Shown piece by piece: positions 1-64,000 of a stretch of DNA of 64,000 nucleotides (position 1 is its first letter; each line of letters opens with the position of its first letter). The position numbers and the translations under genes are program-made. Below the pieces are notes generated by a model. The model was given only the letters and a program-made list of their open reading frames with translations, was not told where the DNA came from and did no database searches. The stretch lies in assembly GCF_001183985.1 (NCBI RefSeq), contig NZ_LFZW01000001.1:1023812-1087811 (forward strand), in the 5' to 3' direction. The DNA comes from Peribacillus loiseleuriae (GTDB lineage: Bacteria > Bacillota > Bacilli > Bacillales > DSM-1321).

Positions 1-104
<104 letters not shown>

Positions 105-169
105 TATTGTTCTTGAAAAAAGCAAAAAATCTTCTTATTATCTAGTTTTGAAAGAATGAAAAAATATTA

Positions 170-197
170 TTGACTTTATTTTAAAGTGTGATATAAT
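170..197 (+). promoter_or_regulatory. Predicted SigA promoter between 23S and 5S
   Basis: TTGACT (170-175), a 16-nt spacer and a perfect TATAAT (192-197) lie in the 23S-5S spacer. Transcription would start near 204, about 17 nt before the 5S gene, so the 5S and tRNA cluster could be transcribed independently of the upstream rRNA promoters. This is inferred from the motifs alone. Confidence 0.5.
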
Positions 198-220
198 AAT
201 AAGTGTCTTTCAGAAAGTTG

Positions 221-336
<116 letters not shown>

Positions 337-365
337 AGTTTATTTTTAAAACCACATTATATTAT

Positions 366-440
366 TCCGCAGTAGCTCAGTGGTAGAGCATTCGGCTGTT
401 AACCGAACGGTCGTAGGTTCGAGTCCTACCTGCGGAGCCA
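366..440 (+). tRNA. tRNA-Asn (GTT)
   Basis: Complete cloverleaf; acceptor arms TCCGCAG and CTGCGGA, anticodon GTT at 398-400, CCA encoded at 438-440. First tRNA of the cluster. Confidence 0.97.
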
Positions 441-443
441 TAT

Positions 444-535
444 GGAGAGCTGTCCGAGTGGCCGAAGGAGCACGATTGGAAATCGTGTAGACGGGTAACC
501 CTGTCTCAAGGGTTCAAATCCCTTGCTCTCCGCCA
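444..535 (+). tRNA. tRNA-Ser (GGA)
   Basis: 92-nt class II tRNA with a long variable arm; acceptor arms GGAGAGC and GCTCTCC, anticodon GGA, CCA encoded. Confidence 0.97.
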
Positions 536-548
536 TTCTAATTAATGT

Positions 549-623
549 GGCCCCTTGGTCAAGCGGTTAAGACACCGCCCTTTCACGGCGGTAACACGGG
601 TTCGAATCCCGTAGGGGTCACCA
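549..623 (+). tRNA. tRNA-Glu (TTC)
   Basis: Acceptor arms GGCCCCT and AGGGGTC (one G-U pair), anticodon TTC, T-loop TTCGAAT, CCA encoded. Confidence 0.97.
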
Positions 624-633
624 TATACATAAC

Positions 634-709
634 GGAGGATTAGCTCAGCTGGGAGAGCATCTGCCTTACAAGCAGAGGGTCGGCGGTTCGATCCCGTCAT
701 CCTCCACCA
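634..709 (+). tRNA. tRNA-Val (TAC)
   Basis: Acceptor arms GGAGGAT and ATCCTCC, anticodon TAC at 667-669, CCA encoded. Confidence 0.97.
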
Positions 710-741
710 TTATTTTAATAAAATTTCATCATTTCTATTAT

Positions 742-815
<74 letters not shown>

Positions 816-818
816 TCT

Positions 819-895
819 GGTCCGGTAGTTCAGTTGGTTAGAATGCCTGCCTGTCACGCAGGAGGTCGCGGGTTCGAGTCCCGTCCGGACCGCCA
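819..895 (+). tRNA. tRNA-Asp (GTC)
   Basis: Acceptor arms GGTCCGG and CCGGACC, anticodon GTC, CCA encoded. Only 3 nt after the initiator tRNA. Confidence 0.97.
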
Positions 896-937
896 TTTTT
901 ATTCAGTAGTTAAACTTTCTATTGATATAAAATTTAT

Positions 938-1010
938 GGCTCAGTAGCTCAGTCGGTAGAGCAAAGGACTGAAAATCCTTGTGTCGGCGGTTCGATTCCG
1001 TCCTGAGCCA
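938..1010 (+). tRNA. tRNA-Phe (GAA)
   Basis: Acceptor arms GGCTCAG and CTGAGCC, anticodon GAA. CCA is not encoded (TCA follows). Confidence 0.97.
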
Positions 1011-1025
1011 TCATTAGTTTAATAT

Positions 1026-1109
1026 GGAGGGGTAGCGAAGTGGCTAAACGCGGCGGACTGTAAATCCGCTCCTTCGGGTTCGGCAGTTCGAATCTGCCCC
1101 CCTCCACCA
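1026..1109 (+). tRNA. tRNA-Tyr (GTA)
   Basis: Class II tRNA of 84 nt with a variable arm, acceptor arms GGAGGGG and CCCCTCC, anticodon GTA, CCA encoded. Confidence 0.97.
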
Positions 1110-1117
1110 TTTATTAT

Positions 1118-1191
1118 AGGGGTATAGTTTAAAGGTAGAACAAAGGTCTCCAAAACCTTCGGTGTGGGTTCAATTCCTACTACCCCTGCCA
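1118..1191 (+). tRNA. tRNA-Trp (CCA)
   Basis: Acceptor arms AGGGGTA and TACCCCT, anticodon CCA in the loop CTCCAAA, CCA end encoded. Confidence 0.96.
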
Positions 1192-1215
1192 ACTTAAAAA
1201 ATTATTTTACATCAT

Positions 1216-1292
1216 GGCGGTTGTGGCGAAGTGGTTAACGCACCTGATTGTGGTTCAGGCATTCGTGGGTTCGATTCCCATCAGTCGCCCCA
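1216..1292 (+). tRNA. tRNA-His (GTG)
   Basis: Anticodon GTG. The extra 5' G (G-1 at 1216) faces C1289, the histidine identity pair. CCA encoded. Confidence 0.96.
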
Positions 1293-1335
1293 TTTTTAAA
1301 CATAATGAATTGATTATTGAATAGATATGTAACAA

Positions 1336-1410
1336 TGGGCTATAGCCAAGCGGTAAGGCAACGGATTTTGATTCCGTCATGCGAAGGTTCGAACCCTTCT
1401 AGCCCAGCCA
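1336..1410 (+). tRNA. tRNA-Gln (TTG)
   Basis: Acceptor arms TGGGCTA and TAGCCCA, anticodon TTG, CCA encoded. Confidence 0.97.
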
Positions 1411-1413
1411 TAT

Positions 1414-1488
1414 GCGGAAGTAGTTCAGTGGTAGAATACAACCTTGCCAAGGTTGGGGTCGCGGGTTCGAATCCCGTCTTCCGCTCCA
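1414..1488 (+). tRNA. tRNA-Gly (GCC)
   Basis: Acceptor arms GCGGAAG and CTTCCGC, anticodon GCC, CCA encoded. Confidence 0.97.
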
Positions 1489-1494
1489 AAAGAT

Positions 1495-1568
1495 GGCGGC
1501 ATAGCCAAGCGGTAAGGCAGAGGTCTGCAAAACCTTTATCACCGGTTCAATTCCGGTTGCCGCCTCCA
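1495..1568 (+). tRNA. tRNA-Cys (GCA)
   Basis: Acceptor arms GGCGGCA and TGCCGCC, anticodon GCA, CCA encoded. Confidence 0.97.
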
Positions 1569-1578
1569 TAAAATTTTT

Positions 1579-1660
1579 GCCGGTGTGGCGGAATAGGCAG
1601 ACGCGCACGACTCAAAATCGTGTTCCGTAAGGAGTGCCGGTTCGACCCCGGCCACCGGTA
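1579..1660 (+). tRNA. tRNA-Leu (CAA)
   Basis: Class II tRNA, acceptor arms GCCGGTG and CACCGGT (one G-U), anticodon CAA at 1613-1615. CCA not encoded. Last gene of the cluster. Confidence 0.95.
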
Positions 1661-1692
1661 TCAAATGGTCGAGTTAAAGAAAATGCACTAGT

Positions 1693-1728
1693 AAAAGAGT
1701 TCTCACATTTTGTGAGGACTCTTTTTTG
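1693..1728 (+). terminator. Terminator of the rRNA-tRNA operon
   Basis: Stem AGAGTTCTCACA / TGTGAGGACTCT with a TTT loop, followed by a run of T. It lies 33 nt after tRNA-Leu. Confidence 0.85.
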
Positions 1729-1876
1729 ATTCTTCATAAATAGCAAAAATAGTGTCTTAACACAGGAAACCTTTGTAGATTTGAAAGCAACATGTTGCTC
1801 CCTTTGATTAGCTATTTTTAATAATGTAGGATTTTTTCTTATTACGCAAACGGACCAGATTGTGGAACGATACCAT

Positions 1877-1912
1877 CTTCTAAACTTTAATGTCTAAATT
1901 AAAGTTTAGAAG
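1877..1912. other. Perfect 14-bp inverted repeat
   Basis: CTTCTAAACTTTAA (1877-1890) is the exact reverse complement of 1899-1912, with an 8-nt loop. No T-run follows on either strand, so it does not look like a standard terminator. Nothing else is recognised between 1729 and 1975. Confidence 0.6.
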
Positions 1913-1975
1913 AGTTTGTGTGGGGTATCTATACTATTGGGAGGTTAGTTTAATAAGAAAAGAAATTTTAAATAT

Positions 1976-2007
1976 AAAAACACAGGGTTAAACTACCCCG
2001 TGTTAAA
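1976..2007 (-). terminator. Terminator of dsdA
   Basis: On the minus strand AACACGGGG / CCCTGTGTT form a hairpin followed by TTTTTA. It starts about 10 nt after the dsdA stop codon. Confidence 0.75.
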
Positions 2008-2017
2008 TTACTTCTGT

Positions 2018-3370
2018 TTATCTAACGCTAATTTCAAACCCTTTTTGATAATATTGCTTCTTCATTTCTTCAGGAACCATGCTTCCACCAGTTCCCCAAA
2101 TAATATGTGTACCCTTACTCATCTTTTCCGTTAAACTATGCTTCTGTAAATAACCGATGCCCTCTTTACATAATTTACTTGGTCCTATCATGCCTGCTAG
2201 TGCAGAAGGTTCTAAATGGAGCCCCTCTGTATCGACTAATTCTTTTAGCAACTTATACAACTGTTCATCGCTAACCGTATAATTACCACTTAAAAAAGGC
2301 TCAATAGTTTTACCGACAAACCCAGATGGCTTTCCTACAGCGAGTCCATCCGCGTCTGTTACATTATCGATACCAAGATCTTGTACAGAAACTTTATCAT
2401 GAAGTCCTGTCATTAAACCGAGTAACATACATGGTGAGTGGGTAGGTTCCGCAAAGAAACAGTGAACATGGTCTTGATACAATAATTTCAAACCAAAAGC
2501 TACGCCTCCAGGGCCACCACCTACTCCACATGGAAGATAAACAAACAAAGGATGATTCTCATCTATTGTTATCTGTAACTCTTCTAATTGGTTTTTTAAT
2601 CGGGACGCGGCCACTGCGTATCCTAAAAATAGATCGTGGGAATTTTCATCATCCACAAAATAACATGTAGGGTCCCTATCTGCTTGGATTCGACCTTCTT
2701 CTACAGCTTTACTATAATCAGCTTCATATTCAATAACTTTGACATTTTTGCTTCTAAGCAAGTCTTTTTTCCACTGTTTTGCATCAGCTGACATATGAAC
2801 AGAAACATTAAAACCTAACTTTGCACTGATGATGCCAATACTAAGTCCTAAATTTCCAGTAGAGCCTACTGCGATTGAATATTGTGAGAAGAAGGTTCGA
2901 AACCTATCACTATCTAAGATCGAATAATCATCATGAATCGTTAACAATTGATGTTGAAAAGCTAATTCTTCTGCATGTTTGAGAATTTCATAAATTCCTC
3001 CCCTTGCTTTAATAGAACCTGAGATAGGAAGGTGACTATCACATTTTAGTAATAATTCGCCTAATATAGGCTGCTGATATTCCTGTTCTAATGAATGTTT
3101 CATCGAAGGAATTCGTACTAAAGGAGATTCTATGATACCATTCGATGCTTTTGTTTCAGGGAAAACCTTGGCGATATATGGGGCAAAACGTTTCAACCTT
3201 TCCTCTGCAGCATTTACATCGTCTTGAGTAAGGGGGGATTTAATAATTCCCGTTTGAAATTTTTCGACATTTGGATTTAGCCAAAATACTTCATCCATCG
3301 AAATGAGCTTATTTAGTAAAGGATATTGGTCTTTCCATGTTTGTAGTTCTTTGCTTTCAATCTCTTTCAT
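2018..3370 (-). CDS. dsdA: D-serine ammonia-lyase
   Basis: PLP-dependent enzyme that deaminates D-serine to pyruvate and ammonia in the cytoplasm. The 450-residue product has the fold-type II PLP lysine in SGSIKARGG (Lys near residue 121), the substrate loop GSTGNLG and the phosphate-binding glycine loop GVGGGPGG. Length matches DsdA (about 440-450). The start is set at 3370 (MKEIESK) because AGGAGGGA sits 7 nt upstream; a longer frame to 3400 would translate that ribosome-binding site as RRD. The gene is divergent from an XRE-cupin regulator, which probably controls it. Family assignment is by motif; substrate specificity is inferred from the family. Confidence 0.92.
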
Positions 3371-3520
3371 TTGTTTGTCCCTCCTAATTTCTTGTAGCAA
3401 TTTGATTTATAAATTATAATTAAATAAACTTAAATACAGTTTAACACACGATTATCTTGTCGTTAAATATTATTAATTATATTTAAATTAAATTTAATAT
3501 TTTATAAAGGAGTATCGATT

Positions 3521-4066
3521 ATGGAAAATATAGATATTGGTAAGAAAGTTGAAAAATATAGAAAAGCTAAAGGATTAAGTAGTAGAGAGTTAGCAAAATT
3601 AGCTGATATTACACCTTCAATGTTAAGCCAAATTGAACGAGGATTGGCGAATCCTTCTATTCAAACCTTAAAGGTCTTAGCTAAAACCCTAAATGTTCCA
3701 ACTTTTAGTTTTTTACTTGAAGAAACAATTACGGAGGATTTAGTCGTTAGGTCCAGTAAACGTAAGAAAATGATCATTGATAATTTGTCTTATGAGTTAT
3801 TGTCGCCGGATTTTACGGGGAATTTAACAACAGCGATTATGAACGTTCCTTCGAATACTTCTTCATCCGAGAATCTTCTAGAACATAAAGGAGAAGAAGT
3901 AGCATTTATTTTAGAAGGAAAAATTAAGGTGTATTTGGGTGAAGAAGAATATCTATTAGAAGCTGGTGATAGCGTAAAAATACCAGCAAATTTGAAACAT
4001 AAATGGGAAAATAATTTTAGTCAAAATGCAATTGTATTATTTTCAGTTACCCCACCTGCGTTTTAA
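3521..4066 (+). CDS. XRE-family regulator with C-terminal cupin domain
   Basis: 181-residue transcription factor. Residues about 8-62 form an XRE helix-turn-helix (RELAKLADITPSMLSQIERG), and residues about 110-178 form a small cupin barrel (HKGEEVAFILEG, then GDSVKIPANLKHKWEN), the usual architecture of sensors for amino acids and other small ligands. ATG at 3521 follows AAAGGAG. It faces dsdA across a 150-bp AT-rich region that must hold both promoters, so it is likely to regulate D-serine catabolism; the ligand is not known from sequence. Confidence 0.88.
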   Translation: MENIDIGKKVEKYRKAKGLSSRELAKLADITPSMLSQIERGLANPSIQTLKVLAKTLNVPTFSFLLEETITEDLVVRSSKRKKMIIDNLSYELLSPDFTGNLTTAIMNVPSNTSSSENLLEHKGEEVAFILEGKIKVYLGEEEYLLEAGDSVKIPANLKHKWENNFSQNAIVLFSVTPPAF

Positions 4067-4288
4067 TGTAGATAACTGTAAAATGGTATTCAACAGGCGG
4101 GCAACTTTTAAGCAACACTGGTAGAACAAGATCAGACTTTTTTATAACCCAATAACCTTATTAATGCCGAGAAATGAGCGAAGTCTTTGTATGGATTGGC
4201 GAGATCGTTTGAAAAAATCAAAGGAAAAAAGGAGAAATTTGAACTGGGTAGAAAGATGCTTATGAATAAAATGAAATAATATAAATTG

Positions 4289-4329
4289 ACCCCGAACATA
4301 TGATTTATGTCCGGGGCCTTGTTTTTTTA
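4289..4329 (+). terminator. Rho-independent terminator
   Basis: CCCCGAACATA / TTATGTCCGGGG stem with a CCTTGTTTTTTT tail. It lies 220 nt after the XRE-cupin gene. The stretch 4067-4288 has no intact gene; a frame ending at 4279 reads like the lysine-rich 3' end of an old gene that I cannot identify. Confidence 0.8.
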
Positions 4330-4434
4330 TAGTGAGGCTATAGCTTTACAATATAATTAGATGTTTCAGGTCCCTCGCGATTAAAGAGTGTACGACAAAT
4401 TTAACTATTATTTGTAAAAAACCACACTAGTTGT

Positions 4435-4600
4435 TTATTGTGCCGTATACCCACCATCAAGTACAACAGCTTGCCCAGTAATGCCACGTGCTTTTTCGCT
4501 TGCAAGGAAGGATAGCGTAATCGGCGATTTCACTGACAGCGAGCAAATGCTTCTGAGGCACGAGCGGGTAAATGACTTCTTCCAAAACACTTTCTAAGGG
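4435..4600 (-). pseudogene. Remnant of a 3-hydroxybutyrate dehydrogenase-like SDR (C-terminus)
   Basis: The minus strand encodes the end of a short-chain dehydrogenase: a frame with EEVIYPLVPQKHLLAVSEIA, then after a frameshift ASEKARGITGQAVV, LDGGYTAQ and a stop at 4435-4437. This C-terminus is typical of NAD-dependent D-3-hydroxybutyrate dehydrogenases. The catalytic Ser-Tyr-Lys and the Rossmann N-terminus are missing, so it is a decayed fragment. It belongs to the same degraded catabolic cluster as the next three remnants. Confidence 0.75.
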
Positions 4601-5349
4601 TACTTGTCTTGTTATTGCCAGGTCTTGAAGCTGTCCGCGCGGCGGATTTTATTATTGAGGCGATTCCAGAAGTGATTGAGCTCAAGTGGAATTTGTATCA
4701 AGAATTAGCGTTGTTGATCAAATCAGAAGCAATTATTGCTTCTGATACATCTACTTATTCAATATCTCGTCTAGTTGGAAAGACGTCATTTGCGGAGAGG
4801 ATGATAATCACTCACTCATTTCTTTAATCCAGGCCATCTTGTTCCTTTGGTTGAGATCGTGAAACATGACCAGACCAAAGTAGAAGTAGTGGAGGTAACG
4901 CTAGAATGAATTCGTAGCATCGGCAAGTCTCCCATGCTCTTAAAAAAAAGAGATTTCAGGATTTGTTGCCAATCGTTTGCAGACAGCTTTAATGCGTGAA
5001 GCGTTTTATTTGTTAAAAGAAGGAGTAGCGAGTGCCAAAGGATATTGATACGGCAGTAACTGCGGGTCCAGGCTTCCGTTGGGCATTTACCGGGCCAATT
5101 GAAATTGCCGACTTTGGAGGACTTGATACATGGAAAAGAGTGTTTGATAATGTTGCATCTGATTTAGATCAAAGCATTGATGCGCCTGCAGTCATCCGCG
5201 ATTTGATTGATCAGGAAAAAATAGGAATTAAATCAGGTGAAGGGATCTATAACTATGAAACAATTTCTGTTTCTCAGAAATTAACTGAAAGAGATCGTCA
5301 TTTTACTAGGCGCAATAGAATAAAAAACATCCATGAGCAGCTGATCTAA
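4600..5349 (+). pseudogene. Broken 3-hydroxyacyl-CoA dehydrogenase family gene
   Basis: At least three pieces of one protein in different frames. 4609-4827 encodes ADFIIEAIPEVIELKWNLYQ and SDTSTYSISRLV (second half of the NAD domain). Around 4815-4910 another frame reads FFNPGHLVPLVEIV, followed by an in-frame stop. 5032-5349 encodes the helical C-terminal domain (GPGFRWAFTGPIEIADFGGL, GIKSGEGIYNYE). The GxGxxG start of the Rossmann fold is absent. The pieces follow the order of 3-hydroxyacyl-CoA (3-hydroxybutyryl-CoA-like) dehydrogenases. Multiple lesions make sequencing error alone unlikely. Confidence 0.85.
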
Positions 5350-5459
5350 AGCTCAACGAAAAAGGTTCAGGTTCTAAAAATGGCATCACCTATGAACGTG
5401 GCGGTGCGGAGCTGATTGTGCGAAGCCCCACCCCTTTTCCACAAAAGGAGGAAGCATAA
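5350..5459 (+). pseudogene. C-terminal stub of an unidentified gene
   Basis: A frame ends at the TAA in GCATAA, directly before the next start codon, and its last residues read GITYERGGAELIVRSPTPFP, then QKEEA. The tight spacing suggests it was the gene translated before the thiolase remnant. I do not recognise the protein. Confidence 0.3.
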
Positions 5460-5560
5460 ATGAGAGACGTAGTAATCGTAGGGGCAGCATGGCTTGTTGC
5501 CTTAGGAAAAGCTGTCTCGAAAAGGACGCTCCTCTACTTTATCTGTTTAACGTGCTTAAT
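5460..5560 (+). pseudogene. N-terminal stub of an acetyl-CoA acetyltransferase (thiolase)
   Basis: ATG at 5460 follows a strong AAAGGAGG and encodes MRDVVIVGA, the standard start of thiolases, but the following ARTPxGxFGG motif is destroyed and the frame closes within about 40 codons. Nothing else of the enzyme remains downstream. From here to 6102 I see no intact gene. A strong AAGGAGG before an ATG at 5775 opens only a 22-codon frame. Confidence 0.65.
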
Positions 5561-6102
5561 ACGGTATTTAGTAGTTGTGCAACTTTAATTTGGGACAGTT
5601 TTTTAACTTGTAAATTGAGATGTGTAAGATAAAACGAACATGATTTTAATGTTCTTTTACTAGCTGTTAAAAAAAAAACGAACAGTAATAGGACTAGTTT
5701 CGGATTTTTCATGAGCGGTTTCTAATTGGTTTACGAAAAATCAACTTCCTTAAAATTAAATTTTCAAGGAGGATATGAATGAATTAAATCGAAATATTGT
5801 TCTAAGAACATGCATAGTTAAGTTTGGCATGGGACTTGCATAAATATAAGATGAATGGTTTCTCTGTGAGATAAATAGTTTGTAAGCATGTATTTAGTAG
5901 TTAGGATTTTATTTATGTAAGCGTTCGCTGTTAGTGGAGAAGTTGGTCATCATCTGAGAATTCTTTAGAAGCATCCTATTTGAACTGACTTGGGGAAGGT
6001 AGGTTTAAATGGGAATAGGTTAAATTAGAGAATCATAGTTATCTTGAGAGGCTGAAGTTTTTTGGGGGATGGGCTTTAATTTGAATTAAAGGGGGAATTT
6101 AC

Positions 6103-7486
6103 TTGGCTATTCAGATTATTGCTATTGTATTGGCTTTAGGTTTGTTGATCTTTTTGGCGTATCGGGGTTATCTAGTTATTATTATCGCGCCGCTTGTTAC
6201 ATTACTTGCTGTTGTTTTATCTGGAGGACTTTTGTTGCCAAGCTATACGGAAATGCATATAACAAATTATCCTAATTATGTGAAATCATTTTTCCAAATC
6301 TTTTTATTAGGAGCCATATTCGGGAAAGTAACGGAAATGAGCGGTGCAGCGGCATCAATTGCTCAAACGATTGTAAAAAAATAGGTTCGAAACGGGCAAT
6401 CCTATCTGTTGTATTAGCCTGTTCCGCATTGACATATGGCGGCGTTTCCTTGTTTGTAGTTGCATTCGCTGTGTATCCATTCGCAGCTGCTATTTTTAAA
6501 GAAGCAGATATTCCTAAACGACTTATTCCAGGAACGATAGCGCTTGGAGCATTTACTTATACAATGGATGCACTTTCAGGAACCCCGCAAATCCAAAATA
6601 TCATTCCAACGAATTATTTTGGAACAGATACTTATGCAGCGCCATTAATTGGAATTATCGGAGCCATTATCGTATTTGTTGGCGGAATGATCTGGCTAGA
6701 GCGCCGCCGTAAACAAGCTTTGGTCAAAGGGAAAGGGGATGGAACTGGCTATATTAATGAACCAGAAAGTACGGAAAATGCGCCACTTCTAAATCTTGGT
6801 TGGCGATAGTACCACTCGTCCTTGTCATTCTATTTAACTATCTGTTTAGCAGAAGTGGGATTTCGGTTAAAAACTGGTATGATCAAACCGTATTAGCAGA
6901 CACATTCAATATTGAAAATGTTAGTACAGTGACTTCATCTTGGTCATTGATTGTCGCCCTAACGATGGGCGTTCTGGCTGTTATGCTTCTCAATGTTAAG
7001 CGCATTAAAGTAAAACTTGCGACTGGATTGACAGCAGGTGCAATGGGTTCATTGCTGGCTATTTTTAACACAGCATCTGAAGTTGGATTTGGGAATGTAG
7101 TTAAAACATTACCTGGCTTTAAAGTGATTCAAGACTCCGTTTTCAATGCTAGCAGCAACCCGATCGTCTCTGAAGTGATTGCTGTAAACGTTCTTGCGGG
7201 TATTACCGGTTCTGCTTCCGGCGGATTGTCCATCGCTTTGGAAGTAATGGGAAGTCACTATTTGCAATTGGCACAAAACCTTGGCATTACTCCTGAGATG
7301 CTCCATCGGATCGCTTCCATGGCTTCCAGTGGAATGGATACACTTTCACATAATGGAGCAGTTATCACACTACTTGCCATTACAGGGTTAACACATCGTC
7401 AATCTTATAAGGATATTTTTATCATTACGATTTTGAAAACAGTAGCCGTATTTATTCTTGCATTTTCAGCATCACTATTTATCTAA
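6103..7486 (+). pseudogene. GntP-family permease, interrupted by two frameshifts
   Basis: Three consecutive hydrophobic pieces make one protein of about 460 residues with roughly 12 membrane segments, of the GntP gluconate/hydroxy-acid transporter family. Frame 1 starts with TTG at 6103 after GGGGGA and runs to 6384. It shifts at an A-tract (7 A where 8 would keep the frame). Frame 2 (6385-6790) carries GGVSLFVVAFAVYPFA. A second single-base lesion near 6785-6795 shifts into frame 3, which ends normally at 7486. The 33-nt gap to scoA suggests that it once imported the keto- or hydroxy-acid processed by ScoAB. Confidence 0.85.
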
Positions 7487-7519
7487 AAATACGCACAGTA
7501 AAAGAATGGAGATGGAAAA

Positions 7520-8215
7520 ATGGATAAAGTCCTATCATCATTAGACGAAGTAATGCGTCAAATTAAGGATGGAGCGACAATTGTCGTTGGTGGCTTCGGT
7601 TTATGTGGAATTCCAGAAAAATTAATTACGAGTTTACGAGATAAAGGAGTAAAAGATTTAACGATTGTCAGCAATAATTGTGGTGTCGACGACTGGGGAC
7701 TAGGTTTGCTTTTGGAAAATAAACAAATTAAAAAAATGGTCGCATCCTATGTAGGGGAAAATAAATTATTTGAACAACAATTTTTAAGTGGTGAACTTGA
7801 GGTAGAGCTTGTTCCTCAAGGTACACTTGCTGAACGCTTACGAGCAGGCGGAGCAGGAATTCCTGCTTTTTATACAGCGACAGGAGTAGGGACAGAGGTG
7901 GCTAAAGGGAAAGAGCATAAAGAATTTGATGGGAAAACATATATTATGGAAAAAGGGATTGTTGGCGATTTCGCGTTTGTGAAGGCGTGGAAAGCAGATC
8001 CGTTTGGCAATCTTGTTTATCGGAAAACGGCTAGAAACTTTAATCCAGTAGTTGCCACAGCTGGGAAAATGACAATCGCAGAGGTTGAAGAGATTGTTGG
8101 AATCGGTGAACTGAATCCGGATGAAATTCATACGTCCGGCGTGTACGTTCAAAAAGTTTTTGTTGGTGAGAATTATGAAAAGCGAATTGAAAGGCTTACA
8201 ACAGCTAACGCATAA
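7520..8215 (+). CDS. scoA: 3-oxoacid CoA-transferase subunit A
   Basis: Alpha subunit (231 aa) of the succinyl-CoA:3-ketoacid CoA-transferase that activates acetoacetate with CoA from succinyl-CoA. The family I signature [19 protein letters not shown] is at about residues 18-36, and the glycine-rich stretch [16 protein letters not shown] follows. ATG follows GGAGATGG. It is intact and 16 nt from scoB, although the transporter and dehydrogenase genes upstream are decayed. Confidence 0.94.
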
Positions 8216-8230
8216 AGGGGAGGGATTGTT

Positions 8231-8881
8231 ATGACTGGAAGAAAACGTATTCTAGAACGTGCTGTTAAAGAATTACAAGATGGAATGTGTGTGAATTTAG
8301 GAATTGGGATGCCTACCCTGATTGCCAATATGATTCCAGAAGATGTTGATGTCATGTTACAAACAGAAAATGGCTTACTTGGAATTGGTGCATATCCGAA
8401 AGAACTCGAAGTGGACCCAGATTTGATTAATGCTGGGAAAGAAACGGTCACAGCAAAAGCAGGTGCTTCCTATTTTGATAGTGCTGAATCGTTTTCGATG
8501 ATACGAGGTGGCCATATTGATCTTGCTATTCTTGGCGGGATGGAGGTTTCAAAAAATGGCGACTTGGCAAACTGGATGATCCCAGGGAAAATGGTAAAAG
8601 GAATGGGGGGCGCAATGGACTTAGTGCAGGGCGCTAAACGAATAGTCGTGATTATGGACCATGTGAATAAGCATGGAGAGTCCAAAGTCAAGAATACCTG
8701 TACCTTGCCACTAACCGGTCAAGGCGTCGTTCATTGCCTGATCACGGACTTAGCTGTATTCCACTTCCCTGAATCAGGCATGGAATTGGTGGAGCTACAA
8801 AAAGGAGTTACACTTGATGAAGTAAAAGTGAAAACGGAAGCGGTTTTTGTGGTAAGCGAGTCTTTGAAGGTTAATAAGTAA
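8231..8881 (+). CDS. scoB: 3-oxoacid CoA-transferase subunit B
   Basis: Beta subunit (216 aa), which carries the catalytic glutamate that forms the enzyme-CoA thioester (QTENGLLGIG, Glu near residue 50). GGGAGGG lies before the ATG. The gene ends in the usual region for ScoB/AtoA. Together with scoA it interconverts acetoacetate and acetoacetyl-CoA, and is the only intact part of the old ketone-body cluster. Confidence 0.94.
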   Translation: MTGRKRILERAVKELQDGMCVNLGIGMPTLIANMIPEDVDVMLQTENGLLGIGAYPKELEVDPDLINAGKETVTAKAGASYFDSAESFSMIRGGHIDLAILGGMEVSKNGDLANWMIPGKMVKGMGGAMDLVQGAKRIVVIMDHVNKHGESKVKNTCTLPLTGQGVVHCLITDLAVFHFPESGMELVELQKGVTLDEVKVKTEAVFVVSESLKVNK

Positions 8882-9222
8882 ACTGAAGTATTCACTTGAA
8901 TGAAGTTTAGAGTTAGTAAGGCTATTTGTTGTTTATAATTATGTTTGATTAATTTGAAACGAATAACTTTGATAAACGATCTAAAAGAAGGAGAGTATTT
9001 TACAAAAGAATTGATCAATGCACGCTCTAATTTTTTCAATCGATTCAATGTTTATCAAAATGTTTGATCATTTCTATGCTCCTTTTCTTGTAATACGCCT
9101 TCAACAGAATAATGGAGGAACATCTATTAGTGGATTAGTTTTAAAAGAACAGCGGCCCTAAAAACAATTAGGCCATTACTTAAATCGGCAGCACCCGTAA
9201 AACGTCTAAGCAGACAGTGACA

Positions 9223-9268
9223 AAAAGCTGGTTTTCACCACGTTAAGCGGTGTAGCCAGCTTTTGTTG
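9223..9268. terminator. Bidirectional terminator
   Basis: AAAGCTGG...CACCAC / GCGGTG..CCAGCTTT stem with A-rich 5' and T-rich 3' flanks. It can end scoAB on the plus strand and the AbrB-type gene on the minus strand. The rest of 8882-9361 holds no gene that I can see. Confidence 0.75.
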
Positions 9269-9361
9269 TACTTCTTTGTTTTGAGGGACGGAGTTATGCA
9301 TATTTGACAATAAAATAATCAATCTATTTTCTAGACTAATCACAAATCGATGGTGCCTTTC

Positions 9362-10459
9362 TTAGCCCTTATTCTGACGCCTTTTCTTAAATATCCCCTT
9401 TAATAACGAAGGCACTACTAAGAAGATAAATAAAGTTCGGAATAACTGGTAACAGATAACAACTGAGAGATCTGCGTTTACTTCCTTTGCGATAATCGCC
9501 ATCTGGTCCATTCCCCCAGGGGAAAGGCTTAAAAAAGCTGTCATAAGAGTTACTGTATGCAATTTGGTCAGTAAAAGACTCAGACCAATAGAGCATGCGA
9601 TCAACACAACCCCACTCATGAACGCTAATAATGTGATTTTGAACTTATTCTGCAAATCTTCAGGTTTAAGTAATAATCCAATATAACCTCCAATCAACAA
9701 CTGAGAGCAATTTAGGAAAACCGATGGAAGGGCAGGCCCATGAAAGCCTGATAGATTGAGAATAATCGTGGCGATCATCGGTCCCAATAAAAAAGCTGTT
9801 GGAAATTTGATTTTCTTTCCAAGTAGGGCGAAGATCGTGCAAACAACGGCAAATACTAAAATATGTGGAAATAACTCCCCCCAGCTCGCAGTCCTGGTTT
9901 GAATGGAACTCATAAACGAATCGTTGCTCTGGATTTCAAATAAAGGACTAAAAATTAGCATAGGTACAAAGAAAATGATCATCATTAATCTGGAGACCTG
10001 TAAGAAGGTAACAACTGTTAGATCGATCCCCTTTATATCCTCAGCTAATGGAATCATTTGACTAAGTCCACCAGGAATACTCCCCATTAAAACCGTTGGA
10101 AATGGGATTCCTGATAATCTTGATATAAACAATGCGATAATAGAGGTACAAAACAAAAGTAGCACTGTCAGCAGAACCATCGAGGGGAACTGTTGACCAA
10201 TTTGTTTTACCGTCGACATCGTAAACGACAGACCGATTGTATATCCTATAATACCCATTCCAATATTTCGAACCGATCCAGGCCAAAATGGCTTAATCAT
10301 TTTAAAAAATCTTGAACCGATGAGGACAAAAATCATCGATCCAAGAAGCCAGGGTATAGGCATATGAAACATTTGAAATATTAGCGCACCGAGAATAGCA
10401 ATTATACTAGTGATCAGAAATTGAATCCATTTATTTTCAGTCATATATTGATTTTTCAT
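9362..10459 (-). CDS. AbrB-family integral membrane protein (PF05145 type)
   Basis: About 365-residue, very hydrophobic protein with some 10-11 predicted membrane segments and internal duplication: PIPWLLGSMIFVLIGSRFF near the N-terminus is echoed by KFPTAFLLGPMIATIILNL in the second half. This is the so-called AbrB/ammonia-monooxygenase-like family, distinct from the DNA-binding AbrB. Substrate is unknown. The start is placed at 10459 (MKNQYM), preceded by GAAGTGA; a longer frame to 10477 lacks a binding site. It is followed downstream by a bidirectional terminator, and the gene behind it encodes a metallo-hydrolase on the same strand 42 nt away, so the two may be co-transcribed. Confidence 0.8.
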   Translation of the reverse strand: MKNQYMTENKWIQFLITSIIAILGALIFQMFHMPIPWLLGSMIFVLIGSRFFKMIKPFWPGSVRNIGMGIIGYTIGLSFTMSTVKQIGQQFPSMVLLTVLLLFCTSIIALFISRLSGIPFPTVLMGSIPGGLSQMIPLAEDIKGIDLTVVTFLQVSRLMMIIFFVPMLIFSPLFEIQSNDSFMSSIQTRTASWGELFPHILVFAVVCTIFALLGKKIKFPTAFLLGPMIATIILNLSGFHGPALPSVFLNCSQLLIGGYIGLLLKPEDLQNKFKITLLAFMSGVVLIACSIGLSLLLTKLHTVTLMTAFLSLSPGGMDQMAIIAKEVNADLSVVICYQLFRTLFIFLVVPSLLKGIFKKRRQNKG

Positions 10460-10501
10460 GAAATCACTTCTTTTCATTTGTTAATGACGTCAAATCGGTT
10501 A

Positions 10502-11245
10502 TCAACTCAAGGTCGCAATCAATTTCTCAATTCGTTTGTTTACATGATTGTTAAAAATGCCCCCATGGTAACAAATGACAGTTTCGATTGGGTACTTCTT
10601 GAATTGGTGGAGGGATTTCAGTGCAGTATCCATATCCGGAGTATTATTAGGATTCGGGCCTAATAGTTCCCCGTTGTGTACAACCAAAGCGTCTCCAGCA
10701 ATTAGTGTTTTGCTTGCCTCGTGATACAGACTAATATGACCTGGCGTATGCCCCGGAGTATGAATAACAATTAAGCCACCGCCAAAGGGTAATCTTCCAC
10801 CATCTGTTACGGAATGAGTAACATTCGCAGGAGTTGAATTGGAAAAGGCCGTTTCAAAATCTAAGCGATGCTTCTCGGGTATTGACTGAAGAACGCTCCT
10901 TTTTTTCTCTTCATTTAATTTGAGGAATGGGATTTCACCGTCGATATAGGCTTTGTCATCTTTATGAGCATACACATCTACTTGCCGACTATTATTTGCT
11001 AAAAATTGGGGTAAACTTCCAACATGGTCTATATCTTGATGGGTAAGAATAATCGAATGAGGTTCAGTTGGACCAATTCCAGCTTGACGAATTAACTCAA
11101 TGATTTCCTGATAATTACCCGGTATCCCAGTATCCACTAGGACATAGGAAGTAGAATCGTAAATAACTGTTGGATGAATGATCATTTTGTACTCTCCAAT
11201 GTTGATCGATAATTCCAGCATTTCAATGCCATTAGCAATTTTCAT
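10502..11245 (-). CDS. Metallo-beta-lactamase-fold hydrolase
   Basis: About 247 aa. The zinc motif THQDIDHVG (H-x-D-x-D-H type) is at about residues 66-74, the second histidine is in TPGHTPGH, and the aspartate is in LIAGDALVV; the last His is in CYHGG. This is a glyoxalase II-like MBL fold; the substrate cannot be told. The start is unusual: GGAGGTGA is 26 nt from the ATG at 11245, but an 8-bp hairpin occupies most of that gap. A TTG at 11254 in the same frame lies inside the hairpin and is the alternative start. Confidence 0.85.
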   Translation of the reverse strand: MKIANGIEMLELSINIGEYKMIIHPTVIYDSTSYVLVDTGIPGNYQEIIELIRQAGIGPTEPHSIILTHQDIDHVGSLPQFLANNSRQVDVYAHKDDKAYIDGEIPFLKLNEEKKRSVLQSIPEKHRLDFETAFSNSTPANVTHSVTDGGRLPFGGGLIVIHTPGHTPGHISLYHEASKTLIAGDALVVHNGELLGPNPNNTPDMDTALKSLHQFKKYPIETVICYHGGIFNNHVNKRIEKLIATLS

Positions 11246-11249
11246 ATTC

Positions 11250-11270
11250 ACCAAAGCATTAAGCTTTGGT
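11250..11270 (-). promoter_or_regulatory. Hairpin between ribosome-binding site and start codon
   Basis: ACCAAAGC (11250-11257) and GCTTTGGT (11263-11270) are perfect inverted repeats with a 5-nt loop, directly after GGAGGTGA (11278-11271) and 4 nt before the ATG at 11245-11243. If folded in mRNA, it leaves only about 5 unpaired nt between the binding site and the start. Confidence 0.55.
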
Positions 11271-11390
11271 TCACCTCCATATTTTTCGGATAGAAACCTA
11301 CGAGTTCATTATATGACTTTTGGGTTTTTGGATCAACCCCAATATTGACCATATAGTTGCAGCATGTCAGAATAACTAGAGGTGGTAATG

Positions 11391-12272
11391 ATGGAAGAAT
11401 TAAAGAAACAACAAATATTGAATACAGCTATGAATGTATTTAAGGAAAAAGGCTATATCTCTTCTTCGATGCAAGATATAGCTGAAGCCTGTGGGATGGC
11501 AAAAGGTAGCATCTATAAAATTTTTCCTTCCAAAGAAGAGTTATTCACGGAAGTGTTCGTTGTATGCCATCAAAGGATGTTTGACCAAGCAAGTGAACTA
11601 GATTGTGCCGGACGACAAGAGGAACTAATACCAAAGGAGAAATTTAGGAGAAAGATAGAATTTCAGATACAGTACATGATTGAAAATTATTTTTTTATGG
11701 TAGAGTTTAAAGAATTGCCAATCAAAGATAATGAGAAATTTATATCGGTATGGAAGAAAAAAAGAGCTATGCTGCTCTTATGGCATCGGGATTGTTTTTT
11801 GGAAGTTTATGGAGATGGTATACAGAGCTATATCTGGGATATCGTGGCGATTTTTAGAGGACTTCTAAAAGAATATTTATCCCATGTCATTCAAAAGGTG
11901 ATAGCACTACCGATGTCAGATCTGGCCCTTTTTATAGTCGAAAGAATGGACGCTGTTGTGATGGATTTGACATCTACACAACCTGAGCCTGTATTAAAAG
12001 AAACCAATATATACTTTAATCATTTGAATCCAATAGATTTGCAGACGCAGCAGGAAACGGTTCGTGAATTTTTGCAATCATTCTCGTTAAAAATAAGTGA
12101 ACTTCAAAAACCTGAGAGTGTCCGGAAAGAGCTGTTGGAGGTTATTAGTCTATTTGAGAAGGAACTCGAACTAGAAACTCCCAATACAACATTGCTACAC
12201 GTGTTTACAACATATCTAGAAACAATTTCTGAGCTAAGACCTTATGTCCGACAGCTTAACTTAATGATTTAA
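11391..12272 (+). CDS. TetR/AcrR-family transcriptional regulator
   Basis: About 293 aa. The N-terminal helix-turn-helix is clear: ILNTAMNVFKEKGY, SSMQDIAEACGMAKGSIYKI and FPSKEELF at residues about 8-48. The C-terminal ligand domain is longer than usual (TetR proteins are often about 190-210 aa) and its last 90 residues are helix-forming. ATG at 11391 gives the best spacing to GAGGTG; ATG at 11388 is also possible. It is divergent from the MBL hydrolase across 145 bp and probably controls that operon. Confidence 0.85.
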   Translation: MEELKKQQILNTAMNVFKEKGYISSSMQDIAEACGMAKGSIYKIFPSKEELFTEVFVVCHQRMFDQASELDCAGRQEELIPKEKFRRKIEFQIQYMIENYFFMVEFKELPIKDNEKFISVWKKKRAMLLLWHRDCFLEVYGDGIQSYIWDIVAIFRGLLKEYLSHVIQKVIALPMSDLALFIVERMDAVVMDLTSTQPEPVLKETNIYFNHLNPIDLQTQQETVREFLQSFSLKISELQKPESVRKELLEVISLFEKELELETPNTTLLHVFTTYLETISELRPYVRQLNLMI

Positions 12273-12772
12273 ACATAAAGAATCGTCAGCATTTTCTGGA
12301 ATGTTATACACTAAGTATTGATTTACTTGAAAACAGCTAATTTCCTGTAATAGAACAATGCTTCAAATATTGAGCCCTTCTAAACGTTGTTAAAAAGGGG
12401 AGAACCGTTTTAAAATATGCTTTACGTCGTAACCGCATTTTTCCTAACGGTACCCCCTTGTTTAACAATTTTCGTCGATAGTGGAATAAATAGAGATGCT
12501 ACATTTCTACAATAGAAATTTTTCCAAATTAATAAATAATCATTCTATATCGCAAATCTACTGATAAATAGTTCATCTTTTTTATAAACGGTGAGACTTT
12601 GTACTGATCCAATTGTAAAATGTCGGTTCAAAAATTTGTAATGATCAAGAACTTCACAAGAAATTGTACAGAAAATAAACAATTTTATATTATATGTTTC
12701 AACTTCCTTTTCAACGTAACTAAAGGTGTATATGATAGAGTTATACATAATTTGAACTAGGAGCTGTTGAAC

Positions 12773-13558
12773 GTGATTAAAGCGATTTTTTTTGATTTGG
12801 ATGATACCCTTCTATGGGACCAAAAAAGTATAAGTGAGGCGTTTAAAGCTACTTGCGAGTATGCTGCAGAGAAATATGAAGTCGATGCTGAGCAATTAGA
12901 GGAAGCGGTGCGAGAAGAAGCGCGGGAGCTTTACGCATCATATGATACCTATTCTTTTACACAAATGATTGGCATTAATCCGTTTGAAGGGTTGTGGGGC
13001 GATTTCGGTGATGAGGGGATCGAATTTGGAAAGATGAAGGAGTTTGCACCTGCCTACCGCCGAGATTCTTGGATTAGAGGCTTAAAGTCGCTTGGGATCA
13101 ATGATGAAGAATTCGGTGCTGAACTAGCGGAACGCTTCCCTCTTGAGCGGAAAAAGCGCCCTTTTCTCTATGACGAAACGTTCCAGGTGTTGAATGAGCT
13201 GCATGATAAATATCGTTTATTATTGCTGACAAACGGTTCACCAGAATTACAAAATACGAAACTAGCTATTACTCCTGAACTTGTTCCATATTTTGACCAT
13301 ATTGTTATTTCTGGAGGATTCGGAAAAGGGAAGCCTGACGTATCTATTTTCGAACATGCATTAGAACGTATGAATGTGAGTAAGGATGAGGTCTTGATGG
13401 TTGGTGATAATTTAATGACAGACATCCTCGGAGCATCTCGTTGCGGCATTCAGTCCGTTTGGATTAATCGACATGAGAAAGAACGAAATGAGGTTATTCC
13501 AACTTATGAGATTACTCATTTAGAAGAATTATATCCTATTCTGCAGTCTTTGAAATAA
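12773..13558 (+). CDS. HAD-family hydrolase
   Basis: 261-residue haloacid dehalogenase-type phosphatase. Motif [10 protein letters not shown] holds the nucleophile Asp near residue 7; motif II is LLTNGSP; the motif III lysine is in GKGKPD; motif IV is [10 protein letters not shown] cap domain lies between residues about 15 and 100. Substrate unknown. GTG at 12773 is chosen, 9 nt after AGGAG; TTG at 12767 is too close. The preceding 500 bp (12273-12772) contains no gene or clear structure. Confidence 0.88.
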
Positions 13559-13855
13559 AAGAAACAATTACTTGCTTCCCTGAACTATTTTTGAAATGAC
13601 AGAGTTATGGATAAAATATAGATGTTTGGAATAAACGGTCTACTACAGATAGCGGATAATTTTTCCTAAGAAAGGTTTAACAATCCGTTCATGCAGAAGA
13701 ATAGCAGAAAAGAATTGAAATATGTTTATTGTGAAATCAATTCCGGATGAGAAGGCACCATATATACAATTCTTAATGATTTAAATGTTAATTTCTGTCA
13801 TTCGAAAATCTATCCGCCTCTGATGGAAATCATTTAAGGGATTTGGAAGTTGCGT

Positions 13856-13884
13856 GGAAAAGTTCTCCTATGGGGGACTTTTTC
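13856..13884 (+). terminator. Rho-independent terminator
   Basis: AAAAGTTCTCC / GGGGGACTTTT stem (with G-U pairs) and a T-run. It lies 300 nt after the HAD hydrolase gene. No gene was seen in 13559-13855. Confidence 0.6.
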
Positions 13885-13993
13885 AATTTCACGAAAGTAC
13901 CGTAGAATTTTTTTAAAAAAGGTTGCAAAAACCATAAAAGATATATATAATTGAATTTATCGATAAGGAAACGCAAATTTCGACAAATTATAC

Positions 13994-14067
13994 GCGGGTG
14001 TAGTTTAGTGGTAAAACCTCAGCCTTCCAAGCTGATGATGAGAGTTCGATTCTCTTCACCCGCTCCA
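13994..14067 (+). tRNA. tRNA-Gly (TCC)
   Basis: Isolated tRNA with acceptor arms GCGGGTG and CACCCGC, anticodon TCC, CCA encoded. It corresponds in position to the lone Gly tRNA before yhbA in B. subtilis. Confidence 0.97.
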
Positions 14068-14134
14068 TACATAGCTACTAACGTAGTGTTTCGTTACATA
14101 GAGAACGAGGCATTGCGTTTTTTTATTTTTTTAC

Positions 14135-14171
14135 AAGGATTTGATCTCAATATGAGGTTAGGTCCTTTTTT
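14135..14171 (+). terminator. Terminator after tRNA-Gly
   Basis: AAGGATTTGATCTCA / TGAGGTTAGGTCCTT stem with G-U pairs and a T-run. No gene is seen between here and 14381. Confidence 0.7.
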
Positions 14172-14381
14172 GAGTGGAAATAACTAGAGGGTAAATAATT
14201 GTAATGGTTTGGTCAAATCTCTGTCTTTCGATGGAATAGAAACTGGATTGATTGGATGAAAATGAATGGTGTATAGTGACTTAAATTCTTAGTTGAGAGT
14301 TCTAAACCTTCGTCAGTTCCATCAATTTTAAACGGTACAAGCATATGTACCCATTCATATTAGTAGAAACGGGGTAGTAAA

Positions 14382-15347
14382 ATGAAAGCATTAATCTTTG
14401 AGTCGTTTGGTGGTCCAGATGTGTTGCGCTATAAAGAGATAGAAGATCCATCCATTAAGGAAAATGAAATATTGGTGAGAATAAAGGCGATAGGATTGAA
14501 CTTCGCTGATGTTTACAGAAGGAAGGGAAATTATCATTTAGCGGGTCTGCCACCTTATATACTAGGGTATGAGGCCTCTGGCATTGTAGAGCAAGTAGGT
14601 GACGGGATCACGAATATTAAAGTAGGTGACCGAATTGCATTTGCGGATGTGCCATTTGCGAATGCAGAATTGGTTGCTGTTCCCATTGAAAAAGCCATTT
14701 TGTTACCAGATGCTATTTCTTTTGAAACGGCATCAAGTGTTTTACTTCAAGGATTAACGGCCCATTATTTAACAAAGGATAGTTTTGAAGTCAAAGCAGG
14801 AAACTCTGTTCTTATTCACGCGGCAGCAGGAGGTGTTGGACAGCTGCTTGTTCAGATTGCTAAACTGCTTGGCAGTCAAGTCATTGGACTAACTTCTTCA
14901 GCAATGAAGGCGGAGGCTGCTATTTTAGCTGGGGCGGATCATGTATTCCTATATGATGAACAATGGAGTGAAAAAGTGAAGGGAGTAACGAAAGGTCGTG
15001 GAGTGGACGTCGTTTATGAGTCCGTGGGTTCGACTTTAGCAGACAGTTTTGAAGCAACAAAAATCGGTGGTACGGTTGTGTTTTATGGCATGGCAGGTGG
15101 AGATCCTTCTCCAGTCGATCCTCGTATGCTGATGGATACTTCAAAAACCCTGACTGGTGGAGATCTTTGGAATGTTTTAACTTCTTATGAGGAAAGAAAT
15201 ACACGCTCAAAACAATTATTTAACTGGATTGCTGAAGGAAAACTAGTACTCAAAGAACCGACTACATTCTCTTTAAAGGATGGCGCGGAAGCACATAAAT
15301 GGCTAGAAAGCCGAAACAGCACAGGAAAGATTTTATTGATACCATAA
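14382..15347 (+). CDS. Zinc-independent quinone oxidoreductase (MDR family)
   Basis: 321-aa NADPH:quinone reductase-like member of the medium-chain dehydrogenase superfamily. The N-terminal GroES-like domain has GLNFADVYRRKGNY and ILGYEASGIVEQVG; the Rossmann domain has the nucleotide motif HAAAGGVGQLLVQIAKLLG at residues about 146-164. The catalytic and structural zinc cysteines of alcohol dehydrogenases are absent, as expected for Qor proteins. ATG at 14382 follows GGGGTAG. It stands alone, with a terminator behind it. Confidence 0.9.
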   Translation: MKALIFESFGGPDVLRYKEIEDPSIKENEILVRIKAIGLNFADVYRRKGNYHLAGLPPYILGYEASGIVEQVGDGITNIKVGDRIAFADVPFANAELVAVPIEKAILLPDAISFETASSVLLQGLTAHYLTKDSFEVKAGNSVLIHAAAGGVGQLLVQIAKLLGSQVIGLTSSAMKAEAAILAGADHVFLYDEQWSEKVKGVTKGRGVDVVYESVGSTLADSFEATKIGGTVVFYGMAGGDPSPVDPRMLMDTSKTLTGGDLWNVLTSYEERNTRSKQLFNWIAEGKLVLKEPTTFSLKDGAEAHKWLESRNSTGKILLIP

Positions 15348-15472
15348 AGGTCAAAAGTGTCGTTGTTCCTAGTTGTGGAGTTGCTCCAGAAGCCTTTTAA
15401 CAAAGAAAGTACAAGTATTTTCAATAGGCTTTGGCGTTTAGCGCAAAGAAGCTAGTGCCCTATAAGTACGAA

Positions 15473-15502
15473 AAACACCGTCCGATGATTTGGACGGTGT
15501 TT
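15473..15502. terminator. Bidirectional terminator between convergent genes
   Basis: AAACACCGTCC / GGACGGTGTTT perfect 11-bp stem with A and T flanks, serving the oxidoreductase (+) and the B3/4 protein (-). Confidence 0.85.
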
Positions 15503-15547
15503 AGTGTGATTAAAGTTATTTTATCCAATCAGTAAGCGGGGCGTCTG

Positions 15548-16213
15548 CTAGTTAATGATTGTATAAACTCCTTCACCGCCATGAACCTGAAGAAACATCT
15601 TCATTAGTGATTGTGTCAGCTTATCTGCTTCAACTAATGAAGTAGAAGGCTTCAGGTAAATGATTTGCAGGGCAGAGGTTGTTGTTCCTGTTACTTTGGT
15701 TCGTTCTGAATCAACGAAAGGACTGCCAAAAGGTCCATTTCTGTCTCCTGATGTAATCATGCCTTTCATGGTATTACTGCGTCCGTTTAACCCATCATAT
15801 TGATCGGTTTCAGCGCCAATTTTTATCGTGACATCTCCCTCTATTTGATCGAGGTTATAAATACCGATCGGCACCTCGTATTGTAGAGAAAAGAAATTGT
15901 TTAAGTCGATGGCAGAATGGACAGGCTGAATGTAATTTTGTTTGCTTATTCGGCGATACAGGGCTTCAACGGAAGGACGGTAGCGTGATGGATTGGTTCC
16001 GGTCGTTTTGAATGCTTGGCGCCATTCTTTTATGCCAGAAATATCACTTATTTCATTGTCTTGAAGATCAAAGAAAATCGATTCCTGAAATAGCTGGAGT
16101 CTACCTTTGACCATTTGTGGCGAGTCGCTTACTACAATATTTTTATAAAAAATAATGCCTGCTTTAAAATTAGGGATTTTATCACGAAGTATGGAGTCAA
16201 TCTGAACTTCCAA
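15548..16213 (-). CDS. B3/4 domain protein (PheT-like tRNA-binding domain)
   Basis: About 221 aa. The protein resembles the B3/B4 domain of the phenylalanyl-tRNA synthetase beta chain, present here as a free-standing protein; motifs include GTNPSRYRPSVEALYRRI and a late VDSERTKVT. Free-standing B3/4 proteins are thought to act in tRNA or amino-acid quality control, but the function is not settled. TTG at 16213 is the start, 6 nt after GGAGGTG; an ATG at 16252 would place that binding site inside the coding region. Confidence 0.78.
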   Translation of the reverse strand: MEVQIDSILRDKIPNFKAGIIFYKNIVVSDSPQMVKGRLQLFQESIFFDLQDNEISDISGIKEWRQAFKTTGTNPSRYRPSVEALYRRISKQNYIQPVHSAIDLNNFFSLQYEVPIGIYNLDQIEGDVTIKIGAETDQYDGLNGRSNTMKGMITSGDRNGPFGSPFVDSERTKVTGTTTSALQIIYLKPSTSLVEADKLTQSLMKMFLQVHGGEGVYTIIN

Positions 16214-16312
16214 ACCTTTCACCTCCAAAAATGGTTGGATATAGTTTATCATAGATGATGAAGGTTTAATAATGAGTATGCTTCTTTTAGTAAGTCAATA
16301 GGAGTGAATAAT

Positions 16313-17452
16313 GTGGATATAGATGCATTTAAACAAGAAGTGATTCAATATAGTAAGGAAATTGGCATAGATAAGATCGGTTTTACAACGGCTTCAACGT
16401 TTCAGGAAATGAAGAATTTACTTATTAGACAGCAGGAATTAAATTACCAATCGGGCTTTGAAGAACCTGATATCGATAAAAGAGTGGATCCGACATTAAT
16501 TTTCAATGAACCGAGATCGATCATTTCGATTGCTCTCGCTTATCCTTCGAAAATGAAAAACGCACCGCAAAGCAAGAAAGGCGAACGCCGTGGGATTTTT
16601 TGCCGAGCATCATGGGGACAGGATTATCATGTTGTCTTACGTAAGAAACTGCAGCTGCTTGAGGATTTTATTAAGGAAAAAGTACCAGGAGCAATGGCGA
16701 AATCAATGGTCGATACTGGTGAACTAGTTGACCGAGCTGTTGCAGAGCGCGCTGGGATTGGTTGGAGCGGGAAGAATTGTGCAATTATCACCCCTGAATT
16801 TGGCTCTTATGTTTATTTAGGGGATATGATTACAAACATCCCTTTTGCATCAGATCAACCGATTGAAGATCAATGTGGCACATGTAATAAATGTGTGGAC
16901 GTATGTCCGACGGGAGCACTTGTTCAAGGTGGACAGCTGAATGCGAAGCGTTGTATTGCCTTTTTGACGCAAACAAAAGGGTTTTTACCAGATGAATTCC
17001 GAACGAAAATCGGCAATCGTTTGTATGGTTGTGATACGTGTCAGACGGTTTGTCCGAAAAATAAAGGCATGGATTTTCACTTTCATGAAGAAATGGAGCC
17101 TGATCCGGAGCTTGTAAAGCCATTATTAAAGCCGCTACTTACGATTTCAAACCGTGAGTTTAAGGAGAAGTATGGTCAAGCGTCAGGATCTTGGCGAGGT
17201 AAAAAGCCGATTCAACGAAATGCGATTCTAGCGTTAGCCCATTTTAAAGATGAGACTGCACTGCCAGATTTGATATCCGTTATGAAGGAAGATCCACGAC
17301 CTGTCATACGCGGGACAGCTGCATGGGCAATTGGCAAAATCGGTGGTGATGATTCGGTATCTGTACTTAAAGAAGCTCGTGAAAGAGAAACGGACGAAGA
17401 GGTACTTACTGAAATAGAAAAAGGACTTAGTTTTAGTGCAATTACTGAGTAA
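16313..17452 (+). CDS. queG: Epoxyqueuosine reductase
   Basis: Last step of queuosine synthesis: reduces epoxyqueuosine in tRNA to queuosine using cobalamin and two 4Fe-4S clusters. The 379-aa protein has the N-terminal cobalamin-binding domain (DTGELVDRAVAERAGIGW, catalytic Asp included), ferredoxin motifs CGTCNKCVDVCPTGA (about residues 187-201) and CDTCQTVCPKN, and HEAT-like repeats at the C-terminus (DLISVMKEDPRPVIRGTAAW). GTG at 16313 is 6 nt after AGGAGTG; the upstream GTG at 16304 overlaps the binding site. Orthologous in position to B. subtilis yhbA. Confidence 0.95.
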   Translation: MDIDAFKQEVIQYSKEIGIDKIGFTTASTFQEMKNLLIRQQELNYQSGFEEPDIDKRVDPTLIFNEPRSIISIALAYPSKMKNAPQSKKGERRGIFCRASWGQDYHVVLRKKLQLLEDFIKEKVPGAMAKSMVDTGELVDRAVAERAGIGWSGKNCAIITPEFGSYVYLGDMITNIPFASDQPIEDQCGTCNKCVDVCPTGALVQGGQLNAKRCIAFLTQTKGFLPDEFRTKIGNRLYGCDTCQTVCPKNKGMDFHFHEEMEPDPELVKPLLKPLLTISNREFKEKYGQASGSWRGKKPIQRNAILALAHFKDETALPDLISVMKEDPRPVIRGTAAWAIGKIGGDDSVSVLKEARERETDEEVLTEIEKGLSFSAITE

Positions 17453-17457
17453 ATGAG

Positions 17458-17499
17458 GGTTGACCTTTCGCGAGGAATTGCGGGGTCAACTTTTTTTTT
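17458..17499 (+). terminator. Terminator of queG
   Basis: GGTTGACC... / GCGGGGTCAAC hairpin directly followed by nine T. Confidence 0.8.
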
Positions 17500-17702
17500 G
17501 TATTTTTACCGAATATGTATACATATATCTTATCATATGGGTTTATTTCTATTTTAATTGTGTAAGAAAGTTAAGAAAAAATCGGGGGTAAAGTAGTGTG
17601 TAAATTCCTGATTTATTCAACTTAACCATCAGAATGGAGAACGGAAAAGCAGATTATTATGGTCATCTTATTCATACATTCATCTGTATAAACCATGTCT
17701 TG

Positions 17703-17740
17703 CGGGTTACGATCCCAACTGATGGAGGTTTCACTTTAAG
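17703..17740. repeat. Dispersed repeat, diverged copy E
   Basis: CGGGTTACGATCCCAACTGA, then TGGAGGTTTCACTTTAA, matches most positions of the short form of the repeat at 20938 and 30741. It ends at the ribosome-binding site of yhbB. Confidence 0.4.
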
Positions 17741-17753
17741 AGGAGGGATTCGT

Positions 17754-18611
17754 TTGAAACTTCAGCTAAAAGCGATTGTGCAAGAGCGGATCGAACGGTA
17801 TATTGGAAAGTCGCGTGAAGCGGTAGAAGGAAAACTCTTACGTAAACAGAACGTGTATAAACAACGGGAAGCAGAAATTGTCCATGTTAAAGCGACTGGC
17901 CAAGTGCTATTTAGGCATGATAAGGAGAATGAAACAGAATTAGATTATCAGCTTCATCTTCAATATTTTATTAAACAGCGAGACACTTTCTTCATGGAAG
18001 AAGAAACAGAAGAAAGGCGAGTCACGTTTCATGATGGAAAAGTGGTCAGTGATTATGAAAATGAAAGAATATATGGTCAGAATCGGGAAGAGCGCACTAT
18101 CGATGTGTTGTCGGAAAGAATCGAGTATACGTATGATCGCTTGAAGGCTGTGAAATATGCAGAAAGATGGTGGAATGATTTCAATCCAGCTTATCCGAAG
18201 TTTACGGATGATTGTTCAAGCTTTATCTCACAATGCCTTCATGCTGGAGGAATTCCGATGTGGGGAAGTCCGAATCGAAATAAGGGATGGTGGATGTCAG
18301 GGGGAAACTGGAGCTTTAGCTGGACGGTTGCGAATGCATTACAGCAGCTGCTTGCAGGAGGGAGGGGAATTAGGACAAAGCAAGTTCGTTCGGCTGAACA
18401 ATTGAATTTGGGGGATATTATTTGTATTGATTTTGAAGGAGACGGCCGATTTAATCATTCATTGATGGTGACGGCTAAGGATGAATACGGAATGCCGCTT
18501 GTGAATGCACATACCACGAACAGTCGACATCGTTATTGGACTTATGAAGATTCAAGCGCCTATACGCCCAATATTGTTTACAAGTTTTACAAAATCCTTG
18601 ATGGAAGCTGA
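17754..18611 (+). CDS. yhbB: Amidase-domain protein (YhbB-like)
   Basis: About 285 aa. The C-terminal half is a putative amidase (amidase_6) domain with the NlpC/P60-like cysteine motif DDCSSFISQCLHAGGIPM (Cys near residue 147), a catalytic-type His in FNHSLMVTA and a final HTTNSRHRYW. Such domains are predicted to cleave peptide or cell-wall amide bonds. The N-terminal 120 residues are charged and have no recognised domain; no signal peptide is seen. TTG at 17754 follows AGGAGGGA; the longer upstream frame lacks a binding site. The neighbours queG and trmL match B. subtilis yhbA-yhbB-cspR. Confidence 0.85.
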   Translation: MKLQLKAIVQERIERYIGKSREAVEGKLLRKQNVYKQREAEIVHVKATGQVLFRHDKENETELDYQLHLQYFIKQRDTFFMEEETEERRVTFHDGKVVSDYENERIYGQNREERTIDVLSERIEYTYDRLKAVKYAERWWNDFNPAYPKFTDDCSSFISQCLHAGGIPMWGSPNRNKGWWMSGGNWSFSWTVANALQQLLAGGRGIRTKQVRSAEQLNLGDIICIDFEGDGRFNHSLMVTAKDEYGMPLVNAHTTNSRHRYWTYEDSSAYTPNIVYKFYKILDGS

Positions 18612-18678
18612 AGATGAGGCACAAGGTACAATTAGTGATATAATATGGATTGAAGTTTATACTAGAGGTGAACAGAAC

Positions 18679-19167
18679 GTGGCAATACATGTCGTTTTAT
18701 ATCAACCAGAAATTCCGGCCAATACCGGAAACATTGCAAGAACCTGTGCGGCAACCGATACGAAGCTGCATTTAATTCGTCCGCTTGGATTTTCCACAGA
18801 CGACAAAGCTTTGAAAAGGGCCGGACTAGATTATTGGTATCATGTTGATATTCAATATTATGATTCTTTGGATGAGTTTTTTGAACAAAATGAGGGCGGT
18901 GATTTCTATTATCTGTCTAAATTTGGAGAAAAACCACATACTGGCTTTGATTACAGCAACCAAGATCGTGAAATTTATTTCTTGTTTGGCCGAGAGACTA
19001 CAGGGCTTCCTAAGGATTTAATTCAACAGCAAAAAGACCGCTGCCTTCGTATACCGATGACTGGAAATGTTCGCTCGCTGAACCTTTCTAACACGGCTGC
19101 TATTCTCGTTTATGAAGCGTTAAGACAGCAAAATTACCGGGAGCTCGATTTGAAGCTAGAAGATTGA
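18679..19167 (+). CDS. trmL: tRNA (cytidine/uridine-34 2'-O)-methyltransferase
   Basis: SPOUT-class methyltransferase, 162 aa, methylating the ribose of the wobble base in certain leucine tRNAs. Family motifs: LYQPEIPANTGNIARTC at the N-terminus, LFGRETTGLP in the middle, and the trefoil-knot motif IPMTGNVRSLNLSNTAAI near residues 132-149. GTG at 18679 follows AGAGGTG and gives the family length. Known as cspR in older B. subtilis annotation. Confidence 0.95.
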   Translation: MAIHVVLYQPEIPANTGNIARTCAATDTKLHLIRPLGFSTDDKALKRAGLDYWYHVDIQYYDSLDEFFEQNEGGDFYYLSKFGEKPHTGFDYSNQDREIYFLFGRETTGLPKDLIQQQKDRCLRIPMTGNVRSLNLSNTAAILVYEALRQQNYRELDLKLED

Positions 19168-19199
19168 CTTAGAAATGAGTGTTCAAAAAGGAGAATAAA

Positions 19200-19345
19200 A
19201 AAAAGCCGAGAAGTTCGAGAATCTTATACCTCGAACCTTTCGCGTATACAGTAATACGGGAGGACTGGACTTGCACAGGATGTGCTGACTTCTGTGTTGC
19301 GCACAGGACGTGCGTGATCTTAACAGAAGGTCAATCATGAGCGAT
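19200..19345. repeat. Structured intergenic region with repeated hairpins
   Basis: A 7-bp hairpin GTTCGAG (19213-19219) / CTCGAAC (19230-19236) is followed by two related hairpins, GCAC-AGGAT-GTGC (19273-19285) and CGCAC-AGGAC-GTGCG (19300-19314). An outer pairing TGACTTCTGT (19286-19295) with ACAGAAGGTCA (19323-19333) encloses the second one. No reading frame is convincing here. It could be a mobile intergenic repeat or an RNA element. Confidence 0.45.
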
Positions 19346-19390
19346 GACACAATTCGCAAGCTTGTTTATTGGACTTTTTGAACATCCTCT

Positions 19391-19421
19391 AAAGGGCCGG
19401 TTCAAGGCTGAGCCCTTTTTT
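19391..19421 (+). terminator. Rho-independent terminator
   Basis: AAAGGGC / GCCCTTT stem followed by T. It ends the trmL transcript after the structured region. Confidence 0.65.
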
Positions 19422-19576
19422 ACATAGTCACTGTTACAGGAAGCTATTGATTTTTGGCTCATTTTTCTTTTGGCCGATAAAACGGCGATTTCACATGATT
19501 CATATAAAAATCATTTTATCATCGAATTGGTTTAACAAAGCTTTTTCATATGAACTTACATGAGGGTGAATAGGGT

Positions 19577-20326
19577 ATGAATGAAATTATTGCAAAGATA
19601 ATGGATCATCGTTCCATTCGGTCATTTGAAGACAGGTTATTAACTTCTGAACAGATTGAAGTAATTGTCCAATCTGCTCAAGCAGCTTCTACTTCAAGTT
19701 TTGTCCAAGCGTATACGATTATTGGGATTACGGATGCTGTGAAAAAAGCGGCGTTGGCAGAGCTTGCCGGTCCGCAGTCTTATGTGGAAAATAACGGGCA
19801 CCTTTTTATGTTTTGTGCAGATTTGCATCGTCATGAGATTGTGGCGGAAATGGAAGAAATGGATTTATCTGAGCCGTTAGAAAGTACGGAAAAATTTATG
19901 GTTGCGACCATTGATGTTGCACTTGCCGCTCAAAATGCTGCTTTAGCTGCGGAATCGATGGGACTTGGTATTTGCTATATTGGCGGCATTCGCAATCATT
20001 TACCTGAAGTAACGAAGCTACTCAATATTCCATCCAAGGTCATCCCATTATTCGGCATGGCTGTTGGATATCCAATGGGTCAAAGTGAAAAAAAACCACG
20101 TCTCCCCATTGAAAATGTGTATCATGAAAATGAGTATCAGCCTGATAAAGAGAAATTTATTGCTCAATTGGAGAAATATAATGATACAATTTCCGGATAT
20201 TACCGAAAACGGACGAATGCCGTACGGAAAGATACATGGACAAGTCAAATGGTCGGAATGATTACGAAAAAAAGTAGACTGTATATGAAGGATTTTGTAG
20301 AACGTCAAGGTCTGAACAAACGATAA
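19577..20326 (+). CDS. nfrA: NfrA-type NAD(P)H-dependent FMN reductase / nitroreductase
   Basis: 249 aa, the same length as B. subtilis NfrA1. FMN-binding nitroreductase fold: DHRSIRSFEDRLL at the N-terminus, SAQAASTSSFVQAYTIIG for the phosphate region, ESMGLGICYIGGIRN in the centre, and a C-terminal RKRTNAVRKDTWTSQM arm. It reduces nitro compounds, quinones or free flavin with NADPH. ATG follows a weak GGGTGAA. The preceding 150 bp shows no further structure. Confidence 0.9.
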   Translation: MNEIIAKIMDHRSIRSFEDRLLTSEQIEVIVQSAQAASTSSFVQAYTIIGITDAVKKAALAELAGPQSYVENNGHLFMFCADLHRHEIVAEMEEMDLSEPLESTEKFMVATIDVALAAQNAALAAESMGLGICYIGGIRNHLPEVTKLLNIPSKVIPLFGMAVGYPMGQSEKKPRLPIENVYHENEYQPDKEKFIAQLEKYNDTISGYYRKRTNAVRKDTWTSQMVGMITKKSRLYMKDFVERQGLNKR

Positions 20327-20593
20327 AAATATAAGCCACCCGTACGAACGTAACGGATCCTCTTCGAGGAGAGCTTTGCGTAGGAGGGCCTCAAAGCAAA
20401 GATTCAGGCCTATATGAGATACCTTCTACTGATTATGTGAAGCCTGTTTGATTAATGAAGGTATTGCAATCAAAATAGATACGAAAGTTGTGTTTATTTA
20501 AAAAGGAATAAAAAGGTAAAATGTTATCAATTGTTAATTGACATGAAAATTGAGGATGAATTCGTAGCAGAGTAATAAAATCTTAGAAGCGAT

Positions 20594-20628
20594 AAAAGAG
20601 GATGTTCTATATAAGACATCCTCTTTTG
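20594..20628. terminator. Terminator between nfrA and the 30-codon gene
   Basis: AAAAGAGGATGT / ACATCCTCTTTT perfect 12-bp stem with an 8-nt loop, usable from both sides. The stretch 20327-20593 holds no gene that I can see, only a short G+C-rich hairpin-forming patch near 20355-20410. Confidence 0.8.
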
Positions 20629-20702
20629 ATAGAATAATCGCTAAATTTCAGGTGGAATACACGAAAATTCTTCCCTAATTGCCCCTTGTAACGTGTTTTC
20701 TC

Positions 20703-20795
20703 TTATTTTTTCACAAATGGTTTATCATTGTATCCAGCCGTGAAAATTGCAACTAAAAACGTCACCATAACCGCAAGAATAATTACCGTTCCCAT
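20703..20795 (-). CDS. 30-residue single-pass membrane miniprotein
   Basis: ATG at 20795 is preceded by a strong GAGGGGGT. The peptide starts MGTVIILAVMVTFLVAIF (one membrane helix), then TAGYNDKPFVKK, a short polar tail with positive charges. Size and layout resemble small oxidase subunits or sporulation membrane peptides, but I do not recognise the family. A longer frame (77 aa, start 20936) would include the binding site and is less likely. Confidence 0.6.
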   Translation of the reverse strand: MGTVIILAVMVTFLVAIFTAGYNDKPFVKK

Positions 20796-20937
20796 TATGT
20801 AACCCCCTCTAAAACCGAATTCTTCCAATGTTACGTATAAAGGTAGTATACCCCAATTTTTCAACGTTGTGAATGTTAATGGAGGGAAATCTTTGATTAA
20901 TGAGTATGGGATAGCCCCTAGTTTCGTGGCAGGCAAA

Positions 20938-20990
20938 ATTTATCCCGCATTAATGGGCAGTAAACCCCCACTGATTGAAGTTTCACATTA
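20938..20990. repeat. Dispersed repeat, copy A (short form)
   Basis: CCCGCATTAATGGGCAGTAA, then ACCCCCACT joined directly to GATTGAAGTTTCAC. The middle of the full-length element (copy D, 38608-38719) is missing. It lies 127 bp before prkA. Confidence 0.7.
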
Positions 20991-21116
20991 TAAATGGTAT
21001 TAATCCATTTCCGGAGCGCTTTTTCATTTCATCTGAACTTCTGTACATGTTTGTTAGATTCGCTGCATAGATTAAAGTATTCATCTCTGATAGGTAACAA
21101 GGGGAGGTTGCTAAGG

Positions 21117-23012
21117 ATGGACATTTTAAAAAAAATTGCGAGATTTAGAGAAGAAGAGCACAAGTTGAAATGGGAAGGCACCTTCGCGGAATATTTGGAG
21201 ATTGTCAAAGAACAGCCATGGGTTGCACAATCTGCACATTCACGTGTATATAACATGATCAGAGATGCTGGTATAGAAGAAGTCAATGGAACGCGAAAGT
21301 ATAACTTTTTCAGTGGTCAATTATTTGGTTTAGAGGAGTCGCTTGAACGCCTTGTAGAAGAGTATTTCCATCCGGCTGCAAAACGATTAGATGTAAGAAA
21401 GAGGATTTTACTTCTGATGGGACCGGTATCAGGGGGGAAATCGACGCTTGTTTCAGCACTGAAGCGAGGGTTAGAATTGTATTCGCTTAAAGATACAGGC
21501 GCTATTTATGCAATAAAAGGCTGTCCAATGCACGAAGATCCACTTCATTTGATTCCACAAAATTTACGCCAAGAATTTTTTGATGAATATGGTATTCGCA
21601 TTGAAGGGAATTTGTCTCCATTGAATTTAATGAGACTTGAGCAGGATTATGGAAATAGAATTGAAGATGTGATTGTTGAGCGTGTATTCCTTTCCGAAGA
21701 TAAGCGGGTAGGCATTGGAACATTCAGTCCATCTGATCCGAAATCTCAAGATATTGCTGACTTAACAGGAAGCATTGACTTCTCGACAATTGCTGAATTT
21801 GGGTCAGAGTCTGATCCTCGTGCGTATCGATTTGATGGTGAGTTGAATAAAGCAAACAGAGGGATGATGGAGTTTCAAGAAATGCTTAAATGTGATGAGA
21901 AATTTCTCTGGCACTTGCTTTCGCTTACACAGGAAGGGAATTTTAAAGCAGGCAGATTTGCACTAATCTCTGCAGATGAACTTATTGTAGCTCATACAAA
22001 CGAAACCGAGTACAAATCATTCATTGCGAATAAGAAAAATGAAGCCTTGCATTCACGGATTATTGTTATGCCGATTCCGTACAATTTAAAAGTAACGGAA
22101 GAAGAAAAGATTTATGAAAAGATGATCAACGAAAGCGATGTCCATAATGTTCATATCGCCCCACATACATTAAAAGTAGCAGCGATGTTCAGTATTCTGA
22201 CCCGCATGAAGGATCCGAAAAAAGGAGATATTGATTTAATTAAGAAAATGCGTCTCTATGATGGTGAAAACGTAGAAGGCTTTAATTCAGCGGATATTAA
22301 TGAGCTGAAAAAAGAGCATCAGGATGAAGGGATGAGCGGAATTGATCCACGATATGTAATCAACCGGATTTCTTCGACGATTATTCGCAAAGAAAACCCA
22401 TCGATTAATGCACTTGATGTACTTCGTTCATTGAAGGAGGGGCTTGATCAGCATCCTTCGATTACAGCTGAGCTACGTGAACGATATTTAAATTTCATTT
22501 CACTTGCGCGAAAGGAATATGATGCGATTGCGAAAAATGAAGTTCAAAAAGCATTCGTGTATTCATATGAAGAATCGGCGAAAACATTAATGGATAATTA
22601 TCTCGATAATGTCGAAGCATACTGCAATAAATCGAGACTACGTGATCCATTAACTGGAGAAGAGATTTCTCCAGATGAAAAGTTGATGCGCTCGATCGAA
22701 GAACAAATCGGAATTTCGGAAAATGCGAAGAAGGCATTCCGTGAAGAAATTTTAATTCGAATTTCAGCTTATGCGAGAAAAGGGAAACGGTTTGACTATA
22801 ATTCACATGACCGTCTGCGTGAAGCCATTCAAAAGAAACTTTTTGCTGATTTGAAAGATGTTGTAAAAATTACAACGTCCTCGAAAACACCAGATGAGAG
22901 CCAATTGAAGAAAGTGAATGAAGTAGTGGCAAGGCTAATCGAAGAGCATGGTTACAATTCTACATCTGCAAATGAATTGCTCCAGTATGTTGGTAGTCTA
23001 TTGAATCGATAA
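21117..23012 (+). CDS. prkA: PrkA-family AAA+ protein kinase/protease
   Basis: 631 aa, the family's exact length in B. subtilis. An AAA+ ATPase module is followed by a C-terminal kinase-like domain. The Walker A is GPVSGGKSTLV near residues 101-111. Reported as a serine kinase and, more recently, as a Lon-like protease active during sporulation and stationary phase. ATG at 21117 follows GGGGAGG; an in-frame extension to 20994 crosses the intergenic repeat and is not coding. It is followed by yhbH, its usual partner, after a terminator and 690 bp. Confidence 0.96.
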   Translation: MDILKKIARFREEEHKLKWEGTFAEYLEIVKEQPWVAQSAHSRVYNMIRDAGIEEVNGTRKYNFFSGQLFGLEESLERLVEEYFHPAAKRLDVRKRILLLMGPVSGGKSTLVSALKRGLELYSLKDTGAIYAIKGCPMHEDPLHLIPQNLRQEFFDEYGIRIEGNLSPLNLMRLEQDYGNRIEDVIVERVFLSEDKRVGIGTFSPSDPKSQDIADLTGSIDFSTIAEFGSESDPRAYRFDGELNKANRGMMEFQEMLKCDEKFLWHLLSLTQEGNFKAGRFALISADELIVAHTNETEYKSFIANKKNEALHSRIIVMPIPYNLKVTEEEKIYEKMINESDVHNVHIAPHTLKVAAMFSILTRMKDPKKGDIDLIKKMRLYDGENVEGFNSADINELKKEHQDEGMSGIDPRYVINRISSTIIRKENPSINALDVLRSLKEGLDQHPSITAELRERYLNFISLARKEYDAIAKNEVQKAFVYSYEESAKTLMDNYLDNVEAYCNKSRLRDPLTGEEISPDEKLMRSIEEQIGISENAKKAFREEILIRISAYARKGKRFDYNSHDRLREAIQKKLFADLKDVVKITTSSKTPDESQLKKVNEVVARLIEEHGYNSTSANELLQYVGSLLNR

Positions 23013-23017
23013 ACACG

Positions 23018-23056
23018 GGTGGATCTGACTTTTAATTTAAGGGTCAGATCCCTTTT
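23018..23056 (+). terminator. Terminator of prkA
   Basis: GGATCTGAC / GTCAGATCC stem and CTTTT tail. The region from here to 23748 (about 690 bp) is AT-rich and shows no gene; it must contain the promoter of yhbH. Confidence 0.8.
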
Positions 23057-23748
23057 GCTTAGGGCAAGGGAAATATTCAATTTCATGAGGAATGTATGAT
23101 AGTTTTCATAGAACATTTGGATGTTTTGATAAATCTACATATAACAAGAAGATATGGTACGTATTGTGTATTCTACCTATTAAGGGATGAATGCACATCA
23201 ATGTGGGAAGCTGTACAGTTAAAGCTATTTGCCCATTTTTAAAAATTATTTGTAAATTATTGCGTGTCCTTGCATAGGATAGAGTAATACAACCTTTTTT
23301 GAAAATAGTTTATAAAGTCTAATGGGTGGATACAGACTTCAAGGAATTAGGGTCATTATGAATTCAACACTGCTATATCATACGCGTTGAGAATTAGAAT
23401 GGTTCGGTATTTTTTAAGGAAAAAAAGCATATTCAGAGAAGTTAAGTGTCTAGCACTAAAGTTTAATCGGAAAAAAGAGTGTAGAAAAGGATTGTCATCG
23501 TTTCTAGAGCCGCTTAAGCGTTTTTAAGTTATGAACATTTTTTAATAAATTTGATGTCTAGCGAAAATAGCCTAGGCAAAGACGAAGTTAAATTACCGTT
23601 GAGCCTTTGAAATCAAAGTGTGGCTTCATTCATTGGAATTGAAAGGATTTGCTTGTCTGAAAGTTGTAGAATGTGGATGATAGGTGTGACCTTATCCGTT
23701 ATCCTTCATCCATGGCGCTTGCGCTTTTCTAATAAGGGGGGAAAGTGT

Positions 23749-24915
23749 ATGACGAAAGAGAATAATCATCGGTTTGCGATTTCACAGGAGGATTGGTCCC
23801 TCCACCGAAAAGGTTTTGATGATCAACAAAGACATCAGGAAAAGGTACAGGAAGCGATTAAGAATAATCTTCCGGATTTAATTTCTGAGGAAAGTATTAT
23901 CATGTCTAATGGAAAAGACGTTGTGAAAATCCCAATTCGTTCACTGGATGAATATAAGATTCGTTATAACTATGATAAAAATAAGCATGTAGGTCAAGGG
24001 GACGGAGAAAGTCAGGTTGGAGATGTAGTGGCAAGAGATGGGTCACAGGAAAAAGGACCAGGTAAAGGTCAGGGAGCTGGGGACTCGGCAGGAGAAGATT
24101 ATTATGAGGCGGAAGTAACGATGCTTGAAATCGAAGAAGCATTGTTTAGTCAGCTAGAACTTCCAAATTTACAGCGCAAGGAACGGGATGATAACACAGT
24201 AGAGGATATTGAGTTTAATGATATTAGAAAAACGGGTCTGATGGGCAATATTGATAAAAAGAAAACAATGATTGCTGCGTTTAAACGGAATGCCTTAAAT
24301 GGTGATCCAGGTTTTCATCCAATTTATAAAGAAGACTATAAATTTAAAACTTGGAATGAAATTGAAAAGCCGGACTCTAAGGCAGTCGTTTTAGCCATGA
24401 TGGATACGTCAGGAAGTATGGGGCTCTGGGAAAAGTATATGGCTCGTAGTTTCTTCTTCTGGATGAATCGTTTTCTTCGGACGAAATATGAATCCGTTGA
24501 AATTGAATTTATCGCTCACCATACAGAAGCCAAAGTCGTTTCAGAAGAAGACTTTTTCTCAAAAGGAGAAAGCGGTGGTACGATTTGCTCATCCGTTTAT
24601 CGTAAAGCTTTAGAACTTATTGACACAAAATATGCCCCTGATCGATTTAATATTTATCCATTTCATTTTTCAGACGGAGATAATCTCACTTCAGATAACG
24701 CTCGGTGTGTAAAACTCGTTGAAGAACTTATGAAGGTATCAAATATGTTCGGTTATGGAGAGGTCAATCAATACAATCGCCACTCAACTCTTATGACAGC
24801 CTACAAAAATATAAGCAACGAAAAGTTCCGCCATTATATTTTAAAACAAAAATCTGATGTTTTTCATGCGATGAAGAGCTTTTTTAAGAATGAGGAGACG
24901 AAATTGCATGCTTGA
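23749..24915 (+). CDS. yhbH: YhbH sporulation protein (VWA-like, DUF444)
   Basis: 388 aa. Charged N-terminal half with a glycine/glutamine-rich linker (about residues 75-115) and a C-terminal von Willebrand A-like domain whose metal-binding motif is [17 protein letters not shown] (near residues 219-235). The DUF444 family is functionally linked with PrkA across many bacteria and is sporulation-associated in Bacillus. ATG at 23749 follows GGGGGGAAAG; upstream in-frame codons lack a binding site. Confidence 0.95.
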
Positions 24916-24921
24916 ATTGAA

Positions 24922-24966
24922 AACACTTAGACCCAAATTCCGATTTAGGTCTAAGCGTTTTTTTTA
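24922..24966. terminator. Terminator between yhbH and gerC
   Basis: CTTAGACC / GGTCTAAG stem with a long T-run, 7 nt after the yhbH stop. The convergent germinant-receptor operon ends 27 nt beyond. Confidence 0.8.
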
Positions 24967-24992
24967 TGGGATCCTTTCAAATATGATTACAT

Positions 24993-26114
24993 TCACTTAA
25001 CGTTCCCAGTACTTATTAAGTCCACTTTAACAGATACGTTTATTGTAGAGGTAGCAAGGGCTTTCCCCCACTCATCTTCTACTTTTTTGTATTCTGCATA
25101 ATGGTGGGCTCTTGCATAAAGACCGAGTCCAATTGGGTCTATTTTCTTTGCTTGAATAATCTTGATAAGATCTTCAAATTGTTTAGTCAATTTTTCCTCA
25201 ACCATTTTTTTGAAATTTTTTTCATTTTTACTCATATTATATGGAAACATTCGTTCTCCTAAATAAATGGGCATGTTAATCTTTATGTCAAAATGAAACT
25301 TGTTTTGGTGGTAAGCTGATTTTATCTTTGTTTTTATATTACTTGCAGAAAAACTTATATCGTCCTGATGAAAGAGCTCATTTTTATTATTGATCGGTAA
25401 GGAAAAATGGGTAAAGGATACTTCCCCTCGTTCTTCTTTTTGTAAAATGAGCAGTAAAGCCGTTTCAGATATATTAAAAGAATGGACATGTTTCCCCTTA
25501 TGATTTAGAAGAGAAGTCCCAGTCAGTCTTAATTGTGTACCGTCTTTGATTTCCGAGATAGAGGGAGTTATTCCTTTCTCGTATATTTGTCTGTGAAGCT
25601 CATGGAGAGTGGTTTGGACCGTACTGTTTCGTCGATTATTTGTGTCGATTAATGTCTTTAAATGTAAAGGTAGGAGCACATTATCCTCAGATTGATAATA
25701 CATGATGCTTGATAAGGGTCCATCCACAGCAATCACTCTAGAATTTAACGAAAATTTAGGATTTCGATAAATGGTATCGAATAACGAGAACCAATCAGGA
25801 TGTTCTAAAACCTTTTTGCCTATAAGAATAACTTGGATTTTGCTTCCATTAACAAATCCTTTTACTTTAGTGTCGAATTTATTCCGGGCATCCCGAATGG
25901 ATGTTGCCTTTACTTCAATCGTTTCACTGCTCTTCTTACTCGTTTTACTAAATACAGGGTTTGTTTCATAAAAGATGAGATTATTGTCTTTACTAAGATC
26001 GATTCCTAACATCAATTGCATCGTCATATCTTCCAATGGGAGCTGTTCAGCGCAACCAGAAAGCATCGTGATAAGAAATAAGTATACAAGAAAGATATGG
26101 GATAAACGCTTCAA
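24993..26114 (-). CDS. gerC: Spore germinant receptor C subunit (lipoprotein)
   Basis: About 373 aa GerAC/GerKC-family lipoprotein of the spore inner membrane. The N-terminus is a lipoprotein signal, FLVYLFLITMLSGCAEQ, with the lipidated cysteine at residue 23 or so. The remainder is the three-domain Ger(x)C fold. The TTG start at 26114 is 6 nt after AAGGAGGGA and shares TTGA with the gerB stop. It completes a GerABC receptor that senses germinants; the trigger cannot be told. Confidence 0.9.
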   Translation of the reverse strand: MKRLSHIFLVYLFLITMLSGCAEQLPLEDMTMQLMLGIDLSKDNNLIFYETNPVFSKTSKKSSETIEVKATSIRDARNKFDTKVKGFVNGSKIQVILIGKKVLEHPDWFSLFDTIYRNPKFSLNSRVIAVDGPLSSIMYYQSEDNVLLPLHLKTLIDTNNRRNSTVQTTLHELHRQIYEKGITPSISEIKDGTQLRLTGTSLLNHKGKHVHSFNISETALLLILQKEERGEVSFTHFSLPINNKNELFHQDDISFSASNIKTKIKSAYHQNKFHFDIKINMPIYLGERMFPYNMSKNEKNFKKMVEEKLTKQFEDLIKIIQAKKIDPIGLGLYARAHHYAEYKKVEDEWGKALATSTINVSVKVDLISTGNVK

Positions 26115-27214
26115 TGTAGTTCCCTCCTTTGAAAGAGATGTTTCACCCATAAGAACATCCATAGAAAGAGCGGGAGAAGATACGCAACAAAGATACTAAG
26201 ATTCGCTATCTTTCCTTGCCATTGACTATTTTGTTGAAAAGTAGGAGAAGACATTAGAACATAAATGAACAGAGCCGAAAAAAACCATATCAAATGTCTA
26301 CTGTGGCGGTCTTGCCTACCAGTCAGTTTACTTGTACAAAAAACAGTCAGAAAAAGAAGTGGCAGTGCTGTGGTTGAAATGACAAAAATGTAATAGGTTA
26401 GAAAAATGATTTCCAATCGTTCGATAAATTGAAATTCGATCACTTTAAACATATTGATTACCGGTTCTTTGAATTGAGTGATTTCATCTGGACTAAAAAA
26501 AGAAAATGCTGCAATTGTAACGATCAAAAAGAGCAACATAGAAAGTGTATTGGCAACTACAATACCCAGGGCAGCCGCTTGTTTTTGTCGTAAAAATGGA
26601 TAGAGAAAAAAAGCTGCCTCAAAGCCAATAAATGAGAGAAGCGTAGAATGTACCGCTTGAAGAATTGGCTTCATACCATCTTTTAAGACAGGAAGGAGAT
26701 TCAATAAATGAGCCTCTTTCGTCGGAATCAGATAAACAATAAAAATCCATAGTGATATGTAGAAAATGAATTCGGAATACCTGGCCAATACCCGTATATT
26801 ATGTTGGACTATCAAGTAACTCGGAATAATTAATAAGAGCAACAGAACCGGAAAAGCAGTTTGTGGTAATAGCCACTTTTGGATAAAGAGGCTTTCCCGA
26901 ATGAGAATAATCACCGATAACGCAGCAAAATACAACGCGAATAGGATGGTAACCAATTTACCTATCAACTTCCCAAAATTTTGGGTGACTAACTCAAGTA
27001 TCGATCCATGTGGGTTTTTTTTCATCACTTGAATAATAATTAAACTGGCAATGGTTGTAAGGATCCAGCCAAGAATAATTGAAATCCAGCCGTCTGTCCC
27101 TGCGGTTTCGGCTAATTTTCGTGGAAGTTCCAAAACGCCGACTCCCACTTGTAACCCATGAATCACCAAGATAAACTGCATAAGCGTAATTTCATTTTTT
27201 ATATACGTATTCAA
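26111..27214 (-). CDS. gerB: Spore germinant receptor B subunit (membrane)
   Basis: 367 aa, GerAB/amino acid permease-type protein with about ten membrane helices (for example LVTILFALYFAALSVIILI and FPVLLLLLIIPSYLIV). In germinant receptors this subunit binds the germinant in the spore inner membrane. The start is TTG at 27214, with AAGGGTGA upstream, and it overlaps the gerA stop by 4 nt (TTGA). The gerC start overlaps its own stop in the same way, so the three genes are translationally coupled. Confidence 0.92.
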   Translation of the reverse strand: MNTYIKNEITLMQFILVIHGLQVGVGVLELPRKLAETAGTDGWISIILGWILTTIASLIIIQVMKKNPHGSILELVTQNFGKLIGKLVTILFALYFAALSVIILIRESLFIQKWLLPQTAFPVLLLLLIIPSYLIVQHNIRVLARYSEFIFYISLWIFIVYLIPTKEAHLLNLLPVLKDGMKPILQAVHSTLLSFIGFEAAFFLYPFLRQKQAAALGIVVANTLSMLLFLIVTIAAFSFFSPDEITQFKEPVINMFKVIEFQFIERLEIIFLTYYIFVISTTALPLLFLTVFCTSKLTGRQDRHSRHLIWFFSALFIYVLMSSPTFQQNSQWQGKIANLSIFVAYLLPLFLWMFLWVKHLFQRRELH

Positions 27215-28764
27215 TGTTTGTCACCCTTTGAAGGATTGTTCTTCGCTCTTCTTAATTGAGTAGCTCTCGTACTAAAAGGACGGTTCACTAATGTCCTTTG
27301 TGGAAACCGAATAAAGACATCCTTCCATTCGGAAAATCGAATAGGTGCCAATGGGCTGCCATAAGGTGTCCCTAGGGATTCTAGAGCAATAAAATGTCCA
27401 ATGAATATCATGAAACCAATAGTAATGCCTACAAATCCAAATATAGATGCAACCACCATCATTGGAAATCGAATGATTCGTAAAGCAGAACCCATATCAT
27501 AATTAGGAATAATAAAAGAAGCGATTGCAGTTAGTGCGACTATGATGACCATGATATTACTGACGATTCCAGCCTCCACAGCTGCCTGACCAATGACAAT
27601 ACCACCAACGATTCCTATACTTTGACCAATTGGAGCAGGTAGTCGTAATCCTGACTCTCGCAGCACTTCTAAGGTAATCTCCATGAAAAATGCTTCCAAT
27701 AACGGTGGAAACGGTACCCGATCTCTTGACTCACCAATGGATAACAGCAATTTTAAAGGAATGACTTCGATATGAAGGGAAATAACTGCAATATAGATGG
27801 AGGGCAAAAAAACGGCAATGAAAAAAGCTACATAGCGTAAAAGTCGGATAAATGAAGCGACCATCCAGCGTGAACCATAATCGTCTATATTTTGAAAAAA
27901 AGAGGTAAATGAAGCTGGTCCAATCAGAACACTAGGGGAATCATCTACCACGGTGACAATTCTTCCTAGTGAAATTTGTAAAGCAGCAAAATCAGGACGT
28001 TCTGTTATAATGAATTGTGGTAATGGAGAATAAGGGTTATCTTCAATCAATTCACCAAGTACACCAGTGTTTAGAATCATATCAACATCCAGTTCCTGTA
28101 TGCGCTTTTCCAATACTTGTAGCACTTCTGGATTGGCAACATCGGCTAAATACAAAATGGAAATTTTTGTTTTCCCCCTTTTTCCCACTGTTGCTTCTTT
28201 TATTTTTAGATCCAGGTTTGGAAGATGTCTTCGAATCATCGCAATATTTTGGCTACCTGTTTCGACAAACCCCTCATGCGACCCTCTTAAAGAAGGCTCT
28301 AGTTGCGAATCCCCAACCTGTCTTTGCGGATAGCCAGGCGTATTAAAAATGAAAACGTTCGTGTGATTTTCTACAAATAAGACACTATTGCCTTGGAAGA
28401 TGGCATTTTCAATTTCGAACCACGTAGTTGCTTCTTGTTGGTGACCTAGTAATACTTTTAAATCCTCGCTTTTATTCTTTGTTTCCTCTTTGAACAAGAG
28501 TGAAGTCAATACATAATCATTTATAACCATTTGATTGGCAAGACCACTCATATAAACAAGAGCAGCATGGCTACCGGTTTGTTGTATGACCATTTTTTTT
28601 ACAATTAAATCAGGAGCAAGGGTAAAATGAGTATGTACCATTGAAATGTTTTCAGATACCGACTTGCTAATGAAAGTAGGTAAGGGAGTCTTTTGCTGAT
28701 TTTGACTTGATATTGGTGGTCTATGCAGATTTTTTGTACGATTATATTTTCGGAAAAAATTCAT
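27211..28764 (-). CDS. gerA: Spore germinant receptor A subunit
   Basis: 517 aa GerAA-family protein. A soluble N-terminal domain (residues about 50-290, with ITERPDFAALQISLGRIVTV before the membrane part) is followed by five or six membrane segments (GSRWMVASFIRLLRYVAFFI, PFPPLLEAFFMEITLEVLRE, SNIMVIIVALTAIASFIIPN). In receptors of this type the A subunits form a channel through the spore inner membrane. First gene of the operon; ATG at 28764 follows GGTGGGA. Confidence 0.93.
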   Translation of the reverse strand: MNFFRKYNRTKNLHRPPISSQNQQKTPLPTFISKSVSENISMVHTHFTLAPDLIVKKMVIQQTGSHAALVYMSGLANQMVINDYVLTSLLFKEETKNKSEDLKVLLGHQQEATTWFEIENAIFQGNSVLFVENHTNVFIFNTPGYPQRQVGDSQLEPSLRGSHEGFVETGSQNIAMIRRHLPNLDLKIKEATVGKRGKTKISILYLADVANPEVLQVLEKRIQELDVDMILNTGVLGELIEDNPYSPLPQFIITERPDFAALQISLGRIVTVVDDSPSVLIGPASFTSFFQNIDDYGSRWMVASFIRLLRYVAFFIAVFLPSIYIAVISLHIEVIPLKLLLSIGESRDRVPFPPLLEAFFMEITLEVLRESGLRLPAPIGQSIGIVGGIVIGQAAVEAGIVSNIMVIIVALTAIASFIIPNYDMGSALRIIRFPMMVVASIFGFVGITIGFMIFIGHFIALESLGTPYGSPLAPIRFSEWKDVFIRFPQRTLVNRPFSTRATQLRRAKNNPSKGDKH

Positions 28765-28874
28765 GTATCATCCCACCATTTATCCTGATAATGACTTATT
28801 ATGTAACCGCAATCGATAAATATGCAGGATAAAGCGCAACAGAAAAGAAGTAAGGGAGTCTTCAGTTTAAACAT

Positions 28875-28905
28875 AAGTCATGGAAATATTTCATGGCTTT
28901 TTTTG
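28875..28905 (+). terminator. Possible terminator with no obvious client gene
   Basis: AGTCATGG-AAATA-TTTCATGGCT hairpin followed by seven T on the plus strand. It lies between the divergent gerA and MFS genes, so it has no clear upstream gene; it may end an unseen short transcript. Confidence 0.4.
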
Positions 28906-28930
28906 TTGCTTAGAACATATTTGAAACCTT

Positions 28931-28997
28931 TTTTATTCCGCATTAACGGGCAGTAAAACCTCCACCTCAAGGCTTAAAAGAAACGAAGAAGCAATGA
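28931..28997. repeat. Dispersed repeat, copy B (5' half only)
   Basis: CCGCATTAACGGGCAGTAAA, then CCTCCACCTCAAGGCTTAAA and AGAAACGAAGAAGC, match the left half of copy D. The right half is missing. Confidence 0.7.
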
Positions 28998-29201
28998 AGA
29001 ATTAGAAAGCTAACAGAACCATATAGATTATCCGCCTTTAAGAAACTGTTAAAAAAAGGATAAGGACAACTTGTAACAATATTATGGGTATTATTCCTAA
29101 TGTAAAAATATCGTTTTAAGCAAAAGGTAGAATTAAGAAATCATTTTTGCTGATTTTTTTGGATGATTTATGGGTATCTAAAAAATAATTTGGAGGTTAC
29201 C

Positions 29202-30620
29202 ATGGAAACAAGTTATAAAGGCACAAATAAGATGATTACTGGGATTGTGTTCGGGGTTATCACATTTTGGCTTTTTGCTCAGGCGATGGTCAATGTTGTC
29301 CCAGCTGTTCAATCCGATTTGGGCATTTCGTTAGGGACACTTAATATAGCGATTAGTTTAACGGCTTTATTCTCAGGGATGTTTATCGTAGCAGCAGGTG
29401 GGTTAGCAGATAAGATTGGTCGTAAAAAAATGACGTATTTCGGGTTAATATTAAGTATTATTGGTTCCCTTTGCCTGGTTTTAGCACAAGGAGCAACTTT
29501 ACTCATCATTGGGCGGGTCATTCAAGGTTTATCTGCTGCATGTATCATGCCGGCAACAATTGCTTTAGTGAAAGCCTATTTCGAAGGTGCAGATCGGCAA
29601 CGTGCATTAAGTTTCTGGTCTATCGGATCATGGGGCGGATCAGGGGTCACTTCTTTTGCAGGTGGTGCGATTGCGACATATATGGGCTGGAGATGGATTT
29701 TTGTTTTTTCTATCGTTTTCGCTCTTCTCGCTATGTGGCTTATTAAAGATACTCCAGAAAGTAAAGAAGAATCAAAAGGTACTTTTAAATTTGATTTTGG
29801 TGGCTTATCGATTTTTATCATTACAATGCTTGCATTAAACGTTTTTATTACTTTCGGTTCAAAATTGGGCTGGACAAGTCCAACGACGATCGGTCTTTTC
29901 GCTGTTGCAATCATTGGAGCGATTGTTTTCTTCAAAGTTGAAAAGAATAAAGAAATCGTACTGATTGACTTCTCTTTATTTAAAAATAAACCATATGCGG
30001 GTGCAACATATTCTAACTTTTTATTAAACGCAGTAGCTGGAACACTTGTTGTTGCCAATACATATGTACAGGTAGGGCGAGGATTTACTGCCTTTCAATC
30101 AGGTATGTTATCTCTCGGTTATTTAGTAGCAGTACTCGCCATGATTCGGGTTGGAGAGAAAATTTTACAAAAGGTAGGCGCAAAATCACCAATGATTTGG
30201 GGAGCTATTATAACTACAGTAGGTGTAGCCATGATGGGATTAACATTCTTACCAGGTGTAACCTATACAATTGTCGTTTTTCTTGGGTTTGCTTTATTTG
30301 GTCTTGGCCTTGGAATATACGCAACACCATCTACAGATACATCTGTATCTAACGCGCCTTCTAACAAAGTCGGTGAGGCTGCCGGGATCTACAAAATGGC
30401 AAGTTCGCTTGGTGGAGCGTTCGGTGTAGCGATTTCAGCCAGTGTTTACAGTTCTATTGCTGCAAATAGCAGTGTAAACACTGCGGCAACAGCAGGGATT
30501 ATCGTCAACGTAATATTCGGTATACTTTCCATCATTTCTATTGTTGTAATGGTTCCAAGTAATGCTGGAAAAACATCCAATGAGCCATCATCGAGACTAA
30601 GACCAAATCCTAGTCATTAA
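29202..30620 (+). CDS. MFS transporter, DHA2/QacA-like
   Basis: About 472 aa, some 12-14 membrane helices. The MFS motif A appears as GGLADKIGRKKMTYFG (about residues 67-82), followed by motif B-like LIIGRVIQGLSAACIMPATI. The closest resemblance is to the 14-helix drug exporters, but catabolic roles exist. ATG at 29202 follows TGGAGG. It is 200 bp upstream of two M20 amidohydrolase genes on the same strand, so it could move their substrate or product. Confidence 0.85.
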   Translation: METSYKGTNKMITGIVFGVITFWLFAQAMVNVVPAVQSDLGISLGTLNIAISLTALFSGMFIVAAGGLADKIGRKKMTYFGLILSIIGSLCLVLAQGATLLIIGRVIQGLSAACIMPATIALVKAYFEGADRQRALSFWSIGSWGGSGVTSFAGGAIATYMGWRWIFVFSIVFALLAMWLIKDTPESKEESKGTFKFDFGGLSIFIITMLALNVFITFGSKLGWTSPTTIGLFAVAIIGAIVFFKVEKNKEIVLIDFSLFKNKPYAGATYSNFLLNAVAGTLVVANTYVQVGRGFTAFQSGMLSLGYLVAVLAMIRVGEKILQKVGAKSPMIWGAIITTVGVAMMGLTFLPGVTYTIVVFLGFALFGLGLGIYATPSTDTSVSNAPSNKVGEAAGIYKMASSLGGAFGVAISASVYSSIAANSSVNTAATAGIIVNVIFGILSIISIVVMVPSNAGKTSNEPSSRLRPNPSH

Positions 30621-30740
30621 AGAAAAGCGTTAGAGGGGGCTTCTTCCCAATGTTTGATATGTATCCTTTTAAGGGGTGGGATGGAAAGATTACTTCATTG
30701 CAAGTAAAGAGGAAATACAGGAAAATGATTTGATTGGCAT

Positions 30741-30793
30741 TTTTATCCTGCATTAACGGTCAGTAATCCCCACTGATTGAAGTTTCACTTTAT
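30741..30793. repeat. Dispersed repeat, copy C (short form)
   Basis: CCTGCATTAACGGTCAGTAA, then TCCCCACT joined to GATTGAAGTTTCACTTTA. It ends 10 bp before the ribosome-binding site of the M20 gene. Confidence 0.7.
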
Positions 30794-30818
30794 TTAATTG
30801 ACAAGGGAGATGGATATA

Positions 30819-32012
30819 ATGCGAAGCGAGTTAATGGATTTGCTAGAAGCGCGTAAAGAGGAAATGATTCAAATTCGTCGCTATTTACATGAAAACCCTG
30901 AATTATCTTTTAAGGAAGAAAAAACAGCACAATATATTGTTGATTTTTATAAGGGAAAAGATGTGGATATTCAAACAAATGTCGGTAATGGGTATGGAAT
31001 CATCGTAACGATTAAAGGTGGAAAACGAGGAAGAACAATTGGATTACGGGCCGATTTTGATGCGTTACCTATTGTTGAGGAAACGGATGTTCCATTTAAA
31101 TCGAAAAACGAAGGAGTCATGCATGCATGTGGGCATGATGGACATACGGCATACTTATTAGTGTTAGCAGATTGTTTCATTCAATTAAAAGATTCTCTTG
31201 CAGGCACGATTAAAATCATTCATCAACATGCGGAAGAGGTTCCGCCAGGTGGAGCAAAAAGTATTGTTGAATCCGGCCTACTTGATGACTTAGATGAGGT
31301 TTACGGAATTCACTTATTCCCAACTAGTCCAGCGGGTAGTGTCGGATATCGTAGTGGATATGCAATGGCAGGAAGAACGTATTTCAATTTAGGGATTCAA
31401 GGTGTGGGCGGACATGGTTCCTCGCCTCATTTGGCTAACGATGTCATTGTGGCTGCTGCTCATTTTGTGACAGCTGTTCAAACAGTGATCAGTCGTCGAT
31501 TAAATCCATTTGAGGTTGGTGTTATCACGATTGGATCTTTTGACGGAAAAGGTACTTTCAATGTGATTAAAGATCGTGTTGAACTTGAAGGGGACGTTCG
31601 TTATATGACGAAGGAAACGCAAAATTTAATCGATCAAGAAATCCATCGAATGGTAAAAGGAATTGAAGCGGAATTCGATGTGGAATGTGAGCTCACGTAT
31701 ACAGCAGATTATCCGCCATTATACAATAATCCTGAATTGACAACTAAAGTTGTTCAAAGTCTTGAAAGCCTGAAAGATCATGATCCAGATATTAATAACG
31801 TTTATCAGTTCGATATGCTTTCTGGCTCAGAAGACTTTGCGTACTATCTAGAAAAATTCCCTGGTACATTTTTCTACATTGGTTGTAAACCTAAGGGGGT
31901 AGAGAAAGCCTATTTCAATCATCATCCAAAATTCGATATCGATGAAGATGCCCTTCTTGTAGCGGCAAAATCAGTCGCTCAAGTAGTTTGTAGTTATTCT
32001 GATAAAGAATAA
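30819..32012 (+). CDS. M20D-family amidohydrolase, paralogue 1
   Basis: 397 aa zinc-dependent aminoacylase/carboxypeptidase-like enzyme. Metal-binding motifs: HACGHDGHTA (about residues 99-108), the catalytic pair in HQHAEEVPPGGAKS, a His in VYGIHLFP, and HHPKFDIDE near the C-terminus. The family (AbgB, HipO, IlvE-like hydrolases) cleaves N-acyl or peptide bonds. ATG at 30819 is chosen, spaced from AAGGGAG. It is followed by a close paralogue 106 bp downstream. Confidence 0.88.
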   Translation: MRSELMDLLEARKEEMIQIRRYLHENPELSFKEEKTAQYIVDFYKGKDVDIQTNVGNGYGIIVTIKGGKRGRTIGLRADFDALPIVEETDVPFKSKNEGVMHACGHDGHTAYLLVLADCFIQLKDSLAGTIKIIHQHAEEVPPGGAKSIVESGLLDDLDEVYGIHLFPTSPAGSVGYRSGYAMAGRTYFNLGIQGVGGHGSSPHLANDVIVAAAHFVTAVQTVISRRLNPFEVGVITIGSFDGKGTFNVIKDRVELEGDVRYMTKETQNLIDQEIHRMVKGIEAEFDVECELTYTADYPPLYNNPELTTKVVQSLESLKDHDPDINNVYQFDMLSGSEDFAYYLEKFPGTFFYIGCKPKGVEKAYFNHHPKFDIDEDALLVAAKSVAQVVCSYSDKE

Positions 32013-32118
32013 GTTATTGAGTTTAATTTAGATATTTATTTTTTGTCTAATGTTTGACTCATTTAATGGTGATACATCGTTTCTGAATAAAATAATCATG
32101 ATTAGGGAGGGTATTATT

Positions 32119-33306
32119 GTGAGAAAACAATTAATGGACATGTTAGAAGCACGTAAAGATGAAATCATTCAAATTCGCCGTTATTTACACGAAAATCCAG
32201 AGTTGTCTTTTAAAGAAGAAAAAACGGCTCAATATATTGCCAATTTTTACAATGGAAAAGCTGTTGAGATTCAAACAAATGTGGGGAATGGTTATGGCAT
32301 TATTGTAACGATTAAAGGTGGAAAACCAGGAAAAACAATTGGTTTACGAGCCGATTTTGATGCGTTGCCAATTGTAGAAGAAGCAGATGTTCCTTTTAAA
32401 TCGAAAAATGAAGGGGTTATGCATGCGTGTGGACATGATGGACATACGGCATATTTATTAGTGTTAGCTGATTGTTTAATTCAGTTAAAAGACTCAATTC
32501 CAGGAACGATTAAAATTATTCATCAACATGCGGAAGAGGTTCCACCGGGTGGAGCAAAAAGCATTGTTGAGTCTGGTTTGATTGACGACTTAGACGCAGT
32601 TTACGGCATTCATTTGTTACCAATGGGTCCAGCAGGAGTTGTAGGGTATCATGCAGGGTTTTCGTTCAATGGAAGAGCATATTTCAAATTAAAAGTTCAA
32701 GGGATAGGCGGACACGGTTCGTCGCCTCATCTGGCTAACGATGCAATTGTTGCTGGTTCATACTTTGTTACAGCCGTTCAAACCATTATTAGCCGCAGGT
32801 TAAATCCATTTGATGTGGGTGTTATTACAATCGGTTCTTTTGATGGAAAAGGTACTTTCAACGTTATTAAAGACAGTGTCGAACTGGAAGGTGATATTCG
32901 TTATATGACTGTAGAAACAAAGGAAAAGATTGAGAAAGAAGTCCGTCGTCTTGTAAAAGGACTTGAAGAAGAGTTTGGTGTGACATGTGAGCTAACATAT
33001 GAATCGGATTATCCACCTTTATACAATGACCCTGAACTTACAGAACAGGTTGCAGCAAGTTTACGAAGCATGAATGAAAAAGAGATTAAAGAAGTGAAGG
33101 AATTCCCGGCAATGCCACCATCAGAAGACTTTGCTTACTATGCAGAAAAATTTCCTGCTTGCTTCTTTTACATCGCATGTACTCCAAAAGGTGTAGAAAA
33201 ATCGTATTTCAATCATCATCCCAAATTTGATATTGACGAAGATTCCCTTCTTGTAGCTGCTAAATCAGTTGGACAAGTTGTTTGTAGCTATTATGGATTG
33301 GACTAA
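32119..33306 (+). CDS. M20D-family amidohydrolase, paralogue 2
   Basis: 395 aa, a tandem duplicate of the preceding gene; long blocks are identical (EARKxExIQIRRYLHENPEL, HACGHDGHTAYLLVLADC) and the metal ligands are all kept. The GTG start at 32119 follows AGGGAGGG. Differences concentrate in the dimerisation/substrate region (for example GPAGVVGYHAGFSFNGRAY against TSPAGSVGYRSGYAMAGRTY) and in the middle-to-C-terminal part, which suggests a changed substrate. Confidence 0.88.
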   Translation: MRKQLMDMLEARKDEIIQIRRYLHENPELSFKEEKTAQYIANFYNGKAVEIQTNVGNGYGIIVTIKGGKPGKTIGLRADFDALPIVEEADVPFKSKNEGVMHACGHDGHTAYLLVLADCLIQLKDSIPGTIKIIHQHAEEVPPGGAKSIVESGLIDDLDAVYGIHLLPMGPAGVVGYHAGFSFNGRAYFKLKVQGIGGHGSSPHLANDAIVAGSYFVTAVQTIISRRLNPFDVGVITIGSFDGKGTFNVIKDSVELEGDIRYMTVETKEKIEKEVRRLVKGLEEEFGVTCELTYESDYPPLYNDPELTEQVAASLRSMNEKEIKEVKEFPAMPPSEDFAYYAEKFPACFFYIACTPKGVEKSYFNHHPKFDIDEDSLLVAAKSVGQVVCSYYGLD

Positions 33307-33324
33307 GATGAAAAAGTAGGGAAA

Positions 33325-33358
33325 ATCTTATCATCCGTGGGTGGTAAGGTTTTTTTGT
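33325..33358 (+). terminator. Terminator of the M20 gene pair
   Basis: CTTATCATCC / GGTGGTAAG stem with G-U pairs and a TTTTTTT tail, 20 nt after the stop. Confidence 0.75.
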
Positions 33359-33506
33359 TTTATATAAATTTATGGTTACAAATAGAAAAATAATGAATAG
33401 TAGTTATTAATTATGACCTTTTTAGAAAATAAGTAATGAGTCTTCTAAATTTATGTATAATTGAATATGTATGTTGTTAGTGGCATAAGTAAAGGAGGGC
33501 ACAACT

Positions 33507-34055
33507 ATGGTTGAAAACCCAGCAGGTTTTTGGGTGCGGTTTGGCGCAAAGGTAATTGATGCACTTATTTTTATTGTACTTGGATTAATATTAGGAGCAA
33601 TTTTTTCGGATGGGACTTCTGAATGGGTGAGCAATATTATCTCATTTTTATATGCTTTATTACTTCCTATCTTTTGGTATGGTTATACAGTCGGGAAAAA
33701 GGCGCTGAGTGTTCGGATTGTAAAGCTTGATGGAAGTCAGGTTACGTTCTGGACAATGATTAAGCGTAATGTCATTGCATGGATAGTATATGGACTGCCT
33801 TCGATTCTAGGTTTTATCGGATTTATTGTAATATTCGGTGTTTCCGGATTAGATGTATTCATGAGTGAAGATTTGATGTCTGATGAAGTACTTGGCGAAC
33901 TATTTAAAGGGTTTGCTTGGCTGATGATTGGCCTTATACTATCAGGTGTTCTCTATGTAATTAGTGCTTTTATGATTGGCCTACGAGAAGATAAGCGTGC
34001 GATTCACGACTTAATTGCCGGAACATATGTAACGAAAAATAAGCCAAATTTATAG
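33507..34055 (+). CDS. RDD-family membrane protein
   Basis: 182 aa with three or four membrane helices. The family's Arg-Asp-Asp pattern is approximated by FWVRFGAKVIDALIF at the N-terminus, and the C-terminus has the usual DKRAIHDLIAGTYV. The role is not known; some RDD proteins affect ion homeostasis. ATG follows AAAGGAGGG. Confidence 0.85.
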   Translation: MVENPAGFWVRFGAKVIDALIFIVLGLILGAIFSDGTSEWVSNIISFLYALLLPIFWYGYTVGKKALSVRIVKLDGSQVTFWTMIKRNVIAWIVYGLPSILGFIGFIVIFGVSGLDVFMSEDLMSDEVLGELFKGFAWLMIGLILSGVLYVISAFMIGLREDKRAIHDLIAGTYVTKNKPNL

Positions 34056-34056
34056 T

Positions 34057-34182
34057 AGAGGAAATCCCAAAATGATCTGACCTCGCACTCTATACACAGT
34101 ATATAGTAGTAGAATACTAACCATATACTGTAGATAGTAGTTGCGGGGTCTGACCCTTTCGTTATGGAACAGCCTCTTTTTT
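34057..34182. repeat. Palindromic element inside a convergent terminator (copy 1)
   Basis: TCTGACCTCGCA (34076-34087) pairs with TGCGGGGTCTGA (34142-34153); inside, ACAGTATAT pairs with ATATACTGT. Outer arms AGAGG (34057-34061) and CCTCT (34173-34177), with a T-run, look like a terminator that surrounds the element. A related element lies at 61864-61986. It separates the convergent RDD and mpg genes. Confidence 0.65.
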
Positions 34183-34194
34183 AGTCAGATATAA

Positions 34195-34785
34195 TTATTT
34201 GGAGACATACGAATTCCCTGTAATCCAGAAACGCCATGGATAATCCTTTGCTTCACCGCTGTTCCCAATACCAATTCTGGGACCGATGGAGATATGTTCA
34301 GGGATAATACCAGATGTGATATAAATCGGCGGCTTTGTATAGCTCGATCCGTAGTCCTGCATCGTAATGCCGAGTGCCTTCGTTAATTTTCCAGGCCCAT
34401 TTGTCAACTTCTTCACATCTTGTAAACTGCGTCTTTGTTGCATCCGTTCAATCCCTTCAACAGGCTCCACAGCTCGAATGAGGATGGCTTCGGGTTTATC
34501 AACCCCACCGCTCGTGACATTGACCAATGTATGAGTATGCATTTGATAAGTATATACTAGCCCTGATCGCCCAAACATAATTTCTGTCCGTTTCGTTCGC
34601 CGATTGCCAAAACTATGGGCGGCACGATCTTCAGGTCCCATATAAGCTTCAGTTTCCACGATGTACCCTGAACAAATGCTTTCGGGCGTTTCTTTTACCA
34701 ACAAACAGCCTAGCAAAGATTGCGCAAGATTCAATGTTGGTTTTTCAAAAAAGTCAATCGATAAAGGTGTATGAAAGTTAGTCAT
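34195..34785 (-). CDS. DNA-3-methyladenine glycosylase (AAG/MPG family)
   Basis: 196 aa base-excision repair enzyme that removes alkylated purines. The catalytic glutamate is in YIVETEAYMGPEDRAAHS (near residue 47), and the intercalating tyrosine region is GRSGLVYTYQMHTHTLVNV. C-terminal PWRFWITGNSYVS is typical. ATG at 34785 follows GGAGGG. Confidence 0.93.
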   Translation of the reverse strand: MTNFHTPLSIDFFEKPTLNLAQSLLGCLLVKETPESICSGYIVETEAYMGPEDRAAHSFGNRRTKRTEIMFGRSGLVYTYQMHTHTLVNVTSGGVDKPEAILIRAVEPVEGIERMQQRRSLQDVKKLTNGPGKLTKALGITMQDYGSSYTKPPIYITSGIIPEHISIGPRIGIGNSGEAKDYPWRFWITGNSYVSK

Positions 34786-34932
34786 ATGTAGCCCTCCACT
34801 GTTTTTGTGATTTTTGAAACAATATGTTTTGTAATAGTAAGTACTTTTTATGAAAATAACCTATTCGCTAAATAATGGCATAGTTCGTAAAGGTCATCTT
34901 AGAATAGAATAAACAAATAGGATGTGTCTTAC

Positions 34933-35742
34933 ATGGATAAACAAATAGGATTTGTTGGCTGCGGAAAAATGGGACAGGCCATGGTTGAAGGAATGATCAC
35001 GGCTGGTGTTGTGTCAGCTGATTCAATCAAAGTAAGTACAAGTTCGGCAACTACGTTATTAAAGGTAACCGAAAAGCTTCGCGTTCAAGGATCACTAAAT
35101 AACAAGGATATTGCCCGATTTGCAGATTTTTTATTCTTAGCCGTCGAACCTTCGAATTACGAGAAAGTCATAGATGAAATCAAAAATGATGTGAAAGAAG
35201 ATGTTGTGATTATTATGATCGCCGCGGGTATTTCTATTCAAACTGTGACGGCAGCTTTTGGACGGACAGTTAAGGTAGTCCGGACGATGCCAAATACGCC
35301 ATCTTTAGTTGGAGAAGGAATGACAGCTTTTGCTATTAATGAGTTAATAACTGAAGAAGATTTGGCGAATGTAGAAGAAATATTGAATGCGTTTGGGAAA
35401 ACAGAACTACTTAAGGAAGGACTAATGGATGCTGTGCCTGCTATTAGTGGTTCTTCTCCTGCTTACGTGTATATGTTTATTGAGGCATTGGCTGATGGAG
35501 GAGTAAGGGATGGTATTCCGAGAAAACAAGCGTATAAAATGGCCGCTCAAGCAGTTCTCGGAGCTGCAAAAATGGTTCTTGAAACAGAGGAGCATCCGGG
35601 TAGTTTAAAGGATAATGTATGTACTCCAGGGGGATCGACCATTCGAGCGGTAGCTGCCTTGGAAGAAAGCAATTTCAGAGCATCAATCTTGAATGCCATG
35701 AAAGCATGCACTCGAAAAAGTAAAGGATTAGAGGAAGTATGA
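34933..35742 (+). CDS. proC: Pyrroline-5-carboxylate reductase
   Basis: 269 aa, last step of proline synthesis (P5C to proline with NAD(P)H). Rossmann start IGFVGCGKMGQAM; conserved RTMPNTPSLVGEGMTAF; C-terminal helical signature DNVCTPGGSTIRAVAALEE, in which D-x-V-x-S/T-P-G-G-T is expected. ATG at 34933 is chosen; the GTG at 34924 sits on the AGGA. A 17-nt direct repeat spans the start region (34909-34925 and 34937-34953). Confidence 0.94.
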   Translation: MDKQIGFVGCGKMGQAMVEGMITAGVVSADSIKVSTSSATTLLKVTEKLRVQGSLNNKDIARFADFLFLAVEPSNYEKVIDEIKNDVKEDVVIIMIAAGISIQTVTAAFGRTVKVVRTMPNTPSLVGEGMTAFAINELITEEDLANVEEILNAFGKTELLKEGLMDAVPAISGSSPAYVYMFIEALADGGVRDGIPRKQAYKMAAQAVLGAAKMVLETEEHPGSLKDNVCTPGGSTIRAVAALEESNFRASILNAMKACTRKSKGLEEV

Positions 35743-35751
35743 GAATGGAAG

Positions 35752-35779
35752 AAAAGCCAGTTACGATTGGCTTTTTTTG
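35752..35779 (+). terminator. Terminator of proC
   Basis: AAAGCCA / TTGGCTTT stem, T-run, 10 nt after the stop. The remaining stretch to 36118 holds no gene that I can see. Confidence 0.85.
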
Positions 35780-36118
35780 TTGTTTAGCGAACTATGAAAC
35801 GATTTATTTGGATCACTAAATTTGTTTGTCCGCTGGTCGCTTTTAGGGGATTAGAAATCAGCTCACGGCTGATATATTGTAAGAAACAGCTAATATATGC
35901 AAGATAGTCTAGTACTTTGAGGGGGTCGATTGGATGAATCACTTCATAATGCAAGCAAAGGCTGTATAATTTAATGGAAAATAGAAGAAATAATCTATTT
36001 CTGTTTATCTCATCTAAAAGGATCGTGATTTTCAGAATAGAGGGATGAATATATTTAATTTTCGGACAATTTGAATTAAGATTAAGAAGGAGAATAAACA
36101 AAGAAGGGGAGAGACAAT

Positions 36119-37495
36119 ATGGTAGATTACGTGAAAGAGCTGAAAAGTCTATTAGCAGAGGACCGGGTAACGATTAATCAAACGATTTTGGAGCAGCACA
36201 GCCGGGATGAGTCCTATCATACTCCGCGTTTGCCGGATGTCGTGGCTTTTCCGGAAAATAAAGAAGAAGTGAGTGCATTATTAAAATTTGCCAACGAACA
36301 AGAAATCCCTGTTGTTCCGTTTGGACTCGGTACAAGTTTGGAAGGGAATGCAATTCCTTATAGCGGCGGCATCTCCTTGGATATGTCGCTGATGAACAAA
36401 GTGATTGAAGTACGAGAAAAGGATTTTTTAGTCAAAGTTCAGCCAGGTGTTACACGAACACAGCTCAACAAGACGCTAAAACAATATGGACTGTTCTTTT
36501 CGGTTGACCCGGGTGCAGATGCTACCCTTGGCGGGATGGCTGCGACAAATGCTAGTGGAACAACTGCGGTTAGATACGGGATCATGCGGGATCAAGTTCG
36601 TGACCTTGAAGTGGTGTTAGCCAATGGGGAAATCATCCATACCGGAAGCCTAGCAACGAAGTCTTCGTCAGGACTGCACTTGAACGGGTTGTTTGTTGGT
36701 TCGGAAGGGACCCTAGGCGTATTCACTGAACTGATTCTTAAGGTATATGGAATTCCTGAAGAAATCGTCGCAGGAAGAGCCTCATTTCCTACTGTTCAGC
36801 AAGCGGTTTCAGCCGTGAATGGCATTATGTCTGCGGGCATTCCAATTGCAAGAATCGAACTGGTGGATGCGCGCTCAATTACACAAGTGAATACCTATAT
36901 GAACAAGTCTTATGAAGAAAAACCGACTTTATTCCTTGAATTTCACGGCAACGCAGCAGGCTTAGCCCAAGATGTAGAGTTTGCAAAGGACATTGTTCGT
37001 GATTTTGGCTGTGAGAATATTACGTTTGAAACCGACTCCATCGCTAGAAATGAATTATGGGAAGCACGGCATAAACTTGCATATGCTTTAATTCATAGCT
37101 CGCCTGGGAAGAAGCTTATGTCTACTGATGTCAGTGTTCCTCTTCATGAATTATCGGAGGCGATTTTGAACACTCGAGAAAAAATTGACCTCTCGAAAGT
37201 AGAAGGAGCTATTGCAGGTCATGTTGGCGATGGCAACTATCATGTGCTCTTTATGTTGGATTTGACGGATCCAATTGAAGTAGCTGAAGCGATGCGGTTA
37301 AATGCAGAAATCGTCGACTATGCACTTAGTCGTGGGGGAACATGTACAGGTGAACACGGGGTCGGAATTGGCAAAAGGATTTACCAACGTCGCGAACATG
37401 GAAATGCGTATGATGTCATGGTATCGATTAAGCAAGTTTTAGATCCAAAAGGAATATTAAATCCAGGGAAAATATTTTTGGACGAAACGGAATAA
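36119..37495 (+). CDS. FAD-linked oxidase, glycolate/D-lactate dehydrogenase type
   Basis: 458 aa GlcD-like protein. The FAD-binding (PCMH) domain lies at residues about 38-215 with VPFGLGTSLEGNA and DPGADATLGGMAATNASGTT; the C-terminal FAD-oxidase domain ends with GGTCTGEHGVGIGKR and the usual LDPKGILNPGKIF. It oxidises 2-hydroxy acids; which one cannot be told. No GlcE/GlcF partners are adjacent. ATG follows GGGGAGAG. Confidence 0.9.
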   Translation: MVDYVKELKSLLAEDRVTINQTILEQHSRDESYHTPRLPDVVAFPENKEEVSALLKFANEQEIPVVPFGLGTSLEGNAIPYSGGISLDMSLMNKVIEVREKDFLVKVQPGVTRTQLNKTLKQYGLFFSVDPGADATLGGMAATNASGTTAVRYGIMRDQVRDLEVVLANGEIIHTGSLATKSSSGLHLNGLFVGSEGTLGVFTELILKVYGIPEEIVAGRASFPTVQQAVSAVNGIMSAGIPIARIELVDARSITQVNTYMNKSYEEKPTLFLEFHGNAAGLAQDVEFAKDIVRDFGCENITFETDSIARNELWEARHKLAYALIHSSPGKKLMSTDVSVPLHELSEAILNTREKIDLSKVEGAIAGHVGDGNYHVLFMLDLTDPIEVAEAMRLNAEIVDYALSRGGTCTGEHGVGIGKRIYQRREHGNAYDVMVSIKQVLDPKGILNPGKIFLDETE

Positions 37496-37674
37496 ATCAA
37501 TTCGTTTTCCAATTATCAAGGGGGCTTAAAGTGAGGGTGAACATTACCTGCTGTATAACATTTGTGACACCCTTTTTGTACGTTGTTTCTCGTCCTATTC
37601 ATAAATATCTCTGATATAGGATAAGGTAGAATAGATGCGTTCAATCTTATTCATGATAGGAGCGAGAAAGATTC

Positions 37675-38433
37675 ATGCACGTTGAATTTATGCAACTTGA
37701 TCACCGACCTTTTTCTTTGCCTTCGTCACCTTGGTTGCTGAGCCAGGTGTGGGAGGACTTATTATTTATGCATTACCCAATAGCCCCGAATGTTTTAAGA
37801 AATTACGTACCACGTGAACTTGAACTGGATGTTTATCAAAATAAGGCATGGATGACTATCATTCCATTTAGGGTCACAAAAATGAAGGGAAGGGGATTTC
37901 CACCTCTTCCGTTGTTGAATGCATATCTGGAGTTAAACGTCCGAACCTATGTGACGTATAAAGGCATCCCAGGTATCTATTTTTTTAGCCTGGATGCGAA
38001 CCATCCCCTCTTTGTGATTGGGGCAAGGATCTCAGTAGGGCTTCCCTACAAACATGCTCAAATGAAATTTCAACAACTGAATAATGGTTTTCAATTTAAG
38101 AGTGAAAGGCACCTAGATAAAAGCATCTCTGAAAAAATTGATCTCACCTATAAACCGGGAGATGTATTGTTTGAAACACTGCCAGGGTCTTTAGATCACT
38201 GGCTATTAGAGCGATATTGCATGTATTCGTTTCAGGGAAAAAAACTATTAAGAGGAGACATCCATCATGATAAATGGAAGGTTTCGAAAGCTAAAGTAAC
38301 CACTTTAATCAACACTATGGCCTCCTTTTTGCCAGTAGATAATATTGCGAAAATCCCTAGTTTGCTACATTACTCAAACCGAAGAAGGGTTTTCATCTAT
38401 CCGCCAAAAAAAGTAGGAGAGAGAATGAAGTAG
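37675..38433 (+). CDS. YqjF-family protein (DUF2071)
   Basis: 252 aa. DUF2071 acetoacetate decarboxylase-like fold: LFMHYPIAPNVLRNYVPREL near the N-terminus, AWMTIIPFRVTKMKGRGFP and GIYFFSLDANHPLFV in the middle. The biochemical role is unknown. ATG at 37675 follows AGGAGCGAG. No terminator was recognised behind it. Confidence 0.88.
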   Translation: MHVEFMQLDHRPFSLPSSPWLLSQVWEDLLFMHYPIAPNVLRNYVPRELELDVYQNKAWMTIIPFRVTKMKGRGFPPLPLLNAYLELNVRTYVTYKGIPGIYFFSLDANHPLFVIGARISVGLPYKHAQMKFQQLNNGFQFKSERHLDKSISEKIDLTYKPGDVLFETLPGSLDHWLLERYCMYSFQGKKLLRGDIHHDKWKVSKAKVTTLINTMASFLPVDNIAKIPSLLHYSNRRRVFIYPPKKVGERMK

Positions 38434-38607
38434 GTTAAAGGAGTAAAAAAAAGAGGGGAGTTAGTAGTAACAGCCAAGCGAACATAAACTGATGTCTCGC
38501 TATATAGAATCCAACAAGGGGAAACATAAAAGAAGAAAGTCTCCACTTAATAAAACGAATAGGGAAGCTTCCTTTTACGCTTGCTTGCACATTACTTGTA
38601 AAATTGT

Positions 38608-38719
38608 TTATCCCGCATTAACGGGCAGTAAGCCCCCACTTCAAGGCTTAGAGGAATCGAAGAAGCGTAGTAGGTGGGGGGCAACTGCCTGTAAAAGCCT
38701 GATTGAAGTTTCACTTTAT
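38608..38719. repeat. Dispersed repeat, copy D (full-length)
   Basis: About 112 bp that fold into one long hairpin: ACGGGCAGT-AA-GCCCCCAC pairs with GGTGGGGGGC-AA-CTGCCTGT, separated by the loop region CTTCAAGGCTTAGAGGAATC and a few more bases, and followed by GATTGAAGTTTCACTTTA. It overlaps the last codon of the minus-strand DUF2935 gene. Shorter or diverged copies lie at 17703, 20938, 28931, 30741 and 62391. Confidence 0.8.
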
Positions 38720-39510
38720 CCATGACTATTTTGAAGATGCCCTTCAAACATATCGATAATTTCAATAAACCTTTCTGCTTCCCTAAATACATGATCAGCT
38801 AGAAGAGGGTGGATATTACTTTTTATCCGGCATGCTTCGATTAAATCTCGCGCTGTTTTCTTGAAATCCCTAAGTGAAACGACGGAAACCCTGTTTTGAT
38901 CTAAAAATTGGCCTAGTAGTGCAGGTGTCTCGGATTCTGGTTTCATATGATCCAAATCGATTGCTTGGTACATCAGTTGATCAAAATCATGACTAAATTC
39001 TCTTGCTTGGTCGACCAATTTTCTTTCGCTAGGATCTAAAAGATGTCCAATAAATTTAGCATGATCCGCCATAATTTTAAGGAAGAAAACATTTTCTTGA
39101 ATAATGGCTTCTGGCAAAGGCACAAGCTTTCCTTCATTGAGCTCCTTTAATCGATTCGCGAAATAAGCAGCCTCTCGACTCGTATGATCAATCAATAATG
39201 GGTAATTATTTGAGAGTACCTCACATCTTAAAGTTAGACCCAATACCTTTCTTTTATAAGCCCAAATAGACGCCACGGATTGATAAACTTGATTATTAAA
39301 CGCTTTTACCTGTTGTGGATCAGAACTGACAGAAAACCGATTTAATTGCTCCTCAATTCTTTCAAAAACCGTGATAAATTGCTTGGCTTCATCAATTAAT
39401 TTAATATCATCTGAACTGAATCCCAAACTTAAAAATAAGGAGTGCTCTTTCATAATCCTTGACCAGAAACGGATTTCATCTAATGATCTACTGACAAATT
39501 CATTTGCCAT
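38716..39510 (-). CDS. DUF2935 protein
   Basis: 264 aa, all-helical, two related halves: SLDEIRFWSRIMKEHSLFLS at the N-terminus and AIIQENVFFLKIMADHAKFI near residue 130. Conserved His and Glu in each half suggest metal binding in four-helix bundles, but no activity is known. Found mainly in spore-forming Firmicutes. ATG at 39510 follows GGAGGGC. The stop codon lies inside a dispersed repeat. Confidence 0.88.
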   Translation of the reverse strand: MANEFVSRSLDEIRFWSRIMKEHSLFLSLGFSSDDIKLIDEAKQFITVFERIEEQLNRFSVSSDPQQVKAFNNQVYQSVASIWAYKRKVLGLTLRCEVLSNNYPLLIDHTSREAAYFANRLKELNEGKLVPLPEAIIQENVFFLKIMADHAKFIGHLLDPSERKLVDQAREFSHDFDQLMYQAIDLDHMKPESETPALLGQFLDQNRVSVVSLRDFKKTARDLIEACRIKSNIHPLLADHVFREAERFIEIIDMFEGHLQNSHG

Positions 39511-39641
39511 TAAAGCCCTCCTCTTATCACAAGCTATTTCTATCTATATGTGATACTTCTAAAATTCATTCATTCGGAGAGGAGGGTTAAAATTGTTAGC
39601 TCGATGTCCTCTTTTCTAAAAATGGAAATGGATAAATGCAC

Positions 39642-40499
39642 TTACTGAACAGTGATGATGCCGCTAGATACTTGAAGATTCACTGGATGTTTACCAGAGC
39701 CATACGTTCCTTCCATATTCTTATGTGATGACGATGCGTTTTTTAATTGAAAACTATTGTTAATGACTCCACTACTTACTTTTCCATGAAGCGTAAAGTT
39801 CGCATCTTCTGGTAAATCTAAGTTGACGGAACCTGAACGAACTGTAACATCAGCTGAAGCGGTTAGCTCATCAAGCTGAATGTTAAACAAGCCAGATGAA
39901 ACCTCGGCTTGTAGTTCACCGATGTAATGCTTAACAACCATTCTGCCAGAACTCAACTGAAAGTCTCCAGAATCCGTTTTAACAGAGTTCATTTCAAAAT
40001 TTCCTGATGAAACAACAGAAGTAAAGGTATCTACGTTCAGATTGGAGAAATCCACATGACCTGACCCAGTATGGATTGAAAGATCTTTAAGTTCCATTGG
40101 ACGATTCTTCGAGACACCAGCAAATTTCAAGCTGCCAGACGACACGGAAATATCCATGCTTTTATTGTAATCTTCAGGAATATAAATAGTGATTTTAGGG
40201 GAATTGAAAAAACCAATTTGCTCAAACCATTTACGCTTGTATTCAATCATTATTTTATTCCCTATTTGCTCCACATTGACAGAACCCTGGCCACTTAATT
40301 CTGCTTTTATATCGGACCTTTTTTCGGGAACGACCTTTGCTTCAACGCTTGAAATATGAAATTCAAGTGTATCTATTCCTTTGGTTACCTTAGTATGATT
40401 CGATTTCCCATGAGCAAAAAGCGAGGGAATCGAATTGGATATCGTAAATAATAAGCCAATCCCAATAATAACAAGAAAAATCATTAGATAATTTTTCAC
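39642..40499 (-). CDS. DUF4097 beta-strand repeat protein with N-terminal anchor
   Basis: 285 aa. An N-terminal hydrophobic segment (LMIFLVIIGIGLLFTISNS) anchors or exports it. The rest is a ladder of short strands separated by repeated SSG/GSG turns (SVSSGSLKF, HTGSGHVDF, VSSGNFEM, LSSGRMVV, VSSGLFNI, VRSGSVNL, VSSGVINN, VSSGIITV), giving a parallel beta-helix or sheet. Such proteins (LiaG-like) are linked to envelope stress. The GTG start at 40499 is 6 nt after GGAGGG. Confidence 0.88.
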   Translation of the reverse strand: MKNYLMIFLVIIGIGLLFTISNSIPSLFAHGKSNHTKVTKGIDTLEFHISSVEAKVVPEKRSDIKAELSGQGSVNVEQIGNKIMIEYKRKWFEQIGFFNSPKITIYIPEDYNKSMDISVSSGSLKFAGVSKNRPMELKDLSIHTGSGHVDFSNLNVDTFTSVVSSGNFEMNSVKTDSGDFQLSSGRMVVKHYIGELQAEVSSGLFNIQLDELTASADVTVRSGSVNLDLPEDANFTLHGKVSSGVINNSFQLKNASSSHKNMEGTYGSGKHPVNLQVSSGIITVQ

Positions 40500-40679
40500 A
40501 AAAAACCCTCCATTAGCAATTTGTTTTCGATAAGTTAATTTTAGGGAAATACAGTTGTTTAAACAATGAGCTGGGGAATTATTTATTGCTAGGGGTTGAG
40601 GCTTATATTTATTGTGGAAACACTTTTTTTACAAGACTATGTTAAACAATATTGTTGTTAAAAAGATTTTTGGCTCATT

Positions 40680-40703
40680 CGTGTGAACCCGTGGTTTCAC
40701 ACG
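40680..40703. other. Short perfect hairpin
   Basis: CGTGTGAA / TTCACACG with a CCCGTGGT loop, in the gap between two minus-strand genes. Followed by TCTTTTA on the plus strand. No other feature is seen in 40500-40789. Confidence 0.4.
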
Positions 40704-40789
40704 TCTTTTACAAAGATTCCGATATTGAAGTGAAAAGATTAACAAATAGCGCCATTGATATGCTTCTTTTTTGAAGTGTCTAGTTACAT

Positions 40790-40836
40790 AAAAACGAAAG
40801 GCTTACAGAGAAGAGGAAGAAATCTTCTGTAAGCCG
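40790..40836 (-). terminator. Terminator of the MFS symporter gene
   Basis: On the minus strand GGCTTACAGA / TCTGTAAGCC stem followed by TTTCGTTTTT, 45 nt after the stop. Confidence 0.8.
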
Positions 40837-40880
40837 GGAACACAATAATCTGTAGTAAGTTTTAACTTTAAAAGTATCCT

Positions 40881-42230
40881 TTAATTTTTATTTCCATTAC
40901 TACTTGCTTCACTAAGTGTAAGTGATTTAGTTTCAGGAGCCCAAGCGATTGATACAATTGCTCCAATAATAAGGACAGCTGTGAGACATAGCATTGTATA
41001 TTGAATCCCTATACTAGCAATCCCGATTGGAAGCAAGAACGTACCAATTGCTGAACCTAACCTACTTACAGCTGTTGCAAGTCCAACGCCAGAAGAGCGA
41101 ATTTCAGTTGGAAAGCTCTCGGCTGGAAATACACCAACCAAGTTGCTGACAGCAGACATGATCAAGGTGAAGATGGCAAAAGAAAGTATCATTAATGTTG
41201 TTGCACTGATAGGTAGAATACTGAGAAGAGCGAGCGTAATGATTAATACGATAAAAGAGCTGATCAAAAATCCGCGACGAGAATATTTTACCGTAAACCA
41301 AATACCTAAAACGGCACCTATGATGAGAATCCCGTTTAATAGAAGATCTGTTCCAGATCCTTCGCTCATTCCGATCGCATCAAGAATGTTTGGCAAGAAC
41401 GTGTAAATAGCAAAGTAAGGGATAACAAGACAAACAAAGAATATACAATTGAAGGCAGTTCGTTTTCTTATCTCTTTACTGAATAAGGTTGAAAAGCTTC
41501 CCTTAGTTTGTACCGGCGATTCATCATCAAGTACTATATTCGGTCCGACATATTTCTTGACAATTTCTCGAGCCTCTTCAATCCGTCCTTTACTAATCAA
41601 CCATCTAGGTGACTCTGGTGTACCCATTCGCAAAATCAAAATAATAACAGCGGGAATCGCTGATGAAGCTAACATCCATTTCCATGCGTCTGGAGAGGTG
41701 CCGATGGCAAAAATGCCGATCAAGTTTGCTGCTACATAACCAAAAGTCCATATTACACTGAATGAACCTAATAATACTCCTCGATGTTTTCGTGGTGAAA
41801 ATTCGGCTAACATTGTGTGACCTACGCTATAATCGCCGCCAAGTCCAATCCCTATCAAAATTCTGTATAATACAAGTTCTATGGGGCTATCTGCGAAAAA
41901 CTGTAAAATGGATGCAACGGTAATGACGATAAAACTAAAGACAAATATTTTTTGCCTTCCTACATAATCGGATATCCAACCTAAAACCAAACTGCCTAAA
42001 AAAAGACCTATTAAAGCGGAGCTTCCAATTAAGCCAATCCAAAGTGGCGTTAAACCCATTTGGGGTGTCATTAGGGTAAGGGCAAATCCGATAATACCTA
42101 AAATATATCCATCAGTGAAATGAGCCCCGAACGTAAGACCTGCTATTTTAATATGGAATTTGTTCAGTGGTGCATCATCTAATTTAATTGTATTACCAGT
42201 ATCTTTAAGTGCTACGTTTTGGTTTGCCAT
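40881..42230 (-). CDS. MFS symporter, sugar/aromatic acid type
   Basis: 449 aa with about 12 membrane helices. MFS signature GWISDYVGRQKIFVFSFIVI after helix 2 and YRILIGIGLGGDYSVGHTML in helix 4, as in the aromatic acid:H+ and metabolite:H+ symporters; the second-half loop RRGFLISSF matches. Probably a proton-coupled importer of an organic acid. ATG at 42230 follows GGGGGAGA. It is transcribed away from the IclR regulator and carries an imperfect copy of the IclR-linked operator plus a cre-like site upstream, so it is likely the importer for the lyase operon at 43535. Confidence 0.85.
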   Translation of the reverse strand: MANQNVALKDTGNTIKLDDAPLNKFHIKIAGLTFGAHFTDGYILGIIGFALTLMTPQMGLTPLWIGLIGSSALIGLFLGSLVLGWISDYVGRQKIFVFSFIVITVASILQFFADSPIELVLYRILIGIGLGGDYSVGHTMLAEFSPRKHRGVLLGSFSVIWTFGYVAANLIGIFAIGTSPDAWKWMLASSAIPAVIILILRMGTPESPRWLISKGRIEEAREIVKKYVGPNIVLDDESPVQTKGSFSTLFSKEIRKRTAFNCIFFVCLVIPYFAIYTFLPNILDAIGMSEGSGTDLLLNGILIIGAVLGIWFTVKYSRRGFLISSFIVLIITLALLSILPISATTLMILSFAIFTLIMSAVSNLVGVFPAESFPTEIRSSGVGLATAVSRLGSAIGTFLLPIGIASIGIQYTMLCLTAVLIIGAIVSIAWAPETKSLTLSEASSNGNKN

Positions 42231-42299
42231 TGAATCTCCCCCTGTTTAATCTATAAATTTGTTAATAGATTAAAAGTCATGTATGAAACCATTTATAGA

Positions 42300-42313
42300 G
42301 GAAAACGTTTTCA
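42300..42313. promoter_or_regulatory. cre-like site (CcpA) upstream of the MFS symporter
   Basis: GGAAAACGTTTTCA agrees with the catabolite-responsive element consensus TGWNANCGNTNWCA at every fixed position except the first. It lies 70 bp before the start codon, downstream of the likely promoter. Inferred from motif only. Confidence 0.5.
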
Positions 42314-42334
42314 TTTATAAGAAAAATAAAAAAT

Positions 42335-42349
42335 GCTCACTATACGAAC
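42335..42349. promoter_or_regulatory. Third IclR-type operator copy (imperfect)
   Basis: Its reverse complement GTTCGTATAGTGAGC matches 11 of 15 positions of the operator GTTCGTAATATGAAC at 43432. On the minus strand it contains TATAGT, a possible -10 box for the MFS gene. Confidence 0.45.
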
Positions 42350-42445
42350 TTTTTGTCCATTATTTGAATATATTTGAATTATAATCTTGTGTCTTTTCTT
42401 TGTCAATTAATTCATAGACTTATTTAAAAAAAGAACAGTAGATGT

Positions 42446-42504
42446 AAAAAAAGAAGGAGGTCATCGTTTACTGATAGTAAATGATGACCTCCTTCTTTTT
42501 TTGT
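42446..42504 (-). terminator. Strong terminator of the iclR-type gene
   Basis: AAAAAAAGAAGGAGGTCATC and GATGACCTCCTTCTTTTTTT form an almost perfect stem of more than 20 bp, directly after the IclR-type stop codon. Confidence 0.85.
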
Positions 42505-42508
42505 TGGA

Positions 42509-43303
42509 TTACTCTATCTGTTCTTCGATTTTTTTTGCGGCATCTAGCATTCGATCGCTTGATAGTAAAAGATCTTCTTTTGTAAGGCGGAAACTCGGCC
42601 CACCCAGCGTAATAAATGCGACTAAATCTTTTTTCTTGTTAAAGATAGGTGCTGAAATCGCATTTTCATTTTCATCTAGTTCGCCAATCGATATTCCAAC
42701 CTTTTGAACACGAATTTTTTCTAGTTCTTTACGCAGTTCTTCTGGATCGGTAATTGAATATTTGGATAGTGGTTCAAGGGGCTGCTCTAATAAAATATCC
42801 AACTCCTTTTGAGGCAGCAAACTTAATAAAATTTTCCCGTTAGATGTGCAGTGTAAAGGTGAAATAGTGTGAGTATAGTCAACTAGTCTAACACTATGAT
42901 CAGTATCTATTTGATCAATAGTAAGAGTTCCATCATGCTTAGGAACACTAAGTAGAACAGTTTCGCCCATTTCTTCTTTTAATTTTAATAGCGTGTTGCG
43001 AGCTCTTCGTATGAGATAACCATATGAATCGTTTTTTGAAGTTAATTGATGAAGAGCATACCCGAGCTGATACCCTTTAGAAAAAGGATCCTTTTCTACA
43101 AACCCTTGATTTTCAAGGGTTCCAATCAAACGCCAGGCTGTAGTCCGGTTCAGCGCAGCCTGTTTAGCCAGATCACCGACCGAAATGGATGATGGATTTT
43201 CTCCAATAAGCTTCAAAAGCAATAAAGCGCGTTCAACGGCTTGTACAGAAGAACCTTCTTTATTAAAGGGGTGTTTTGATTTAATTTGATTATTATTTTC
43301 CAT
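42509..43303 (-). CDS. IclR-family transcriptional regulator
   Basis: 264 aa. Winged helix-turn-helix at residues about 17-80 (VQAVERALLLLKLI, SVGDLAKQAALNRTTAWRLI) and an IclR effector-binding domain with HCTSNGKILLSLLP and GISIGELDENENAISAPIF. IclR proteins usually control aromatic or organic acid catabolism. It is divergent from the lyase operon and co-directional with the MFS symporter. ATG at 43303 lacks a clear ribosome-binding site; TATAAT (43310-43315, minus strand) ends only 6 nt upstream of it, which would fit a leaderless transcript. Confidence 0.9.
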   Translation of the reverse strand: MENNNQIKSKHPFNKEGSSVQAVERALLLLKLIGENPSSISVGDLAKQAALNRTTAWRLIGTLENQGFVEKDPFSKGYQLGYALHQLTSKNDSYGYLIRRARNTLLKLKEEMGETVLLSVPKHDGTLTIDQIDTDHSVRLVDYTHTISPLHCTSNGKILLSLLPQKELDILLEQPLEPLSKYSITDPEELRKELEKIRVQKVGISIGELDENENAISAPIFNKKKDLVAFITLGGPSFRLTKEDLLLSSDRMLDAAKKIEEQIE

Positions 43304-43374
43304 CTTTTCATTATAGCTTAAGACAATGGAAGATTGCTAATCAATTCATTCTGATCAAAAAAATGATTAAATTA

Positions 43375-43403
43375 TTGACTGATTAATTAATTGGGTATAT
43401 TAT
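43375..43403 (+). promoter_or_regulatory. SigA promoter of the lyase operon
   Basis: TTGACT (43375-43380), 17-nt spacer, TATATT (43398-43403). Transcription should begin near 43410, just before two operator copies. Confidence 0.65.
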
Positions 43404-43411
43404 AAATTTGT

Positions 43412-43426
43412 GTTCTCGATATGAAC
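43412..43426. promoter_or_regulatory. Operator copy 1
   Basis: GTTCTCGATATGAAC, an inverted repeat GTTC-N7-GAAC, at the expected start of transcription. Confidence 0.6.
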
Positions 43427-43431
43427 TTATT

Positions 43432-43446
43432 GTTCGTAATATGAAC
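43432..43446. promoter_or_regulatory. Operator copy 2
   Basis: GTTCGTAATATGAAC, the same GTTC-N7-GAAC repeat, 20 bp (about two helical turns) from copy 1. Likely bound cooperatively by the divergent IclR protein. Confidence 0.6.
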
Positions 43447-43534
43447 AAAAGAAAGCGTCATCTTTATAGAATAGAGGCTATATGGATTGCATCGCTTTTT
43501 GGAATAAAAAAGTTTTGGAGGAGGGATATCAATC

Positions 43535-44896
43535 ATTTGGGCTGATGAGGTTGAAAAACGGACAGAGAGAGATTACTTCGGCAAAGTGGATATTCCAAAA
43601 GATGCTTTATATGGCATTCAAACAATGAGAACGGTGCAAAATCTATCTTTCTCTGGTCAACTATTAAAAAATTATCCAGAATATATTGTGTCATTAGCTA
43701 TGGTTAAAAAAGCTGCAACGTTAGCTAATCAGGAGGCGGGTATTCTACCCCCTTCAATTGGAACCGCTATCTTAAATGCTTGTGATCAAATAATTCAAGG
43801 GAACTATCATGACCACTTCATTGTTGATATTTTTCATGGAGGCGGTGGGATTGGTACGAATATGAATGTAAATGAAGTGTTAGCCAATTTGGCTAATGAA
43901 TCTCTAGAAGGTACCTTAGGTGTTTATACGCCAGTTCATCCTGTAGAGCATGTAAACGCTTCCCAATCCACCTCGGATGTATGCCATACATCTATACGTT
44001 TAGCGATTGTGCGGTGTTTTGAACGGTTGGACCATAAGTTAACAAAAATGCATGCTACGATAGAAAAAAAATCACAAGAGTTTATGAGCGTAACCACAAT
44101 CTCCCGGACTTGTTTACAGGATGCAATGCGCATTAGGTTAGGGGATGCTTTCAGTGGGTATGCATCTGTACTGAAAAGGCGCCATATTTCTTTAAGAGAA
44201 TCCGTTATGTCGTTACTTACTATTAACCTTGGAGCGACAGTTATTGGGAATGGTGTAGGGGCTTCAGAAAAATATAAAGAAGTGGTTATCGAGAAACTGC
44301 GTGATGTATCGAATATGGATGTTTCAAAACGTGACAATTTATTTGATGCAGCGCAAAACATTGATGATTTAGCTCATATGTCAAAGGAATTGAGTTTATT
44401 AGCAACATCACTAATCAAAGTCGCCAAAGATTTAAGACTACTTTCATCGGGACCCGAAGCAGGATTTGCAGAAATTACTTTGCCATCGGTTCAGGCAGGT
44501 TCCTCCTTTTTTCCAGGAAAAGTGAATCCAGTCATCCCTGAAACGATGATTCAAAGCTGTTTTCAAGTCCTCGGGTGTGATCGAATTGTTCAAGCTGCCT
44601 TGGAACATGGTGAACTTGACTTAAATATTTTTGAAGGAATGGCAGGCGCCAATATATTGAATGGGTTATACATGCTTACGAATACTTCTCATTCCTTTAC
44701 AGAGTTATGTCTAAAGGACATAGCACCTAATGAAGAAAGATGTACAGAACTTTCAAATACATTTATTCCAGTTATTGTGGAATTGAAAGAACAAATGGGT
44801 TATTCAGCAGTTTCCAAATTAATAAAAGAACATGATCGTAAATCTATAAAATACTTACTAAATAATGGAGGTATAGACCATGATACAAGAAACTAA
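43535..44896 (+). CDS. Aspartase/fumarase-superfamily lyase 1, divergent active site
   Basis: About 453 aa with this start. The family signature is present as GSSFFPGKVNP (aspartase: GSSIMPGKVNP), so the catalytic serine, Lys and Asn of the loop are kept, but Met becomes Phe. Other substrate residues differ: GGGGIGTNMN replaces GAGTSxNMN (Thr to Ile), QSTSDV replaces QSTNDV, and RTCLQDA replaces RT(H/Q)LQDA. It is therefore probably not a plain aspartase. The homologous N-terminus (RTERDYFGKVDIPKDALYGI) needs a start before the GTG at 43586, yet only ATC 43532 or ATT 43535 follow the strong GGAGGAGGG at 43517; I use 43535. GTG 43586 is the conservative alternative. Confidence 0.82.
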   Translation: MWADEVEKRTERDYFGKVDIPKDALYGIQTMRTVQNLSFSGQLLKNYPEYIVSLAMVKKAATLANQEAGILPPSIGTAILNACDQIIQGNYHDHFIVDIFHGGGGIGTNMNVNEVLANLANESLEGTLGVYTPVHPVEHVNASQSTSDVCHTSIRLAIVRCFERLDHKLTKMHATIEKKSQEFMSVTTISRTCLQDAMRIRLGDAFSGYASVLKRRHISLRESVMSLLTINLGATVIGNGVGASEKYKEVVIEKLRDVSNMDVSKRDNLFDAAQNIDDLAHMSKELSLLATSLIKVAKDLRLLSSGPEAGFAEITLPSVQAGSSFFPGKVNPVIPETMIQSCFQVLGCDRIVQAALEHGELDLNIFEGMAGANILNGLYMLTNTSHSFTELCLKDIAPNEERCTELSNTFIPVIVELKEQMGYSAVSKLIKEHDRKSIKYLLNNGGIDHDTRN

Positions 44897-46400
44897 ACAG
44901 TTTGAAGGAATTGAGCAGCCAAAACTAGAGTGGGCTCATGAATGGCTTAAAACAACGAAAAAGCTTTATATCAATGGAGAATGGGTGGATAGCTCAGGAG
45001 AAAAAGTGATTGAATCGATCAATCCAGCCAATGGAGAAGTTTTAGGTGATTTTCAATCTGCTGAAATGCAAGATGTAGATGCAGCTATTCAAGGAGCAAG
45101 AATCGCTCTAGAACAAGGTTCATGGAAAGAGATGAGCCGTAAGGATAGAGGAAAAGTTTTACGGAAAATCAGTGCACTTATTCATGAGCATCATGCGGAG
45201 CTTGCAACATTGGAAGCGCTTGATAACGGTAAATTATATACAGAAGCGTACAATGATGATGTGCAAGAAGCAGCGGACTTATTTGAATATTACGCGGGAT
45301 GGACAGATAAATATTATGGTGAAAACAATCCTGTAGAAGGTAATTTCTTAAGTGTCACAACGAGAGATCCAATCGGTGTATGCGGACAAATTGTGCCATT
45401 TAATTTTCCAATTCAAATGGCTGTCTTAAAACTATCTCCTGCCTTATCGATGGGGAATACGGTTGTGTTAAAACCAGCTGATAAAACCTCTTACTCTGTT
45501 ATTCGATTGTTTGAAATTATTGATGAAGCAGGAGTTTTGCCAAAGGGTGTTATTAATTTAGTCCTTGGTGATGGTGAGGTAGGTTCTTATATTAGTAGGC
45601 ATATGGGTATTGATAAACTATCGTTTACAGGTAGTACACATATTGGGAAACAATTAATCCATGACTCAGCTAATAGCAATTTAAAACCAGTAACTTTAGA
45701 ACTTGGTGGTAAATCGCCTAACATTATTTTTAGTGATTTTCCGGATTTAGATGCAGCGATTGAACGCTCATTTTTTGCATTATTTACACATAAGGCTGAA
45801 AAATGTTCTGCTCCGACCCGGTTATTTGCACAACGTGACATTTATGATGAAGTGGTAGAAAAAATCGCTGAGTATGCTAAAAACTACAAATGTGGTGATC
45901 CATTTGATCCAGCAAGTGATCAAGGTGCACAAGTGTCCAAGCAGCATATGGAATCCATTTTAAATTACATTGAGAGTGGTAAAGAACAAGGGGCACGAGT
46001 AGTAGCTGGAGGGGAACGAGATACAACTGGAACAAATGCTAATGGCTATTTTGTTCGACCAACTATTTTTGCTGAAGTTGATAATAAAATGAAAATTGCT
46101 CAGGAAGAGATTTTCGGACCTGTACTCTGCATCATCCCATTTGATACAGAAGAAGAAGTTATTCAAATGGCAAATGATACGATTTATGGTCTTGGAGCAG
46201 GGTTATGGACAGGCAACACTTCCCGTGCTCATCGCGTAGCTAATCAGCTTAACGCCGGTATGGTTTTCGTTAATAGATATGGATGTTATGACTTTGCTAG
46301 TCCATTTGGAGGCATGAAGCAAAGTGGATGGGGTAAAGAATATGCCGTTCATTCATTACAAGCATTTACAAAATCAAAAGCTATTTGGTTCGCGTACTAA
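44880..46400 (+). CDS. NAD(P)-dependent aldehyde dehydrogenase
   Basis: 506 aa. Oxyanion Asn in IVPFNFPIQ (residue 175), glycine motif FTGSTHIGK, catalytic Glu in LELGGKSPN (Glu274), catalytic Cys309 in HKAEKCSAPTR. The segment around the cysteine is unusual, since most family members have GQxC. ATG at 44880 follows GGAGG inside the end of lyase 1, giving a 17-nt overlap and translational coupling. It should oxidise the aldehyde made by the downstream alcohol dehydrogenase. Confidence 0.92.
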   Translation: MIQETKQFEGIEQPKLEWAHEWLKTTKKLYINGEWVDSSGEKVIESINPANGEVLGDFQSAEMQDVDAAIQGARIALEQGSWKEMSRKDRGKVLRKISALIHEHHAELATLEALDNGKLYTEAYNDDVQEAADLFEYYAGWTDKYYGENNPVEGNFLSVTTRDPIGVCGQIVPFNFPIQMAVLKLSPALSMGNTVVLKPADKTSYSVIRLFEIIDEAGVLPKGVINLVLGDGEVGSYISRHMGIDKLSFTGSTHIGKQLIHDSANSNLKPVTLELGGKSPNIIFSDFPDLDAAIERSFFALFTHKAEKCSAPTRLFAQRDIYDEVVEKIAEYAKNYKCGDPFDPASDQGAQVSKQHMESILNYIESGKEQGARVVAGGERDTTGTNANGYFVRPTIFAEVDNKMKIAQEEIFGPVLCIIPFDTEEEVIQMANDTIYGLGAGLWTGNTSRAHRVANQLNAGMVFVNRYGCYDFASPFGGMKQSGWGKEYAVHSLQAFTKSKAIWFAY

Positions 46401-46430
46401 AAAAATTTACTTAAAAGAGGGGATCATACA

Positions 46431-47546
46431 ATGAAAATAAAAGCGGCTGTTATGACTGAAGTAGGTAAACCATTATCCATTCAACAAGTAGAACTTAGTG
46501 AACCAAAATCGAATGAAGTTCTTGTGAAAATAAAAGCAACTGGTGTTTGCCATAGCGATTTAAATGCATTACATGATCAAACGACGCCAACACCGACTAT
46601 TCTTGGGCATGAAGGTTCAGGAATTGTTGAAGCAGTTGGCTCAAATGTTACAAGAGTCAAAGTTGGTGACAAAGTAGCTTTGAGCTGGGTCCCGTATTGC
46701 GGAACGTGTGAATTTTGTATAACAGGAGCCGTGCATTTGTGTGAGTCTGCATTTGGTCCAATGTTTGAAGGGACACTACTTGATGGCACTTCAAGACTAA
46801 GCCAAGATGGAAAACAAATATACCATAACTCTCTATTATCTACTTTTGCAGAATTTGCGGTTGTTCCGGAGATGTCATGTGTAAAGTTGCCGGATGAAAT
46901 GCCTTTGGCACAAGCTTCCTTAATCGGATGCGGGGTAGCAACAGGGTATGGAGCCGCTGTGAACGCAGCTGGTGTTACACCGGGATCTACAGTTGCCGTC
47001 TTCGGTATTGGTGGAGTAGGCGTAAATGCGATTCAAGGAGCTTATATTGCCGGTGCTTCTAAAATTATTGCTTGTGATGTAAAACCTGCTAATTTGGAGA
47101 TTGCCAAACAGTTTGGCGCAACGCATACGATCAATTCAGCTGAAGTTGATGTAGAAGAAGCGCTAAAAGAACTGACAAATGGTTTAGGTGTTCATTTTGC
47201 TATTGATTGTTCGGGGCATACTGCAGCGGCAGAAAGTGCTTGGAAGAGTACAAGAAAAGGTGGTACTGTCGTTCTCGTTGGTGCCTTTAATCCTGAACAA
47301 ACATTAAATATTCCTGCGGGAGGATTCCATAGAGTTGGAAAAGTTTTAAAAGGAAGTTTTTATGGAGATACGCAGCCATTCCGTGATTTTCCTATGATTG
47401 CACAAATGTATTTAGATGGGAAATTCAAATTAGATGAACTTGTGTTAAATCGCATTGAGTTAAATGATATTAATCAAGCTTTTGACTCTTTCCATGACTG
47501 CGGGTGTATCAATGTAGGGCGAGCGGTTATTGAATTTAAGGATTAA
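46431..47546 (+). CDS. Zinc-dependent alcohol dehydrogenase (MDR family)
   Basis: 371 aa. Catalytic zinc ligands in GVCHSDLNAL and GHEGSG; structural zinc cysteines in CGTCEFCITGAVHLC (about residues 91-105); cofactor motif GIGGVGVNAIQGA. The layout follows class III-type/benzyl alcohol dehydrogenases. ATG at 46431 follows AGAGGGG, 30 nt after the aldehyde dehydrogenase. Expected reaction: primary alcohol to aldehyde with NAD; the substrate is unknown. Confidence 0.92.
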   Translation: MKIKAAVMTEVGKPLSIQQVELSEPKSNEVLVKIKATGVCHSDLNALHDQTTPTPTILGHEGSGIVEAVGSNVTRVKVGDKVALSWVPYCGTCEFCITGAVHLCESAFGPMFEGTLLDGTSRLSQDGKQIYHNSLLSTFAEFAVVPEMSCVKLPDEMPLAQASLIGCGVATGYGAAVNAAGVTPGSTVAVFGIGGVGVNAIQGAYIAGASKIIACDVKPANLEIAKQFGATHTINSAEVDVEEALKELTNGLGVHFAIDCSGHTAAAESAWKSTRKGGTVVLVGAFNPEQTLNIPAGGFHRVGKVLKGSFYGDTQPFRDFPMIAQMYLDGKFKLDELVLNRIELNDINQAFDSFHDCGCINVGRAVIEFKD

Positions 47547-47572
47547 TTGCTAAGCTAAATTTCATTAAAGTG

Positions 47573-47623
47573 AAGGGTGTTAAAAATTGTAATCATTAAT
47601 CAATTTAAACACCCTTTTTTTTC
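47573..47623 (+). terminator. Terminator/attenuator between ADH and lyase 2
   Basis: AAGGGTGTTAAAAATTG / CAATTTAAACACCCTT long stem and eight T, only 26 nt before lyase 2. No separate promoter is obvious before lyase 2, so lyase 2 may depend on read-through. Confidence 0.8.
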
Positions 47624-47648
47624 CAATAGAAAGTAAGGGGTAGTGAAA

Positions 47649-49073
47649 ATGCGATTAGAAAAAGATTTAATTGGAGAATTGGAAATTGATGAAGAGGTTT
47701 ATTACGGAATACAAACGGTTCGGGCCTGTCAGAATTTCTCCATTTCTGGTCGGACGGTAGAATTATATCCCCACTTAATAAGAAGTATGGCATTTATTAA
47801 AAAAGCAGCGGCAATGTCTAATCACAGTGTCGGTGTTCTTGAGCAAGAGAAAAAAAACGTCATTTGTCAAGCTGCAGATGAAATAATAGATGGAAAAATG
47901 ACAAATCAATTTCCTGTAGACATTTATCAAGGTGGCGGTGGAGTTTCCATTAATATGAATGTCAATGAAGTGATCGCTAATCGGGCTAATGAACTACTGA
48001 CAGGTCAAAAAGGATATGATTGCATACATCCGAATGAACATGTAAATATGTCCCAATCAACGAATGATGTACTTCCAAGTGCAATGAAAATGGCTTGTTT
48101 TTTCTATATAGAAGATTTATTAATTAGTTTAAATAAAATCGAATTCTCATTGGCAGATAAAGTTGATGGATTTTCCAGTATTGTGAAAATAGCAAGAACT
48201 TGCCTCCAAGATGCTGTACCTATTACACTTGGTCAACAATTTAGCGGGTATCATTCTTTTATCAAAAGACAAGTAGAAGACATAAAGAATCTTCAAAAAG
48301 AATGCTTGTCTATTATCGTTGGTGCAACAGCAGTTGGAACAGGTATCGGAGCTGCTCCTGGATATACAGAAAAGATGTACGAATATTTGCCAGAGGTATC
48401 CAACGTATCGGTCTACAAAGAGGAGAATTTCTTTGATGGCATGCAAAATGCCGATATTTATTTAAAAATCTCTGCTCACTTAAAAGGGTTATCGAGTGGA
48501 TTATCTAAATTATCCAGCGATTTGAGATTACTTTCATCAGGTCCAAGAGCGGGCTTTGCTGAAATCAATTTGCCTGCGGTACAGCCTGGTTCTTCCATTA
48601 TGCCAGGAAAAATCAATCCATGTATACCTGAAATGATGATGCAAGTTTGTTTTGATGTATATGGAAATGATCAAGCGATTACATTTGCTGTAGATCGAGG
48701 TGAACTGGATCTGAACATCTGGGAACCGATTATTTTGAAAAATTTATTTGAATCTTTTTCTATCTTAACGAATGGAATTAGGTTGTTTACTGAAAAATGC
48801 CTAGATGGTATTGAAGTTAATAAAAAAATTTGTTTCAATCATGCTGAAAAATCGTTATCTTTATCTGTCGTTATTTCTTCTCTATTCGGGTACCAAGTTG
48901 CGAACGAGGTAGCTTTAGAAGCACATGAAAAAAACTCAACCATTAAAGAAGTAGTCGTTGAAAAAGGACTTTTAAAGGAAGAGGAAGCATCGAAGTTACT
49001 AAATCCTGAAAACTTAACGGATTCTGTAAAAATGCATCATTTGTTAAATTTAAAAACTCATTATAATGGCTAA
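47649..49073 (+). CDS. Aspartase/fumarase-superfamily lyase 2, divergent active site
   Basis: 474 aa. Canonical loop GSSIMPGKINP (about residues 314-324) and MSQSTNDV are kept. Two substrate-site differences are shared with lyase 1: GGGGVSINMN (Thr to Val, near residue 99) and RTCLQDA (His/Gln to Cys, near residue 185). The N-terminus MRLEKDLIGELEIDEEVYYG matches aspartases. ATG at 47649 is best spaced from AAGGGG. It probably works on the same or a related substrate as lyase 1; the two may form a mixed tetramer. Plain aspartate ammonia-lyase remains possible. Confidence 0.88.
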   Translation: MRLEKDLIGELEIDEEVYYGIQTVRACQNFSISGRTVELYPHLIRSMAFIKKAAAMSNHSVGVLEQEKKNVICQAADEIIDGKMTNQFPVDIYQGGGGVSINMNVNEVIANRANELLTGQKGYDCIHPNEHVNMSQSTNDVLPSAMKMACFFYIEDLLISLNKIEFSLADKVDGFSSIVKIARTCLQDAVPITLGQQFSGYHSFIKRQVEDIKNLQKECLSIIVGATAVGTGIGAAPGYTEKMYEYLPEVSNVSVYKEENFFDGMQNADIYLKISAHLKGLSSGLSKLSSDLRLLSSGPRAGFAEINLPAVQPGSSIMPGKINPCIPEMMMQVCFDVYGNDQAITFAVDRGELDLNIWEPIILKNLFESFSILTNGIRLFTEKCLDGIEVNKKICFNHAEKSLSLSVVISSLFGYQVANEVALEAHEKNSTIKEVVVEKGLLKEEEASKLLNPENLTDSVKMHHLLNLKTHYNG

Positions 49074-49132
49074 ATAAAGTAGAGCCTTAAATTAGTTTGA
49101 TGCTGTTTTGCTTAAAAGTACGTTTGACATTG

Positions 49133-49166
49133 AAACGGTCAAAATATTATTTTGTCCGTTTTTTTG
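49133..49166 (+). terminator. Terminator after lyase 2
   Basis: AAACGGTCAAAAT / ATTTTGTCCGTTT stem and T-run. A TTGACA (49124-49129) just upstream could serve as a -35 box for the malic enzyme, with TATTAT inside the hairpin. Confidence 0.7.
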
Positions 49167-49228
49167 TTCAAATGTTCAGTCTATAGACTTAAAAGGAAAG
49201 AAAATTCACACGTTAGGAGTGATAGGAT

Positions 49229-50476
49229 ATGTCAAATTTACGAGAAAAAGCTCTAAACATGCACAAAGAAAAGAAAGGAAAACTAGGTGTTTGTTTAAAG
49301 GTTCCAGTACGTAATGCAAAAGATTTAAGTCTTGCATATTCTCCCGGTGTAGCGGAGCCTTGCTTGGAAATTCATAAAGATGAGAGAAAAGTGTACGATT
49401 ATACAATGAAAGGAAATCTTGTGGCTGTTGTATCAAATGGAACAGCTGTGTTAGGACTCGGAAATATTGGTCCCAAAGCAGCCATGCCAGTTATGGAAGG
49501 AAAAGCAGCGTTATTCAAAATCTTTGCAGACGTAGATGCATTCCCAATTTGCTTGGAAACAAAGGATCCAGACAAAATTGTGGAAACGGTCCAATTATTA
49601 GAGCCGACCTTTGGTGGAGTGAACCTTGAAGACATTGCGGCCCCACAGTGTTTTGAGATAGAAGAACGCTTAAAGAAAATATGTCAAATCCCTATTTTTC
49701 ATGATGACCAGCATGGGACAGCCATTGTAACAGCTGCTGGGTTAATAAATGCTTTGAAACTTGCAGACAAAAAAATAGAAGAAATCCGTGTAGTGGGCAA
49801 CGGTGCTGGGGCAGCGGGTGTAGCAATTGTGAAGCTCTTACATCATATGGGAGTAAAAGATATTATCTTATGCGATACAAAAGGGATCATTTATGAAGGG
49901 CGACCATTCGGAATGAATCCAATCAAAGAAAAAATTGCGCAGATCACCAACATAGAGAAAAAACAGGGCATATTGGAAGACGCTCTTAAGGGAGCCGATG
50001 TGTTCGTTGGAGTATCCGCTGCTGGGGCGGTGACAGAAGAAATGGTTCGTTCCATGAATCGTGATCCTATTATATTTGCGATGGCTAACCCCACGCCTGA
50101 AATTATGCCAGATTGTGCAAAAGCTGCTGGAGCATTGGTCGTAGGTACAGGGCGTTCGGATTTCCCTAATCAGGTGAACAACGTACTCGCATTCCCTGGT
50201 ATTTTCCGGGGTGCTTTAGATGTACGAGCTAAGGAAATTAATGAAGAAATGAAACTGGCAGCAGTTTTTGCAATCGCTGACTTAATAGAGGTTGATGATC
50301 TTCATCCTGATTATGTAATTCCTGATCCATTTGATCGCAGAGTGGCTGCCCATGTAGCGGTAGCTGTTGCAAACGCTGCAATGGAAACGGGTGTTGCGCA
50401 AAAAAATATAGATGTAGCTGAAATTAAAAAACGCCTATTAGCCTTAACGGAAGAAAAACAAAATGTCTTTGTATAA
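49229..50476 (+). CDS. NAD(P)-dependent malic enzyme
   Basis: 415 aa, oxidative decarboxylation of malate to pyruvate and CO2. Signature residues: YSPGVAEPCLEI, VSNGTAVLGLGNIGP (cofactor domain), metal ligands in IFHDDQHGTAIV, and VGNGAGAAGVAIV. Length is close to YtsJ of B. subtilis (about 410). ATG at 49229 follows GGAGTGATAGG. If the lyases release fumarate, housekeeping fumarase would supply malate to this enzyme. Confidence 0.93.
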   Translation: MSNLREKALNMHKEKKGKLGVCLKVPVRNAKDLSLAYSPGVAEPCLEIHKDERKVYDYTMKGNLVAVVSNGTAVLGLGNIGPKAAMPVMEGKAALFKIFADVDAFPICLETKDPDKIVETVQLLEPTFGGVNLEDIAAPQCFEIEERLKKICQIPIFHDDQHGTAIVTAAGLINALKLADKKIEEIRVVGNGAGAAGVAIVKLLHHMGVKDIILCDTKGIIYEGRPFGMNPIKEKIAQITNIEKKQGILEDALKGADVFVGVSAAGAVTEEMVRSMNRDPIIFAMANPTPEIMPDCAKAAGALVVGTGRSDFPNQVNNVLAFPGIFRGALDVRAKEINEEMKLAAVFAIADLIEVDDLHPDYVIPDPFDRRVAAHVAVAVANAAMETGVAQKNIDVAEIKKRLLALTEEKQNVFV

Positions 50477-50590
50477 AACTAGTAGAAATTTAAACCTGAT
50501 CTACTTACTTAATTGTTATAGTAAATAAGGTGTTACTCCGAGTAATGAATTAGATATACGGATTGTTACTTCGAAATGTGTTCCTCTTTT

Positions 50591-50623
50591 TAGACTGTTG
50601 AGAAAATTTCTCTCAACAGTCTA
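50591..50623 (+). terminator. Terminator of the malic enzyme gene
   Basis: TAGACTGTTGAGA / TCTCAACAGTCTA perfect 13-bp stem with a 7-nt loop, 114 nt after the stop; only a weak T-rich tail follows. Confidence 0.65.
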
Positions 50624-50944
50624 TTTGTGTTTATCGAACATCATTAGATAAAAACTCGATGTTCTATTTTGTGTATTAGAGATAATAATGTTAGTAACTT
50701 TAAACGGAGAAAAGTGTTTGCCACATTGGAAATGTTCGACCGGATTCTTTCTTATAAGGTATAATTTAACAATTCGTTTTTTTATTGTAATATAAAGGAT
50801 CATCAGTGTTTTTACTACTTTTTCACAAATAAATTCACAATGGATTTCTAATGGAGTGAATTAATTATTGGAGTGAGTGTGAGTTTGATGTAATTTATAG
50901 TGTGAATTTTAATATATTGATGTTTTGTAGAGCATCAATAATAT

Positions 50945-51021
50945 GTCCTTCATAAAGCCGATGAAGGACTAAATTCCTTGGGAAAGAGGAAGAAATGTCC
51001 TTCATAAAGCTGATGAAGGAC
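50945..51021. repeat. Two tandem GTCCTTCAT hairpin repeats
   Basis: GTCCTTCAT-N7-ATGAAGGAC occurs at 50945-50969 and again at 50997-51021, with loops AAAGCCG and AAAGCTG. They lie in the 685-bp gap between the malic enzyme and ald, which otherwise shows no gene. Confidence 0.7.
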
Positions 51022-51161
51022 AAAACCCCTTAGGTAAACATGTGTGAATTGTCCTGCGAATTAAGTGGTGAAAAACTTGCGAATAAACTAACTATTTTCC
51101 ATGTTTTTCCTTTTTTCACCCCGCAAGTAAACCCGTTATTTGTAGACAAGGATTTGGGCTT

Positions 51162-52295
51162 TTACGCATTAATGTTTTCATCTTTTAACGCCGTTTCAAC
51201 GTGTATATACTTAAAGCCAAGGTCTTTAGCGACGGCCTCAAAGGTAATTTCACCGTTTGCGACGTTTACTCCTTTTGCAAGTGCTTCGTTTTCAAGAATG
51301 GCTGTCACAGCACCTTTATTGGCAATTTGTAGCGCGTACGGTATTGTCACATTTGTTAAAGCAAGAGTTGATGTATTTGGGACAGCTCCAGGCATGTTTG
51401 CGACGGCATAATGGACTACTCCATGCTTTACATATGTCGGTTGATCGTGAGTGGTAATCTTGGTAACAGTTTCAAAAATCCCACCTTGGTCAACAGCAAC
51501 ATCAATGACAACAGAGCCAGGCGACATCGATTTTACCATTTCTTCTGTCACAAGCTTAGGAGCCTTTGCCCCAGGAATCAATACGGCACCAATGACTAAA
51601 TCAGATTCAGATACAGCTTGTGCCACATTATATGGGTTAGAAATTAATGTAGAAATTTGATTTCCGAAGATATCGTCTAATTGGCGAAGACGGTCTGGGC
51701 TAAGATCGATAATCGTGACAATTGCTCCTAAACCGATGGCTACTTTTGCTGCATTTGTACCGACAACACCGCCGCCTATAATTGTTACTTTTCCGCGTTT
51801 TACACCTGGAACCCCACTTAATAAGATTCCTTTCCCACCATGAGTTTTTTCAAGGAATTGAGCGCCTATTTGTGCAGCCATTCTACCAGCTACCTCACTC
51901 ATTGGCGTCAATAATGGAAGCGTGTTACTCACGGATACCGTTTCATAGGCAATGGCTAGGACACCATTATCTTTAAGTGCTTTTGTTAACTCAGGATCTG
52001 CAGCTAAGTGAAGGTATGTGAAAAGAATTAAATCCTTACGGAAATATTGATATTCTGAAGCAATGGGTTCTTTTACCTTAAGAATCATTTCAGCTGTGGT
52101 CCAAATGTCTGCGGCTACTTCGGCAATAACGGCTCCGGCAGCCAAATACGATTCATCTGAAAAGCTGCTTCCTAGACCCGCGTTTTTTTCAACATATACT
52201 TCATGACCAGCGTTACGTAAAGCGACAACACCAGCGGGAGTAATGGCGACACGATTTTCATTGTTTTTTATTTCCTTAGGAATTCCAATTCGCAT
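51162..52295 (-). CDS. ald: Alanine dehydrogenase
   Basis: 377 aa (378 in B. subtilis). Reversibly deaminates L-alanine to pyruvate and ammonia with NAD. N-terminal [20 protein letters not shown], catalytic His/Asp region [12 protein letters not shown], cofactor motif [14 protein letters not shown] (about residues 172-185). ATG at 52295 follows GGAGCGA; an extension to 52340 lacks a binding site. It is convergent with the malic enzyme, and both meet at pyruvate. Confidence 0.95.
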
Positions 52296-52417
52296 AATCA
52301 ATTCGCTCCATTTCAAAAGAAAATTACTCTTTGTACACAAAGTATAACTGTATCAGAAAAAATATGATATGTGAAATCAGAAAATTCTAAAATGAATTTT
52401 GCGGAATTCGACAAACA

Positions 52418-53242
52418 CTATTTCAATGAATCAGTTTTTACTTCTAATCGCATCAGAATTCGGCGCTTCCGATAGAGCATACTGCCAACTTCGGCTACGT
52501 CTGCAATCATGCTTCGATTGGTAAAGGCCCCAAAGACCATACCAGCAATCGGAATCATTTGAAGGAGTTTTTTCCAACCAAATTGATCGCGATATGTATA
52601 GACAACTTCACGCCAGCCTTGAAGCTGACTAATCATTTCTTTTCGATCAGCCTGTTCATTGCGGTGAAACGAGGATAAATCCTTTAATATTGCATCTTTG
52701 CCAACGATATCTGCTGTAGCAAATTGCAAGCATTTAACAATAAAGACCCGTTCTTCTTTGTCTTTTGGATTGAAGCCATATGCTAGGGAGATATCCTGTA
52801 AGGTTTTCAGAGATAAGCTTAATAATAATGGAATATCAATGGATACCGTGAAAATCCCTCCAATTCCAGTGGATGCCCCTTGTACAGTTGCAAGCTTGCT
52901 ATTGGCTTTTTTTATATCTTCACTTACCGAGTTCATGACAAGTAGCGAAACATTGGCGCAATCATCCACAGAGGTAATGGATTGACTTGGGGCATACCCT
53001 TCAATTCGCTTAAATACTGATTGTTCTTTCGTTAAATATTGCCCGCCACTCTGAACGAAGCTTCCTAATTCATTGAGTAAGAGAGCGATCTTATCTTGAA
53101 TAAATGCAGGGGTTGTTTTATCGAGTAATTTAAAGGGTAAACGGCCAATTTTCTCCCAAAACCATAGTCCTTTTTGCTCCTTTTCCCATTTATTTATAAT
53201 GTGCAGCTCCGATTCCAAATATTCCTTCGATTCATTGTCCAA
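52418..53242 (-). CDS. EcsC-family protein
   Basis: 274 aa. Related to EcsC of the B. subtilis Ecs transporter locus but away from ecsAB here. Contains a hydrophobic patch GASTGIGGIFTVSIDIPLLL and a late glycine/alanine helix LLQMIPIAGMVFGAFTN. The function is not established. The start is TTG at 53242 with only a weak GGGATA upstream, so the exact start is uncertain. Confidence 0.82.
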   Translation of the reverse strand: MDNESKEYLESELHIINKWEKEQKGLWFWEKIGRLPFKLLDKTTPAFIQDKIALLLNELGSFVQSGGQYLTKEQSVFKRIEGYAPSQSITSVDDCANVSLLVMNSVSEDIKKANSKLATVQGASTGIGGIFTVSIDIPLLLSLSLKTLQDISLAYGFNPKDKEERVFIVKCLQFATADIVGKDAILKDLSSFHRNEQADRKEMISQLQGWREVVYTYRDQFGWKKLLQMIPIAGMVFGAFTNRSMIADVAEVGSMLYRKRRILMRLEVKTDSLK

Positions 53243-53432
53243 GGGTTATCCCAACCTTTTAATTTTTAAGATATAAAGTGCTTCCTGGTAGCTGTCTATT
53301 CTTTTGGAAAGGAGGGAATAGGGGAGTCCTGATGAAAGCGGCTTTTCATATATTTAATTTTAATCCATTTTTTGATATATAAGAAAGAATAAGTTCCTTA
53401 GAAGGGGAAAAGGTAACATGTGAAAACTGGGC

Positions 53433-53463
53433 AAAAAAAAACCTTCCGCTTCAATAGGAAGGA
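53433..53463 (-). terminator. Terminator of the pit operon
   Basis: On the minus strand CCTTCC-TATTGAAGC-GGAAGG followed by nine T, 17 nt after the transporter stop. Confidence 0.85.
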
Positions 53464-53479
53464 AAGGAGCATAAAGGTA

Positions 53480-54478
53480 TTACATAAATAAATTAAGTAT
53501 GAAGTAAATTAAACCTGCAAGCGTTGCTGAAATTGGTAATGTAATGAACCAAGTAATAACCATACGCTTCGCAGTGCCCCATTTAACCCCTTTAATCCTG
53601 TGAGCGGAACCTACACCAAGGATAGATGAAGAGATAACATGGGTTGTACTAACCGGCAAGTGAATAAGTGTTGCGCCAAAGATAATGGCAGCACCTGTTA
53701 AATCAGCTGCAACGCCGTTTACCGGACGGATTTTCATGATTTTTCCGCCGACGGTTTTAATAATTTTCCAACCACCGATAGATGTACCAAGACCCATTGC
53801 TATCGCACAAGATAATTGTACCCATAACTGAATATCGTCACTTTTTGTGAACCCATTTGTCATAAGAGCGAGCGTAATAATCCCCATGGCTTTTTGAGCA
53901 TCATTTGTTCCATGTGAATAAGATTGAAGGGCAGCTGTAGCAATCTGAATAGTACGAAACTGCTTGTTTGTTTTTGTTAAATTATTATTTTTAAATAAAA
54001 TTTTGATAATAGAATATACAAGAAAACCTACAGCAAAAGCGAGAATTGGCGAAATGATTAGAGCTTCAATTATTTTTAAAAATCCGCCCCATTTAATTTC
54101 TGAAAAACCAGCAGCTGCGATCGCCGCGCCTGCAATCGCTCCAATTAGCGCATGTGAAGAGCTGCTAGGAATACCATAATACCACGTAACTAAATTCCAA
54201 ACGATAGCAGCTATAAGGGCAGCAAGAATTACGGTTGAACCATTCGGTAAGGTAAAGGGGTCGACAATGCCCTTCGTTATGGTTTTGGCAACGCCTGTGA
54301 ATGTCATTGCACCGACAAAATTCATCGTTGCTGCTAAGATAATCGCGTGGCGGGGTTTTAATGCTTTCGTTGATACAGAAGTTGCAATGGCATTGGCTGT
54401 GTCATGGAAACCATTAATAAAGTCAAATGCAAGTGCAAAGATGACGATTAATATCGTTATTAGAAATATACTGTCCAT
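53480..54478 (-). CDS. Pit-family inorganic phosphate transporter
   Basis: 332 aa with about nine or ten helices. The duplicated PD001131-type signatures are visible: DFINGFHDTANAIATSVSTK near the N-terminus and SYSHGTNDAQKAMGIITLA in the second half, plus PSSSSHALIGAIAGAAIA and PVSTTHVISSSILGVG. Low-affinity phosphate (or metal-phosphate) uptake. It lies 14 nt behind the DUF47 gene in one operon, the common pairing. ATG at 54478 follows GGAG. Confidence 0.93.
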   Translation of the reverse strand: MDSIFLITILIVIFALAFDFINGFHDTANAIATSVSTKALKPRHAIILAATMNFVGAMTFTGVAKTITKGIVDPFTLPNGSTVILAALIAAIVWNLVTWYYGIPSSSSHALIGAIAGAAIAAAGFSEIKWGGFLKIIEALIISPILAFAVGFLVYSIIKILFKNNNLTKTNKQFRTIQIATAALQSYSHGTNDAQKAMGIITLALMTNGFTKSDDIQLWVQLSCAIAMGLGTSIGGWKIIKTVGGKIMKIRPVNGVAADLTGAAIIFGATLIHLPVSTTHVISSSILGVGSAHRIKGVKWGTAKRMVITWFITLPISATLAGLIYFILNLFM

Positions 54479-54492
54479 ATGTGGAAGACTCC

Positions 54493-55113
54493 TTACGCGT
54501 TTTTCATGATAATAGTTTCAAGTGTATTGGCGACAGTCTGACAATGGTCAGCAATTTCTTCAAGGCTTTCATAAATTTCTTTATATTGAATAATACGGAT
54601 TGGATCTTTTTCAACTGAAAACAGATTTTTGATGGATTGACGTTGAATTCCATCACAGACTGATTCTAAATCTTTAATTTTAATCGCGTGTTCACGAATG
54701 TCTAGTAATTTTTTTGTTGTTAAAAGATCTACAGATTTTTCGATTTCATACGTGCATTCTTTAATCGCTTCGACAAATTTCAACATATACTCATCAACAT
54801 GGATAATTGAATACATTTCAAATAAAGCGGCACAATGCTCCAGGCCGTCTAACACATCATCCATGCTCATTGTTAATAGCAAAATATCTTCACGCTCAAT
54901 TGGCGTAATGAAGGCATTGTTAAGGTCTGTAATGACGCCGTGGACCATATCATCGCCTTTGTGCTCATACTCTTTCATCATTTCTGAGAAAACCTTAAGA
55001 TCGCTTATGTTCTTTAATTTAAAATCAGCAAAATAATCTGCGCTTTCTTTTAAATTTTGCGAAATATTAATAAGAGCATTAGCGAACTTGTCTTTCTTTG
55101 ATTTGAAAACCAT
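54493..55113 (-). CDS. DUF47 PhoU-like protein
   Basis: 206 aa all-helical protein with the YEHKGDDMVHGVI and TPIEREDILLLTMSMDDVLD motifs of the DUF47/PhoU-like family, which accompanies Pit transporters and probably regulates them. ATG at 55113 follows CGGGGG; a longer frame to 55155 includes that site. In 55114-55458 upstream I see no gene, only AT-rich sequence that must contain promoters for this operon and the aldo/keto reductase. Confidence 0.92.
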   Translation of the reverse strand: MVFKSKKDKFANALINISQNLKESADYFADFKLKNISDLKVFSEMMKEYEHKGDDMVHGVITDLNNAFITPIEREDILLLTMSMDDVLDGLEHCAALFEMYSIIHVDEYMLKFVEAIKECTYEIEKSVDLLTTKKLLDIREHAIKIKDLESVCDGIQRQSIKNLFSVEKDPIRIIQYKEIYESLEEIADHCQTVANTLETIIMKNA

Positions 55114-55458
55114 TTGAAAACCCCCGTTAAAGCAGAATTGGCATAGCTTTGACAATTAAAAGTCAGTAGCCTATGTATAGTATTAGCGAACTTATTGTAA
55201 CGAATTCTCTTAGTGATAGGGAAGTTATTTCGACGAAAATTTACAAAAACTTAACAAAACAAATACAGAAAATTTAAAAAACTCCGTAATAGGTGCTATC
55301 TACATCAATAAAGTTTAATTATAATGAAGAATTATGTGTTTTTTAGGATATGGTGACAGGTTGTACTCGTAAAAAAGTTCTTTTTATGCAGACCATTTCT
55401 TTAGAGTAAGAAACCAGTTAATGGTATAATTGGTTTAATTAAAGAAGGAGGTTATTCG

Positions 55459-56289
55459 ATGATTAAGAATATAATTGAAACCATCACATTACATAATGGT
55501 GTTGAGATTCCACAACTAGGATTTGGCGTTTTTAAGGTTGAAAATGGTAGTCAAACTGTCGAATCAGTAAAGAAAGCGTTAGCAGTAGGCTACCGTTCCA
55601 TCGATACTGCTGCTATTTATAAAAATGAAGAAGGTGTAGGGCAGGCGATTAAAGAAAGTGGAATTCCTCGTGAGGAACTTTTCATCACATCTAAAGTATG
55701 GAACACGGATCAAGGATACGAATCAACCCTTCAAGCATATGAAGCAAGCCTTGAGAGACTTGGTCTTGATTATTTGGATTTGTACTTAATTCATTGGCCA
55801 GGACAAGATAAATATATCGAAACTTGGAAAGCACTTGAAACTCTTTATAAAGAAGGCCGAGTTCGTGCTATCGGTGTGAGTAACTTCCATATTCATCATT
55901 TGGAAAACTTATTAGCGAATACAGACATTAAACCAGTTGTGAACCAGATTGAGCTACATCCGCGTCTTTCACAGCTTGAAATAAGAGAGTTCTGTAAAAA
56001 ACATGAGATTAAAGTAGAGGCATGGGGTCCCCTTGGCCAAGGACATCTACTTGATGAACCAACCATCAACCACCTAGCTAAAAAACATAATAAATCTGCC
56101 GCACAAGTCTTAATAAGATGGCATTTGCAGCATGGAACAATAGCTATACCTAAATCAATTACTCCATCAAGGATTGAATCGAATGCTCAAGTATTTGATT
56201 TCGAATTAAGCTTAGACGAAATGAACAAAATCGACGCATTAAATCTAAATGAGCGATATGGTTCAAATCCAGACGAAGTCAAATTTTAA
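55459..56289 (+). CDS. Aldo/keto reductase
   Basis: 276 aa NADPH-dependent (alpha/beta)8 reductase. Catalytic tetrad visible: Asp in SIDTAAIYKNEEGVG, Tyr in the same segment, Lys in FITSKVW, His in YLIHWPG; the cofactor motif is IPKSITPSRIESNAQVF. Close in layout to YtbE/YvgN methylglyoxal reductases of Bacillus. ATG at 55459 follows AAGGAGG. Single-gene transcript with its own terminator. Confidence 0.92.
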   Translation: MIKNIIETITLHNGVEIPQLGFGVFKVENGSQTVESVKKALAVGYRSIDTAAIYKNEEGVGQAIKESGIPREELFITSKVWNTDQGYESTLQAYEASLERLGLDYLDLYLIHWPGQDKYIETWKALETLYKEGRVRAIGVSNFHIHHLENLLANTDIKPVVNQIELHPRLSQLEIREFCKKHEIKVEAWGPLGQGHLLDEPTINHLAKKHNKSAAQVLIRWHLQHGTIAIPKSITPSRIESNAQVFDFELSLDEMNKIDALNLNERYGSNPDEVKF

Positions 56290-56292
56290 ACC

Positions 56293-56336
56293 AAAACCTG
56301 AACCAAGCAGAATGTTGCCTGTTTCAGGTTTTTTTA
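56293..56336 (+). terminator. Terminator of the aldo/keto reductase gene
   Basis: AACCTGAA / TTCAGGTT stem, T-run. From here to 56651 nothing else is recognised. Confidence 0.85.
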
Positions 56337-56651
56337 TTTCGAGTTCTAAGAGGCTAGATGATTCCCACTTTGTTTAATAATATTCGTTAAAACAATTACA
56401 TGTTTTTATTCGAATTTATTTAGGGTTTAGATGCTAAAAAAGGGGGAAAGTAATTATATAAGACGGCAAGTAAGGAGTCGGTACAAAATACATCGTGACA
56501 TTGTAATGGATTAGGACATTATTTTTAGAGAAATATGTCACTTAATTTTTGATCTGATCCTAAAAAAAGCTTCCGTCGGTTAGATGTAAGTGAAAATGCA
56601 AGCTCTTAGCATTTTACAGTTCTAAAAACATTCAAGGAGGAGTTAAATAGT

Positions 56652-56906
56652 ATGAGTTTTCTTTGGTCATTAATTATAGGTGGGATTATTGGTTGGCTAG
56701 CCGGGATGATTATTGGACGTGACGTGCCATTTGGAGTTGTTGGGAATATTATCGCTGGTTTCGTCGGTGCTTGGTTAGGCTCGTTAGTTTTAGGAAGCTG
56801 GGGTCCAGTTATTTCTAACTTTGCAATTATTCCAGCACTGATTGGAGCAATTGTATTCGTGTTTATCTTAAGCATGATATTACGCGGCACCCGACGTGCT
56901 TCATAA
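56652..56906 (+). CDS. GlsB/YeaQ/YmgE family membrane protein
   Basis: 84 aa with three glycine-rich helices: LIIGGIIGWLAGMIIGRD, GVVGNIIAGFVGAWLGSLVL and IPALIGAIVFVFILSMIL. These are annotated as transglycosylase-associated proteins and are often stress-induced; the molecular role is unclear. ATG follows AAGGAGGAG. Confidence 0.92.
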   Translation: MSFLWSLIIGGIIGWLAGMIIGRDVPFGVVGNIIAGFVGAWLGSLVLGSWGPVISNFAIIPALIGAIVFVFILSMILRGTRRAS

Positions 56907-56908
56907 CT

Positions 56909-56958
56909 GTCACTCAAAAAAAAAGGATGCCGAGATGGCATCCTTTTTTTTGAGTGAC
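56909..56958. terminator. Near-perfect bidirectional terminator
   Basis: GTCACTC + A9 + GGATGCC pairs with GGCATCC + T8 + GAGTGAC around a GAGAT loop; over 20 bp, 2 nt after the stop codon. Confidence 0.85.
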
Positions 56959-57089
56959 GCTCATGGATGTTTTTTATAAGCGTTTGTTTAAATTGTCCAT
57001 GTTCTCATGCACATTAAGTAAGGACATCTTGGTAAAGTCTGGTCCTTACGTATAACTGATACGCGAAATGTTAGAGTTCTTCGGCTTTT

Positions 57090-58013
57090 TTACGTGAAAA
57101 TAGGTGGTTCATCTAAATATGGAGCAGTAATACTCAACTTTTCTTCAGTAAAGGGGTGAATGAACTCAATTTTACGGGCATGTAGAGCTTGCCGGGGAAA
57201 TGTTTTCTTCCCGCCATACAATGTATCTCCTGCTAATGGGTGATGAATATGACTTAAGTGAACACGGATTTGATGAGTACGTCCACTTTCTAATGTACAG
57301 CTTATCATCGTTACATTTTTTTTAGGGAAAAATTTGAGAACTTTATAATGAGTAACTGCAGTTTGTCCAGTCGGAGATACTCTTCTTCTCGTGGCATGAT
57401 GGCGGTCCCGCCCTATTTTTGCATCAATGCGACCTTGGACATTCATCACTTGGCCCTCTGCTAGGGCTACATAGGTTCTGGTTATTGTACGTTCTTCTAA
57501 CATTCGATCTAGAATGGCACCAACGAAGGGGTTTTTTGCAAATAGGACAGCACCTGTTGTATCTTTATCAAGGCGGTGGATATGCTTAATAAACGGTTGT
57601 TGATTCGTTGCTGCTAAGTGATAAGCAACTCCATTAAGGAGTGTGTTATTTTGTTCAGGATTTGCGGGATGGGTATCCATACAAGCTTGTTTATTAGCAA
57701 TTAAAAGGTGGTCATCTTCATATAAAATTTCGATATGGAGATCCTTCGGCACTGGGTAATCCGTGATAGGAAATTCGAATACGGGGATCCCAAGCAAATC
57801 ATCTTGTTGTAAAGGTTTTGTCCACTGAGCAATTTCTCCATTAATTGTCACCTTTTTGCTCATTCGCCATTCGTGTAACAGCTTTTTGGGAGCTTTCCAA
57901 TAGTCTTTCATAAGTTTTTCTGTTGTTAATTCATTCCACTTTTTGGGCACAATTATTACCAAATTATCTTGAATTCGCTTGTTAGTAAGCAATTTTTTCA
58001 CCACTTTCGACAT
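57090..58013 (-). CDS. RluA-family pseudouridine synthase
   Basis: 307 aa. The catalytic aspartate is in HIHRLDKDTTGAVLFAKN (near residue 146); the second motif is ESGRTHQIRVHLSHIHHPLA. The N-terminal about 85 residues look like an S4-type RNA-binding region. It isomerises uridine in rRNA or tRNA; its place next to yhcU matches B. subtilis yhcT. The start is uncertain: ATG at 58013 has no clear binding site, while TTG at 57992 is preceded by AGTGGTGA. Confidence 0.9.
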   Translation of the reverse strand: MSKVVKKLLTNKRIQDNLVIIVPKKWNELTTEKLMKDYWKAPKKLLHEWRMSKKVTINGEIAQWTKPLQQDDLLGIPVFEFPITDYPVPKDLHIEILYEDDHLLIANKQACMDTHPANPEQNNTLLNGVAYHLAATNQQPFIKHIHRLDKDTTGAVLFAKNPFVGAILDRMLEERTITRTYVALAEGQVMNVQGRIDAKIGRDRHHATRRRVSPTGQTAVTHYKVLKFFPKKNVTMISCTLESGRTHQIRVHLSHIHHPLAGDTLYGGKKTFPRQALHARKIEFIHPFTEEKLSITAPYLDEPPIFT

Positions 58014-58199
58014 ATAAATATTAAATTCGACAAAATACTACATTGTTCTGATAGAATGATGGAATTTTCACCAATCTTTCTACCTATAAAAAAAGCAAGT
58101 GGCGATATTTACCACCCTTTCTTCCTAAATCTTATGGTATTCTATTGAAAGAAACTGAAACCATTATCATACTTATTGATTTACAAGGGTGGGTTGTTA

Positions 58200-58598
58200 G
58201 TGAAGGTTGTTTACTCTTCTACATATGAACAAGAACAAAGAATAGAAAATCTTGTATCATATTTTTTTAACTTTATTTTCCCGACTTACTTTCCGGAAGA
58301 CGAAATCTCACATTTTAAAAAAATTGGTGTGCTTAAGTCTGAGGCATACGCTGGGACGTTAAGAAGAGCGTATCAGATTATGACTAGTTTGCAAGTAATC
58401 ATCACGATTCTTGAGAAAAATGAAAATAGTGAACAGTATTCGATTGATATGAAAAGGGAATTACTCTTAAGCAAGAATATTCAATTACTTAATGAAAGCG
58501 GTATGTTTTTCCCTTTTCTTAGCAATCACTTTCTTCAATCAACTAATGAAAACTCCTCGATGGTCTATGAAGAGCCGGCCCATCAATTTTTAAACTAG
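58200..58598 (+). CDS. yhcU: YhcU-like hypothetical protein
   Basis: 132 aa, mostly helical. MKVVYSSTYEQEQRIENLVS at the N-terminus and LRRAYQIMTSLQVIITILE in the middle resemble B. subtilis YhcU, and position next to the RluA gene agrees. No known function. GTG at 58200 is 7 nt after AAGGGTGG; the longer frame from 58176 has no binding site. Confidence 0.75.
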   Translation: MKVVYSSTYEQEQRIENLVSYFFNFIFPTYFPEDEISHFKKIGVLKSEAYAGTLRRAYQIMTSLQVIITILEKNENSEQYSIDMKRELLLSKNIQLLNESGMFFPFLSNHFLQSTNENSSMVYEEPAHQFLN

Positions 58599-58611
58599 TC
58601 ATGATCTTTCA

Positions 58612-58665
58612 TTTTACCTAAACAAGAGGCTGACGCAAATTCGTCAGCCTCTTGTTTAGGTAAAA
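58612..58665. terminator. Bidirectional terminator between yhcU and bdbD
   Basis: Perfect 24-bp stem (58612-58635 with 58642-58665; core AAGAGGCTGACG / CGTCAGCCTCTT) with a 6-nt loop and A/T flanks. Confidence 0.9.
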
Positions 58666-58743
58666 GGTAAGAATATAAAAGTTCTTTAATGGATCGGGAG
58701 TTTAGTGTAAAGGGCAAAGTACCTCAAAGAAAATTTCGCTTTT

Positions 58744-59220
58744 CTAATTAACACCATTAACTTCGAACCAGTGTTTAAACGTTGCTACTTCATTCTCGCC
58801 AATGATACGATCTTGCTCTACGCCATTTTTATAGAAAACAATTGTTGGGGTTTCCTTCAAATTGTAATCATTCCAGCCTTGTTCGAATTCGAGAAGATTG
58901 TATTGAACAAGGTCGATTCCCATTTCTTCAGCAAGCGGAGCTACAACTGGTGTTGTTCTTTTGCAGTGTTCACAAAGTGGACTGAAGTAATAAACGGCTA
59001 CATCTTCTTTCGCTTTAAGCTTTTTATCTAATTGAGCTGGCAGGATGATGTTTTGATAGTTTGGATCATCCAATTGGTCGATAGTTGCTTGAGCCAGCTT
59101 GTCGGTACCATATGGATTATCGGCTGCCTTTAATTTTTCGTCTTTTTGCATAGTCGTTACAATCCCTAGTGTTGCGAATAACGCAAGGATGATGACTAGA
59201 AAGATAATGATTTTTTTCAT
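58744..59220 (-). CDS. Membrane-anchored thioredoxin-like thiol oxidase (BdbD-type)
   Basis: 158 aa. N-terminal membrane anchor/signal (IIIFLVIILALFATLGIV) and an extracytoplasmic thioredoxin fold with the active site CEHC (in SPLCEHCKRTTPV, residues about 82-85) and cis-Pro loop ETPTIVFYKNG. Shorter than B. subtilis BdbD (about 220). Its start overlaps the stop of the DsbB-like gene by 4 nt, so the pair acts together in forming disulfides in exported proteins. Confidence 0.85.
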   Translation of the reverse strand: MKKIIIFLVIILALFATLGIVTTMQKDEKLKAADNPYGTDKLAQATIDQLDDPNYQNIILPAQLDKKLKAKEDVAVYYFSPLCEHCKRTTPVVAPLAEEMGIDLVQYNLLEFEQGWNDYNLKETPTIVFYKNGVEQDRIIGENEVATFKHWFEVNGVN

Positions 59221-59654
59221 GCGTACTCCCCCTTGGATTTATTCCAGATGATAGTGCTACAGATGAAGATTAAGACGAATGCAGTTAAAGCAAGGAACGG
59301 AATGGTAACAAAGCCAAACCAGTTAATGTATTGCCCTGTACAAGGAACTCTTCCACAGGAAGCAGCATGATCACCGAATAGAGCAACTTTTTGAATTAAA
59401 TAATGATAGCTTGAAATTAGTGCTCCAACCCCGGATAGAATCATGGTATATAAACTAATCCGATAATCTTTTCTAACAACCGCAATCCCTAATATCACTG
59501 TAAATGGATACATGACAATTCTTTGGAACCAACATAGGTCACATGGTTCATATTGCTTAATTTCAGAAAAATACAAACTTCCGAGTGTTGCGATGACAGA
59601 TACTGCCCACGCAATAAATAAATAGTTATCACGATTGTTTTTTGTCGTTTTCAT
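59217..59654 (-). CDS. bdbC: DsbB-family disulfide oxidoreductase (BdbC-type)
   Basis: 145 aa, four membrane helices. Periplasmic-side cysteine pairs are CDLC (in YEPCDLCWFQRIVMYPF) and the more distant pair in SCGRVPCTG. The protein passes electrons from the thioredoxin-like partner to quinone. First gene of the two-gene operon; ATG at 59654 follows GGAGAG. Confidence 0.92.
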   Translation of the reverse strand: MKTTKNNRDNYLFIAWAVSVIATLGSLYFSEIKQYEPCDLCWFQRIVMYPFTVILGIAVVRKDYRISLYTMILSGVGALISSYHYLIQKVALFGDHAASCGRVPCTGQYINWFGFVTIPFLALTAFVLIFICSTIIWNKSKGEYA

Positions 59655-59765
59655 CTTCTCTCCACCTATTGTTTTTTCATGAAAATTATAGTATGTCCAA
59701 AGCCCTTATGCAAAATAAATGTACTTACTAAAAGTTATTTAGGCAATGTTAAAAGGTGGATTTAT

Positions 59766-59870
59766 ATGGATACTTTAAGTAGAATTGCTGCTTGTTATAT
59801 AAGTATTCCAGGTAAACGCAAAGGAATGAATAGACTTTCATCCGGAATTAGTGATGAGATATTAAGGTAA
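59766..59870 (+). CDS. Possible 34-codon small protein
   Basis: ATG at 59766 with AAAGGTGG nicely spaced; the peptide begins MDTLSRIAACYISIPGKRKG. No family is recognised and there is no terminator. It may be a chance frame in the 380-bp gap 59655-60114, which has nothing else. Confidence 0.25.
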   Translation: MDTLSRIAACYISIPGKRKGMNRLSSGISDEILR

Positions 59871-60114
59871 ATTAAATAGGTATAAAGAAGTGGAAAAATA
59901 AGATGACTTAGACTTTCATAAATGTAAAAAATAGAAATGTGAAAACATCCTTGATTTCTACGTTTTAAGTAGTTACAGAACCTATTTTATTCTTTTGTAA
60001 CAGTCGCTTTTTCTGCTTCTTTTTTTTATACAAATGTGGTACGGTAAAAAGGAAATATATCCAAATTTGAATTTTCGAAATATTATCCACGTTATAGAAA
60101 AGGGGACTGTACTT

Positions 60115-61845
60115 GTGAATTGGAAAGATACATACGCAAAATGGGCAGAGGATCAAAATTTAGACAACGAATTACGAGTGTTGCTTAATCAGTTAGAAGG
60201 CGATGATGCCTTACTTGAGGAAGCATTCTATAAAAACCTTGAGTTCGGAACAGGTGGAATGCGTGGGGAAATCGGCGCAGGAACAAATCGAATGAATGTG
60301 TATACGGTCAGAAAGGCAACATTGGGACTAGCTCAATATATAGAATCATTTGGTGAGGAAGCGAAATTACGCGGTGTGGTCATTGCTTATGATTCCAGAC
60401 ATAAGTCTCCAGAATTTGCATTAGAAGCAGCTAAGACCCTTGCTACTTCAGGAATTAAAGCCTATCTCTTCGATGAGCTACGTCCGACACCAGAATTATC
60501 ATTCGCCGTTCGAGAATTGAATGCTTTCGCGGGAATTGTCATTACTGCAAGCCATAATCCACCTGAATATAACGGATATAAAGTATATGGTCCAGATGGA
60601 GCCCAGTTGCCACCAGATGCCGCAGACAAAGTCATTCATTATGTAAATGCGATTGAAAATGAACTTGTTATCCAAGTTGATGATGCTGAGATATTGAAAG
60701 AAAAAGGGTTTATTGTTTCCATTGGAGAAGAACTGGATGCAGCCTATAATGAACAATTATTAAGTATTCCTGAAAACCCAAACCTCGCAGCGAAAACGGA
60801 TATTTCAATTGTCTTTTCACCGCTTCATGGTACAGCTAACAAATCCGTGCAACGTGCATTGAAGGATCTTGGATATAAGAATGTCCACGTTGTAAAGGAA
60901 CAGGAGCTTCCTGATCCTAATTTTTCTACAGTAACCTCTCCGAATCCAGAGGAGCCTGCGGCATTTGAATTGGCTATTGAGCTTGGTAGCAAAGTAGATG
61001 CAGATCTATTAATTGCAACAGATCCGGATGCAGATCGTCTTGGAGTCGCGGTTAAAAATTTAGATGGGGAATATGTGGTTTTAACTGGAAATCAAACCGG
61101 TGCACTGCTCTTGGACTATTTATTGAAACAAAAACAAGCAAAAGGTACCCTATCTACAAATGGAGTGATATTGAAAACGATTGTGACATCCGAAATTGGC
61201 CGCGCAATTGCTACTAGTTACGGGTTACAAACTATAGACGTCTTGACTGGGTTTAAATTCATAGCTGAGAAAATTGGTCAGTACCACGAAACAGGTCAGC
61301 ACCAGTTTCTATTTGGATATGAAGAAAGCTATGGCTATTTAATTAAAGACTTCGCGAGAGATAAAGATGCTGTACAATCTGCAGTTCTAGCTACAGAGGT
61401 TTGTGCGTATTACAAACAACAAGGCATGACATTATATGAAGGATTATTAGAAGTGTTTGAAAAATATGGTTTTTACTTGGAAGGGTTACAATCACTTACG
61501 CTAAAAGGGATTGATGGTGCCAGACAAATACAGGGGATCTTGAACGAGTTCCGTGAAAATCCGCCAAAAGAAATTGCCGGGTACCATGTAGCGGTACAGG
61601 AAGATTACCAAAGTAGTCAAAAGTTTTTATTGCTAAAAAACGAACAAACCGTAATTGACTTACCTAAATCCAATGTACTCAAATACTTTTTAGAAGACGG
61701 CACATGGGTTTGTTTACGACCATCGGGTACTGAACCGAAAATCAAATTTTACTTTGGTGTACAAGGAAAGACGATGAAGGACACGAAAGAAAAATTAACA
61801 GTCGTTATGGAAGACTTCATGACACGTATTCAACAATTGATTTAA
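60115..61845 (+). CDS. pgcA: Phosphoglucomutase (alpha-D-phosphohexomutase)
   Basis: 576 aa. Interconverts glucose-1-P and glucose-6-P for UDP-glucose and glycolipid synthesis. Phosphoserine loop [15 protein letters not shown] (Ser near residue 149), metal loop TDPDADRLG, sugar-binding [10 protein letters not shown], phosphate-binding [12 protein letters not shown]. The GTG start at 60115 follows AAGGGGA; upstream in-frame codons lack a binding site. Corresponds to B. subtilis pgcA (yhxB) in this neighbourhood. Confidence 0.95.
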
Positions 61846-61863
61846 TGGGTGTGTAAAGAAAAG

Positions 61864-61986
61864 AGAGCGTCTCATAAGGGTCTGACCTCGCAAGCTAAAT
61901 CAGTATGTAGTATTTCACACACTACTCTTGTACTGTATTTAGTTGTTGCGGGGTCTAACCCTTTGCTTTGAGACGCTTCCTTTTTC
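61864..61986. repeat. Palindromic element inside a convergent terminator (copy 2)
   Basis: Outer arms GCGTCTCA (61867-61874) and TGAGACGC (61969-61976) enclose AAGGGTCTGACCTCGCA / TGCGGGGTCTAACCCTT, and inside that CTAAATCAGTA / TACTGTATTTAG. The GACCTCGCA...TGCGGGGTCT core matches 34076-34153. It separates convergent pgcA and yhdB. Confidence 0.7.
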
Positions 61987-62025
61987 ATGTATATATGTTT
62001 CCAATTTGCAGAAGCTATAGCAATG

Positions 62026-62268
62026 TTAGCTAGGAAGAAGCTCAAAGTAATCTGTCGTATTTTCAGCTGCGTGATCGAGATAACGAAGTAATGCATGTAG
62101 ATATGTCTCAATGAGCTTGTAATCATGTTCAAAGTGGTATGCATGTAAAAAGCGTTCAATCTTTTTTGAAAGAAAATGATCTCGAGTGCGGACCATTAAA
62201 ATAAGCAAATTATCCCATTCCGACCTGTGCGTGTAAAACAATGCTCTGTCGTAATCCGTTTTGGTCAT
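62026..62268 (-). CDS. yhdB: YhdB-like small protein
   Basis: 80 aa, helical and charged, starting MTKTDYDRALFYTHRSEWDN and matching the size and order of B. subtilis YhdB. Function unknown. ATG at 62268 follows AAGGAGGAG. Confidence 0.82.
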   Translation of the reverse strand: MTKTDYDRALFYTHRSEWDNLLILMVRTRDHFLSKKIERFLHAYHFEHDYKLIETYLHALLRYLDHAAENTTDYFELLPS

Positions 62269-62390
62269 GAAATCTCCTCCTTACTAAGGAGCTATTTGTA
62301 GTTTGTTCAAACTCGTTCGTTCATTACGAAGAAAAATGTGGAGATGCTAATTCTTAGGGATTGTTGTTATTTACCTGAATAAAGTAAAAC

Positions 62391-62432
62391 TTCATCAGTG
62401 GAAGTTTTCTTACCCTTCATTGCTGGTTAGCC
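62391..62432. repeat. Dispersed repeat, diverged copy F (reverse orientation)
   Basis: AAAGTAAAACTTCATCAGTG, then GAAGTTTTCTTACCCTTCAT, then TGCTGG, aligns with the reverse complement of copy C. It stands upstream of the M14 peptidase gene. Confidence 0.4.
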
Positions 62433-62504
62433 TCTCACCAACCAGAGATTTTCTTTTAAAAAAACTGAACAGGCTAATCTAGGATAAATGAAGGTGGTGC
62501 ATGA

Positions 62505-63485
62505 ATGAAATACTTCATCGTTTGTATAGCAGGTTCCCTGATTTTGACTTCGTTTCCCATTCAAGCAGCTATAAAGACACTAAATCCTGTTTATTCAGTT
62601 CAGCAGTTTGAAAAAGAATTAACGGATTTGGAGCAACGCTATAAACTTGACTTGATATCAATCGGCCAATCTGAAAAAGGAAAGGCTATTTGGGCAGTAA
62701 AGCTTGGAAAAGGAAAAAAAAACATTTTGATTAGCGGTTCGCATCACGGCAGAGAATGGCTCTCGACTTTATTAATCATGAAAATAATCAAAGCTTACGC
62801 GGAAGCTTATGAATCAAAGTTGAACATCGATGGGTATTCCACATCTATATTAGATGAAATCAGTCTTATATTTGTGCCTCTGTTAAATCCGGATGGCGTT
62901 CAAATCCAGCAAGGTGATTTTTCCGCATTTAATCTTCAGGAAAAATGGGCATTGTTTGGGATGAACAACTTTAGCACAAACTGGTCAAGGTGGAAGGCGA
63001 ACGCAAGAGGAGTAGATTTAAATCGTCAATATCCTGCTGGTTGGAGCGAGCTGGACACAAATACCCAGGCACCAAATTATCAATTTTATAAAGGAAAGAA
63101 ACCGCTTCAGGCCTCTGAATCAAAAGCGCTCGTCCTCTTTACGAAACAAATCAATCCAATACTTGCTGTATCCTATCATACATCTGGACGTGAAATTTTC
63201 TGGTATTACCATAATAAACCTGAGAATATCTTACGTGATTATTCTTTGGCAAAAAAGACGGCGATTTTAACAGGTTACAACTTGTCTATTCCTGAGAAAC
63301 ATGCCAATGGAAGTGGCTATACAGATTGGTTCATTACTGAGTATGAACGACCAGCCATGACGATTGAGTTAAGCTATCTCGTCGATGAAACAAGCCCTCC
63401 AATTGAGGTGATCCATGAGGAATGGAATCGCAACCGTGCCGTATTATTGATGCTTGCAGCGGAAGTTTGCAAAACCGTAGAATAA
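62505..63485 (+). CDS. Secreted M14-family zinc carboxypeptidase
   Basis: 326 aa with a cleavable signal (YFIVCIAGSLILTSFPIQA). Zinc ligands HGRE in SGSHHGREWLSTLL (about residues 84-87) and the distal His in VSYHTSGREIFW; the arginine/asparagine pair is in VDLNRQYPAGW, and the catalytic Glu is in MTIELSYL. The layout fits gamma-D-glutamyl-L-diamino acid endopeptidases acting on peptidoglycan stem peptides. ATG follows AAGGTGGTG. The small secreted YhdC-like gene follows 54 nt later. Confidence 0.9.
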   Translation: MKYFIVCIAGSLILTSFPIQAAIKTLNPVYSVQQFEKELTDLEQRYKLDLISIGQSEKGKAIWAVKLGKGKKNILISGSHHGREWLSTLLIMKIIKAYAEAYESKLNIDGYSTSILDEISLIFVPLLNPDGVQIQQGDFSAFNLQEKWALFGMNNFSTNWSRWKANARGVDLNRQYPAGWSELDTNTQAPNYQFYKGKKPLQASESKALVLFTKQINPILAVSYHTSGREIFWYYHNKPENILRDYSLAKKTAILTGYNLSIPEKHANGSGYTDWFITEYERPAMTIELSYLVDETSPPIEVIHEEWNRNRAVLLMLAAEVCKTVE

Positions 63486-63538
63486 GAAGAAAAATATGAT
63501 CCATACTATAGCTATACCATTGCAACAGGAGGAAAACG

Positions 63539-63847
63539 ATGAAGAAAATCATAGGTTTACTTATATTCATCCTGAGTCTTAGCACGTTCCAACAAGTTTT
63601 GGCCCAACAGCCCGATTATGAAAAATACGGAAAAATTGCCATTGTTGTTGTTCAAGCAAACCATCCGGCTGAAGAAGTCACCGATTACGAATATAAAGGC
63701 CGAAAACAATTGACAAAAGATGAAGTAGAAGATGATTTTCTTTTCTTGGTAGCAGAAAATGGAAAAGAATTCAATGTGCTTGTCAAAATCAAACATAACT
63801 TAGCCAATAATAAGCTATTAAATTTAACGGTTGAAGAAAGTAAGTGA
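63539..63847 (+). CDS. yhdC: Secreted DUF3889 protein (YhdC-like)
   Basis: 102 aa with a signal peptide (MKKIIGLLIFILSLSTFQQVLA). The mature part, starting PDYEKYGKIAIVVVQANHP, is a small single domain of the DUF3889 family, of unknown function. ATG follows AGGAGG. Probably co-transcribed with the M14 gene. Confidence 0.85.
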   Translation: MKKIIGLLIFILSLSTFQQVLAQQPDYEKYGKIAIVVVQANHPAEEVTDYEYKGRKQLTKDEVEDDFLFLVAENGKEFNVLVKIKHNLANNKLLNLTVEESK

Positions 63848-63859
63848 ATGAGGTAATTG

Positions 63860-63891
63860 AAAGGCATGGCAGAAAGCTGTGTCTTTTTTTG
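63860..63891 (+). terminator. Terminator of the M14-yhdC unit
   Basis: AAGGCATGGC / GCTGTGTCTT stem with G-U pairs and seven T. Nothing is recognised from 63892 to the end. Confidence 0.75.
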
Positions 63892-64000
63892 AAATAAAAT
63901 GAAGGTTATTAAATAAAGAAGAATGGAGGATATGCGGATTCTTATTTGGGAGCCATTCCAACTACCGTCATGTTCCCACGCTTTTATATATATTACTGTT

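Follow-up and report, generated by a model that had tools for sequence, protein, structure and literature searches.

A candidate trimethylamine-lyase of the aspartase superfamily in a gene unit of Bacilli that may serve homoserine betaine breakdown

Introduction

Release of trimethylamine from a quaternary amine is the reaction of ergothionase and of choline TMA-lyase (CutC), a glycyl-radical enzyme, and we propose the same kind of reaction for LY1, a lyase encoded by Peribacillus loiseleuriae. Ergothionase is described as resembling histidine and phenylalanine ammonia-lyases (PMC13405746), whereas the PDB and NCBIfam matches of LY1 are aspartase/fumarase-type, and a relatedness to HAL, PAL or TAL was not found.

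LY1 and the second lyase of the same locus, LY2, can be compared in full-length alignment with the aspartase AspB of Bacillus sp. YM55-1 (1j3u/3r6v), with which they share the fold family, the base serine of the SS-loop, and residues T187, K324 and N326. Active sites of the aspartase type are built from three subunits and include T101 (on the amine side), S140, T141 and S319. His188 and Asn142 contact the amine, and T187, M321, K324 and N326 form the alpha-carboxylate pocket, whose replacement was needed for monocarboxylate activity (PMC11744663).

With respect to gene content, related systems are the bacterial ddd clusters for DMSP, in which genes for ADH, ALDH and a BCCT carrier occur together; BCCT and OpuAC carriers are able to import DMSP-like solutes. 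DGTS is a widespread membrane betaine lipid. Its head group is homoserine betaine (PMC9892843), which is also known as a natural osmolyte (PMC5864184, PMC13403184, PMC6753628).

Results

The window, by which we mean the whole analysed stretch of 64,000 nucleotides, contains an MFS transporter, an IclR regulator, two lyases, an ALDH and an ADH as full ORFs, in the order and with the families (ORF list, Pfam/NCBIfam) that an earlier note had read from the letters:

40881..42230, minus strand: MFS transporter (full ORF; Pfam Sugar_tr and MFS_1), proposed uptake protein of the MFS/IclR variant
42335..42349, plus strand: possible weak IclR-type operator ahead of MFS, one mismatch (motif scan)
42378..42406, minus strand: promoter-like TTGACA-17-TATAAT (12/12) ahead of MFS (consensus match only)
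42509..43303, minus strand: regulator of the IclR family (BhcR as closest NCBIfam model, score below cut-off; Pfam)
43375-43403, plus strand: promoter-like TTGACT-17-TATTAT ahead of LY1 (consensus match only)
43412..43446, no strand: tandem exact GTTC-N7-GAAC operators, 20 nt apart (sites at 43412 and 43432; motif scan)
43532..44896, plus strand: LY1, aspartase-superfamily lyase (corrected start; the listed ORF begins with GTG at 43586)
44880..46400, plus strand: ALDH, betaine-aldehyde-dehydrogenase-like (NCBIfam scores, motifs)
46431..47546, plus strand: zinc ADH, class III/NDMA-type (NCBIfam/Pfam, zinc-ligand motifs)
47572..47623, plus strand: hairpin with T-run in the ADH-LY2 gap, possible terminator (RNA fold z -3.31 for 47560-47630)
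47643..49073, plus strand: LY2, second aspartase-superfamily lyase (NCBIfam, alignment, residues, tree)

The homology of LY1 extends upstream of the listed GTG in a frame that is open from 43508, and GGAGGAGGG sits ahead of ATC/ATT at 43532-43535 in the start region, so that the start codon is probably AUC or AUU. When this start is used, the end of LY1 overlaps ALDH by 17 nt; further on, 30 nt separate ALDH from ADH, 96 nt ADH from LY2, and 155 nt LY2 from malic enzyme. Alanine dehydrogenase (51162-52340) lies beyond the range 40881..50476 to which it had been ascribed.

The operators noted earlier are present: the tandem sites lie just downstream of the promoter-like sequence ahead of LY1, and exact GTTC-N7-GAAC is kept in the IclR/LY1 gap of all eight MFS/IclR-type loci (two sites in six, one in two). 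The IclR/MFS gap has an exact site in six of these eight; the corresponding gap in the window has only the one-mismatch site at 42335, and when one mismatch is allowed, the motif is not enriched across the window as a whole (23 sites against 20.6 expected). The consensus scan gave fewer promoter-like matches for the region than for shuffled versions of it. Between LY2 and malic enzyme there is a second hairpin with a T-run (RNA fold z -3.66); a simple consensus terminator scan flagged neither hairpin. Because of the hairpins in both gaps, LY2 may be transcribed separately or by read-through, and the operon probably does not include malic enzyme.

LY1, ALDH and ADH form the core: of 20 LY1 loci that were gathered in Bacilli, 19 have the three genes contiguous. 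LY2 together with MFS and IclR represents one variant of the locus, and since LY2 occurs in only seven of the 20 loci, we do not regard the presence of two lyases as the essence of the system. The complete order MFS-IclR/LY1-ALDH-ADH-LY2 is not unique to this strain, as it was found in 5 of 43 genomes of a family draw, window included, and this recurrence is beyond chance. With the LY1 query at E <= 1e-115, a class draw gave 5 of 398 genomes, including that of the window, and a phylum draw 1 of 398, which was the window's genome. The two neighbours that had been counted as parts of the system are not conserved beside it: within 19-19.5 kb around the cluster, malic enzyme is present in one of four same-genus relatives and alanine dehydrogenase in none of them. 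The view of a dedicated, co-regulated and conserved uptake and catabolic unit is sustained.

Both lyases score above the cut-off of Pfam Lyase_1, and the GSS-loop of the superfamily with its base serine is evident from S318, S319, K324 and N326, which are present in 20/20 LY1 and 7/7 LY2 sequences. Both are below the cut-offs of the aspartase equivalog TIGR00839 (681 bits; LY1 411, LY2 538) and of the class II fumarate hydratase model TIGR00979 (665 bits; LY1 344, LY2 470), and with the aspartate ammonia-lyase subfamily NF008909 (510 bits), LY1 remains below (475) and LY2 is above (599.6). All 20 LY1 sequences keep the base serine S318 as well as S319, S140, T141, T187, K324 and N326, and they replace five residues of aspartase (T101I, N142S/A, H188C, I320F, M321F). 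Three of the four alpha-carboxylate residues are thereby retained, the fourth, M321, being Phe, whereas both amine contacts of aspartase are lost in LY1 (S/A142 and C188); LY2 has N142 and C188. Relative to AspB, LY2 (n=7) replaces T101 (V/I) and H188. The two lyases are thus divergent, as the note had held, with active sites that differ from those of aspartase and fumarase. Among 52 other family members, T101 and N142 are each kept in 51, the exception being a LY1 relative; position 188 is variable among them (H 30, Q 15, E 6, C 1). For the residue table, a Peribacillus LY1 was shortened to 440 residues. In a tree that took every second control locus (40/80) and left out the own-genome Lyase_1 members L003, L005, L007 and L008, the LY1 sequences group in one supported clade and the LY2 sequences in another. 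The control loci, mostly ordinary aspartases/fumarases, are 80 kept of 587 that came from a contig motif scan (NMN[VI]NEV[ILV] and GSSFFPGK). One of them, Marinomonas L068, is a relative of LY1.

In 11 of the 20 LY1 loci, a BCCT or OpuAC-type betaine carrier is found in place of the MFS transporter. A carrier is near LY1 in 10 of 18 whole genomes, spread over eight families, where the number of BCCT/OpuAC-type genes in each genome would predict 0.65. Of the 80 generic aspartase/fumarase control loci, 2 have such a carrier, and one of these is a LY1 relative. Eight loci, including that of the window, have instead the MFS transporter, which adjoins IclR; its best NCBIfam model is the aromatic acid/H+ symport subfamily, below cut-off (191 versus 418 bits). 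No BCCT carrier and no ether module (see below) were detected in the genome of the window.

The best NCBIfam model of the ALDH is betaine-aldehyde dehydrogenase (BADH; TIGR01804), again below cut-off (516 versus 669 bits). The alcohol-oxidising step persists although the enzyme differs: it is the ADH in 19/20 Bacilli loci and an aldo/keto reductase in 3/3 proteobacterial LY1 relatives, in each case together with an ALDH. These three relatives lack F320/F321 (A320; I or M321) and keep T187, K324 and N326, and DMSP-lyase-type genes are near two of them: in Marinomonas, DddP, of a DMSP lyase family, adjoins the BCCT gene beside the LY1-like/ALDH pair, and in Ensifer the LY1-like gene is some 13 kb away from one with a DMSP-lyase family annotation. 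Among 244 genomes of the order of Marinomonas, LY1 was detected at E <= 1e-115 in Marinomonas only.

Discussion

On balance, our data suggest that LY1-ALDH-ADH serves to degrade a quaternary-ammonium compound. The likeliest candidate is homoserine betaine (N,N,N-trimethylhomoserine), which would be converted to trimethylamine and fumarate. A quaternary amine as leaving group is indicated by the betaine carriers in relatives and by the changed amine pocket, and the retention of three alpha-carboxylate residues speaks for a dicarboxylate substrate. The persistence of an alcohol-oxidising step, the closeness of the ALDH to BADH and the natural occurrence of homoserine betaine also count in favour of the model; a substituted dicarboxylate that yields fumarate, as suggested in the earlier note, is still the best reading of the sequence. 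Uptake would be achieved by the MFS transporter in the window and by BCCT/OpuAC systems in other loci, and IclR would repress at the tandem operators until the inducer arrives. The ADH, a proposed homoserine-betaine dehydrogenase, would oxidise the terminal CH2OH to the aldehyde, and the ALDH, a proposed trimethylaspartate-semialdehyde dehydrogenase, would generate N,N,N-trimethylaspartate, which means that both would act on the same molecule before its cleavage. LY1 would then act as a trimethylamine-lyase on N,N,N-trimethylaspartate (aspartate betaine): its SS-loop serine would remove the proton adjacent to the newly formed carboxylate, trimethylamine would be eliminated, and the resulting fumarate would enter the TCA cycle. 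LY2 is an accessory enzyme in this model and, as it keeps Asn142, may perhaps take N-H-bearing (dimethyl or monomethyl) aspartates.

There are points against this model. Since M321 is Phe in LY1, and Asn142 and His188 also line the alpha-carboxylate pocket, the replacements might be due to another alpha-substituent and not to another amine. Position 188 is variable in any case, the proteobacterial relatives do without F320/F321, two of the three have DMSP-lyase-type genes nearby, eight loci use the MFS transporter, and the window's own genome has no BCCT carrier or ether module.

These points lead to the alternatives. An elimination from DMSP or beta-alanine betaine, in which LY1 or LY2 releases dimethylsulfide or trimethylamine and the resulting acrylate is hydrated, by a lyase or another enzyme, to 3-hydroxypropionate and passed on via malonate semialdehyde, would agree with the import capacity of the carriers and with the Marinomonas and Ensifer neighbourhoods, and 3-hydroxypropionate would suit ADH plus ALDH. 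The combination of a BCCT carrier with ADH/ALDH is also shared with ddd clusters. However, T187, K324 and N326 are retained in all LY1 sequences and all three relatives, and it is the kept alpha-carboxylate residues that had to be replaced for the acceptance of acrylate by aspartase (PMC11744663). Furthermore, the ALDH reaches only 270 bits with the methylmalonate-semialdehyde family (MMSDH) as compared to the 516 bits with BADH, and we thus regard the DMSP-type elimination as unlikely. Inspection of the Bacilli loci with listed ORFs recognised no DMSP-lyase-type gene beside LY1, which differs from ddd clusters. It is also improbable that LY1 eliminates water or another group from some other quaternary-ammonium substrate, such as a carnitine- or choline-type compound or another N-quaternary amino acid: while the carrier association alone does not name the substrate, and the closest model of the Fe-ADH in BCCT-type loci is the choline dehydrogenase GbsB (below cut-off), the alpha-carboxylate pocket favours a dicarboxylate. 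For carnitine or choline, no obvious route leads to a dicarboxylate via ADH/ALDH; carnitine dehydration was considered and dropped.

In the scheme of the earlier note, cleavage of an N- or O-substituted succinate comes first, with fumarate flowing to pyruvate and a released amino-alcohol being oxidised by ADH/ALDH. This would account for two aspartase-like lyases and for ADH/ALDH within one unit, but malic enzyme is not conserved next to the cluster, and the carriers in 11/20 loci and the lost polar amine contacts fit a quaternary leaving group and not an amino-alcohol, which makes this order of events very unlikely; N-(hydroxyalkyl)aspartate was dropped as a substrate. There is little to recommend the view that ordinary aspartase/fumarase paralogues belong to a general acid-utilisation island. 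Both lyases are superfamily members, and LY2 passes the aspartase subfamily model, but LY1 fails all three aspartase and fumarase cut-offs, its active-site set is fixed, unlike in 51/52 other members, and each lyase forms its own clade. A simple aspartase duplication was also dropped.

A literature search for a described pathway of such kind found nothing to the point, and bacterial homoserine betaine degradation appears to be undescribed. If the homoserine betaine model is right, it provides named candidate genes for each step and a new source of trimethylamine, LY1 would add to ergothionase and CutC a third type of TMA-lyase that is related to neither, and aspartase-derived enzymes that accept bulky amines would be useful in hydroamination.

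Tentatively, the relatives may possess a full route for the DGTS head, with import of glyceryl-homoserine-betaine, ether opening and the LY1 split, of which the strain of the window would keep the last stage only; this extension is possible but doubtful. Some LY1 genomes add a module of an SDR, an FGGY kinase and an FAD protein that is nearest to alkyl-DHAP synthase, and others add an Fe-ADH, an ALDH and an enolase-superfamily enzyme; from their gene content, the two modules, which are unrelated, could each serve to release homoserine betaine when it is bound as a glyceryl ether in a deacylated DGTS lipid. After entry via BCCT/OpuAC carriers, the flavoprotein of the first module, with SDR and FGGY kinase, would cleave the ether to give DHAP, or the enolase-superfamily enzyme of the second, with Fe-ADH and ALDH, would beta-eliminate it to give pyruvate. 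Homoserine betaine would then be oxidised and split by LY1, a TMA-lyase that would have arisen within the aspartase superfamily. Alkylglycerol monooxygenase has been called the sole known enzyme that cleaves the alkylglycerol ether bond (PMC7911779). The two modules occur in 6/19 and 5/19 genomes with an overlap of 0, and we do not rely on a mutual exclusion, as the chance probability of zero overlap is 0.11. In contrast to alkyl-DHAP synthase (AGPS), the FAD protein is bacterial, shorter, and adjoins a kinase and transporters, and this neighbourhood suggests cleavage rather than synthesis of the ether. It contains FAD_binding_4 and FAD-oxidase_C domains, the HHH motif is present in 3/3 examined proteins, and the nearest solved structure was alkyl-DHAP synthase in 3/3 that were searched.

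Results

Every gene that the earlier note had named in the system with two divergent lyases exists as an open reading frame whose family is upheld by both NCBIfam and Pfam:

40881-42230, minus strand, MFS transporter
42509-43303, minus strand, IclR regulator
plus strand, LY1 (aspartase-superfamily lyase), ALDH (aldehyde dehydrogenase), ADH (zinc alcohol dehydrogenase), LY2 (second aspartase-superfamily lyase) and malic enzyme
51162-52340, minus strand, alanine dehydrogenase

Between IclR and LY1, a promoter-like site stands ahead of two operators that match GTTC-N7-GAAC exactly, and hairpins with T-runs, unflagged by a simple terminator scan, lie in the ADH-LY2 and LY2-malic enzyme gaps. A LiaG-family protein (39642-40499; 284.7 bits, cut-off 285) adjoins the cluster without belonging to it. 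The LY1 reading frame is open from 43508, and the aspartase homology begins upstream of the GTG (43586) given as the start of the listed ORF. ATC/ATT at 43532-43535 has a strong ribosome-binding site (AGGAGG) on its 5' side, and there is no ATG, GTG or TTG at the onset of homology in the window or in four relatives of the same genus (L042-L045). The codon after this site is ATC in the window, L042 and L043, and ATA in L044 and L045, and these sequences suggest a conserved start at a rare AUH codon, as in infC.

Our sampling used family, order, class and phylum draws with partly overlapping genome sets. LY1 was found at 85% identity or more in 5 of 43 genomes of the family, all five with the arrangement MFS-IclR/LY1-ALDH-ADH-LY2, in 11 of 397 genomes of the order (E <= 1e-105), in 5 of 398 of the class (E <= 1e-115), and in only the window's own genome among 398 of the phylum. 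Malic enzyme adjoins the cluster in two of the five family genomes. Outside the window's own genome, a search around the cluster in the four others detected no alanine dehydrogenase. Among the 20 LY1 loci examined, including the plasmids pMLY91_2 of Priestia megaterium and pA of Peribacillus, LY1 is followed by ALDH and ADH in all except pA. On that plasmid (Peribacillus sp. R9-11, L040:13953-16523), an 856-residue frame joins about 400 LY1 residues in frame to a BCCT-type betaine carrier, with ALDH and ADH absent; it is probably the scar of a deletion, or possibly a genuine fusion of enzyme and carrier. LY2 occurs in 7 of the 20 loci and, at E <= 1e-150, in 2 of 299 genomes of the order, both with LY1, a co-occurrence that is no more than suggestive, as the cut-off would miss more distant LY2 and the loci were collected through LY1.

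MFS and IclR accompany LY1 in 8 of the 20 loci. Eleven carry a betaine carrier gene, for BCCT (PF02028), for an OpuAC-type binding protein (PF04069) or for both, in one of them with a ProV/OsmF-type ABC system as well, and one locus ends at a contig edge. In 10 of 18 whole genomes, from eight families, such a carrier gene lies no more than about 10 kb from LY1, where the genomes' own gene counts predict 0.65 (Poisson-binomial P ~5e-11, with genomes taken as independent though three share one genus). In a rough control with other taxa, shorter stretches (mean 17 kb) and detection by another method, tblastn, a carrier gene turned up in 2 of the 80 generic aspartase/fumarase loci, and one of the two, from Marinomonas communis (L068), is an LY1 relative.

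Aligned to the Bacillus aspartase AspB, all 20 LY1 proteins have I101, C188, F320 and F321, with S (18) or A (2) at position 142, and keep S140, T141, T187, S318, S319, K324 and N326. The seven LY2 proteins have V or I101, N142, C188, I320 and M321. Among 52 other members, T101 and N142 are each found in 51, M321, K324 and N326 in all, and position 188 carries H in 30, Q in 15, E in 6 and C in 1; the deviating row at 101, 142 and 188 is Marinomonas each time. We take T101 to be an amine contact and S140, T141 and S319 to hold the beta-carboxylate. In a tree of these 79 rows, LY1 and LY2 each form one clade (100/99 each), and a branch (100/98) parts both, together with Marinomonas, from the remaining 51 rows. 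According to PMC11744663, T187, M321, K324 and N326 of AspB form the alpha-carboxylate pocket, the SS-loop serine is the base, and His188 and Asn142 contact both amine and carboxylate. Judged from the alignment, LY1 has retained the base and most carboxylate contacts, and its amine side is now apolar and partly aromatic, as expected for trimethylammonium in place of ammonium.

Discussion

With trimethylamine as the leaving group and a dicarboxylate as the product, LY1 would act on N,N,N-trimethylaspartate. ADH and ALDH would convert the primary alcohol of homoserine betaine into the second carboxylate of this compound, which LY1 would then split into trimethylamine and the dicarboxylate. The nearest relatives of ALDH are betaine-aldehyde dehydrogenases, with a score under that family's cut-off. 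Three proteobacterial relatives of LY1, from Ensifer, Vibrio pelagius and Marinomonas, retain ALDH with an aldo/keto reductase instead of the zinc ADH, a replacement that preserves the same chemistry; all three share I101, A/S142 and C188 with LY1 but differ from it in having A320 and I/M321. The observation in the earlier note is sound, and its general idea that a substituted dicarboxylate is the substrate survives, whereas the likely substrate, the genes needed and the sequence of steps differ from what it proposed. The enzymes come from known families, and the activity and the pathway are probably new. Within the reach of our literature search, which covered non-subscription sources, no description of homoserine betaine or trimethylaspartate breakdown was found, and 'aspartate betaine', 'trimethylaspartate' and 'aspartic acid betaine' were absent from the papers that one of the searches on the topic retrieved.

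Several observations count against this assignment. The change M321F affects the alpha-carboxylate pocket, and within the window no betaine carrier gene lies close to LY1. In Marinomonas communis (L068:14157-17225), a DddP-like M24 protein adjoins a BCCT gene, convergent with LY1-like, ALDH and LysR genes. This DddP next to BCCT leaves room for a role of the cluster in DMSP/acrylate metabolism, as does an Ensifer gene with a DMSP-lyase family annotation, some 13 kb away from the LY1-like gene there.

For the proposed homoserine betaine pathway, two further gene sets may point to a source. Algae release glyceryl-homoserine-betaine, the deacylated head of the betaine lipid DGTS, from lyso-DGTS (PMC11711679), and we infer that both sets liberate homoserine betaine from it. 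Module C, consisting of an enolase-superfamily MLE protein, ALDH2, Fe-ADH and a BCCT or ABC carrier, encloses LY1-ALDH-ADH in five genomes (G356, G145, G228, G861 and G1073), where the Fe-ADH of G145 was assigned by visual inspection of its N-terminus, and the ALDH2 of G861 and G1073 shares only 40-41% identity with its G356 counterpart. In G041, of the window's genus, the module forms a separate unit (L165:6708-17154, HK-RR-OpuAC/MLE-ALDH2-FeADH-BCCT), with LY1-ALDH-ADH elsewhere in an MFS/IclR unit. The glyceryl end would be oxidized to a glycerate ether, from which the MLE protein, whose expected metal and His residues are retained (by eye), would beta-eliminate the ether.

Module B comprises an SDR, a FAD protein and an FGGY kinase. 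The SDR would generate a 2-ketone, FGGY would phosphorylate, and the FAD protein, whose closest match among solved structures is alkyl-DHAP synthase in all three proteins searched, would swap the ether for water. The module is found close to LY1 in G376, P. megaterium and V. pelagius, and on its own, away from LY1, in G403 and G346; in G264, the FAD protein is the sole part located. In the window's closest relative, G017, a separate unit distant from LY1 (L162:1131-8521) reads BCCT-FGGY-FAD-SDR plus a 121-residue ADH fragment, its BCCT being 80% identical to that of G356. The window's genome has no marker gene of either module and no BCCT, and its substrate would therefore be homoserine betaine in free form, or a closely related compound. 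A further point against the assignment is that module B is also present in other bacteria that lack LY1: E. coli, Enterococcus and Streptomyces records contain close matches of its FAD protein. The module is therefore not specific to the homoserine betaine pathway. The E. coli homologue (~65% identity) is presumably YgcU, with ygcE and ygcW adjoining. A name-based literature search found no functional paper on these three among its hits, and this flavoprotein may mark an undescribed glyceryl-ether pathway.
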